From a virus, in the IMG/VR virus record IMGVR_UViG_3300029319_000199, positions 1 to 35,138 of that record: 35,138 bases of DNA; one strand, given 5' to 3'. How positions within the stretch are numbered: position 1 is the first letter of the stretch; every line of letters starts with the position of its first letter. A program made the translations under genes and the position numbers. Below, piece by piece: positions 1-35,138 of this stretch. The notes under the pieces are model-generated. The model did no database searches. It saw only the letters and a program-made list of their open reading frames with translations, and was not told the DNA's origin.

Positions 1-23
1 ATCCGGTAAAGCAACCCTCACCC

Positions 24-60
24 GCCCTCTCCTCCGTTTTGGTTTCCCGGGGGAGAGGGC
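24..60 (+). promoter_or_regulatory. GC-rich hairpin in front of the first gene
   Basis: Bases 24-36 pair with 48-60 (13 bp, one G-U pair), leaving an 11-nt loop that starts with a T run. The 3' arm continues into a CACCTTCC tail that recurs at 2215-2234. It sits 18 nt upstream of the ATG at 79. No U-run follows, so it looks more like a 5' leader structure than a terminator. A promoter for this arm was not found inside the window. Confidence 0.55.
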
Positions 61-78
61 ACCTTCCTGGGGGAAGAG

Positions 79-270
79 ATGATTCTGCTCAAGATCACAG
101 AAAAAGAAAAGCCGGTCATTCTTGAAGCTCTCCACTTCTTCGGGAGAGAGTTGGAAGACATGATCAGACAAGGCCCGGATGAGAAAACTCCCGAAGAGAT
201 TAGCAAACTAATGATCATCGATCAGATCATTGACGTGATCCAGTTGACTGATCAAAAACCCGTGTGTTAG
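79..270 (+). CDS. small helical protein, unknown
   Basis: This gene encodes 63 aa and is predicted mostly helical and charged, with an acidic middle (DEKTPEE) and a hydrophobic second helix (IIDQIIDVIQL). There is no signal peptide or membrane span. The ATG follows a purine-rich GGGGGAAGAG stretch. It is the first gene of the plus-strand replication arm, 37 nt before the Sak4-like ATPase, so a minor replication or host-takeover role is plausible but not shown. I do not recognise the family. The GC-rich hairpin just upstream may control its translation. Confidence 0.6.
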   Translation: MILLKITEKEKPVILEALHFFGRELEDMIRQGPDEKTPEEISKLMIIDQIIDVIQLTDQKPVC

Positions 271-307
271 CTTTCGTGAACCAACAAGTGTGTGTTTGGA
301 GAAATCA

Positions 308-1264
308 ATGTCTACTAAGCCTGGATCTAATGGGTCCAATGGCCGAAGCAGTTCACCTGCTGGGGGCGTATTCATCTGCCTCTATGGCCCAAGTAAAGCC
401 GGAAAAACAATCGCCTCCGCAGCCGCAGGAGCAACAGGACTTTTCATTGGAGATCCCGCTGGCCTCCTCTCTGCCCAGAGGTTTCTCGGACTTGAGAAAC
501 TAAAAGTCGCGTCAGCGAAGATCGTACCAGAAGCAACTGCTGCGATCGAAGCTGCTGTCAGTAAGGGATCGAAAGTTCCTTCTATCGTTATCGACGACTT
601 CTCTTTGATGGTTGAATCTACGATCAATGAATACGAAACCTCCAAGGGTCGAGGCGGAATGTGGTCCGCTCTGACGCGAGATGTTCTCGCCTGTCGAGAC
701 GCCGCTCGCGCGGCTACTGCCCAGGGGATGATCGTTATCTTCAACTGTCATGAACAACCTCCACGGACCAGCAGCGGTAAGTTCGTTCGCGGTGGTCCTT
801 CACTGCCCGGTCAGCTCCCAGAAAAGTTTAGTGGCATGGTCGACGTGATTGGCCGAGCAATGTTCGAGCCTACCGCTGCCCCGTGGAAATACCAACTCTG
901 CTTCAAACCCCAGGCCGACTATGTATCTGGAGATCGACTTTCCGTATTCCCGGGAATGGCTCCGATGAATGTTGCCGAGGGACTGCGAGCAGCAGGATAC
1001 TTGATTCCCTACCCCAAGGGACTTGAGTGGATCGACAAAGTTGCCCAGGGAGTTTGTGATGAGATTCTCAAAGCAGGAATCGAGAACTGGTCAGATGTTC
1101 TCCAGAGAGCTGTAGAAAAACTGAAAGGCAAACGAGAGATCGCTCATATCCGTTGGGCACTCCAGGACGGTCTTCACCGTGCCACCATCAAACATTACGA
1201 AGCCGTAGAAGCACTCGACCTGTTCTCACGACCAGTCGAAGAAGAAGAAGGCTTATTCCTTTAG
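308..1264 (+). CDS. Sak4-like RecA-fold ATPase (recombinase)
   Basis: This is a 318-aa P-loop ATPase. Walker A is GPSKAGKT at residues 27-34. Walker B is IVIDD at about 93-97, followed by FNCHEQPP near 146-153, the place where RecA-fold proteins carry a sensing residue. The single compact core with a helical C-terminus fits phage Sak4 single-strand annealing/RecA-like proteins (AAA_24 type). Those proteins bind ssDNA and work with a phage SSB, and an SSB-like gene follows here. The start is ATG 308, with TTGGAG 6-11 nt upstream. An upstream GTG at 290 lacks a good ribosome site. Inferred role: recombination and repair during replication. Confidence 0.75.
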   Translation: MSTKPGSNGSNGRSSSPAGGVFICLYGPSKAGKTIASAAAGATGLFIGDPAGLLSAQRFLGLEKLKVASAKIVPEATAAIEAAVSKGSKVPSIVIDDFSLMVESTINEYETSKGRGGMWSALTRDVLACRDAARAATAQGMIVIFNCHEQPPRTSSGKFVRGGPSLPGQLPEKFSGMVDVIGRAMFEPTAAPWKYQLCFKPQADYVSGDRLSVFPGMAPMNVAEGLRAAGYLIPYPKGLEWIDKVAQGVCDEILKAGIENWSDVLQRAVEKLKGKREIAHIRWALQDGLHRATIKHYEAVEALDLFSRPVEEEEGLFL

Positions 1265-1268
1265 TGGG

Positions 1269-1302
1269 TCGGGGACGGGTCTGGTTTTTTCCTTTGTACC
1301 AG
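1269..1302 (+). repeat. post-stop repeat, copy 1 (TCGGGGACGG ... TTTGTACCAG)
   Basis: TCGGGGACGG lies 5 nt after the stop codon of the Sak4-like gene, and TTTGTACCAG ends the element. Both blocks recur in the same order just after the next gene (1926-1982). In this copy CTGGT (1281-1285) can pair with ACCAG (1298-1302) around a T-rich loop. The rest of the 120-nt gap to 1385 shows only a weak GGGT/ACCC hairpin and the ribosome site AGGAG. Confidence 0.5.
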
Positions 1303-1384
1303 GGTTCTCGTCCTCGATCCCATCTTTCCCACTCGCGTGTGTGTTGTGGGTTTTCACCCCCAGACTTTGACATAGGAGTCATAC

Positions 1385-1918
1385 ATGTCTGTAACTATTG
1401 AACTTGATTTTACCGGCCATTCCCCTGCGGGTGCTGGTATTGGTTACCTCGAAACTGGACTGCACTCGGCTCAGATCTTGGAGTTTCGTCATTACGAAGA
1501 TTCCAACCGATTGCTCGTCTACATGATCACGGATGGCGTCCGACACAAGGACAGCTTCTCCCTGAGCACCAAAGCAATGCCTTTCCTCATGGGCTTCCTG
1601 GTGTCTGCCGGAGTTCCTGAGAACAAGCTGAAAGGAAAGACTAAGTTTCCCTTCGACAAGCTCATCGGAAAGTCCGTGTACTTCAACTACACGTCTCCCA
1701 CCATGGGCGCGAACGGTCGTCCGGTTGAGGGAAGTTATCCTGACTATCGCTACATCAATGAGAACTACTTCAATCAGATGAAGAAGGCTCAAGCTGCTCC
1801 TGCTCCTGCTGACTTTCAAGTTGAAGCCGAGCCAGCCCCTGTCTCTAACGGAGCTTCTGCGGCTCCCGTTGCAAAGACTTCCTCTGCTGATGAGTTCGAG
1901 TTCTTGATGGACAGTTGA
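1385..1918 (+). CDS. putative single-stranded DNA-binding protein
   Basis: This gene encodes 177 aa. The first ~135 residues are beta-rich, with alternating hydrophobic/aromatic residues (IELDFTGH, SVYFNYTSPT, YRYINENYF) as in small OB-fold proteins. A flexible Ala/Pro linker (about 138-165) and a short acidic-hydrophobic tail, DEFEFLMDS, follow. This core-linker-acidic-tip layout is typical of bacterial and phage SSBs, where the tail recruits replication partners. It directly follows the Sak4-like ATPase, and pairing of Sak4 with an SSB is known in phages. The start has AGGAG with 6-nt spacing. It could be another replication accessory protein, since no family signature was recognised with certainty. 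Confidence 0.6.
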   Translation: MSVTIELDFTGHSPAGAGIGYLETGLHSAQILEFRHYEDSNRLLVYMITDGVRHKDSFSLSTKAMPFLMGFLVSAGVPENKLKGKTKFPFDKLIGKSVYFNYTSPTMGANGRPVEGSYPDYRYINENYFNQMKKAQAAPAPADFQVEAEPAPVSNGASAAPVAKTSSADEFEFLMDS

Positions 1919-1925
1919 TGACTCT

Positions 1926-1982
1926 TCGGGGACGGTGGGACTCAAACCATAATGGGAATCCGCCCAGTGGATTTTGTACCAG
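1926..1982 (+). repeat. post-stop repeat, copy 2 (TCGGGGACGG ... TTTGTACCAG)
   Basis: This is the same pair of 10-nt blocks as at 1269-1302, starting 7 nt after the stop codon. The blocks are 37 nt apart here and 14 nt apart in copy 1. The sequence between them is not conserved. Confidence 0.5.
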
Positions 1983-2001
1983 CCCCCGCCGTCTCCTCTT
2001 T

Positions 2002-2040
2002 TTCCTCCGTTGCCGCTGTAGGGGCGGGCAACTGGAGGAA
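2002..2040 (+). promoter_or_regulatory. strong hairpin in the polymerase leader
   Basis: TTCCTCCGTTGCC (2002-2014) pairs with GGCAAC-T-GGAGGAA (2027-2040), giving 13 bp with one bulged T and a 12-nt loop. The arms contain CCTCC and GGAGG, i.e. an anti-Shine-Dalgarno and a Shine-Dalgarno-like sequence. It is the first structure of the 325-nt gene-free stretch 1919-2243. Confidence 0.6.
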
Positions 2041-2041
2041 G

Positions 2042-2096
2042 CCTCTCTTCCCCGTTGGTGGATCTCCGGGGGAGGGGGGCACCCCCTTTTTTATCT
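2042..2096 (+). terminator. rho-independent terminator with competing antiterminator fold
   Basis: AGGGGG (2073-2078) pairs with CCCCCT (2082-2087) around a GCA loop and runs into TTTTTTATCTTTCTT, a classical intrinsic terminator on the plus strand. The same G-run can instead pair with the upstream CCTCTCTTCCCCG (2042-2054), which would remove the terminator stem. That is the geometry of an attenuator. It lies between the SSB-like gene and the DNA polymerase. Confidence 0.6.
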
Positions 2097-2113
2097 TTCT
2101 TGGAAATTAATTA

Positions 2114-2143
2114 CCTCCCTGACCGTGTACATAGTGAGGGAGG
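2114..2143 (+). promoter_or_regulatory. CCTCCCT/AGGGAGG hairpin
   Basis: CCTCCCT (2114-2120) pairs perfectly with AGGGAGG (2137-2143) around a 16-nt loop. It follows the terminator at 2073-2096 and again pairs a CCTCC with a GGAGG. No convincing -10/-35 pair was seen in this stretch. Confidence 0.45.
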
Positions 2144-2188
2144 ACTACCAGCAATCTTTCTCCCTCAAGGGGAGGAGTGGTTACCTCC

Positions 2189-2235
2189 GGCCCCTTCCCC
2201 CTTTTGTTGTGGTTAGGGGGAGGGGGCACCTTCCC
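2189..2235 (+). promoter_or_regulatory. leader hairpin abutting the polymerase start
   Basis: The C-rich arm (about 2191-2201) pairs with GGGGGAGGGG (2216-2225), with one bulge, around a T/G-rich loop. The 3' part, AGGGGGAGGGGGCACCTTCC (2215-2234), is a near copy of 48-67. The only G-rich ribosome-site-like sequence before the ATG at 2244 lies in this arm and ends 17 nt away, so the polymerase start has no normally spaced ribosome site. Confidence 0.5.
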
Positions 2236-2243
2236 CAAAACTT

Positions 2244-4754
2244 ATGCTCTATCCAATCTGTGAAAACTGCGCCCTCAATCGGGGCGATGCCACTCCGGTA
2301 CTGTCTGAGACGCACGATGATGATCGCGTGATCATTCTGGGAGATTCTCCTGGAATGCACGAGGTAGTCGAGGGTCGTCCTTTCGTTGGTCCGGCTGGGC
2401 TTGAACTCCAGTCTGCACTGAACGCATTGAATGTGCCCAGGGATAAGTGCTACATCGCCAACGCTGTGCGATGCCGTCCTCCCAAGAATGACTTGGAGGC
2501 AGTAAATATCAAGGTTTCCCGAACCAACCGAAGGAGAGAGAAACTCGCTAAAGAAAACGGAACGGAGGCTGTCCGGCTCCTTCGTCCACTTGATGCCTGC
2601 AAGACATTGCTACTTGAAGAGCTTCGACTTTCTGGAATCAAGAAGGTCATCTGCTTAGGGAAAAACGCCGCCAAAGCGATTCGTGGTGGAGACGTTTCCA
2701 TCATGAATATTCGTGGTGGGTGTGAACTCGTCGAGGCACCCTGGGATCCAGATGTGACTCTGGAGGTGGCCTATACCATGCACCCCTCCTGGATCATGCG
2801 TCAGGCTGCATACCGCGAAGTATTCCGCCATGACCTGCGAAAAGCATTTCGCTTCTTCTCCGGTACATTGGATTGGCCCGAGCCAAAGATCACTCGCACA
2901 AACGAGGTAGAGGTTCTTGAGCGGTTCCTTGCCCGGTGGAGGGAGCAGAAGACTCCTATCGCTTATGACTTAGAGACTGATGGCATAGATCCGATGACCG
3001 CTAACGTTCGTTGCGTAGGTTTAGGAAATGAAGAAGAAGCGTTAGTTGTAGAAATCTTGAGCATCGACGGGAGTTTTTTAGCTACTCCAGACCAAATCGT
3101 TCTTCTCCAGAACTCACTGAGAAAGTTTTTCCTCGATCCCCAGGTTCCTCTACTTGGGCACAATGCGGGACAGTATGATCGACTCTGCGTAGAGTCCTGG
3201 CTGGGCATCACCCCGAATCTTACATGCGACACGATTCTCTTGCACTTGCTTGCAGACAATGAGCTGCCTCACAATCTGGGCTTTGTCGGTTCCTTTTACA
3301 CGGACAATCCGGAAGCCTGGAAAGCAGACCACACAGCAGTTGAGGCAAAGACGGACGAAGAGCTTCATATCTACTGCGGAAAGGACGTTTGTGTCACGGC
3401 TCGAATCGCGGCTCCTCTTGCCCAGGATGTGAAGAAGCGCCAACAGCAACACCTGCTCCCCAGAGAGCACATGCTCCAATCCCTGGGCGCTACGATGGAG
3501 CGAGTAGGTATGGGAGTCGACCTGGGCAAAGCCACTGAACATCTGGTCAGGTTAGACACGGAGGCGAAGATTCATCTCCGTAGATGCCAAGACATTGTAG
3601 GCGAGGGATTCAATCCCCAAAGCACTCGTCAGATGGCGAATCTTCTTTTCTCGGAGTGGGGCTTGGCTCCTCACCATTACTCAGAGAAGACGGGAGATCC
3701 TTCTACGGACGATGAAACTCTCCGTACAATGATCGTTCACTACGGACTGGAAGAGCAGCGAGTTGCATTTTTACGCTCAGTCAGGACTTATCGCAAAGTC
3801 ACCAAACTCCTGGGCACATACATCCGACCCCTGATCCAGAAGCAGATCACACGGATTCATCCCAGCTACAACCGTCTTCCCGCTACGGGCAGATACTCTT
3901 CGAGCAACCCAAACGCTCAGAATATCCCGTACAGTTTGAGGGACATCTTCGTTGCCCGGAAGGGATGCGTACTGGTTGGCGCAGACATGGATCAACTTGA
4001 GCTACGCTTGATTGCAGAAGAGGCTAAGTCTAAGCACTCACTCCGGGTTATTCGAGAAGGACTCGACCCACACAACGAGACGATGGAGATCGTATATGGC
4101 AAAGGGATATGGAAACTTGAAGGAGCCCCCAGTGATCGTAAGGAGAAGGGCAAGGGCACCTTCAAAGCAACCCGAGACATCACGAAAAACACACGCTACG
4201 CTTGGCAATACGCTGCTTCGACTAAGCGAATCCACGAGCAAATCGTCTCAGTCGAAGACGACGAAGGGAACCTCCTCTACTCACACCTCACGGTCGAAGA
4301 CGTTCGTCAAGTAGTAGAGGGTCTCAAGCGAGCAGACCCGGAGATTCCTCGTTGGTGGAGGATGATCGAAACTCGCTACCGGAAAGAAGGCTTCATTGGA
4401 GATTCTCTCTGGGATCGTCGTCGGTACTTTAGAAATGAAGACAAGATCAACGAGCTTGTAAATCACCCCATCCAGTCTGGTGGAGTGGTGATCGTCAATG
4501 AGGCGATGCTCGAACTGATCTATGGAGTCCAGGATTGGTTTGCTACAGAAGCGATCAATCCTCCCAAGGAAACACTCCCGGTTGAGTGGCTGATCAATCA
4601 TGGCCACGATGCTCTCTATTTAGAGGTGCCCGAGGGGGAAGCAGAGTTTGCTGCGGAAGTTCTGGAACAGGCCATGAACCGACGCAGGAAAGTAAACCCG
4701 CTTCTCGATTACACCGCTGCTGCGGACATCGGTAATCGCTGGAGCGAAGTGTAA
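2244..4754 (+). CDS. uracil-DNA glycosylase / family A DNA polymerase fusion
   Basis: This gene encodes 836 aa. Residues 1-205 form a family 4/5-like UDG domain: GDSPG and GRPFVGPAG (33-52), HPS (180-182), and cysteines C6, C9, C77 and C119 placed as 4Fe-4S ligands, with a ~40-residue gap between the last two. Residues 235-395 form a 3'-5' exonuclease with DLE (242-244), GHNAGQYD (N307, D312) and YCGKD (Y377, D381), so proofreading looks intact. The polymerase domain has motif A DMDQLELR (D581), motif B R644-K648-Y652-Y656 and motif C HDA (788-790). Tyr replaces the Pol I Phe762, motif B Gly residues are Ala, and HDE is HDA. A UDG-PolA fusion is known from SPO1-type phages. This is the replicative polymerase. 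Confidence 0.92.
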   Translation: MLYPICENCALNRGDATPVLSETHDDDRVIILGDSPGMHEVVEGRPFVGPAGLELQSALNALNVPRDKCYIANAVRCRPPKNDLEAVNIKVSRTNRRREKLAKENGTEAVRLLRPLDACKTLLLEELRLSGIKKVICLGKNAAKAIRGGDVSIMNIRGGCELVEAPWDPDVTLEVAYTMHPSWIMRQAAYREVFRHDLRKAFRFFSGTLDWPEPKITRTNEVEVLERFLARWREQKTPIAYDLETDGIDPMTANVRCVGLGNEEEALVVEILSIDGSFLATPDQIVLLQNSLRKFFLDPQVPLLGHNAGQYDRLCVESWLGITPNLTCDTILLHLLADNELPHNLGFVGSFYTDNPEAWKADHTAVEAKTDEELHIYCGKDVCVTARIAAPLAQDVKKRQQQHLLPREHMLQSLGATMERVGMGVDLGKATEHLVRLDTEAKIHLRRCQDIVGEGFNPQSTRQMANLLFSEWGLAPHHYSEKTGDPSTDDETLRTMIVHYGLEEQRVAFLRSVRTYRKVTKLLGTYIRPLIQKQITRIHPSYNRLPATGRYSSSNPNAQNIPYSLRDIFVARKGCVLVGADMDQLELRLIAEEAKSKHSLRVIREGLDPHNETMEIVYGKGIWKLEGAPSDRKEKGKGTFKATRDITKNTRYAWQYAASTKRIHEQIVSVEDDEGNLLYSHLTVEDVRQVVEGLKRADPEIPRWWRMIETRYRKEGFIGDSLWDRRRYFRNEDKINELVNHPIQSGGVVIVNEAMLELIYGVQDWFATEAINPPKETLPVEWLINHGHDALYLEVPEGEAEFAAEVLEQAMNRRRKVNPLLDYTAAADIGNRWSEV

Positions 4755-4763
4755 GGAGATGAG

Positions 4764-5273
4764 ATGAGTCAAGTGATTAGAATCTTCTATGCCCACCCAT
4801 CCGGTGAGGACAAGAAGACCATTGCGAAGCAAAGCATTCGCATTAGAGAGTTAGTCCGTGGTCGGGGAGATCGCGTGGGTAAGGATCTGAGAGTTTCCGT
4901 CATCTCGGGAAGGGACGACTTTCGGATCAACTGCCGGGGAGATTGGAATACATGGGCCAAGAGTGTAGTGATGAGAGAGCACGCAATCACTCGAAAGCCC
5001 TACTACGACTTCGTAGTAATCCCCAGCACAGCAGTAGGCAGGGCGACCGCACAGATTGTTGATGTGGCGGTCAGGCGTGGTCGTCCTGTCTTCTTGCTGA
5101 CCACCGATCAGGACAAGGATCGACTGGAGAGAGTCACTCAGGTCTATCCGTTTGATGTAGACGATTGGCAGGGAGGCTTTCGTTGCGAAGGCCCCCCTTC
5201 CCCCAAAGAGCCCGGGGAGGGTTCGGAACAGCTTGAACTCCCGTTGGAGTTGAAGGGAAATCCCAATGGCTAA
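4764..5273 (+). CDS. Rossmann-like phage protein, possibly deoxyribosyltransferase-like
   Basis: This gene encodes 169 aa. It opens with a strand-turn (IRIFYAHPSGED), followed by VISGRDDF and then DFVVIPSTAVGRATAQIVD with VRRGRPVFLL. That is an alternating beta/alpha pattern with a Gly-rich turn before a helix, as in nucleoside deoxyribosyltransferase-like and SLOG-type folds. A DDWQGGF element ends the fold, and the last ~25 residues are Pro/Glu-rich. It starts 9 nt after the polymerase, with AAGGAG upstream of ATG, and overlaps the next gene by 8 nt. Nucleotide metabolism or nucleotide-signal sensing would fit. The catalytic Glu expected of deoxyribosyltransferases is not obvious, so function is open. 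Confidence 0.6.
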   Translation: MSQVIRIFYAHPSGEDKKTIAKQSIRIRELVRGRGDRVGKDLRVSVISGRDDFRINCRGDWNTWAKSVVMREHAITRKPYYDFVVIPSTAVGRATAQIVDVAVRRGRPVFLLTTDQDKDRLERVTQVYPFDVDDWQGGFRCEGPPSPKEPGEGSEQLELPLELKGNPNG

Positions 5274-5523
5274 AAAACCTATAGACATTCAGACGTTAGC
5301 GAATGTTCGGACAGACTGCGGTCCTCTCATCACAAAGCTCCTGTCGACTGGAATGTCCTATGAACTGATCGCAGTAAAGATGAGCGAGCATCTGGCGGGC
5401 ACTAATCCGAGTGTTCAGAGTCTTGTTCGCTGGAAAAAAGGAACCAGCATCCCAACTCGGGCCAACGGAGCCGCGTTGCTTCGCCTGTACTGGGAGATGT
5501 TTGGAGAGGAGGGAGAAGAATGA
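5266..5523 (+). CDS. small helix-turn-helix protein
   Basis: This gene encodes 85 aa. The stretch TGMSYELIAVKMSEH, followed by NPSVQSLVRWKKG and then IPTRANGAALLRLY, matches the layout of a lambda-repressor/XRE-type helix-turn-helix (turn, recognition helix with RW..G, then a packing helix). The acidic end is GEEGEE. It overlaps the upstream gene by 8 nt and the following ATPase gene by ATGA, so the three are translationally coupled. It may regulate early genes or bind DNA with the ATPase. The recognition helix is recognisable but divergent. Confidence 0.6.
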   Translation: MAKKPIDIQTLANVRTDCGPLITKLLSTGMSYELIAVKMSEHLAGTNPSVQSLVRWKKGTSIPTRANGAALLRLYWEMFGEEGEE

Positions 5524-6842
5524 GTCACGTTGTAAGAGTAGTTTCCAACATCAAGAGTCCAGACGGAACTCCCTACGAAGTCCCTCTGGGCAAGAACACT
5601 GTCCTGATCGGAGCAAATGAGGCCGGAAAGAGTGCGGTTGCAGAATCGGTTCAACTTGCCCGGACAGGAACCGCTTATGGTCTTCTCTACCGAGACAAGC
5701 CAATCAAGGATGGATCTCTTCTGTCCGCGCTGATTCCAGACATCTCCAACTCGGCTGTCGTCACTGTGCAGTTAGATGACGGAGAGACTTCTTTCTGGGA
5801 ACTGGAGAGAGGAAAGCGGCCCAAGAGAGGGGGATCAGAAGGATCAACCTTGTCTGTAGCCGAACTCCACGCCGTGATGGCAGGCAACGATGAGACAAAG
5901 GCAAAGTTCTTCTGGAACAAGCTCTGCTCGGATATTGCTGTCGGAGATCTCATAGGTCTCATTGATGAGGATCTCCACGAGACTTTAGTTCTTGTGTGTC
6001 CTCTTGCAGATGGGCGAGTCAACCTTGTCGACGCTCTCGCTCGCCTGGGTAAGATTCAACGGAATCAATCGAGTACAGTCAAAGCAGGACAGATTGCATT
6101 AGAATCCTTGGGCTCTTTCCAAGAAGTCAGCGATGCGGAGTTGATCGGAGTGGGCAAGGGGCTATCTCGCGCACATCTTCGGGACTTGGTTCAAACCATC
6201 TACGTCGACTATCGCTCAGATCCAACTCTCCAAGCTTCTCATGTGTTGCGTCATCTGGTTTCTCTTCTCGGAGGGCAGGATGCTATCAAGCGCATTCCTC
6301 CCACGGAAGAAGTCCAAGCTGAGTATGCGGAGGTTCTTCTATCGAAACGTCTCTGCCGAGCCGCCATTGCTGCCCGGAATGGAGAGAAGCGTGCGAAGTC
6401 TCTTCAAGACTCTCTGAAACAGCTCAAGTCGGCGCTCCTTGAAGTGATGTTCAAGATGATCGAAGCTGCTTCTCGTAACTTCTCCGATGCTGTCAGTGTG
6501 TTTCTGCCCGAGGGAGAGAAGTTTGTGTTCGAGGTTCAGGGAGACTTCCGACTTCGAATCGGACTCGAACGAGACAACGAGACGCATACTGCCCTGTCAG
6601 GAAGCACCGAAGCTCGTCTTCTTGCAGCCATTGCTGCCCAGTTGGGCGGGAAAGACGATCTGATCGTTGTAGATGATCGCATGTGGGATGCAGACACTCT
6701 GGCCCGGACGATGAGTGTTCTGGAGAAAGCAGAGTCTCAGGTAATCCTGATGACAACGCTAAAGCCAAAAGGGAGAAAGAAAGCAAACTGGACATACGTC
6801 GAGATTGCTCGCACTCCTGGTCATCCCCTTGAGGTGAACTGA
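5520..6842 (+). CDS. SMC/RecF-like ABC ATPase
   Basis: This gene encodes 440 aa. Walker A is GANEAGKSA (31-39) in the Rad50/RecF style (GxNExGKS). An ABC signature, LSGSTEAR, lies at about 359-366, and a Walker B-like LIVVDDRMWD at about 381-390. The last Walker B residues deviate from the usual hhhhDEP. A basic helical segment (about 285-310, KRAKSLQDSLKQLKSAL) separates the halves in place of a long coiled coil. Similar short SMC-like ATPases are common in phage replication modules. It is the last plus-strand gene, joined by ATGA to the helix-turn-helix gene. Inferred role: DNA end processing, repair or protection of replicating phage DNA. Confidence 0.75.
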   Translation: MSHVVRVVSNIKSPDGTPYEVPLGKNTVLIGANEAGKSAVAESVQLARTGTAYGLLYRDKPIKDGSLLSALIPDISNSAVVTVQLDDGETSFWELERGKRPKRGGSEGSTLSVAELHAVMAGNDETKAKFFWNKLCSDIAVGDLIGLIDEDLHETLVLVCPLADGRVNLVDALARLGKIQRNQSSTVKAGQIALESLGSFQEVSDAELIGVGKGLSRAHLRDLVQTIYVDYRSDPTLQASHVLRHLVSLLGGQDAIKRIPPTEEVQAEYAEVLLSKRLCRAAIAARNGEKRAKSLQDSLKQLKSALLEVMFKMIEAASRNFSDAVSVFLPEGEKFVFEVQGDFRLRIGLERDNETHTALSGSTEARLLAAIAAQLGGKDDLIVVDDRMWDADTLARTMSVLEKAESQVILMTTLKPKGRKKANWTYVEIARTPGHPLEVN

Positions 6843-6845
6843 AAA

Positions 6846-6924
6846 ATAGTGGTGGGGGAGGAGAAGAAAAACAGGCACATCTTCTCACTAAGGGCCCAAC
6901 GCCTCGTCTCCCCCACCACCCTAT
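6846..6924. terminator. bidirectional terminator between convergent arms
   Basis: TGGTGGGGGAG (6850-6860) pairs perfectly with CTCCCCCACCA (6908-6918). A nested GAGAAG/CTTCTC hairpin lies at 6861-6886. An A-run precedes the stem and a T-rich tract follows it, so it could end transcripts from both directions. It fills the 83-nt gap between the two converging gene arms. Confidence 0.7.
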
Positions 6925-6925
6925 T

Positions 6926-7138
6926 TCATTCTCCGGCTTCTTCTTCAGGCGCTGGTTCTTTAGCCGGTTCCTCTACAGGAGCGGCTTCTTCTGGTTCTGA
7001 AGCAGATTCTTCTACAGGAGCAGCTTCCTCTTCACCCATGAAGTGACAAGTGCCCAGGGAGGAAGAAACCACGATAACTCCGCCAACGAGGGCGACTTTC
7101 AAGTTGAGTTTCTCTTTCAGTTCTTTCAGTTTGCTCAT
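6926..7138 (-). CDS. single-span membrane protein with acidic tail
   Basis: This gene encodes 70 aa starting at MSKLKELKEK. A basic N-terminus is followed by a hydrophobic span (VALVGGVIVVSSSLG, about 15-29), a cysteine, and a strongly acidic Pro/Ala/Glu tail with repeated AAPVEE units. The DNA repeats accordingly (TCTACAGGAGC near 6972 and 7011). The residue before Cys is Thr, so a lipoprotein signal is doubtful. It follows the L,D-transpeptidase-like gene by 2 nt and ends the late operon. This position and shape would suit a spanin-like or envelope lysis protein, but that is inference. A longer in-frame start at 7183 would overlap the upstream gene. Confidence 0.6.
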   Translation of the reverse strand: MSKLKELKEKLNLKVALVGGVIVVSSSLGTCHFMGEEEAAPVEESASEPEEAAPVEEPAKEPAPEEEAGE

Positions 7139-7140
7139 TT

Positions 7141-7734
7141 TTACCAGTCCGTAATCAGGGTGTAGGTGAATGAGGGCGACCAAGTAGGATGGGTTTCAAT
7201 CTGCTTGTGGCAAAGTGCGATAAGCTCGTCGAAATCTTTACTTCGAGCGAAGACTTGGCACCCTGCGGACCACTTATCTACTTGCGTCGAGTTTGCGCCA
7301 GCCTTGTGGATGTTGCAGCCGAAGAAACCTTCTTGGATCGTGTCTGGGTCCATGTCGAGAACGTCATCTCGGTTACCGTCACGATAGACTTTGATTTTAC
7401 CGTTTCGCTGGCAGAGCGCCTCGTACTTACCTCGATGTAAGTCGAGCTTGTACACTCCCCGGTACTGGCCCGGGACGACGATTGCTGTGCCTGCTTCAGT
7501 TCCGTAAACTTCAGGGTTTTCAAGACAAAACTTCCCCGGATCAGTGGTGGCGGCCCAGTATTTCACTACCCAGGGCCCATCTTCCTCTTCTCGATATACG
7601 CAGCACAAGAAATCGTTGAACGAGTTGACGTTCTGGCTGTTTCGGATGCCGATGATGTTCAGATTATAGGCGTGGCCACCATCGAAAATACGATAGCCCA
7701 GGGATTGGACGTGTTTCAAAAGCGCAGGGATCAT
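7141..7734 (-). CDS. L,D-transpeptidase-like cell-wall enzyme, candidate endolysin
   Basis: This gene encodes 197 aa from MIPALLKHV. The start is set by an ATGA overlap with the upstream gene and AGGAG 11 nt before. The core has YRGVYKLDLHRGKYEALCQ (91-109), KVYRDGNRD (115-123), then NIHKAG (H143) and WSAGCQVF (S156, G158, C159). An H...SxGC arrangement with a catalytic-looking cysteine resembles the YkuD L,D-transpeptidase active site, which acts on peptidoglycan stem peptides. There is no signal peptide. It lies among holin-like and membrane genes, so a lytic role is likely. Phage proteins with this motif are known to me only as uncharacterised, so the enzymatic activity is inferred. Confidence 0.6.
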   Translation of the reverse strand: MIPALLKHVQSLGYRIFDGGHAYNLNIIGIRNSQNVNSFNDFLCCVYREEEDGPWVVKYWAATTDPGKFCLENPEVYGTEAGTAIVVPGQYRGVYKLDLHRGKYEALCQRNGKIKVYRDGNRDDVLDMDPDTIQEGFFGCNIHKAGANSTQVDKWSAGCQVFARSKDFDELIALCHKQIETHPTWSPSFTYTLITDW

Positions 7735-7958
7735 TGGTGTTTGATCTCCTGGACTTTCTGGAACATGAGATCGCATAGCATATCAACAGCGAATCCAATG
7801 ATCTTCTCCTCCTGCCGCTCATTGAGCAGCGGGAGATTTATATGCTCGTTGATGAACTTTACAACCCAGGCTTTCTTTTTCTTCCCCGTCTTAGGGCCCG
7901 GGAAAAGATCTTCGGCCATGATGATCGCTTGCTGAAGGATTTTTCCTTTATTCTTCAT
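7731..7958 (-). CDS. small helical protein resembling LLH-type phage holin C-termini
   Basis: This gene encodes 75 aa from MKNKGKILQQ. A longer reading frame to 8051 would run into the upstream gene and gives an odd Arg/Cys-rich start. The pattern AEDLFPGPKTGKKKKAWVV, LPLLNERQEEKIIGFAVDMLCDLM recalls the soluble C-terminal part of LLH-family phage holins (AE..F..G.GKEKK..V). The transmembrane helix of that family is absent. It overlaps the cell-wall enzyme gene by ATGA, supporting a linked role. It could be a lysis regulator or an unrelated helical protein. Confidence 0.5.
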   Translation of the reverse strand: MKNKGKILQQAIIMAEDLFPGPKTGKKKKAWVVKFINEHINLPLLNERQEEKIIGFAVDMLCDLMFQKVQEIKHQ

Positions 7959-7960
7959 GA

Positions 7961-8587
7961 TTATGACCTCGGTGCTGGGGCAGGAGTGGGTGCAGGCGCG
8001 GGCGCAGCAGCAGGTTTCTCTGCGATTGCGGATTGGACGATGTCGAGACAACGCTTGAGTCCTTCTGGCATACCATCATCTCGGGCAATGACCTTGACGT
8101 TGTACTTAGCCGAGTTGTCAGAAGATCGAGTGTTCTCGCTCTTGGCAGAAATAGAACCATGGATCTTCACGTCAACACTAACCGGGCCCCAACCAGCTTT
8201 GACATGAGTGTCGATGGCTGCTTCATAGTCTCGGCTACTCTTCTCCGAAGTGCTGGACTTCACTTCCATCGTAAAGTCGACTTCGACCTCTTTTACTTGG
8301 AGAGAGGGAGTGTTGAGAATCGCCAGGATTGGAACATCGAGCTGATTTGTGACTTCGGTATACCCGCCGTTGCCATCGTTGACGGGCTTGGAGTAAGTGA
8401 AATCAACAGTCCGGGCTTTGAGAGCGCCACTGGAATCGGCTTCGAGACCGACGTTCTGGATAAAGTCAGCAGTGGCCTTAGCGAGTTGAACTTGCGAGTC
8501 ACAAGCTGCTTTGAGTGGACCGCCAATAAGCTGATCCATGGGGAGGCCACCGAACTGGTCGGACATTTTTACGAGACCATCTGCCAT
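7961..8587 (-). CDS. DUF2589-like protein A
   Basis: This gene encodes 208 aa. It opens with a helix (GLPMDQLIGGPLKAACDSQ, then LAKATADFIQNVG) and continues with beta strands: ARTVDFTYSKP, LDVPILAILNTPSLQVKEVEVDF, TMEVKSSTSEKS, AGWGPVSVDVKIHG. This matches my memory of the DUF2589 family, which is of unknown function. The tail is Ala/Pro-rich. GGAGAGAACA precedes ATG. The upstream neighbour (8597-9085) has the same helix-then-VP-strand plan and looks like a paralogue. Location: between the lysine-rich block and the lysis-like genes. A virion or assembly role is possible, and no catalytic motif is seen. Confidence 0.6.
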   Translation of the reverse strand: MADGLVKMSDQFGGLPMDQLIGGPLKAACDSQVQLAKATADFIQNVGLEADSSGALKARTVDFTYSKPVNDGNGGYTEVTNQLDVPILAILNTPSLQVKEVEVDFTMEVKSSTSEKSSRDYEAAIDTHVKAGWGPVSVDVKIHGSISAKSENTRSSDNSAKYNVKVIARDDGMPEGLKRCLDIVQSAIAEKPAAAPAPAPTPAPAPRS

Positions 8588-8596
8588 TGTTCTCTC

Positions 8597-9085
8597 CTAC
8601 GGAAGTAGTTTGATGAGTTGATTGTCGATTCGAGCATAACCTTCTGGGGGCTCTTGCCCCTTGAAAGTGATTGAAATCTTAGCAGTATTTCGCTTCTTAG
8701 CGAACCACCCATTTCCTCCAATCGAGGGATTTATCTTCAGCTTGCGATGTACGCAGCCGATGTCGGCTCCATCTTCCATGCCCTGGAGTTCGATGTCCAT
8801 CTCGACCGTCATCTGTTCAATGGCGAGGGACTGTCCAGTCACCAATGTTTGCATTGGAACTTGGATGTCCTGCTCAGTCTGTTTGCCCTCAACCCAAACG
8901 GGCAAACGAACAGTCACCATCCTGGGCTTATAGATGGGAGTTCCGTCTTCCGCCTTCTCGTCCGTGGCTATCCAGTACTCTTCTTTGCGGATGTTATCGA
9001 GTTCATGCTGCTCTGCGATGTCAGTAGATTTTACTACTGCCTCTTGAATCGCTCCGACAAACTCGTCGAGAGAAAAATGTGCCAT
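8597..9085 (-). CDS. DUF2589-like protein B
   Basis: This gene encodes 162 aa. The N-terminal helix (LDEFVGAIQEAVVKSTDIAEQHELDNI) is followed by MVTVRLPVWV, then IQVPMQTLVTGQSLAIEQMTVEMDIELQG, a strand pattern parallel to that in protein A, and later LKINPSIGG and AKISITFKG. DUF2589-type genes often occur as adjacent unequal pairs, which fits here; the family function is unknown. GAGGAACAGGC precedes the ATG. The gene begins just after a stable hairpin at 9100-9127, so the pair may have its own message segment. Confidence 0.55.
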   Translation of the reverse strand: MAHFSLDEFVGAIQEAVVKSTDIAEQHELDNIRKEEYWIATDEKAEDGTPIYKPRMVTVRLPVWVEGKQTEQDIQVPMQTLVTGQSLAIEQMTVEMDIELQGMEDGADIGCVHRKLKINPSIGGNGWFAKKRNTAKISITFKGQEPPEGYARIDNQLIKLLP

Positions 9086-9099
9086 GCCTGTTCCTCGTT

Positions 9100-9127
9100 G
9101 AAGTCGCTAAAGTTGGGACGCGACTTC
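9100..9127 (-). promoter_or_regulatory. intercistronic hairpin before the DUF2589-like pair
   Basis: GAAGTCGC pairs with GCGACTTC (8 bp, perfect) around a 12-nt loop, directly between the stop codon at 9128 and the ribosome site of the next gene. No U-run follows it on the minus strand, so a processing or stability element is more likely than a terminator. Confidence 0.5.
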
Positions 9128-9403
9128 TTACTTGTTCATTTTCTTTTTGACGCTCTCACGGACAGCAGATGTCTTCTTGTGAAGACCGTGGTCAGCGTGT
9201 TGCTTTCCTTTCTTAGTCGCTTCTCGTTTTTTTCTATTTGCAGCTTTGAGCTTTTGTCGCCCCGCTTTCGTAGACTGAAGCCTTTTGATCTTATCTTTAG
9301 GCGCGTAGACCTCTCCGGTATCCCCGCTCTTTTTGCCCGAGGGGGTGGTCCATTCTTGTTTGGTCCAGGTATCCAGAGACTTTTGGGTCTTCGTCTTCGC
9401 CAT
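9128..9403 (-). CDS. lysine-rich protein, second half of a DUF5872-like pair
   Basis: This gene encodes 91 aa, highly basic. LDTWTKQEWTTPSGKKSGDTGEVY followed by KLKAANRKKREATKKGKQHADHG matches the C-terminal half of the DUF5872-type proteins I recall from large DNA viruses and phages. The N-terminal half is encoded by the gene directly upstream, and the two join by a TAATG overlap. Its many Lys/Arg residues suggest nucleic-acid binding. No enzymatic motif is present. A virion DNA-binding or condensing role is inference. Confidence 0.6.
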   Translation of the reverse strand: MAKTKTQKSLDTWTKQEWTTPSGKKSGDTGEVYAPKDKIKRLQSTKAGRQKLKAANRKKREATKKGKQHADHGLHKKTSAVRESVKKKMNK

Positions 9404-9633
9404 TAGTTCTTGTAGCCCCCGCCCGCTTCTTTGTACTGCTTCGCGAGCATCTGAGCCTTACGGGCAGACCACTGTCCGGCTTTACCGCCCTTGCTTCCGG
9501 CTTTGATCTTCTCAAAAAGACGCTTACGCATTCCGGGTTTAGTGTAGTTCCCAGATTCGTTTACTCGGCTTTCGCCTTTTTTGTAAGCCTTCTTTGCGGC
9601 TTTCTTCCGCATTTTCTTGAGCTTAGTAGGCAC
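9403..9633 (-). CDS. lysine-rich protein, first half of a DUF5872-like pair
   Basis: This gene encodes 76 aa with a GTG start at 9633 (AAGG six bases upstream), overlapping the preceding gene by 11 nt. An internal ATG at 9612 is the alternative. The conserved block GSKGGKAGQWSARKAQMLAKQYKEAGGGY (split here as GSKGGKAGQWSARKAQML and AKQYKEAGGGY) is the hallmark of DUF5872-type proteins. In the single-chain versions I recall, it is followed by the KWTKEKW part that is encoded here by the next gene. It is strongly basic, and its function is unknown. Confidence 0.65.
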   Translation of the reverse strand: MPTKLKKMRKKAAKKAYKKGESRVNESGNYTKPGMRKRLFEKIKAGSKGGKAGQWSARKAQMLAKQYKEAGGGYKN

Positions 9634-9898
9634 TTCCGCCCTTCTTCTTGCTCTTGGCCATTGCGTTTTTCGCAGCGTCGTTTCGCATTTCTTTCAGGGA
9701 CTTCTTCTTTCCCTTTTTCTTGCCTTTGCCTTTCATTGCTTTTTCCTTCGCTTCTTCTGAAAGTTCTCCCATGTGGAACAACTTCACTGAAGAGTCTGAG
9801 TGTTCTTTGCCCGAATGGAGAGACCCATCGGGCATTTTGTGAGTTTCTCCCTCGTAGAGAGTTCCGTCTTCTTTATAGTGCTGTACACCTTCAGCCAT
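9623..9898 (-). CDS. small lysine-rich protein
   Basis: This gene encodes 91 aa. The first half is polar (ETHKMPDGSLHSGKEHSDSS, then LFHMGELSEEAKEKA). The second half is almost entirely Lys/Gly/Ala (KGKGKKKGKKKSLKEMRNDAAKNAMAKSKKKGG). AGGAG lies 6 nt before the ATG. It belongs to the block of four basic proteins at 9128-10216. The tail resembles unstructured DNA-binding tails. I do not recognise a named family. Confidence 0.6.
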   Translation of the reverse strand: MAEGVQHYKEDGTLYEGETHKMPDGSLHSGKEHSDSSVKLFHMGELSEEAKEKAMKGKGKKKGKKKSLKEMRNDAAKNAMAKSKKKGGSAY

Positions 9899-9907
9899 GA
9901 TCTTCTC

Positions 9908-10216
9908 CTACCACTTCACACGATTTGCCCAGTAAGCTGCGCTCATCTTGCCTTTCTTGATGTTTTTCTGATGTCGAGACTTGAAGCTCTTACGCTTCTT
10001 CTTCATACGATCTGATTCTCCAGCCTTGGGCTTTCCTGCCGTGCTGGCTCCTTGTTCCCCGAAACGGATCAACTTGGTCTTATCACCTTCTTTGGCCATG
10101 ACCATGTGACTCTTTTTCGGGTGGTCCGGAGTTCTCTTGGGCTTGTTGAACCCCTTGAGATTGTGCTTCTTGATGGCATTTTTGGCTGCCTTCATTCGAC
10201 TTTCTTTCATGCTCAT
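9908..10216 (-). CDS. small lysine-rich phage protein
   Basis: This gene encodes 102 aa. The motifs FNKPKRTPDHPKKSH, VMAKEGDKTKLIRFGEQG and FKSRHQKNIKKGKMSAAYWANRVKW form a set I recall as a small conserved, uncharacterised family in environmental phages. It is very basic, with an aromatic-rich C-terminus. Its ATG overlaps the TGA of the 52-aa membrane protein (ATGA), so expression is coupled to the holin-like pair. A DNA-binding structural role would fit the composition; it has not been shown. Confidence 0.65.
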   Translation of the reverse strand: MSMKESRMKAAKNAIKKHNLKGFNKPKRTPDHPKKSHMVMAKEGDKTKLIRFGEQGASTAGKPKAGESDRMKKKRKSFKSRHQKNIKKGKMSAAYWANRVKW

Positions 10217-10371
10217 TCGACTGCCTTCAGTACTCTCTCGAAGAGTTCTTCGTACTTCCTCGTCATCTTAGTGAGTTGTACGCCCATCTTCTTGTTCTGA
10301 TAGATGAGATAAAAGATAAACATGCCGGTAATACCGAGATCAATGAGTTGTGCGATGAACTCGGATTCCAC
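10213..10371 (-). CDS. 52-aa single-span membrane protein, BhlA/holin-like
   Basis: This gene has a GTG start directly after the upstream TAG, with GGAGG five bases before the GTG. The 52-aa product begins ESEFIAQLIDLG and has one hydrophobic segment (ITGMFIFYLIYQ, residues 14-25) followed by a charged helix (LTKMTRKYEELFERVLKAVE). An N-terminal span plus charged helical tail is the BhlA-type holin or bacteriocin-associated layout. It sits immediately downstream of an XhlA-like gene and overlaps the next by ATGA. The role, membrane permeabilisation at lysis, is inferred from topology and pairing. Confidence 0.65.
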   Translation of the reverse strand: MESEFIAQLIDLGITGMFIFYLIYQNKKMGVQLTKMTRKYEELFERVLKAVE

Positions 10372-10563
10372 CTAAACCTCCATAAGAAGCGCAATAGCCT
10401 GAACTAAGACTACAGCCGCGACGATTACACCTTGGGCTTTATGGAGTTCTTTCTTGATGCCTTGAATATCCTGGCGAATCGCAGACACTTCTTCCTCTAC
10501 CGTGTCTACTCGTTGGCCCAACACGGCTACATCAGTCTCCAGTTTTCGCACACGTTGTTCCAT
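10372..10563 (-). CDS. XhlA-like coiled-coil membrane protein
   Basis: This gene encodes 63 aa. The N-terminal heptads (VRKLETDVAVLGQRVDTVEEEVSAI, shown in parts as VRKLETDVAVL and VDTVEEEVSAI) form a coiled coil over about residues 4-42. A C-terminal hydrophobic helix, VIVAAVVLVQAIALLM, follows. This order matches haemolysin XhlA-type proteins, which act with a holin at the membrane. The next gene, one base after its stop, is the 52-aa holin-like protein. Together they form a plausible two-component membrane lysis unit, about 2.4 kb away from the candidate endolysin. Confidence 0.65.
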   Translation of the reverse strand: MEQRVRKLETDVAVLGQRVDTVEEEVSAIRQDIQGIKKELHKAQGVIVAAVVLVQAIALLMEV

Positions 10564-10572
10564 AAATCACTC

Positions 10573-10851
10573 CTACAGTTTGCCCCGCAGATACCAGAAT
10601 TTTTCTTCAGATGACGCTTCCGTAAATGAACAGATGTCATGGTACTGCATTTCGAATTCAATCTCGTTTGGCTTCGCTGCAAGTAAATCATTCACACGAT
10701 TGAATGTGGCTTCGATCAGGACAAAACTTGAGTATTTGCTTGCTTTAGAAGTAGTGCCCATCGAAACTCCCCAAAGTTCCCGGGCTTCGACTGCTGCTGT
10801 GATTTCATCTGCTGCTGCACTGCTTCCAGCATCGAACATGATCATATCCAT
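10573..10851 (-). CDS. hypothetical protein, 92 aa
   Basis: This is a mixed alpha/beta small protein (SSAAADEITAAVEARELWGV, SKYSSFVLIEATFNRVNDLLA, IEFEMQYHDICSF). It has no membrane span, catalytic motif or recognised family. It starts 3 nt after the stop of the 323-aa virion-like protein, with GGAG 8 nt before ATG. The compact beta strands with SSFVLIEATF recall small decoration or appendage proteins. The position, between virion genes and the holin-like pair, allows either a structural or an accessory role. Confidence 0.6.
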   Translation of the reverse strand: MDMIMFDAGSSAAADEITAAVEARELWGVSMGTTSKASKYSSFVLIEATFNRVNDLLAAKPNEIEFEMQYHDICSFTEASSEEKFWYLRGKL

Positions 10852-10854
10852 GGG

Positions 10855-11826
10855 TTACTCCGGACTAAAAGCTTCACGATTCGAGAGCGGTTGTATAAGG
10901 TAGCGCAGAGATTTGCACCTTACGGAAAAGATGTTCCCGTTGGAATTGTTCTGTGCGCCAAAAGCTATCGCGATGTGAACATATCGATCATTCGCTCCAG
11001 TAAATTGATGGGCGCTACCACTGTTGGAGCCCTGAGTTGGACCGAGAAAACGAGCGCGAGGGTTTGTCGTTGAGTACGAACCTCCAGAAATCCAACATCG
11101 GTCAGAGCTGTTTCGGCTTGTAGCACCAAAGGTAGCTTGAAAGATAACGCAATTGTGATCGACGGTACGTTGCGGATTGAATTGACACTTCCAAGTTGCG
11201 CCCCCAGACGATGACTGAGCGTTTCCAGTCAAGTAGCCGGATTTGTATAAATTGGCGTTCGTAGTAGACGTGGGGTCGTTGTTGAAGTTCTTGAAACACC
11301 TTGCGAAAACATACCCACTCGTCTGATGTGGCAGTCCTGGAGACCCACTCTGATCCGAAGCATAATGACAGAAGCCGACATAGACCTGCCCATTTTGGCC
11401 GTAACCATTATCAGACTCATTCCCCACGGGGCCAGTGATGGGAGTATCGTCCATCAGCAGTTCGACTTTGATCGAAAACTGTTCAGGGTAAACCTCATTT
11501 GCGCTAACGCCAGAAGGCTCGGCAAGACCGCACTCCTCATAGGGTTTGAGGTAAGTTTTCAGAATATAGAAAGTGCCTCTGTTAGTGCCGGGTCCGATCT
11601 GCTTATTGATGCCATCATTGGTCATGTTGTAGGTGAGAACACCGCCTGCGCTGCTAAGGGTTCCGTCTCCTCCACCCAGTCCGTCTTGCCTTTGCCAAAG
11701 ACTGCTGTCATGAATGTCGACTGTAGTCCAATCGCGATAAGGATTACCGCCACCACCACCGCCGCCCCCAGCTTCTGGCTTAGGAAAGGTTCTCGTGGAT
11801 GTGCTTGAAGGAGATGTTCTTGCCAT
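10855..11826 (-). CDS. putative virion surface protein with Gly-rich linker
   Basis: This gene encodes 323 aa. A Ser/Thr-rich start leads into a run of eight glycines (about 20-27), then a long beta-rich domain with many Asn, Ser, Gly and aromatic residues (YVGFCHYASDQSG, NGNIFSVRCKSLRYLIQ). The composition and all-beta pattern fit a lectin-like/concanavalin-type domain of a tail spike, fibre or capsid surface protein. The C-terminal strand, FSVRCKSLRYLI, resembles the ends of the virion proteins at 24123-25567. It overlaps the upstream HNH-like gene by TAATG. A host-binding function is plausible only. Confidence 0.55.
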   Translation of the reverse strand: MARTSPSSTSTRTFPKPEAGGGGGGGGNPYRDWTTVDIHDSSLWQRQDGLGGGDGTLSSAGGVLTYNMTNDGINKQIGPGTNRGTFYILKTYLKPYEECGLAEPSGVSANEVYPEQFSIKVELLMDDTPITGPVGNESDNGYGQNGQVYVGFCHYASDQSGSPGLPHQTSGYVFARCFKNFNNDPTSTTNANLYKSGYLTGNAQSSSGGATWKCQFNPQRTVDHNCVIFQATFGATSRNSSDRCWISGGSYSTTNPRARFLGPTQGSNSGSAHQFTGANDRYVHIAIAFGAQNNSNGNIFSVRCKSLRYLIQPLSNREAFSPE

Positions 11827-12167
11827 TATGACTTCCTCATAGATTTTCTTTTATTCGCTCGAATCGACATTGAGATCTTCTTCTTGATTTCTTTTATATC
11901 AGACCTGTCATCGTCCCAGTAGTTCTCATTGTCTTTTGCCTTCTGAACGACTACTCGACCCCCATTCTTAGAATGCCCACTGGGAGAGTGAAGCTCTTTG
12001 CCATCTCCCTTTTTGACCCGACCTTCTTTTTCTGCTTTTCTTCTCTGACGGTTCCTGTCGTTCTTCTTTCGGACAGCTTCCGGATCTTTCTTCTGCTGCT
12101 TGTATTCACAAGCGTAATCTCTTTTTTTTGACCCATTATGACTTGGGCAACTACTGGAACCATTCAT
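11826..12167 (-). CDS. small basic protein of an HNH-like phage family, motif eroded
   Basis: This gene encodes 113 aa, highly basic. KRDYACEYKQQKKDPEAVRKK, then RQRRKAEKEGRVKKGDGKE and a later VVVQKAKDNENY match a small phage family whose members usually read GDGKEVDHK...NN...SNLRVVSRSKNR, an HNH-like fold. Here the HNH residues are replaced (GKELHSPSGHSKNGG), so nuclease activity is doubtful. A basic tail (IRANKRKSMRKS) follows. The gene overlaps both neighbours (ATGA and TAATG). It may be a DNA-binding virion protein. Confidence 0.6.
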   Translation of the reverse strand: MNGSSSCPSHNGSKKRDYACEYKQQKKDPEAVRKKNDRNRQRRKAEKEGRVKKGDGKELHSPSGHSKNGGRVVVQKAKDNENYWDDDRSDIKEIKKKISMSIRANKRKSMRKS

Positions 12168-13354
12168 TGCATGAACTCCCCAGTAAGAGGATTACGGTAT
12201 CTTTTAGGAAGTTGAGTTCTTTGAATCTCGGTCTGAGGACGAGCTTGAGGAGTAGGCTCAGGCTGAGATTGCATTGTCGGCTCTTCTGCCCGGGGGGTGG
12301 GAGTCGTGGGAGTCGTGGGAGTCGGAGTTGCTGTCGTAGGAGCGGGTTCCGCAGCTTGCGGTTTAGGACGTTGTCCGGGTCGGACATTAGGGATTCCCAT
12401 AGATCGAGCAATCCGTCGATTGTATTCTTCGTCTGAGATAATCCCCCTTTCTCTCATCTCAGCCAGCCGTCCCATTGATCCTCGGGATTGAGACATTCTG
12501 TTTGCGAGGTCTTCTGCTGTTTCGTATTGGCCTAACTGTTCAGCCAGTTTCCTCTTCTCTTCTATCGAAAGATCTGAGACACCCTCGGACACAAAATCCT
12601 TTCCAAAGATGGCTCCTCCGGCCCGGGGGAGTAGACCTGCTGGGGTGTTCTCCGGTGTCAGATAGACTTCGGAGAGGCCAGTCCTCGTGCCTGTTCCCAT
12701 CAGTTTGATCGCTGCTTCGTCAATCGATCCGCCTGTTCGGAGCACAGCGTCTAATAAATCAGCGTCTGACTCGTAGACATCGGCCAACATGTTCTGACGC
12801 CCTCGACGAAAAGGGGCTCCGCCATCTATTCCTCGAAGTTCTGCAAGAGCGTCTTCCCGACTTCGTCGGGCATCTTCTTCTGATCCCGTGATGAGAACCC
12901 GCTGGAGAGGAAACGCATTGCGTAGGTCGGAGGCGTAGGCGAGAGGATCGGGCAAAGGCTCGTCTACTCGCCGTCCGAAAGAAGTTTGAAGATTACTCTC
13001 AGGCTCGTAGTTCTTGCCTGCCACTACTCGAAAGGCGAACGTATCCGGCTGAAAAGGATCCTTTCCTTGGAGGATTTGCTGAACGTCAGATTGTGTGATC
13101 TCATCATAAGCGGGAAAGACATCCCATACACGAGAAGGGCGAAACTGGGCAAGAAAAGCTCTCCTCTGTGCAACATCCGTAGGCAGACCGGAAAAGTCCA
13201 TGCCTGTCTTGCTTCCGTACATATACAGAGCCGCAAGATCTTTTAGCTGGCTTTCCGTGAGAAACGAGTGTTCTCCCTCGGGGAGAGCCATTCGGGTATC
13301 CGGACCTCGAATGACTCTCCCGAGAGCGTCTACGTTGCTCGGCCTCTCTGCCAT
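12164..13354 (-). CDS. putative virion protein with SHOCT-like motif and Pro/Thr tail
   Basis: This gene encodes 396 aa. Residues 1-250 are mixed and soluble. Residues 255-295 are helical, followed by RLAEMRERGIISDEEYNRRI (296-315), which resembles the short SHOCT oligomerisation motif. A Thr/Pro tail (337-372) is coded partly by a 9-bp tandem repeat. The end, RYRNPLTGEFM, looks like a conserved tip. No enzyme motif is seen. It sits between decoration-like genes and the HNH-like gene, with AAGGGGGG upstream of ATG. A minor virion or tail-associated protein is my best guess. Confidence 0.55.
   Translation of the reverse strand: MAERPSNVDALGRVIRGPDTRMALPEGEHSFLTESQLKDLAALYMYGSKTGMDFSGLPTDVAQRRAFLAQFRPSRVWDVFPAYDEITQSDVQQILQGKDPFQPDTFAFRVVAGKNYEPESNLQTSFGRRVDEPLPDPLAYASDLRNAFPLQRVLITGSEEDARRSREDALAELRGIDGGAPFRRGRQNMLADVYESDADLLDAVLRTGGSIDEAAIKLMGTGTRTGLSEVYLTPENTPAGLLPRAGGAIFGKDFVSEGVSDLSIEEKRKLAEQLGQYETAEDLANRMSQSRGSMGRLAEMRERGIISDEEYNRRIARSMGIPNVRPGQRPKPQAAEPAPTTATPTPTTPTTPTPRAEEPTMQSQPEPTPQARPQTEIQRTQLPKRYRNPLTGEFMQ
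12298..12324 (-). repeat. 9-bp tandem repeat (TGGGAGTCG x3)
   Basis: Three perfect copies of TGGGAGTCG encode the Thr/Thr/Pro stretch in the tail of the 396-aa protein. It is in frame, so copy-number change would only lengthen or shorten the tail. Confidence 0.85.
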
Positions 13355-13363
13355 TGTCCCCCC

Positions 13364-13786
13364 TTAGTTGGCGGGCTCAATGTCAATCTGGACAGCAATT
13401 ACATGGTCGGTATTAGCATCACTCGTCGCTACTGCAACGTACAGGATCCCTGTGTTTCGGTTTCCTGTTGTCGTAGGGACCGCTGGAATCTCATAAAAGA
13501 TTCCGGGATCTTCCTCTTGATCAAGAGGATCTGCCGTAGCCCCGTAAACGAGTGTTGCTCCGAAGGAGCCAGAGCCCCCATCGTTCTCTCGAACTTCGAG
13601 AGCAACTGTGGGAGTTCCGGTTCCGGCTGTAATGTCCGCCCGAACTCGTCGGATCCAACCTCGAATCGGAACGTTCGTCGCTGTGCCCTGAATCATTGCA
13701 TTACCTACAGAGGTAATGTTCCCTGAGTCAGCCACAGTTCCGGGCGTTACCCGAATCCAGGTTTTTTTGCTTACTGGTCCAGCCAT
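13364..13786 (-). CDS. putative head or appendage decoration protein
   Basis: This gene encodes 140 aa, nearly all beta by pattern: KTWIRVTPGTVADSG, IRGWIRRVRADITAG, TVALEVREND, ATLVYGATADPL, GILYVAVATSD, HVIAVQIDIEP. The small beta-sandwich look, low charge and Gly/Thr/Ala richness suit a decoration or fibre-tip protein. It lies 9 nt downstream of the 148-aa decoration-like gene. I recognise no specific family. It is likely part of the promoter-headed block starting at 14346. Confidence 0.55.
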   Translation of the reverse strand: MAGPVSKKTWIRVTPGTVADSGNITSVGNAMIQGTATNVPIRGWIRRVRADITAGTGTPTVALEVRENDGGSGSFGATLVYGATADPLDQEEDPGIFYEIPAVPTTTGNRNTGILYVAVATSDANTDHVIAVQIDIEPAN

Positions 13787-13794
13787 CAGATCCC

Positions 13795-14241
13795 CTACGA
13801 GTCCGTAACGATGCCACCAATCCGGAGGTCGATGAAAAGAACGCCATTAGTTCCGTCTGATACCAAACACACACCGACAATCCTGTCGAGGGTTCCAGCC
13901 GAAGCTCCGTAAGATCCATCATCCTGGAGGTAGACAGGGTTTCCAGCACCGATAGCTCCGGTATTCAAACCACTAAGGATTGCCCAAGGAAGGACAACTC
14001 CATATTTTCCAGCAGGCACTACATGCTTCGTGATGAACAGCGGAACGCCACCATTCGCAGGACTGGCAGCGTTCACGTTGGTAGCCGTCATGTTCAACGA
14101 TTGCCCTGTAGGTGCTCCGGCAGCGACTTTCACAAGCGTGTTTGCTGCGATGTCTCCTCCGGTCCCATTGAACATCAAGATTCCTTCAGCATACGGGATA
14201 TTCCGGGCAGGCTGAATAGATTTCTGCTTCATGACTGGCAT
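13795..14241 (-). CDS. capsid decoration-like protein (DUF2190-like pattern)
   Basis: This gene encodes 148 aa. ANTLVKVAAGAPTGQ, KYGVVLPWAILSG, GNPVYLQDDGSYG, DRIVGVCLVSDG and GVLFIDLRIGG follow the pattern of DUF2190-like head decoration proteins (value setting, VYL strand, hGhhh..G strand, LRG end). It has its own upstream region (14242-14355) with a candidate promoter and a hairpin. The start has AGGAG 8-12 nt before ATG. It would cover the capsid surface, alongside the 173-aa protein next to the major capsid gene. Confidence 0.6.
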   Translation of the reverse strand: MPVMKQKSIQPARNIPYAEGILMFNGTGGDIAANTLVKVAAGAPTGQSLNMTATNVNAASPANGGVPLFITKHVVPAGKYGVVLPWAILSGLNTGAIGAGNPVYLQDDGSYGASAGTLDRIVGVCLVSDGTNGVLFIDLRIGGIVTDS

Positions 14242-14289
14242 TGTTTACTCTCCTAATGCGTGAGTCTTCTCAAACTATCTTCAGTGAGG

Positions 14290-14310
14290 ACTCCTGTTCT
14301 TCACAGGAGT
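14290..14310 (-). promoter_or_regulatory. 8-bp hairpin in a leader
   Basis: ACTCCTGT pairs perfectly with ACAGGAGT around a 5-nt loop. It starts 7 nt downstream of the candidate -10 box at 14318-14323, so it would sit at the very 5' end of that transcript. Either strand lacks a clear U-run after it. Confidence 0.5.
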
Positions 14311-14317
14311 TATTGGA

Positions 14318-14346
14318 ATCTTACTGTGTACGAGATCATTTGTCGA
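14318..14346 (-). promoter_or_regulatory. candidate sigma70-type promoter, minus strand
   Basis: On the minus strand TCGACA (14346-14341) is followed after exactly 17 nt by TAAGAT (14323-14318). It lies between the 2033-aa internal protein gene and the decoration-like gene, in one of the few real gaps of the late arm. The call is by pattern only. Confidence 0.4.
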
Positions 14347-14355
14347 GGATGCTTC

Positions 14356-17300
14356 TTATTCCTCCATGTCCATTCTTCTCATTCCTCTTTGCTCGACCTT
14401 TCTCTTGAGAGTTTCTCCGAGACCCTCGATTCTCTGACCTCGGTATGGCTCAAATGTCGGAGGAGTCGTCTTCAAGAAGTCAGTAAACTCCTTCCTGATG
14501 TCTCGCATTCGTCCATCTACTTCTTGGTTGATGTTGAAAGGAGACTCTCGCATAAAGCCCGTCAATCGCTTGGTCGCCGCGATGAATCCCCTTCGGAATC
14601 CTTGTTCCCACTCCGGAGTTGTCGTCGCTCCGATCCAGGCAGTTGCCTGAGTAGATCCGATAGGAAGCATCCGCCATGCTATGTAAGTGCCAATCGGAAC
14701 TCGACTTCTGCCTGTTTCCGGATCCTCATCAAGCTGAGAGCTAAGGCCCGGGATGTTGCGCCAGACGGTTTCTTCTTCTGGGCTGATGCTCCGAAATGAT
14801 CCTCGAATTTCATAGTCCAGATCTGCATTCATCGTTGAGAGCAGAGCACGCATTCCCATCTCTAAGGGAGGAGCCGCTGCCCCGAGGATAGGCTCAAAGA
14901 ATCGAGCACCAACATCACCTGGAGACTGGAATCCTCCCTCATAAGAAGTTCCTGGAATCTTCCCAAGCACCATTCCCAGCCCAGTGATTAGAGCAGTAGT
15001 CATGTCAAACATGTCCATGCCTGTGTGCTGGGGGGCAAGGATCATAGAGTGCGTATAGTCTTTTCCAGTAATCTCTTTGTACCGTTGACGACGGACTGCA
15101 TCGAATGGAATCACTCCGAACTTCGGTCGAGTGTCTGCCCAGGAGGGATAAAGCTCCCGAGCTACAGCATCGACTTTCTCGTTCATCGACATGCCTTCGT
15201 AGTTGTTTTCCTGGTAGAAAAAGTTTGGAAGGTTGGGGAAGATAAGCAAGTTCTGTCGGAGTCGAGCCAATCGAGTGTCGCCCGTCAGGGCTTTTCGAGC
15301 CAACTCAGAGTTATTGCGAACGAAAGGCTCAAGAAGAGTCGAGCCCATCTGCTTCATAGACAAGCGGTAGAATCGCCAGAAGGGAACAAAGCGAGTCATG
15401 ATCATCGCCTCTCGTTCCGAGATTCCGTGCTTCCAATCATAGAGAGCGCGGTCTACTGTCTTCTTGGCCTCTTGTCGGGTCATTCCTCGTTGAAGGCTGT
15501 CGAGGTACAGACCCATTCGCTGACGATCTTGGACCATCGAAGCATGGTTGTAGATAAGTCCCTGCCACTCTTTGAAGAAATCAGGCATCGACTTCTCACC
15601 CTGGGCTGCTGCCCGGGAGAAGGCGTCAAGAAGTTCTTCTCGGACGAATGTATCGTTGATTCCATCTTCCAGGGCAAAGCGACGAGCCTGATCAAACGTG
15701 ATCACATCTCCGTTCTTTGTGATGAACTGTCCCTGCTCTCCTTTGTAGATTCGAGCGAGATGAGGGTTCAAGAACGTGTCGACCATGCCCGGGAGGGCGA
15801 TTCCTTTTCCGGACTTTCCTGCAACTCGCTCTGCCATAAACAGTGCTTTCTCTTGCAGCCCTCGTCCGAAGAATGGGATGTTCGTCATCGAGTTGACGAA
15901 ACTCAGTGATCCTGCTCGGGCCAGACCGACTTCCTGCCACATCTGCACGAAGTCACCGAACATGTTGTTTGTCCAGTACCGAGGGTTGGGAGCAAGAAGA
16001 CCCGTAACCGCAGACCCCTTCCAGAGTCTTAGATAGTCATCGACCAGGCCCAAGGCTGTGTTCGTCTTAGTCTGTCGAGGAAAGGGCTCAAACTCTTTTG
16101 CGATCTTGCCCGCAAGCACATCCAGAGATCGGATCATGTTTTCGGGAGCGTAAGAGCCTTCTCCGATTTCTACAAGCTTCTTCGACTCGGCTCCCGTTGC
16201 TGAAGATCGAATCGGCCTTCCGAGTGCAGCTTTGTAGGTTTTCTCTGTGAATGGAATCCCCATGCGATTCAGATTCTGGATTGCTCCTTCGAGGTTTTCA
16301 ATGTTCGTGAAGTCCTCTCCCATAAGAAGACGATTGATGTCTGCCGCTTCTTCTGGGCTGAACATTCCGAAAGACTTTGTCATTCGGTGTTTTAGTGTAC
16401 TAATCGAAGCGGAGGTCACAAAGCCCGAGCTGGCAAACGCATAAGCGCGAGCTACGTCGTACTCGGTGTTTTCGACTATTGCATAAGTCGCTTTCCGCAT
16501 TTTTTCTGCAAAGCCCACATCGATGACTTCGCCTAAAGCGTTCGTTGAAGGACCAAATGCTGGAGACTCTTCCAGATATTTCTTAGCTAATCCCATCAAG
16601 AGAGGACCAACTTCTTTCGCAACAGCAGTTACCTCTCCTCGTGGAATCCACATTCGAGAGACAGAAACCAGACTTATGGGAGCGCCTGAGATTGCTGAGA
16701 CAGGTTTGAATCCTTCTGCTGCCATCTCATCCGTGAGACGGGCAACCGCGTCTTTCATCTCATCGAGGAACTCTTCGGTAAGTCCTTCTGCAAGCTTACC
16801 CTTACTTTTTAGGTTTTCGATCCGAGCAGCAAGACTGTCTTCTAACTTTTGGATTTCTAAAGAACGAGCACTCTCCATTCGAGCCATTCGAGCCTGCTCG
16901 ACTGGATCGATTCGAGTGTCTGCCAAGATTCCAAGCTTTCCTTTCTGGTAAGGAGTGCCCATTCCGCTGGCTACAGACCAGCGAGAGATGCCAGTAGGAA
17001 GCTGGAGTTCTCCCTGGTAATCCAAGATCGCACTGAGTTTTTCTTCCGCAGTTTCTCCAAAACCGTCTGCTTTGGCCCACTGGAGAAGTTCCTGCTTACC
17101 CTCATCGAGTAGCAACTCTGTCTGCTTGTATGCTTCTTCGAGTTGATCTCCGACAAGTCCAATACGATCTTTGACGTTGAATCCTGGGACCATTCCGGAG
17201 GCTTCTTCGAATCCATTTGCCAGACTTCTTCCGAATCCCTTCGTTACACGAAGAATCAGTCCTCTTTTCTTCTCAAGTCCGATGTCTCGCCAAGCTTCAT

Positions 17301-20300
17301 TGACTGCTCGTCCCCAAGCAACATCATCAGTAAACAGCTTCTGAGCCTGTCCTGTTCGGATTAGGTTCTGGATTTCTTCCTGTAAAGCAGACGCTTCTTG
17401 AAGATTGAGAGTGACTTCAGATCCTGCTTCTTCAACTTTCTTGAGTAGGGCTCGGAGAGGAGCCGAAGTCTTTGTAATCTTGGCCAGGTTTTCTGGACCC
17501 CCCAACTCATTGGCCAATCCCTTCATGAGTTTATCTGTATCGACCAGTACAGTTGCTTGTTCGCCTCCCTTGCCCGGGATGAGCTTTGTCGCAGACTTCA
17601 TCAAGGTTCGATATGCGCGAGCTACTTTGCCCTCGTCGAGTTTAGTTCCGAAGCTTCTTACTGCGTTCCAGTCTGCATCTGCGATTGCCTTTACGCTCTT
17701 CGCAAGCTGTTTGGGAGTCTTGAATCCGACAACTCCGAGGTTCTCAAGTCCAGCTTTGTGCAGGTTTTCCAGGCCAGAAGCGACATCATCAATGCTCTTC
17801 GCATAGATCTCTCGCATAAGAGCCCGTTGGGTTGCTCTCTGTTCTGCTCGAAAAGTTTCTTGTCCTTTCTTGGCGAACTGCCGGGACAACTTTTCAAAGT
17901 CTTTCTGAGAAACTCCCGCGTTTTTCGTGGCTTCTCCGTATTTCTTAGAGGCTTCTGCAAGCTTAGTTTCTGCTTTCTGGAACCGCTTTACTCTATCGGC
18001 AGCGCCTCCAAGACGAAGATGCGCCGCTCTCTCAGTGCCCGCGTTTTGTAGCTTACGCAACTCAAGGATCTGTTCCATCAGTCCGCCTTCAGCGGCGACT
18101 GTTTTATGGATTGCTTCGAACTCCTTGATTTTTGCTCGGAGATTTCGGGCCCCAGACTCAGCGATCCGGAACGGATGAACGTACTCTTCCAGTTCTCCGC
18201 CCTTGCCTTTGAACTGGAGAATGATTTGGTTGTCATTGCCCTTAGACAATCTTCCAGACTTGGGGCCTCGAATGCGGATTCCCTCTACTGTACGGAGAAC
18301 AGATCCGCCTTTAGGAGTCGGAAGTCGAACTTTCTGCCCATAGACAGGAATCGAAAAAGGTTCTGACTTCGCAGTGACTGCCTGGGAAAGTTTGTTGCCT
18401 TTTGTAGACAAGACTTCCCATCCTACTCTGAGTTTTCCTCCTCTCCTTCGGGCTTCTTCTACTCCTAAGAAACCTTCTTGGAGAGTGTTGAGCATCGTTC
18501 CGAGTTCACTGGCTTGTTGGTCGTAGTCTGAGAGGAGTTTCTTGTATTCCTTGCTGTCGCGGATTGCCTTTTCTCGTTTCTTAGCCTGAGCGCCCATCTG
18601 CTCTAAGCGTCTTGCGGCTCGCTCATCAATCGGAACTCCCCCCTCCGTTCGAATCTTTGCGGCATCTTCCGCAGACAGGCCGAGGGCTTCGAGAAAAAGA
18701 TTCTTCTCTCCTTCCACGAGTTCTTTTTCTACATAAGATGCCCAAAGTTCATGCTCGGCAACTCTCGCTTCTTGGAGTTCGACCATTGCTTTTTGTTCAG
18801 CAGTCGTCGCGTTTTCCGCAAACTCATCGAGTTCCCTACGAAGCCTTTCTGCCTCTGCCCGGGCCTCTCCTGCGGTTTCATACATGTCGTCGTAGCCTTT
18901 TAGGCCACTCCCCGAAGCTCGTCGGGTAGCAGACATCTGCTGAAACCGAGTGACTGCTGGCGTATTTACCGCCAACATTAGAGCCCGATCGTAGTCATCG
19001 AGTGCTCGTTGAGCTTGCGACATCGACAAACCGTCGTCGAACTGTTGTTGGAGTCTCCTCAGTCGATCTGCTGCTTTTCGAGTGCGACGCCCCGCTTGGG
19101 CAAGTTTTGCTCCTTTTCCGACCGCACCGAATGGCATAAAGGCGAGGCTAAAGATGTCGGGCTCTAAGACGATCAGGCCGAGAGTTCCGATTCCTGCGAC
19201 CGATTTAGCAAAAGTGCTTGTATCTCCTCCTGCTTCTACTCCATCAATCCTTCGGGCAATATCACCAATGTGTTGAGTGATCTCGTCTCCGGCTCGAATA
19301 GCCTCAACCCACTCTTCGCTTCCAATCTCATGTCCCCCAAAGATCTTAGGGGTAAAGAAAGTTGAAGGGGCAATCCGACCGAATCGAGAAATAAGTCCTT
19401 CTGAAGACATGGTGACTGGGTTCACTACAGGATTCATTCTTCCTGTCATAGTGCCGTAAGCACTGCCCGGGACTTGGGCTCCGATCGCTCCGTATGTAGT
19501 AGGAGCCATGATTGCTCGAATGAACTTGGTCCCAAATGCTCCGTCTGCAATGTCTTGTGTAATGTCACGATCAAAAGCATCTGTGTAGAACATCCGACCA
19601 CCGGAGTTCATAAACACGGCCATGGAGTTCAAGGCTCGCTCATCGATCATTCTGTTGAGTTCTTGCGTTTCTTCCTGGGACAGATCAGCCAGAGTCCGTC
19701 CTTCTTGTAGAAGATCTTCAGTAAACTGGGTTGCCCATGCCTCACGAGTTTCTCGGAACATTTTGTTCGTGTCAAGGACAATGTCCCCTCGGATCTCCCG
19801 AGAGTTCAACGGAATCTGCGAGACCATTGCTTTCTGGATCGCACTTTCTGGAGAAAGCTGCCGAGAGACCTGAGCCTCTAAAGCTTTTTCTCCAAACCAA
19901 GAAGCGCCTCCTCGGTTTCGCGCAGAAGCTCTTCCTGCTCGCCAAACAGTGTTTGTATCTTTGGCTTCCTCGGAAGTAAGGAGGCCCTCTGTTACCAGCC
20001 GATTGATCTCGATAGGAGATGGTTGCCAGCCTTGAGGCGCATTGTTGGACTGAAGATAGACATCCGGAGACTCGCGTTCTTGTTCTTCTGGTGTACTCCA
20101 AGGCGCATCCAAAGGAACAGCCGTAGTCGCTATAGTTGATTGAAGAGGAGCGTAGATTTGTGGCTGACTCGTACCTTCGGCTCGGGCTTTTTTCTTTGCC
20201 CGGGAGATGTCGATTTGCTGTTGAACAACAGGGCTACGATCTTGAATCGCCCTTCGAGCATCAAACCCTAAATAAGAAGCAGGATCGATCTCCTCCCCTG

Positions 20301-20457
20301 GACGGGTTCCAAGTGCCAAAGCAGCGGCCCGGTCCTGGACCGTAGGTGCCCGGGGGGGTTGAAAAGAGATAACTTCTTCCTCTTCTTCTTGAGGCTTGGG
20401 CGTCTCTTCTTCTCGTTCTTCCGAGAGGACAAGACTCTGCTGCTCTGGAGTTGCCAT
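14356..20457 (-). CDS. giant internal-virion (ejection) protein, 2033 aa
   Basis: This is the largest gene in the window. The N-terminal ~50 residues are acidic and disordered. Residues ~230-420 are mixed, with a hydrophobic patch near 418-447 (VAGIGTLGLIVLEPDIFSLAFM, read as two short segments). Long charged helices and coiled coils follow through about 460-1300. Near 1670-1730, ALYDWKHGISEREAMIMTRF and VPFWRFYRLSMKQMG resemble LPD38-type segments of large polyvalent proteins (LTPFER..MRR..PFYTW). Its place after the 251- and 959-aa proteins and its size match podovirus internal core/ejection proteins, which enter the cell with the DNA. No lysozyme or protease motif was seen. Confidence 0.75.
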   Translation of the reverse strand: MATPEQQSLVLSEEREEETPKPQEEEEEVISFQPPRAPTVQDRAAALALGTRPGEEIDPASYLGFDARRAIQDRSPVVQQQIDISRAKKKARAEGTSQPQIYAPLQSTIATTAVPLDAPWSTPEEQERESPDVYLQSNNAPQGWQPSPIEINRLVTEGLLTSEEAKDTNTVWRAGRASARNRGGASWFGEKALEAQVSRQLSPESAIQKAMVSQIPLNSREIRGDIVLDTNKMFRETREAWATQFTEDLLQEGRTLADLSQEETQELNRMIDERALNSMAVFMNSGGRMFYTDAFDRDITQDIADGAFGTKFIRAIMAPTTYGAIGAQVPGSAYGTMTGRMNPVVNPVTMSSEGLISRFGRIAPSTFFTPKIFGGHEIGSEEWVEAIRAGDEITQHIGDIARRIDGVEAGGDTSTFAKSVAGIGTLGLIVLEPDIFSLAFMPFGAVGKGAKLAQAGRRTRKAADRLRRLQQQFDDGLSMSQAQRALDDYDRALMLAVNTPAVTRFQQMSATRRASGSGLKGYDDMYETAGEARAEAERLRRELDEFAENATTAEQKAMVELQEARVAEHELWASYVEKELVEGEKNLFLEALGLSAEDAAKIRTEGGVPIDERAARRLEQMGAQAKKREKAIRDSKEYKKLLSDYDQQASELGTMLNTLQEGFLGVEEARRRGGKLRVGWEVLSTKGNKLSQAVTAKSEPFSIPVYGQKVRLPTPKGGSVLRTVEGIRIRGPKSGRLSKGNDNQIILQFKGKGGELEEYVHPFRIAESGARNLRAKIKEFEAIHKTVAAEGGLMEQILELRKLQNAGTERAAHLRLGGAADRVKRFQKAETKLAEASKKYGEATKNAGVSQKDFEKLSRQFAKKGQETFRAEQRATQRALMREIYAKSIDDVASGLENLHKAGLENLGVVGFKTPKQLAKSVKAIADADWNAVRSFGTKLDEGKVARAYRTLMKSATKLIPGKGGEQATVLVDTDKLMKGLANELGGPENLAKITKTSAPLRALLKKVEEAGSEVTLNLQEASALQEEIQNLIRTGQAQKLFTDDVAWGRAVNEAWRDIGLEKKRGLILRVTKGFGRSLANGFEEASGMVPGFNVKDRIGLVGDQLEEAYKQTELLLDEGKQELLQWAKADGFGETAEEKLSAILDYQGELQLPTGISRWSVASGMGTPYQKGKLGILADTRIDPVEQARMARMESARSLEIQKLEDSLAARIENLKSKGKLAEGLTEEFLDEMKDAVARLTDEMAAEGFKPVSAISGAPISLVSVSRMWIPRGEVTAVAKEVGPLLMGLAKKYLEESPAFGPSTNALGEVIDVGFAEKMRKATYAIVENTEYDVARAYAFASSGFVTSASISTLKHRMTKSFGMFSPEEAADINRLLMGEDFTNIENLEGAIQNLNRMGIPFTEKTYKAALGRPIRSSATGAESKKLVEIGEGSYAPENMIRSLDVLAGKIAKEFEPFPRQTKTNTALGLVDDYLRLWKGSAVTGLLAPNPRYWTNNMFGDFVQMWQEVGLARAGSLSFVNSMTNIPFFGRGLQEKALFMAERVAGKSGKGIALPGMVDTFLNPHLARIYKGEQGQFITKNGDVITFDQARRFALEDGINDTFVREELLDAFSRAAAQGEKSMPDFFKEWQGLIYNHASMVQDRQRMGLYLDSLQRGMTRQEAKKTVDRALYDWKHGISEREAMIMTRFVPFWRFYRLSMKQMGSTLLEPFVRNNSELARKALTGDTRLARLRQNLLIFPNLPNFFYQENNYEGMSMNEKVDAVARELYPSWADTRPKFGVIPFDAVRRQRYKEITGKDYTHSMILAPQHTGMDMFDMTTALITGLGMVLGKIPGTSYEGGFQSPGDVGARFFEPILGAAAPPLEMGMRALLSTMNADLDYEIRGSFRSISPEEETVWRNIPGLSSQLDEDPETGRSRVPIGTYIAWRMLPIGSTQATAWIGATTTPEWEQGFRRGFIAATKRLTGFMRESPFNINQEVDGRMRDIRKEFTDFLKTTPPTFEPYRGQRIEGLGETLKRKVEQRGMRRMDMEE

Positions 20458-20469
20458 GCTTTGTCCCTC

Positions 20470-23349
20470 TTACAACCGTCCGGGCACTGAGTTTCCAGCA
20501 AATGCTCTTTGTTCAGCACTTTCCATAACTGCTTTGATTTTCTTCTGAGCTTCTGAGGCTCTATTTGCTTGCGCGACACCTCCGACTCCGGCTTGTCCAA
20601 GACCCGGAACAGATGCTGCTCCCGCACTGACGGGCACACGAGAAGTTGCTGGCATTATGCCTGCCGCAGCTTCTTCATAGTTTTCCCCTCCCGGCTGGTT
20701 TTCTGATTGATTTAGAAACTCTCTTCTCTCGGCTCTATCTCGGACAGCTTGTCGAGTTCTTCCTCGAACATCTCTTCGAGCTTCTTGCGGAGTTTGCTGT
20801 CCTTCCGGCCCTCCTGGGTTCGCACCCAATTGGATTCCTTCTCGAAGAGTACCCCCTCCTCGGCGGATCTGTTGTTGTGGAGGTCGAGCCTCTTCTCGCT
20901 CTTCCTCTTTCGGTTTTGCTTGAGCCTCTTGGGCGGCTCCCTCGGACCGCTCAGATCCTTGAGTAGGTCTTTCCGACGGTGGAGGTTCTGGCGATCCTTC
21001 TGGCTCTTCTGATGGTTCTTCGGATACTGCAAGAGCGTCTTCTAAAGATATATCGGATTCGCCTCCTCCTCCCCGCGCTTGCATAATCGCTTGATTTCTT
21101 GCGCCTGTTGGAGTCGGAGAAGCAGACTCGTCAAAGTTGCTCGTTCTCTGGGTTCGACGTTGGTCAAACTCTTCTCCCAATCGCATCCGATCTTCTACAG
21201 ACATCGGATCCGCTATGTCATCCTCTCCGAGAGCAGCGAACTCCGCCTCCTCCTGCTCAGGAGAGCCAACGGCTCCAAAGAGGTCAGTCTCGTTAGTAAT
21301 CTGGCCAGGAGTTCCGTCATTCTTTTTCTCTTCGCCGTCGCCGTCGCCGTCGTCGCCAGCGCCAGCGCCAGCGTCTCTTCGGATTCCCAATCGGTCTCGT
21401 GCTCTATCTACTGCGCCTTGAGCACGTTCAGGGATTGCTTCTCCAAATGCTTTTTCAAGAATCGCGTAATAGGGTCCAGGCTGGTCGGCAGTTACTCGAA
21501 TCTCGCGACCTCTTCGCATGAAGCGAACTGTCCCGTCGGGATCAAGCGTGTAGTTGAACACACCATCTGTTCCAGTTCTGGGCTCTCCTGCTTCTGGCAT
21601 TTCTTCTGCCGCTTGTTCCATACGAGCCAATCCGCCTGCTCGACCACGAGAAGTCGGAAGAAGACCCCCTCCTTCGGCAAAGGCTCGCCCAAGTTCGGCC
21701 TGTTGGCCCGGGGTGAACTCGCGATCTGCGGTCTCCCCTTCTGCTTCTGCTCCGGGAGCGGCAGCTTCGGGAGTTGGAGGAGTGTACTCGACGAGTTCTC
21801 CTTCCTGTCCTTCTCCCGGTTGGAAGAGCTTGCCCTCTTGTCCGGGTTGTACGAAGAGACCAGATTGCCCAATGGGGAGTGGTTGTCCTTGGGAATCAGC
21901 CATACGTTGCATGGCGCTTACCGTTCCCTCGGATGGAAGATCCGGAGAACGAGGAGCAGTTTCTTCGCGTCGAGCCTCTGCGGGCTCGGGTGGTGCTTCT
22001 ACTCCAGTTTGGACTTCTTGCTCTACCTGATCGACTCCTTGTTGTACAGCTTCCTGTACAGCTTCTGGGGTTTGAGGGAGAGTCTGCCGATCTTCTGTTC
22101 GTGCCTGCTCAACACTTGTCCCTTCCATACGAGACTTGAGTTTTGAGTAGTCATCATGGTTCATGATGCGAGTCACCAAGGCTTTTACCCAACGTCCCAC
22201 AGTGCCCGCAGGTTGTCCTTGATTTAGGATTCGGTACGAATCAAGAAGATCGTCTTGGCGTCTTTGCTCTCCGACCTCTCCCTCGTAATTTTGCGTAACT
22301 CGGCGAAGAACTTCTCGGGGAGGTCCGGAATATCCAAGCTTTTCAGCAGCTTCCATAAATGCAGGACTGGCGAGGATGTCTGCGACATGTTGGACATCTG
22401 ACTTCCAGTAGTCAACGCCCTCGGGGAGCTTGATCATGTCGTTGACGATCTCTCGCATCTTCTTTGAAGCTTCTGTTTCGGGTAAACCTTCTACCCGCTC
22501 AAGACCGACAGCCTGACGAAGTGCTGCGTCGTCTTCTCCGAGAACCGCACTCTGGATTTTTTCGAGAAACGCTCTTTGTGCTCCAGTCATTCCTCCGTAC
22601 TGAGAGAGAAGCTCATTCGTAGCTGCCTGAACTCGACGGTTTGCTCGATCGAGATTCTGGAGATTTTGCTGAACATCAGTGCCTACTTCATCAAACACTC
22701 TTCCCAAGACAGCTTGTTTCGTGGGATCGTTTCTTGTGTTTGTGATCAGGATCTCTTGGAGATCATTCGCTGCGTAGCCTGACTCGTCTGCCACATAAGA
22801 AAGAATCGCTGCTCGCTCTTTTGCAGTCGAGGTATTTTGGAGTCCATCATAGACAACGTTGGCCAAGGCTAATGGGTCAGACTGTTGCATCCCGAGGATC
22901 TCTCGAACTTCACCCTGGAGTGCTGGGAACTTCGCAAGATCATCTCCATAGATGTTGTCCTGAGCAGCAGACCTTTCTGCGATAGAGTCGTCGACAATAT
23001 CACCCAGTTCGGTGACTTTGCTTCTGTTTACTCCTGATCTGCCTGCTACATCATCCCCATACAGTTTGAAGACGGCCTCAATGATTGGCGACATCTGAGG
23101 AGCAGTCGCCTTAGCGATGTCATCAGCGGCATCGTTGATTGCTTGGAGGTATCCAAGCGCGGCTTCTTGCCGTTCTCGAAGATCGGGCGCTGTCTCAAGA
23201 GTTAGACCTTCTGCTCCCAGACGACGGGCGGTCTGGTAATCGCGATACTGATCTTGATCTTGCTTACGCTCATCAAGCATTTTAGCGAGTTCTGGATTGT
23301 CCTGTGCAATCCGGTACAGCACAGCGAGGTTTCTGTCGTGTTCAGCCAT
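20470..23349 (-). CDS. internal-virion protein, coiled-coil plus disordered, 959 aa
   Basis: Residues 1-410 are helical and charged with coiled-coil character (RRLGAEGLTLETAPDLRERQ, QNLQNLDRANRRVQAATNE). From about 415 the chain becomes rich in Pro, Glu, Gln and Gly, interrupted by a small ordered piece near 600-665 (FNYTLDPDGTVRFMRRGREI). An Asp/Gly run there is coded by short tandem repeats. It lies between the 251- and 2033-aa proteins, the usual order of podovirus core proteins. There is no enzymatic motif. A role inside the capsid or in the ejection conduit is inferred from context. Confidence 0.65.
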   Translation of the reverse strand: MAEHDRNLAVLYRIAQDNPELAKMLDERKQDQDQYRDYQTARRLGAEGLTLETAPDLRERQEAALGYLQAINDAADDIAKATAPQMSPIIEAVFKLYGDDVAGRSGVNRSKVTELGDIVDDSIAERSAAQDNIYGDDLAKFPALQGEVREILGMQQSDPLALANVVYDGLQNTSTAKERAAILSYVADESGYAANDLQEILITNTRNDPTKQAVLGRVFDEVGTDVQQNLQNLDRANRRVQAATNELLSQYGGMTGAQRAFLEKIQSAVLGEDDAALRQAVGLERVEGLPETEASKKMREIVNDMIKLPEGVDYWKSDVQHVADILASPAFMEAAEKLGYSGPPREVLRRVTQNYEGEVGEQRRQDDLLDSYRILNQGQPAGTVGRWVKALVTRIMNHDDYSKLKSRMEGTSVEQARTEDRQTLPQTPEAVQEAVQQGVDQVEQEVQTGVEAPPEPAEARREETAPRSPDLPSEGTVSAMQRMADSQGQPLPIGQSGLFVQPGQEGKLFQPGEGQEGELVEYTPPTPEAAAPGAEAEGETADREFTPGQQAELGRAFAEGGGLLPTSRGRAGGLARMEQAAEEMPEAGEPRTGTDGVFNYTLDPDGTVRFMRRGREIRVTADQPGPYYAILEKAFGEAIPERAQGAVDRARDRLGIRRDAGAGAGDDGDGDGEEKKNDGTPGQITNETDLFGAVGSPEQEEAEFAALGEDDIADPMSVEDRMRLGEEFDQRRTQRTSNFDESASPTPTGARNQAIMQARGGGGESDISLEDALAVSEEPSEEPEGSPEPPPSERPTQGSERSEGAAQEAQAKPKEEEREEARPPQQQIRRGGGTLREGIQLGANPGGPEGQQTPQEARRDVRGRTRQAVRDRAERREFLNQSENQPGGENYEEAAAGIMPATSRVPVSAGAASVPGLGQAGVGGVAQANRASEAQKKIKAVMESAEQRAFAGNSVPGRL
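21332..21372 (-). repeat. short tandem repeats (TCGCCG x3, GCCAGC x3)
   Basis: Two adjacent 6-bp repeats, three copies each, encode the Asp/Gly and Ala/Gly run in the 959-aa protein. They are in frame and probably variable between relatives. Confidence 0.75.
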
Positions 23350-23357
23350 GACGTTTC

Positions 23358-24113
23358 CTACAGCAAGTGAGATTGAGCTTCAATCAGGACAGGATTTTCC
23401 TGTCCCATCTTCTTACCTCGTCGAGCGAAATAACGAAAGAGAGGACGGAGGGGGATCTTTGCCCAGGGGTTATGGCAGAGCCAGATTGCGATTCCAGGTC
23501 CGCGTTTGATGTAAAAAGAGCGGAACCACTTTGGAGCACCGAACAAGATGTAGGTTCGACAATCTCTCCACTGCCCGGGGAGGACTTCACGAGCAACCCA
23601 GCACATTGCCATCATAAGCTGGGCAATCGCAGCGGCACTGCCTGCTCCACTCTGCTCACCGGAAGCGCCCCCTGCCACCGCTTGCCCGCCTCCTTTGATG
23701 AGGTTGCTGACAAACTCGTTTGCTTCTTTACGCTGCTCGTTCAAAGCATCCATGGTTTCGCGTCGTCTGGCTTCAGCGATCTGGGCGGCTTGAGCATTGA
23801 TCGCAGTCTGCGCTCCGGCTCCAGCCTCGGCTGCTCCTTCGGCTGCTCCCATGAGAGCTTTGGTCGCTGCTCCGCCCATCATTCCAGGCGTTGCTCCTAC
23901 CATCTCTGCTACATCTCCTACCGCAGCAGCCGCTTGCTGTTGAGCAGCATCTCCGGCTCCTCGCATGGCTTGGCTCTTCTCGGCTTGGCTTGGACCAAGG
24001 GTTCCTGCTTCCATCGCATCGGTAGATTTTCGAAGGGCTTTGTTGTACCTGGCCTTAGAACGAAAACCAGAAAAAACGTTGTCTCCGACTTTGTCTAAAA
24101 AACTATCTGCCAT
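23358..24113 (-). CDS. internal-virion protein with Cys-Trp C-terminal domain, 251 aa
   Basis: The first ~165 residues are Ala/Gly/Gln-rich helices (AAQQQAAAAVGDVAEMVG, GGAATKALMGAAEGAAEAG) of the kind seen in small podovirus core proteins. The C-terminal ~65 residues form a distinct domain starting CWVAREVLPG (C171), then CRTYILFGAPKWFRSFYIKRG and IWLCHNPWAKIPLRPLFRYFARR. It resembles a domain I recall on many phage virion proteins (CWIA..VYG...W..FR.WL), related to the CFIATAAYG-type motif. It heads the set of three internal proteins. Function is unknown; membrane contact during ejection is conceivable. Confidence 0.6.
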   Translation of the reverse strand: MADSFLDKVGDNVFSGFRSKARYNKALRKSTDAMEAGTLGPSQAEKSQAMRGAGDAAQQQAAAAVGDVAEMVGATPGMMGGAATKALMGAAEGAAEAGAGAQTAINAQAAQIAEARRRETMDALNEQRKEANEFVSNLIKGGGQAVAGGASGEQSGAGSAAAIAQLMMAMCWVAREVLPGQWRDCRTYILFGAPKWFRSFYIKRGPGIAIWLCHNPWAKIPLRPLFRYFARRGKKMGQENPVLIEAQSHLL

Positions 24114-24122
24114 GATAATCTC

Positions 24123-24854
24123 CTACTTGAACACTACATAATTCATACTTCGAACTCGAACTCGACAGATCGTATTCGAACTGGCATCAGGAAAGTATCG
24201 AGTTCCGCCCGCGTGGCTTCCAGGATCCACTGCGATTCGCAGACTCGCACTGTTCCACCCTTCTGACAATCCAGTGGCCAGATAGTGGCCTGCCCAGTGG
24301 CGATCCCATCCTCCTCTTGCATCATTCGCATGGAATCCTCTTGTGGGAACCGTCAAAATCTTTCTCGCAATCCTTCCTCCATTCACGAAAAGTCGGATAC
24401 GAGCGGGTAGATGATTCGCAGCGTGTCCTGCTCCTCCGTCAGCCAGATCTTTTTGTTCAGCAGAGACGAATGTTTGCCAGGAGAACAAGACAAAAGACGG
24501 AGTAGCAGGAAGATAAAACTCTACAGAAGCTCCTGGAATCACTTGATACAACGGATTCATCTTGGCTTTGTCGGCAACACTTCCCATGTCATCCGTTAGA
24601 TTCCAGCCTGGGAAGAGTTCACCAAAGTAGTCGAGATTTAGAGTTCCCCCTTCTGTTTTTCCTTGAGTAAGGGCACCTCGTTGGATGTGAGTTCGGTTGA
24701 TCTTCCAAGCAGAACTTCGATTAGCATCGTCTAAGTGACCGTTTATGATCTCGGCAGAAGTCGTACCTGTCGCCGTAGGATTGTAGAAGTTCTGCTCAAC
24801 CGCCGTTCCGTTTGAGGTTCCGGCTCCGATTGTTGGGATAGTAACGTCTGCCAT
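24123..24854 (-). CDS. virion appendage-type protein 3
   Basis: This gene encodes 243 aa. The N-terminus TAVEQNFYNPTATGTTSAEIIN, then GHLDDANRSSAWKINRTHIQRGAL, is a plan common in phage appendage/neck proteins (ING.LD..N....I....I..GAL). A beta-sandwich-like body follows, ending CRVRVRSMNYVVFK. It is the third of three consecutive genes of the same design (25569, 24863, 24123), which probably arose by duplication. It likely forms part of the tail or capsid-tail junction exterior. No enzymatic motif is seen. Confidence 0.6.
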   Translation of the reverse strand: MADVTIPTIGAGTSNGTAVEQNFYNPTATGTTSAEIINGHLDDANRSSAWKINRTHIQRGALTQGKTEGGTLNLDYFGELFPGWNLTDDMGSVADKAKMNPLYQVIPGASVEFYLPATPSFVLFSWQTFVSAEQKDLADGGAGHAANHLPARIRLFVNGGRIARKILTVPTRGFHANDARGGWDRHWAGHYLATGLSEGWNSASLRIAVDPGSHAGGTRYFPDASSNTICRVRVRSMNYVVFK

Positions 24855-24862
24855 GAATCCTC

Positions 24863-25567
24863 CTATGTCCGAGTTGATTGTAGAATGATCGCGGTCAAAG
24901 ATCGAGACAGAAGAGTGGCTGTGACAACTCCAGCACCTCCTCCATTCCAGACAGCGATTTGAACTCGAACTTTGCTAATCGTGTTTCCTGAAACATCAGA
25001 AGCATGAATACAAGTTCGGATAGGAACTTTTACGTTGATTGCTCGACCCTTCGAAGCCGCATCTCCTCCGAAAATCTGTGCAGAGATGTACCGTTCTGTT
25101 CGTCCGATTGTCTGCCAAGAGGAGCCATTGTACGCTTGGATTCTAAAAGCCACGCCGTCGAGATCATTGTAGCTGCTGGCCGATCGACGAATGTATTGAA
25201 CATACATATCGGCAAGAACAAACACTGCTTGAGCTTGTCCCGTAGAGAGATTGTACGTTGCTCCAAAATCAATCTCTAAAGCTGTTCCTCCTCCAGTTTC
25301 TCCATTAGAGTCGACGACAGCGTAGGAACTCGGCCAAAGAGAGTTGGTAGTTGTGTACTGCCCGCCTGCGTTTTGAGAGATTTCAGATCGAAAAAGAACA
25401 AGAGAGGGCAAGTGGTGCTCATTCAGAGCACCGGGAGCCAAGGCATCAGATTCTACATCGTTGATTGCAACTTGCAGAGATCCTGCTCCAGTACTGAATC
25501 GGTTGTTCAAAGACCCTGTAGTAAAGAGTTCTTGAGTGTCGATAGGATCGAAAGAAATCTCAGCCAT
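24863..25567 (-). CDS. virion appendage-type protein 2
   Basis: This gene encodes 234 aa. The N-terminal SLQVAINDVESDALAPGALN with EHHLPSLVLF is followed by a beta-rich body (YVQYIRRSASSYNDLDGVAF, RIQAYNGSSWQTIGRTERYI) and a C-terminal SKVRVQIAVWNGG and SLTAIILQ. It shares the LNEHHL element and final-strand pattern with its neighbours. It starts one base after the upstream gene's stop region, with AGGAG near the ATG. Structural role inferred from the tail-gene context. Confidence 0.6.
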   Translation of the reverse strand: MAEISFDPIDTQELFTTGSLNNRFSTGAGSLQVAINDVESDALAPGALNEHHLPSLVLFRSEISQNAGGQYTTTNSLWPSSYAVVDSNGETGGGTALEIDFGATYNLSTGQAQAVFVLADMYVQYIRRSASSYNDLDGVAFRIQAYNGSSWQTIGRTERYISAQIFGGDAASKGRAINVKVPIRTCIHASDVSGNTISKVRVQIAVWNGGGAGVVTATLLSRSLTAIILQSTRT

Positions 25568-25568
25568 T

Positions 25569-26276
25569 CTATCTCCTCATCTCTAAAGCCATCAGTTCTC
25601 GGCTATTCACATAGAACCCTTCTGGGGATTCGTCCTGATTCGTAGTTCCCTTTTCTAAGACAACTCCAGTCGTTCGGGCGACCAGTTCTACTGTGTGCTG
25701 ACCGGCTGCGATGGGGAAAGCAATGCTCGTCACAATAGGCATCATAGGCTGCTTCATTCCAGCCGGACGATCATTGTCGACTTCTGCTCCTCCGATAATA
25801 GACTCCGGAATCACATAGTTATCGATCCGGATAGCCACTTGGATTCGAACAAAATAGTTGCTGTTCCAAATAGTTCCAGTGTTAGAGGGAAGCCCAGTCC
25901 CACTCGATGCTGCTGCCTGGTTTATTTGGACAGACCCGTGTATCCAGAGCAAACAGCCCGGAGAGGTAAAGTTTAGCGTGCAGTCGTCAATCGCAGTCCA
26001 AACAGGACGGGCCGAAACCAGTTGATCCTTCGGGCTTCCTCCAGTGATTGGAGTAGGCCAGGGGTCCATTTGCTGTGAGTGGGCTCCGGAAGAGTGCCAA
26101 CAGTATGCAGCATCTTTTTCTAAAGAAGTCGTCGCAGAGATCGCTCCTTCTTTCCAGTTATGCTCATTGAGCTGTCCTCCAAGTTCGTCTGCGAACTCTC
26201 TGAAGTTCGCATTTACGTCTTCGAGATCAATGACTTGGTTGTTCTTCACTGGGTATTTAGGAAACTTCCAACTCAT
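25569..26276 (-). CDS. virion appendage-type protein 1
   Basis: This gene encodes 235 aa from MSWKFPKYPVKNN. The start is chosen because its ATG overlaps the stop of the 720-aa gene (ATGA); a longer start at 26345 would read 70 nt into that gene. The N-terminal VIDLEDVNANFREFADELGG, QLNEHNWKEGAI is followed by beta strands, ending VELVARTTGVVLEKGTT and NSRELMALEMRR. Such ends are typical of small jelly-roll-like phage appendage proteins. It is coupled to the nozzle-like protein, which suggests a partner at the tail. Confidence 0.6.
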   Translation of the reverse strand: MSWKFPKYPVKNNQVIDLEDVNANFREFADELGGQLNEHNWKEGAISATTSLEKDAAYCWHSSGAHSQQMDPWPTPITGGSPKDQLVSARPVWTAIDDCTLNFTSPGCLLWIHGSVQINQAAASSGTGLPSNTGTIWNSNYFVRIQVAIRIDNYVIPESIIGGAEVDNDRPAGMKQPMMPIVTSIAFPIAAGQHTVELVARTTGVVLEKGTTNQDESPEGFYVNSRELMALEMRR

Positions 26277-28435
26277 TTTGGGTAACTCCTGAAGGTGTCG
26301 GGATGGGGAACCTCGTCGAAAGACATTCCAATAAAGTCCCAACAACCTGGGTTTGTACCCGCAGCTTCAAGTGTAATCTTTAGACGAAACACTTCGCAAG
26401 ACGGAATCGCAATATCAACTCGTGTCCAGTAGGGACGACGCTTCTCCCATACCCAATCATTTCCTTCTGGGTCTGTGCCTCCATAAACGGCATCTCCCCA
26501 GAAGGGTGGAATGTCATCTGTTGGATAGAGTTTCGCAGTCTCTGTATAGACAACTTTAGATTTCCAATCTCTTTGGATTTCGATATTTAGAGTGCCCGAA
26601 GACATCTCTCTAAACCACAAGTAGAGAGAAGTCGGACTTCCTCGTTTGCCTCCGAATCCAGAGCGAAGCCAGCATGTCTGAATCAGAGCAGGACGAGGAG
26701 TCGGTGTCCATGATTGTACTTGGTGGTCAAGAAGCCACAACCCTTCAGCTTCGGCTCCTCCACTGATCGTAGCTTTCCCCGCAGTCAGCATGTAGGCGCG
26801 ATGGTCCTGAGTCACGCAAACATCTGCTGCTTTCACATCGGTGCGACGTGTCCAACCTCCCCCGTCATACTCCCAACATACATCGTTTGAAAGCGACCCT
26901 TCCATTGGAACCCAGCATCGGTACTTCTGCTCTCGAACGTCAACAGCCGCACAGGACTGAAGAGCCCGAGAGCGATTGATCTTTCGAAGCTCGGAAGAGA
27001 TTGCACTGGAAACTACTTGAACGGTAAGTCCGTCTCCGGCTCCTGTACAAGAGTAAAACCCTTCCCGACCAAGCCAGATCGCTTGTCCGTTGGGCATCGT
27101 CTTGATGGATGAAGGAGCAACACATCCAATCGTAGGATGGAGTGTTTTAGTCTGGAAGCCATCTCCAGAAAACGAGATCACGATGAGAAACGTTGTATTC
27201 TCCGTAAATACCAAAAGACCATCTTGGATCTGGCACATGCCTGTGATTTCTGCCCCTCGGGGATCTGGATAGATCTCTTCGTTTTCGAGGAACGTTCCCC
27301 ATCTACCGGGCATAGAGGGGTGCAACTTACCCGGTTCATCCGTAAAGTTAGCAGCCCACCCTCTTCCAAAAGCCAACGTGTAAAGCTTGAATGGCGTGAC
27401 AGCGACTGGCTCCTTAGGCTCTACGATTAGGAGCGAATCAGGAATGTTGTCTGGGAATCCAGTACCTACATTGTCTGGCATCGTAGAAGAAGAGAGAAAC
27501 CCGCCTGCAAAGTAGTTTCTCATTTCAAAGAGTCGGAGAGTTCCTGAGTTTAGAACATCGCGAGTTCTACACAAGATTCGTCCAACAGTTCCTATCGGAC
27601 CCTGATCAATTCCGGTCCAGAAGATTAGTTTTAGCTTTTCGTCGACCGAAACACTGCCATCACCAGCAGGGTCTCCTTTTTGTGCTGGAATAATGACGAT
27701 ACTACTTCTGCCTGAAAGAGGAGAAAGGTTGCCCCATCGATCTATCCACTGGACAGCACACTGATAGTGGGATTCTGCGATTCGAGAGAGTTCAGTCGTA
27801 GCTATAGAATCAAGAGCTAAACTACCGACTCGACCGTTCCCTGCCCAGTTGGGGAGCGTAGACCCATCGTGATCATAGAACGTCTGGTCTGATGAAACTG
27901 GACCCATGCCCGAAGGGGCGTCTGGAGCCGCTGAGTACCCCAAAGGCAGTACAGTTTGTCCGTCATAAAAGAAAGCGCGGGCCGACTCACCCGAAGGGAT
28001 GATGACAATACCATTCGGAGTAGACTCAAACTGTGCAGGAAAGCGAGGCTTATTGTCGTGTCCGATGTCTGCTTGGTAATCAGCCGAGGCAGAGGGTCCG
28101 ATCAGAGTGTCCCAAACATCGTTTGGATTCGCAGATCCTGCTTCCCATCCCTCGAATACCTCAACGGCCCCGCCGTCTTGGAACAGGAGAATCTCTCGCT
28201 CTCCTTCTGGGCCCAAGCGAGCATGAAAAACTCCACGAGCTTTGGAGTAGGTAGGAAACCCATTCCCGTAGTTCGGAACATACGGTGCAGGGCCCCACAC
28301 AGACCTCAATGTTCCCTCTTCTGTGAGGAACATGTTTTCAATCTGGGATCCTACATCTTCAGGCAGGATGAGACTTCCCGCTTCTACTCGAATCGGGAGA
28401 ACATCAGATTTCTGACGAAACCGAGTATCTGCCAT
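26273..28435 (-). CDS. tail nozzle-like beta-propeller protein, 720 aa
   Basis: The repeated strand pattern DGLLVFTENTTFLIVIS, TLHPTIGCVAPSSIKTMPNG, IWLGREGFYSCTG and VSSAISSELRKIN is the signature I associate with podovirus tail tube B/nozzle or stabilisation proteins (the iGcvAP..SV, dGvy, is..I...i series). It begins DVLPIRVEAGSLILPEDVGS, NMFLTEEGTLRSVWG, a typical start for these proteins. It follows the adaptor-like gene, the expected order. It would form the distal tube that closes the tail. GGGAG precedes ATG. Confidence 0.7.
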   Translation of the reverse strand: MADTRFRQKSDVLPIRVEAGSLILPEDVGSQIENMFLTEEGTLRSVWGPAPYVPNYGNGFPTYSKARGVFHARLGPEGEREILLFQDGGAVEVFEGWEAGSANPNDVWDTLIGPSASADYQADIGHDNKPRFPAQFESTPNGIVIIPSGESARAFFYDGQTVLPLGYSAAPDAPSGMGPVSSDQTFYDHDGSTLPNWAGNGRVGSLALDSIATTELSRIAESHYQCAVQWIDRWGNLSPLSGRSSIVIIPAQKGDPAGDGSVSVDEKLKLIFWTGIDQGPIGTVGRILCRTRDVLNSGTLRLFEMRNYFAGGFLSSSTMPDNVGTGFPDNIPDSLLIVEPKEPVAVTPFKLYTLAFGRGWAANFTDEPGKLHPSMPGRWGTFLENEEIYPDPRGAEITGMCQIQDGLLVFTENTTFLIVISFSGDGFQTKTLHPTIGCVAPSSIKTMPNGQAIWLGREGFYSCTGAGDGLTVQVVSSAISSELRKINRSRALQSCAAVDVREQKYRCWVPMEGSLSNDVCWEYDGGGWTRRTDVKAADVCVTQDHRAYMLTAGKATISGGAEAEGLWLLDHQVQSWTPTPRPALIQTCWLRSGFGGKRGSPTSLYLWFREMSSGTLNIEIQRDWKSKVVYTETAKLYPTDDIPPFWGDAVYGGTDPEGNDWVWEKRRPYWTRVDIAIPSCEVFRLKITLEAAGTNPGCWDFIGMSFDEVPHPDTFRSYPK

Positions 28436-28452
28436 GGACTCTCCCTATTGGA

Positions 28453-28755
28453 CTATTTGGCCTCTGCGACCTTTGTTGCCCGGGAGGTTTTCTTCGCAGG
28501 TTTCTTCGTTTCGACTTTGGGCTCGTGGCTTCCATCGGGAGCCCAGATGAGCTTCCAGGAAAACATTTCTTCGGAGGATTCGTCGAATCTTTCGAAGGTC
28601 AAACCATATCGGCGGAAGAGACCTTTGACTACTCCGCATTCCGTGACCCGAGCAAGACAAACTACTTGCTCCGTTTCTCCGGCTCTTGGGCGTTCGTAGA
28701 TTGCTCCTGTAATGATTCGAACAGGAGTAAGGACCGTATCGTCTGTATTTGCCAT
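28453..28755 (-). CDS. hypothetical protein between adaptor and nozzle genes
   Basis: This gene encodes 100 aa from MANTDDTVLT, chosen because AGGAG lies 9 nt upstream (inside the end of the preceding gene); a start at 28794 would overlap further. The body is beta-rich (VRIITGAIYERPRAGETEQ, VVCLARVTECGVV, FSWKLIWAPDGS) and ends in a basic Lys/Ala tail (KKPAKKTSRATK). It has no recognised family. The position suggests a small tail or connector component. Confidence 0.6.
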   Translation of the reverse strand: MANTDDTVLTPVRIITGAIYERPRAGETEQVVCLARVTECGVVKGLFRRYGLTFERFDESSEEMFSWKLIWAPDGSHEPKVETKKPAKKTSRATKVAEAK

Positions 28756-28769
28756 CTGTTGGGCTCCTC

Positions 28770-30344
28770 TTAGGAAGATGGAAGATTGTACCATCGGCGA
28801 TAAGCACGTCTCGTATCAATAATACGACCGGAGCGTGCTGGCCTCTTCATTAGTGTTTCTCCTGGATACCTCAAGTCGCCATACCGCTTAGTCAGCGTAA
28901 ATAGAGCTTCTCGAAATCTTCCGATTGCTCGATCTGCAAGTTCGATGTTTCCTTGGGATTCATAGAGAAAGCTAAGTGCCCGGTAGAGAAGAACGTCGAT
29001 TCCGTCAGTATGGATTTCGGGAGCGTCCTGATCATCTTTGAGTTCTTCTGGACGAAGCAAGCATCGAACGTCTACTTGATACCGCTCGTTTGGACGAGGG
29101 TAAAGTCGGACTGATTGGTAGCCATGTACTTCTCGAAGACGACGATGGTAGTCAGGTAGGATCTGCCCGTTGTCGATGAAAGCAGTCTGGTGTCCGTCGA
29201 TGTCTGCAATCAGGACAAACGCATCAGGAGTCTCTTGGTCTACTGCGCCTGTAAGTGTGTGCGTCAGAGTGTTGTAGTTTACAGGGTCTACCGTGATTCT
29301 TCGGCGGTAGATTCGTTTTCTCCAACCAGCACGACGGTATCTACGATCTCCGTTTCGTCCAAATCCCTGCATATAGTGGATGTCAGGGGTAGTTATAACG
29401 ATTGCTTTTCCTCCGAACACGATAGGATCTTCCAGTTTATTGCTGGTCGTGACGGACACAATCGGACTTGGGGACGACTCCCATAGAGGCTCTCGTCGAG
29501 AAGGCTCAGTCTGAGCTGCATTGTAGGGCTGAGAAGGACCAAAATCCCGAAAGTCTTCGTCTCGATACCCCCAAGTGTAAGTAAAGCAGTACTCGAACTG
29601 CCCTGCGGGTTCTGGACCTAACCAAGTGTTGTTGTCGCCGTAGGAAGCGACGGGAGCAGAAGTCGGACTTTCGATCTGTCGATGGTATCGACGAAAAGCA
29701 CAACGAGGCAAACCCCCCACTGTCGATTGAGGAGAATCTGCCAGAGAAAGATACTCGGCTTCCATCTGCCCGATGATGTCGAGAGGGAAGTTCTGGTTCT
29801 GACGGAACAGTCGAATCGAGTTGACCTCGATTACATTGTCTGGAAGGTAGTAGTCCTCAGAGTAAATCCTCCAATCCATCAAGGTATCGGTCAGATTGTT
29901 CCAAGGCTGGAAAAGCGAGATGTACTGAACATGAGTGTCTGTCCAGATCTCACGAATCATTCTTCGGTGCTCGACGCCATGGGGATCAGTGATGAGGATC
30001 ATTCGACCGTTCCATCGTCCCGTCGTATCCCAGGCAGTCAGTCCACCGGTAGTTGTAGGCAAGTCTCGTTTGAGAACCCAAGCATCTGCTCCTGCCCCTC
30101 CAACAGATACAGTGTCTGCTGCGGAAGCCGGGTTGAGTTCTCGGATTGCCGTTGTGTCTGGGGTGTCGTCTTCAATCGTAGCGAAGCCAACACGCTTCTC
30201 AAAAAACAAGAACGGAGCCTCTTGCACTAACTGGAAGTAGGCTCGATTGATAAACTCGTTAGCACGAGTCTTGGCGTCTTCTGACTGCTTGGGAGCCCAA
30301 TCAGCCTGAGAAAACATTGCTGATCTAATCTCTCCAAGATTCAT
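28770..30344 (-). CDS. head-tail adaptor / tail tube A-like protein, 524 aa
   Basis: The N-terminus GEIRSAMFSQADWAPKQSED, ANEFINRAYFQLVQEAPFLFF matches the opening helices of podovirus adaptor/tail tubular A-type proteins. The rest is mixed, with WRIYSEDYYLPDNVIEV and YQSVRLYPRPNERYQVDVRC strands and a C-terminal FLYESQGNIELADRAIGRFR, REALFTLTKRYGDLRYPGE. It is longer than the ~200-aa T7 gp11. It follows the capsid genes and precedes the nozzle-like gene. AGGAG lies 7 nt before ATG, in a leader with a hairpin at 30364-30391. Confidence 0.6.
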   Translation of the reverse strand: MNLGEIRSAMFSQADWAPKQSEDAKTRANEFINRAYFQLVQEAPFLFFEKRVGFATIEDDTPDTTAIRELNPASAADTVSVGGAGADAWVLKRDLPTTTGGLTAWDTTGRWNGRMILITDPHGVEHRRMIREIWTDTHVQYISLFQPWNNLTDTLMDWRIYSEDYYLPDNVIEVNSIRLFRQNQNFPLDIIGQMEAEYLSLADSPQSTVGGLPRCAFRRYHRQIESPTSAPVASYGDNNTWLGPEPAGQFEYCFTYTWGYRDEDFRDFGPSQPYNAAQTEPSRREPLWESSPSPIVSVTTSNKLEDPIVFGGKAIVITTPDIHYMQGFGRNGDRRYRRAGWRKRIYRRRITVDPVNYNTLTHTLTGAVDQETPDAFVLIADIDGHQTAFIDNGQILPDYHRRLREVHGYQSVRLYPRPNERYQVDVRCLLRPEELKDDQDAPEIHTDGIDVLLYRALSFLYESQGNIELADRAIGRFREALFTLTKRYGDLRYPGETLMKRPARSGRIIDTRRAYRRWYNLPSS

Positions 30345-30376
30345 GACGCACTCCTATTAGGGTAGGCACCCCCCAT
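30341..30376 (-). CDS. possible 11-aa leader peptide
   Basis: ATG at 30376 opens MGGAYPNRSAS and its TGA overlaps the adaptor ATG (ATGA). AGGAGG lies 12 nt upstream. The ATG is in the loop of the hairpin at 30364-30391. It could couple adaptor translation to hairpin opening, but so short a frame may be chance. Confidence 0.25.
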   Translation of the reverse strand: MGGAYPNRSAS

Positions 30377-30391
30377 GCCCGAGGGGTGCCT
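30364..30391 (-). promoter_or_regulatory. intercistronic hairpin before the adaptor gene
   Basis: AGGCACCCC (30364-30372) pairs with GGGGTGCCT (30383-30391), 9 bp, around a 10-nt loop. There is no U-run on the minus strand, so it is not a classical terminator. It divides the capsid genes from the tail genes. A smaller GATTC/GAATC hairpin (30407-30420) overlaps the upstream stop codon. Confidence 0.55.
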
Positions 30392-30418
30392 CCTAAGTTT
30401 ACTACAGATTCAGCCGAA

Positions 30419-30940
30419 TCAGGTTCCGCCGCAATCAATCCAAACCTGAGCTTGGTTAGTAGCGCCTGCACCGACCGAAACCCAACCAATGATACAGCCA
30501 GGAGCCGTGGTGCCCGCAGCGAAATCAAGTCCACGACCGAGGTTACCGCCTCCGGCACCTCCAGAAGTGAGGGCTCGATCCACTCCGATTGCGCCACTTC
30601 CTGCTCGGACATTTCCTCGACCCTTGGTCAAGATAAATCCGAAGCCATTGTCTCCAATAGCGTGCTGGGCAACACCAACAATACCTGCCTTTGGGACAAG
30701 TGTACCAGTTGCTGTGGGTTGAACCTCTGCTTGTTGGGCTCCGTTGATGTACTGACAGATTTCTCCCGCACCCAAAGCACCATTTGCTTTGACGTAGGTC
30801 CAAATCTGATCACCATCATCCACAGTAGGCACGACCAACTGAAACCCCAGAGGAGCCAGTTGAGACGCATCATCCGCACCAGCGGTGCTTTCATTTGTGA
30901 CAGTATTGAATGCAATACCTGCCGCAGTTGTAATAGCCAT
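30419..30940 (-). CDS. capsid decoration protein
   Basis: This gene encodes 173 aa. It is Ala/Gly/Thr-rich and beta-rich: GFQLVVPTVDDGDQIWTYVK, ICQYINGAQQAEVQP, KAGIVGVAQHAIGDNGFGFI, LTKGRGNVRAGSG, GCIIGWVSVG, QVWIDCGG. The element VGVAQ..I...GFGFI.TKG is typical of small phage head proteins downstream of the capsid gene. AAGGAG lies 7 nt before ATG, and a motif shared with the capsid gene leader (30958-30975) lies just upstream. High late expression is therefore likely. Confidence 0.7.
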   Translation of the reverse strand: MAITTAAGIAFNTVTNESTAGADDASQLAPLGFQLVVPTVDDGDQIWTYVKANGALGAGEICQYINGAQQAEVQPTATGTLVPKAGIVGVAQHAIGDNGFGFILTKGRGNVRAGSGAIGVDRALTSGGAGGGNLGRGLDFAAGTTAPGCIIGWVSVGAGATNQAQVWIDCGGT

Positions 30941-30957
30941 TGTAAGTCTCCTTTAGA

Positions 30958-30975
30958 CTATGGGGTTTACGGGGT
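30958..30975 (-). promoter_or_regulatory. duplicated leader motif, copy 2 (before decoration gene)
   Basis: Minus-strand ACCCCGTAAACCCCATAG differs from the copy before the capsid gene (32059-32074) only by two extra bases. It spans the capsid gene stop codon (30967-30969) and ends 17 nt before the decoration ATG. Confidence 0.55.
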
Positions 30976-32046
30976 AGCGCCGCCGGTAACAACACCGTTA
31001 GCACGCATTTGGTCGCAGTACATTCCCATGTTGAGAACATACTCGTAACGCCACATGTCTTGTTCCGGAATCCGGATAGGACCGCGAACGGCAAAGTCGC
31101 CCTTGGTCTCCATGTTGGCATCGTGGCCGAGGGTATACATGTGCCAAGTATCAGTCTTGAGCATGTAAACCACACCGTTGTTTGCACCACCAGTAGCAAA
31201 CTGAGTCAGATCGATTGAAGACTCAAGGAAGAAGTCTGCTTCAAGGAAGGGGATTCCCTGACGCACAGCCTTCGGAGCCTTGTCGCCCTCAACGCGCATC
31301 ACGCGAACCTGATCGTCGAGATCATCGATGTAGTTGAGGTATGAAGCCTCATCACCGAGGAGCAAGTCGACAGGACCGCTTGCCATCGATCCCTGACGGG
31401 AAGCAGCGTAATACACCTGACGCAGAGTTTGACGACCATCAGTAGCGAAAGAAGAGATCTGACCGTACTGGTTGTACCAGCCTGCGGTCGTTCCCTTGTT
31501 CAAGCCAAAGATAGTAGCAGCGCCTGCGACCTGAGCAGCTTGAGTCAAGTACTGGAAAGCACCAGTACGAGCAGCAGCAAGCCCGGGGTTGTAAGTGCTG
31601 TCGCCATTCAGGGTCAAGAAACCACCGACGCCAGTTCCGTTTCCGGAGCCGAGCTGGTTGGAAATCCGCTGATGAAAATCAGAAAGAGCCAACTCAGGGT
31701 ATGCCTTGATGATCTTGGCGAGATCGTTCTCACCATTTGCTTCAGCCATGTCCTTACCAGGAATGTCAAACGCATAGATCAGGCGAGGAGCGTAGGAGCT
31801 TCCGCGTTGTGCAGATTGAGTACGACCACCAGCGATCACCTCGGATCCGGTGCTTACTTGGGTAACGGTTCCAGGACCGCCGGAAACAACCACAAACTCT
31901 CGATACGGGCCCTTGAGTGTAGCTCGATCCACATTCCCTCGTTTTACGACCCGCTCCATGAGAGGGTGCCAAGAGGAGAACAGTTCCGAGTACCCAGGAG
32001 CAAGATCTTGCAGTGCGGTTGCGACTACATCAGGACTAATTGCCAT
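30967..32046 (-). CDS. major capsid protein
   Basis: This gene encodes 359 aa. It is identified by position (after scaffold, before decoration protein), size, and typical pieces: a helical N-terminus (VATALQDLAPGYSELFSSWH), a LPYR/GPYREFVVVSGG-type strand, PVDLLLGDEASYLNYID, and the end DFAVRGPIRIPEQDMWRYEY, VLNMGMYCDQMRANGVVTG. An HK97-like fold is assumed, as for almost all tailed phages, but no diagnostic motif proves it. GAGGAAAAGTAAG precedes ATG. It forms the icosahedral shell around the scaffold. Confidence 0.75.
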   Translation of the reverse strand: MAISPDVVATALQDLAPGYSELFSSWHPLMERVVKRGNVDRATLKGPYREFVVVSGGPGTVTQVSTGSEVIAGGRTQSAQRGSSYAPRLIYAFDIPGKDMAEANGENDLAKIIKAYPELALSDFHQRISNQLGSGNGTGVGGFLTLNGDSTYNPGLAAARTGAFQYLTQAAQVAGAATIFGLNKGTTAGWYNQYGQISSFATDGRQTLRQVYYAASRQGSMASGPVDLLLGDEASYLNYIDDLDDQVRVMRVEGDKAPKAVRQGIPFLEADFFLESSIDLTQFATGGANNGVVYMLKTDTWHMYTLGHDANMETKGDFAVRGPIRIPEQDMWRYEYVLNMGMYCDQMRANGVVTGGATP

Positions 32047-32058
32047 CTTACTTTTCCT

Positions 32059-32074
32059 CTATGGGTTACGGGGT
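32059..32074 (-). promoter_or_regulatory. duplicated leader motif, copy 1 (before capsid gene)
   Basis: Minus-strand ACCCCGTAACCCATAG lies directly before the ribosome site AGAGGAAA of the capsid gene. The near-identical copy lies before the decoration gene at 30958-30975. Confidence 0.55.
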
Positions 32075-32090
32075 TGAGGGGTGAACCTCG

Positions 32091-33032
32091 CTATCTCCTG
32101 CCCCCACCATGCACAGAAAATGCACGACGAGCAGCAAGAAGTCTCATTTCATCTAACGAACCGCTATCGCTGATCGACTTCTTAGCAGCTTGTGGCCGCG
32201 ACGATCTGGTAGCACCGTTCGTAATTTTTGCTCCAGCGCGAGGAGCTTTTGCCTTGGCTTCGGCCTCTGCTTTGGCTTCCGCCTCGGCAATCTCTTCAGG
32301 AGTAGGGCCAGTGGGTTGGGCTCGGACTTCTTCAAGCTCGGCGTGTGCCTTCGCCAACTTGAGTGCGTATTGGTCAGAGACCCCATCCGTTTTCGCTTGG
32401 ACGGCAATCTCGACCGCTGATTCTGGCAGATCAATCAACTCGGCAGCAATGTAGGCATCCCACATTCCGCCATGAGTGTCGTCTTCTGCCAGGAACTCTG
32501 CGAATACTGACAACTTCTCTTTGTTGTCAGCAAGTTCAGCATGATCTTTCCAGAAACGATCAACGTACTCTCCGACAGCTTGTTCTTCTGTCGTAGACAT
32601 TGCTTTTTCTAAGTCAGAATATGCAATGTTGCGTTCATCGAGTTGGCGCTGAAGATCTTCAAGCTGCCGGGTCATATCACCGATGCGAGGATCTTCATCT
32701 TCAGAAAGCATTGCAGCATACATCGAACGGAGAGTTGCGATCTCTTCCGCTTTTTCTGCGTAGCTTTTTTCGTAATAGTCAGAAACACCTTGGGCCGTTG
32801 TCCGGTATCTCTCTGGAAGAGAGTCGATTGTTCCATCCCAAGAGTTCCACTCAACTTCCGGATAAGGATCATCGGCCCGAGTTGGTGCAGGAGCACCTTC
32901 AGGGACTGCCGCTGCTCCCCCACCCGCAGAACCTGCTTGTTCCACCGGGGCCTGGGAGGACTCCGGTGAAGCAGCGACAGCCGTCTCTGGTGCGGGGGCG
33001 GCTGCTACGGGGGCTGCGACTTCTTCGCTCAC
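32091..33032 (-). CDS. capsid scaffolding protein
   Basis: This gene encodes 313 aa with a GTG start overlapping the upstream stop (GTGA). The start is Ala/Pro-rich and flexible. The middle is a coiled coil (MTRQLEDLQRQLDERNIAYS, DLEKAMSTTEEQAVGEYVDR). A second helical segment lies near 215-260 (AKAHAELEEVR, EEIAEAEAKAEAEAKAKAP), and the C-terminus is basic (RSSRPQAAKKS, RRAFSVHGGGRR). This acidic-helical body with a basic helical tail just before the capsid gene is the standard scaffold plan. It guides procapsid assembly and is removed afterwards. No protease gene is visible. Confidence 0.75.
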   Translation of the reverse strand: MSEEVAAPVAAAPAPETAVAASPESSQAPVEQAGSAGGGAAAVPEGAPAPTRADDPYPEVEWNSWDGTIDSLPERYRTTAQGVSDYYEKSYAEKAEEIATLRSMYAAMLSEDEDPRIGDMTRQLEDLQRQLDERNIAYSDLEKAMSTTEEQAVGEYVDRFWKDHAELADNKEKLSVFAEFLAEDDTHGGMWDAYIAAELIDLPESAVEIAVQAKTDGVSDQYALKLAKAHAELEEVRAQPTGPTPEEIAEAEAKAEAEAKAKAPRAGAKITNGATRSSRPQAAKKSISDSGSLDEMRLLAARRAFSVHGGGRR

Positions 33033-33379
33033 ATTCCTTCCATTGCTTTAGAGGCAGCGTTGTTCCGCATAGAAACGAGATCCATGACCATCGGAGGCTC
33101 ATCGCCGCCCATCATGTCTTCCATTCCCATTTCCATCTCGCCGTCTTTCTTCTTCAACTCATAGCCAAACTCGTCGAACCACGCGATAAGTTTGTCTGGG
33201 TCAGCGCCATGCTCTTTGATGGCAGCAGCCAAAGCCTCGGTTGGAGAAGCAAAATCTGTGCTCTCTTCAATCTCAACGTCTACGTCAATCTTGGGCTCGT
33301 CGGAAGCTTCCTTTTCGGGAGCTTCCTCCATCATATCCTCTTTTTCTTCTTCCATAAACGCAGGTTTCTCTTCAGCCAT
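33029..33379 (-). CDS. acidic small protein coupled to the scaffold
   Basis: This gene encodes 116 aa, very acidic. EEEKEDMMEEAPEKEASDEP is followed by a short helical piece (SPTEALAAAIKEHGADPDKL, IAWFDEFGYELKKKDG) and a Met-rich end (GEMEMGMEDMMGGDE). It opens the capsid operon behind a candidate promoter and hairpin and overlaps the scaffold start. Small acidic proteins in this position are usual in podoviruses; a helper to the scaffold or capsid is likely but unproven. Confidence 0.6.
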   Translation of the reverse strand: MAEEKPAFMEEEKEDMMEEAPEKEASDEPKIDVDVEIEESTDFASPTEALAAAIKEHGADPDKLIAWFDEFGYELKKKDGEMEMGMEDMMGGDEPPMVMDLVSMRNNAASKAMEGM

Positions 33380-33395
33380 GAGATTCTCCAGATGT

Positions 33396-33414
33396 GCTCA
33401 GGTTTTACCTGAGC
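33396..33414 (-). promoter_or_regulatory. 8-bp hairpin in the capsid operon leader
   Basis: GCTCAGGT pairs with ACCTGAGC around a 3-nt loop, 16 nt before the ATG of the acidic protein and 20 nt downstream of the candidate -10 box. No U-run follows on the minus strand. Confidence 0.5.
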
Positions 33415-33434
33415 CGGATACGATAGTCAAGGAA

Positions 33435-33463
33435 AGCATATTCTGGTAGAAGGCTTTATTCAA
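33435..33463 (-). promoter_or_regulatory. candidate sigma70-type promoter for the capsid operon
   Basis: On the minus strand TTGAAT (33463-33458) is followed after exactly 17 nt by TATGCT (33440-33435). The -35 box overlaps the stop codon of the zinc-ribbon gene. It is the only real gap between portal and capsid genes. Confidence 0.45.
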
Positions 33464-33891
33464 GTTGTGATCTGAATCTTAGTTTCGCCGTTCTTGATCG
33501 CTCTCTTGTGAGCATTTACTTTCCGAGTGTGATTTTTGCGATCCTCGTGATCTCTAAACCCTTGACTCTTGGCAGTCTGATCTGCTTGATTGCGAACCGT
33601 ATCGTAGTGATTGATCCACTTAGGATCATCTTTACTGACGATAGCTCGATCTTTTCGTCGACTAAAATATGCTCGCTGCTCTTCCGGAGAAGAGAAGTTT
33701 TGCCCGATCTGGTCGAGATGAAGAGTCTTCGAAGGCAATGGCCCCACAATCGCAGGAGCCTTTCGAATCAGTGTCGTCGCTTTCTTCCTGCAAATGGGGC
33801 AGTAGAGACCATCTTGTTTGAGATACTCACTCGCCTTCATTATGTCTTCGAACTCACCGCACGAATCACAGCGTCCATTATATGTAGGCAT
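33460..33891 (-). CDS. FmdB-type zinc-ribbon protein
   Basis: This gene encodes 143 aa. MPTYNGRCDSCGEFED and GLYCPICRKKA give two CxxC knuckles (C8, C11, C31, C34), the FmdB-family zinc ribbon. After it comes a charged, helical region (QRAYFSRRKDRAIVSKDDPK, HTRKVNAHKRAIKNG) without known motifs. The ATG overlaps the portal stop (TAATG). Zinc ribbons of this type are often found next to phage portal genes, where their role is not established; a regulator or assembly factor is possible. Confidence 0.7.
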   Translation of the reverse strand: MPTYNGRCDSCGEFEDIMKASEYLKQDGLYCPICRKKATTLIRKAPAIVGPLPSKTLHLDQIGQNFSSPEEQRAYFSRRKDRAIVSKDDPKWINHYDTVRNQADQTAKSQGFRDHEDRKNHTRKVNAHKRAIKNGETKIQITT

Positions 33892-35138
33892 TACTGGTCC
33901 CTCGGAATGTCAGGATTGAGGTCAAACGGAGCGCCACCAAATCCTGTCAAAGGACTTGCTTCTCCTCCACCTGGGCCGAAACCTGCGGGATTAGGAGGAA
34001 GAACAGGTTCCGTCCCGGGAGGCAGAGCACCGCTTGCAATCGTGTCTTGTCCTCCTGGACCCGGAGGCTGCGCTAAGTTTGCTTGAGCCTGGGCGGCCTC
34101 CTGCTGTGCTTGGGCAGCTTCTTGTTCAAGCTGCTCTGAGCTTTTGAGGACATCCTGCATCTGTAGTAGTTCACAGAGTTTACGAATGAGGGTGTTCTGA
34201 TCAACTTGTGAGTTCTCTTGGAGAAGCGGGAAGAACTGCTGTAAGTTCCTAAGTTGGACCAGCCGGTTGTTTTCGGTGGGGGAGTATGGAACAGCTTCAT
34301 AGTCATACTCCAAAGGCTCCTCTCCGCGAGTTGCAAGAATCTCACGAGCCATCATAGATGCCCGGGTGATCTCTACAACTTCTGCATTCGCCAGCATACG
34401 AACAGGAAGAATCTCATCGTCTGCGAGAAACTCTTCATAGAGCCCGATGATGGTTTGTGATTGCCAGCTAATCAGGTCGTAGATTTCTTTTTGCCGACGA
34501 CCGTTGCGAGTCCTCGTCGCAGTATCTGCGAGGGCGACCTCGGTTGCCACGTCAGATACACCGACAACTCCCCGAGAGTATTGCGGAATACCCAAGATAA
34601 ATTCGATAATCTGGATACATCGGTCTCGTGTAGCGACGAACTCTGGCGAGAGGCTCGGTGTTTGGGTGTGTCCGATGATGTCTTGGATCGAGGCATTTGC
34701 TTTTCCTGCAACTTCTACGATTGAGCCCGGGGATGTTGCGGTACGAAGTTGATTGCGAATGTGTTCCGGATTGTCTACCAGCCCAGAGTTGAGCATTGTG
34801 ATCGGGATCGCAGTCTGGGCAAACCAGAGCATCAGCGTGTCCAACTCATTCAATCGCTCAAGGATTGGCTGGATCAAAGCTACGTCACTCAGTCCTCCGA
34901 TGTCTTGGAGATTGTCATTGAAGGACAATCGGTAGAATGGATTGCGAGCAAATCGGTAAGGAAGTTCGCCTGCAAACAAAGGCTCTTCTTGCTCTTCGAG
35001 GTAGTGGTAGTAGCGACCTTCGCCCGAGAAGTCATAGATCTCATAGACCGTGACCCACTCGAACACTTCTTTCGAAGAGTCGTTCATGAGCGACTGGTCT
35101 TTTAGTCGATCTCGAAGCCACTCTGGGTAAGCGCCAAA
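33891..35138 (-). CDS. portal protein (5' end beyond the window)
   Basis: At least 415 codons are visible. The frame is open to the right edge (FGAYPEWLRDRLKDQS precedes the first ATG at 35087), so the true start lies outside. Visible parts include ARNPFYRLSFNDNLQDIGGL, SDVALIQPILERLNELDTLM, LGIPQYSRGVVGVSDVATEV and YDLISWQSQTIIGLYEEFLA. That is the helical stem/wing pattern of phage portals, with the GV.D.ATE element and a Gln/Ala-rich C-terminal crown helix (EQEAAQAQQEAAQAQANLAQ). The tail end is Gly/Pro-rich. It forms the dodecameric DNA channel; position before scaffold and capsid agrees. Confidence 0.75.
   Translation of the reverse strand, partial: FGAYPEWLRDRLKDQSLMNDSSKEVFEWVTVYEIYDFSGEGRYYHYLEEQEEPLFAGELPYRFARNPFYRLSFNDNLQDIGGLSDVALIQPILERLNELDTLMLWFAQTAIPITMLNSGLVDNPEHIRNQLRTATSPGSIVEVAGKANASIQDIIGHTQTPSLSPEFVATRDRCIQIIEFILGIPQYSRGVVGVSDVATEVALADTATRTRNGRRQKEIYDLISWQSQTIIGLYEEFLADDEILPVRMLANAEVVEITRASMMAREILATRGEEPLEYDYEAVPYSPTENNRLVQLRNLQQFFPLLQENSQVDQNTLIRKLCELLQMQDVLKSSEQLEQEAAQAQQEAAQAQANLAQPPGPGGQDTIASGALPPGTEPVLPPNPAGFGPGGGEASPLTGFGGAPFDLNPDIPRDQ

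Follow-up and report, generated by a model that had tools for sequence, protein, structure and literature searches.

The window, by which we mean the whole stretch of DNA analysed here, is the IMG/VR record of an uncultured virus, 35,138 bases long and probably of marine source. A gap of 325 nt (1919–2243) is bounded by the TGA stop of an SSB-like gene (1916–1918) and the ATG of a polymerase gene (2244). The genes and folds of this region are as follows.

24–60, plus strand: module C copy 0, before the 63-aa gene
Start of the plus-strand gene run, before the Sak4-like gene: 63-aa gene
290–1264, plus strand: gene of a Sak4-like AAA protein
1385–1918, plus strand: gene of an SSB-like protein of 177 aa with an acidic tail, DEFEFLMDS (AlphaFold2 model, with PDB and viral model matches)
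1928–1996, plus strand: module A, with a 12-bp closing stem (P1), a large internal loop and an inner hairpin (model score 72.6 bits, the window copy itself being among the 14 training sequences; covariation in P1)
1997–2003, plus strand: UCUUUUU tract directly after module A, a terminator-like tail by its sequence
2002–2040, plus strand: module G hairpin (−24.9, z −4.6), seen in this window only
2041–2080, plus strand: module C copy 1, a 13-bp hairpin 2041–2053/2068–2080 (−26.9, z −3.0)
2074–2092, plus strand: competing terminator-like hairpin 2074–2078/2082–2086 with T6 (2087–2092), disfavoured by about 7 kcal/mol
2087–2092, plus strand: U-tract, the cassette border where homology with the related locus L003 resumes (blastn)
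2093–2185, plus strand: module H, a spacer with hairpins 2114–2143 and 2153–2182, also in loci L003 and L062
2190–2227, plus strand: module C copy 2, hairpin 2190–2202/2215–2227 (−29.3, z −2.2)
2244–4754, plus strand: polymerase gene, 836 aa, with UDG, 3'–5' exonuclease and family A DNA polymerase domains

Pfam and PHROG searches with the 177-aa protein gave no match. The best PDB match of its AlphaFold2 model (pLDDT 83) is PrgE of plasmid pCF10 (E 7.7e-6), an OB-fold protein binding single-stranded DNA, and among the viral models it matches are those of DUF669 proteins and of one protein annotated as binding single-stranded DNA; because of these structure matches and its acidic tail, the protein is called SSB-like here. 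In the polymerase (2244–4754), the uracil-DNA glycosylase domain is fused N-terminally to the family A polymerase.

Folding of the gap before the polymerase gene

The original prediction described the gap as a hairpin-rich leader, and folding agrees: the whole-leader minimum free energy (MFE) is −148.3 kcal/mol (z −3.55), with 0/100 shuffles as low, and the segment 1921–2040 has the lowest MFE among 1168 segments of 120 nt taken from both strands (rank 8 by z). Of the four or more hairpins announced, those at 2002–2040, 2114–2143 (−15.4, z −2.8) and 2190–2227 are singly beyond shuffles; the terminator hairpin alone (2074–2086) is within chance (z −0.86; 43/200 shuffles as stable). Its predicted alternative partner arm was borne out as the module C copy 1 hairpin. 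The statement that most hairpins pair a CCTCC with a GGAGG holds for 2002–2040 and 2114–2143 and fails for the other two of the four. The longest and best conserved fold, 1928–1996 with its U-tract at 1999–2003, had been missed, as had the hairpin 2153–2182.

The polymerase ATG at 2244 lacks a usual ribosome site, as was first noted, and this is common to most relatives (29/38). The proposed principle of Shine–Dalgarno and anti-Shine–Dalgarno pairing found no support: the CCTCC/GGAGG arms are not kept in relatives, and the start region 2228–2243 is predicted open (probability unpaired 0.88–0.98). Sequestration of a Shine–Dalgarno was rejected, there being none at the polymerase start and the start region being open.

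A simple terminator scan found 2068–2092 as the sole site on the plus strand of this leader; its loop limit of 8 places module A out of its reach. The arrangement of an intrinsic terminator, in which a U-tract begins no more than about 2 nt after a GC-rich stem, is present in module A, where the stem ends at 1996 and the T residues occupy 1999–2003. A possible pseudoknot in module G joins the loop 2020–2025 to 2041–2046 (span 2009–2046) and is not significant alone, being equalled or beaten in 30/150 shuffles. A search for module G homologues gave two matches, both of which look like a single chance match in unrelated DNA.

These overlapping folds could form a cis-acting switch, an attenuator or riboswitch responding to a ligand, the ribosome or a phage protein, in which the mutually exclusive module G pseudoknot, module C copy 1 hairpin and terminator would decide readthrough into the polymerase gene. 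The pseudoknot strand 2041–2046 does overlap an arm of module C copy 1, which in turn overlaps the terminator. The free fold (−53.3 kcal/mol) and the fold with the terminator enforced (−46.0 kcal/mol) are 7.3 apart; if the arms of the pseudoknot are held out while the terminator is formed, the value is −42.1, and adding the pseudoknot duplex (−7.8) shrinks the difference to roughly 3 kcal/mol, its loop costs being ignored. However, module G has no homologue, its pseudoknot is matched by shuffles, and the pair probability of the terminator is 3e-5 within 2001–2100 alone and 0.15 in the whole leader. The exclusive folds are not kept in relatives, the only one of 11 module C members with an adjoining T-run being copy 1 of the window, and we consider such a switch unlikely. 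The single dedicated attenuator originally proposed is likewise not supported and would at most be peculiar to the window: its terminator and T6 are specific to it, and the region is made up of independent cassettes, as a mosaic.

Strong hairpins were also seen outside the gap. A long one at 1264–1323, directly 3' of the Sak4-like gene (z −6.1 within 1262–1350), is as striking as the leader folds, and relatives carry other sequences at this site. Another, at 6843–6925, lies between convergent gene blocks (the plus-strand segment at 6841 ranks 3 of 1168 by z) and is probably a two-way terminator.

Conserved modules in related loci

A viral contig scan yielded 61 related loci with the polymerase, many of the sequences being fragments; their SSB-like proteins are 39–92% identical to that of the window (tblastn). 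Among the 62 sequences including the window, 60 have both genes and there are 43 distinct gap sequences. Most of the other 42 hold different module sets, many beginning with module B and some carrying a tRNA-Asn; five distinct gaps are shorter than 55 nt and have no array. The orders at the polymerase site, read by eye with module A assigned by model and module B by pattern and model, include the following.

Window: A-G-C-H-C
L003: B-H-C
L062: B-D-A-H-C
L010: B-D-F-A
L011 and L004: B-D-A
L005 and L008: B-tRNA-D-A
L014: B-A
L012 and L009: B
L013: B-B

Judged by its sequences, module A is the best supported cassette of the leader. Its layout is a stem starting with GGAG, an inner hairpin, UGUACCAG, the closing stem and a U-tract. 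In an alignment of 14 sequences (L181 omitted; one outer pair trimmed from L014, L018 and L059), 99.4% of P1 stem cells are paired versus 91.2% with shuffled partners (0/500 as high), both sides have changed in 6/12 pairs, and sliding the partner by 1–3 columns lowers the pairing to 50–75%. Counted separately over 15 sequences, pairing is 98.3% versus 82.3%, and 2000 shuffles reached 95% at most. Pairing in the leader is in part conserved across relatives, with covariation as in P1; the T-run with its terminator occurs in the window only. A loose search pattern caught 60 stretches, most of them by chance; a tighter one found 15, of which that of L182 looks like chance. A run of at least four T follows within 10 nt in 11/15 copies of module A, the background in random 10-mers of these contigs being 1.8%.

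Wobble cells in module A comprise 17 G-U and 1 A-C, which indicates that the folded molecule is RNA of the gene strand. This bears on the idea that the array works as DNA, as a folded single strand in replication (an origin or a primase site), such as has been considered for STAXI. The neighbours are indeed replication genes, and STAXI pseudoknots lie near ssb genes (PMC2864571). The wobble pattern is that expected of RNA, U-tract tails are present, and the best-scoring strand for module A at the polymerase site is that of the polymerase gene, all of which makes a DNA-level element highly improbable.

Module B is an H-type pseudoknot with the loop RCAGGRAGGCAYR. In 26 distinct cores, hand-picked from 45 unique ones, pairing is 99.4% versus 84.4%, with double changes in 8/12 pairs and in both pseudoknot stems; over all 45 cores the values are 98.7% versus 72.0% for stem 1 and 99.7% versus 95.1% for stem 2. 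The search pattern had fixed most of stem S2, so the real test lies in stem 1 and the outer S2 pairs (11-43, 12-42 and 17-37). A stem P1 (GACC/GGTC) was discarded as indistinguishable from chance (own partners 10/18, other partners 57%). A run of at least four T within 10 nt follows 19/45 copies (background 1.8%). Two or three copies lie close together in L013, L077, L089, L097, L100, L102 and L114. A model search of the window for module B found none.

Modules D and F are long-stem folds, their stem being paired in 98.9% versus 93.0% (2/2000 shuffles as high), and module K is a compact H-type pseudoknot of 30 nt, with one or two per gap 3' of the SSB stop (L043 3737–3810, L046, L047 and L058 3946); both of its stems are paired throughout (equalled by 19 and 0 of 2000 shuffles; 11 of 12 used), kinship among the sequences inflating the shuffle tests on the modules. 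Every D/F copy (L004, L008, L010, L062, L069, L095 and L115) starts with ATG, several with open frames of 8–10 codons, which may be coincidence or may encode a leader peptide. Module C, a GC-rich hairpin ending in GGGCACC, has 11 members in a listing that left out loci L116–L180, and only the copy at 2041 has an adjoining T-run. Copy 2 has a counterpart in L003, and in L062 one with different arms; the alignment of the family is poor, and this covariation was judged by eye only. In L025, L026, L027 and L057, a C hairpin apparently falls within the polymerase frame, downstream of an ATG that overlaps the SSB stop, and a small preceding hairpin might form a pseudoknot. Of 14 stretches matching the module H pattern, two were inspected and taken as real: L075, on the L062 contig, and L083, on the L003 contig.

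Modules B and D are separated by a tRNA-Asn (GTT), identified by ARAGORN, in L005 at 3757–3831 and in L008 at 3760–3834. The cassettes might be small RNA genes, released by processing to act in trans as tRNA, decoys or antitoxin mimics like pseudo-ToxI of phage phiTE, which provides a precedent (PMC3475682). The tRNA is real, the cassettes are near tRNA size with conserved loops, and pseudoknots stand in tandem in L013 and L102. Against this, Rfam has no match to any such RNA in the window, either at the gathering score or at a permissive high E-value, and in 28 relative loci it matches only tRNA, in two, with neither STAXI (RF01728) nor an antitoxin RNA among them; the window, moreover, has no B pseudoknot. 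We regard trans-acting RNAs as a distinctly doubtful explanation.

Gain, loss and exchange of cassettes

The window and L003 align (blastn) in two blocks, 73–1911 and 2087–2600, between which the 175 bases of the window have no similarity to the 72 of L003. The first border lies 7 nt before the end of the SSB gene, and the second exactly at the U-tract. The flanking genes are 89.6% (SSB) and 89.7% (polymerase) identical in DNA, but the cassettes differ. The homology of L003 to the window begins at 73, so that L003 lacks module C copy 0. Compared with L004, L005 has a clean 77-nt insert that contains the tRNA, and a single F module distinguishes L010 from L011. At a second site, which follows a 249-aa gene, the orders are B-D-A in L069, B-D-F-A in L095 and B-F-A in L115; the alignment of L069 with L095 breaks within D rather than at a U-tract.

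Between the window and L011, module A is 97.1% identical and the flanking genes are 63.8% (ssb) and 68.0% (polymerase) identical; between the window and L008, it is 75.4% identical, with a polymerase identity of 77.3%. Module A is therefore not simply slow to change, and exchange is likelier.

Whole records (24 in all) contain a single A and a single cluster made up of one to three B copies, weak matches (E >0.001) being disregarded. A dispersed repeat element was ruled out, as GGGGGAGNGGGCACC has just two exact places in the window and A and B have one place or cluster per record. In bacterial genomes, the module B pattern had 11 matches, of which 10, without the flanking stem, were set aside by eye. 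The eleventh (L181) is a real B-D-A-like array on a contig, encoding the same polymerase, of a metagenome-assembled genome (MAG, labelled Proteobacteria bacterium BH10); as it carries the SSB-array-polymerase locus, it looks like phage DNA binned as bacterial. In annotated phage records neither the array nor close genes were found, polymerase matches there being below 60% identity.

From these sequence comparisons, we conclude that the gap holds a row of interchangeable structured-RNA cassettes, whose gain, loss and exchange are clean and mostly occur at U-tracts.

The array adjoins the OB-fold SSB-like gene in most relatives, and pseudoknots recur there: an H-type pseudoknot with a score of at least 11 is found in 25/37 gaps versus 3.0 expected from composition shuffles (37 of the 43 unique gaps, leaving out the five of less than 55 nt and L042 of more than 450 nt). 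By analogy with gene 32 of phage T4, the SSB might bind the folded leader as an operator and so repress the polymerase or cap its own mRNA. The array is, however, downstream of the SSB gene, and in T4 the pseudoknot precedes gene 32 itself (PMC3014915). Furthermore, similar SSB genes are followed by different modules, as in L003 and the window, and modules also occur beside other genes. An SSB operator appears quite improbable.

Possible function and comparison with known systems

The sequences establish the fold of module A, the mosaic turnover at sharp borders and the U-tract tails; the function considered here is inferred. In the explanation we favour, with about even chances, the cassettes are stacked leaky terminators and 3'-end caps lowering polymerase relative to SSB. 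Each cassette would be an autonomous strong fold, a long-stem hairpin or an H-type pseudoknot usually ending in a U-tract, and its action would be in cis, on the co-directional transcript: as one of several stacked, leaky intrinsic terminators and as a block to 3' exonucleases. The SSB mRNA, with its normal ribosome site, would be made and kept in excess; the mRNA of the polymerase, which has no Shine–Dalgarno and would arise through readthrough, would stay low. Any strong fold with a U-tract would suffice, so that the cassettes would be freely swappable, which would explain the turnover. Such a role retains part of the regulatory leader first proposed to set the polymerase dose, which is structured beyond chance, terminator-like and suitably placed; it dispenses with the Shine–Dalgarno pairing and the single attenuator.

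A Shine–Dalgarno precedes 30/32 ssb starts versus 9/38 polymerase starts, in counts based on script-picked starts of which a few may be wrong. Polymerase starts without one are often preceded by a U-tract and AGCCCAACA(CT)-ATG (L004, L008, L010, L012, L017, L033 and window 2228–2246), perhaps a short-leader or processed start. No promoter-like site was found in the window at 1–5000, at the polymerase site of L005 (3500–4100) or behind module B in L114. With no promoter behind the array, polymerase expression must come via readthrough or processing; full termination would silence the polymerase, so only leaky termination fits. At the second site of L095, the array is followed by a sigma-70-like promoter, TTGACA-17-TATTCT, which would fit an array that closes one unit and a promoter that opens the next.

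Several features fit stacked terminators poorly. Only 19/45 module B copies have the 4-T run, a tRNA in the array needs processing rather than termination, and the loops of A and B (in B, CAGGRAGGCAYG) show much stronger conservation than a plain terminator would require, a hint at a binding partner. A broader possibility, to which we give a rather low probability, is an 'RNA cassette array', a fixed intergenic slot that captures, orders and exchanges unrelated tRNA-sized RNA folds (pseudoknots, aptamer-like long-stem folds and a tRNA) at U-tracts, at least some of which would be released RNAs or sensors of ligands or proteins instead of plain terminators.

Publications describing these modules were not found in a partial literature collection. 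The PeSLs of T4-type phages are reportedly mobile promoter/stem-loop cassettes (Arbiol et al. 2010). The present arrays resemble them as intergenic stem-loop cassettes exchanged between related phage genomes. They differ in that a PeSL has an early promoter beside the stem-loop and here none was found at the polymerase site, the second site of L095 alone having one; in that several unrelated folds, including pseudoknots and a tRNA, share one array; and in that the phage, as far as seen, is not T4-type (family A polymerase).

The STAXI motif (RF01728) consists of pseudoknots, two or three in tandem, near genes of single-stranded DNA-binding proteins (PMC2864571). Our loci share the pseudoknots near SSB genes, with two or three B copies close together in some relatives, but lack an Rfam match, mix unlike modules and, in the window, have no supported pseudoknot. 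The T4 gene 32 operator, a pseudoknot upstream of the gene 32 SSB start (PMC3014915), is alike in tying a pseudoknot RNA to a phage SSB gene; here the arrays stand 3' of the SSB stop and before the polymerase gene. Intrinsic (rho-independent) terminators share the GC-rich stem followed by a U-tract; unlike them, module A encloses a large structured loop, the last stem of module B is a pseudoknot, and the loops are conserved. Phage phiTE pseudo-ToxI mimics the ToxI antitoxin RNA and is comparable as a phage-borne set of pseudoknot repeats of changing copy number (PMC3475682); the cassettes here differ in matching no Rfam antitoxin RNA model.

None of the PeSLs, STAXI, the T4 gene 32 operator and the ToxI mimics fits all the defining features tested. 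As none of these systems fits and Rfam has no match, modules A, B, D/F and K, with the covariation found here, are new candidate structured-RNA families absent from Rfam. The phage locus that carries them evolves through the exchange of complete RNA folds, and the proteins encoded beside it change slowly. Should the cassettes be terminators, they would be natural pseudoknotted and large-loop terminators setting the ratio of SSB to polymerase; if not, their conserved loops would mark unknown RNA partners.
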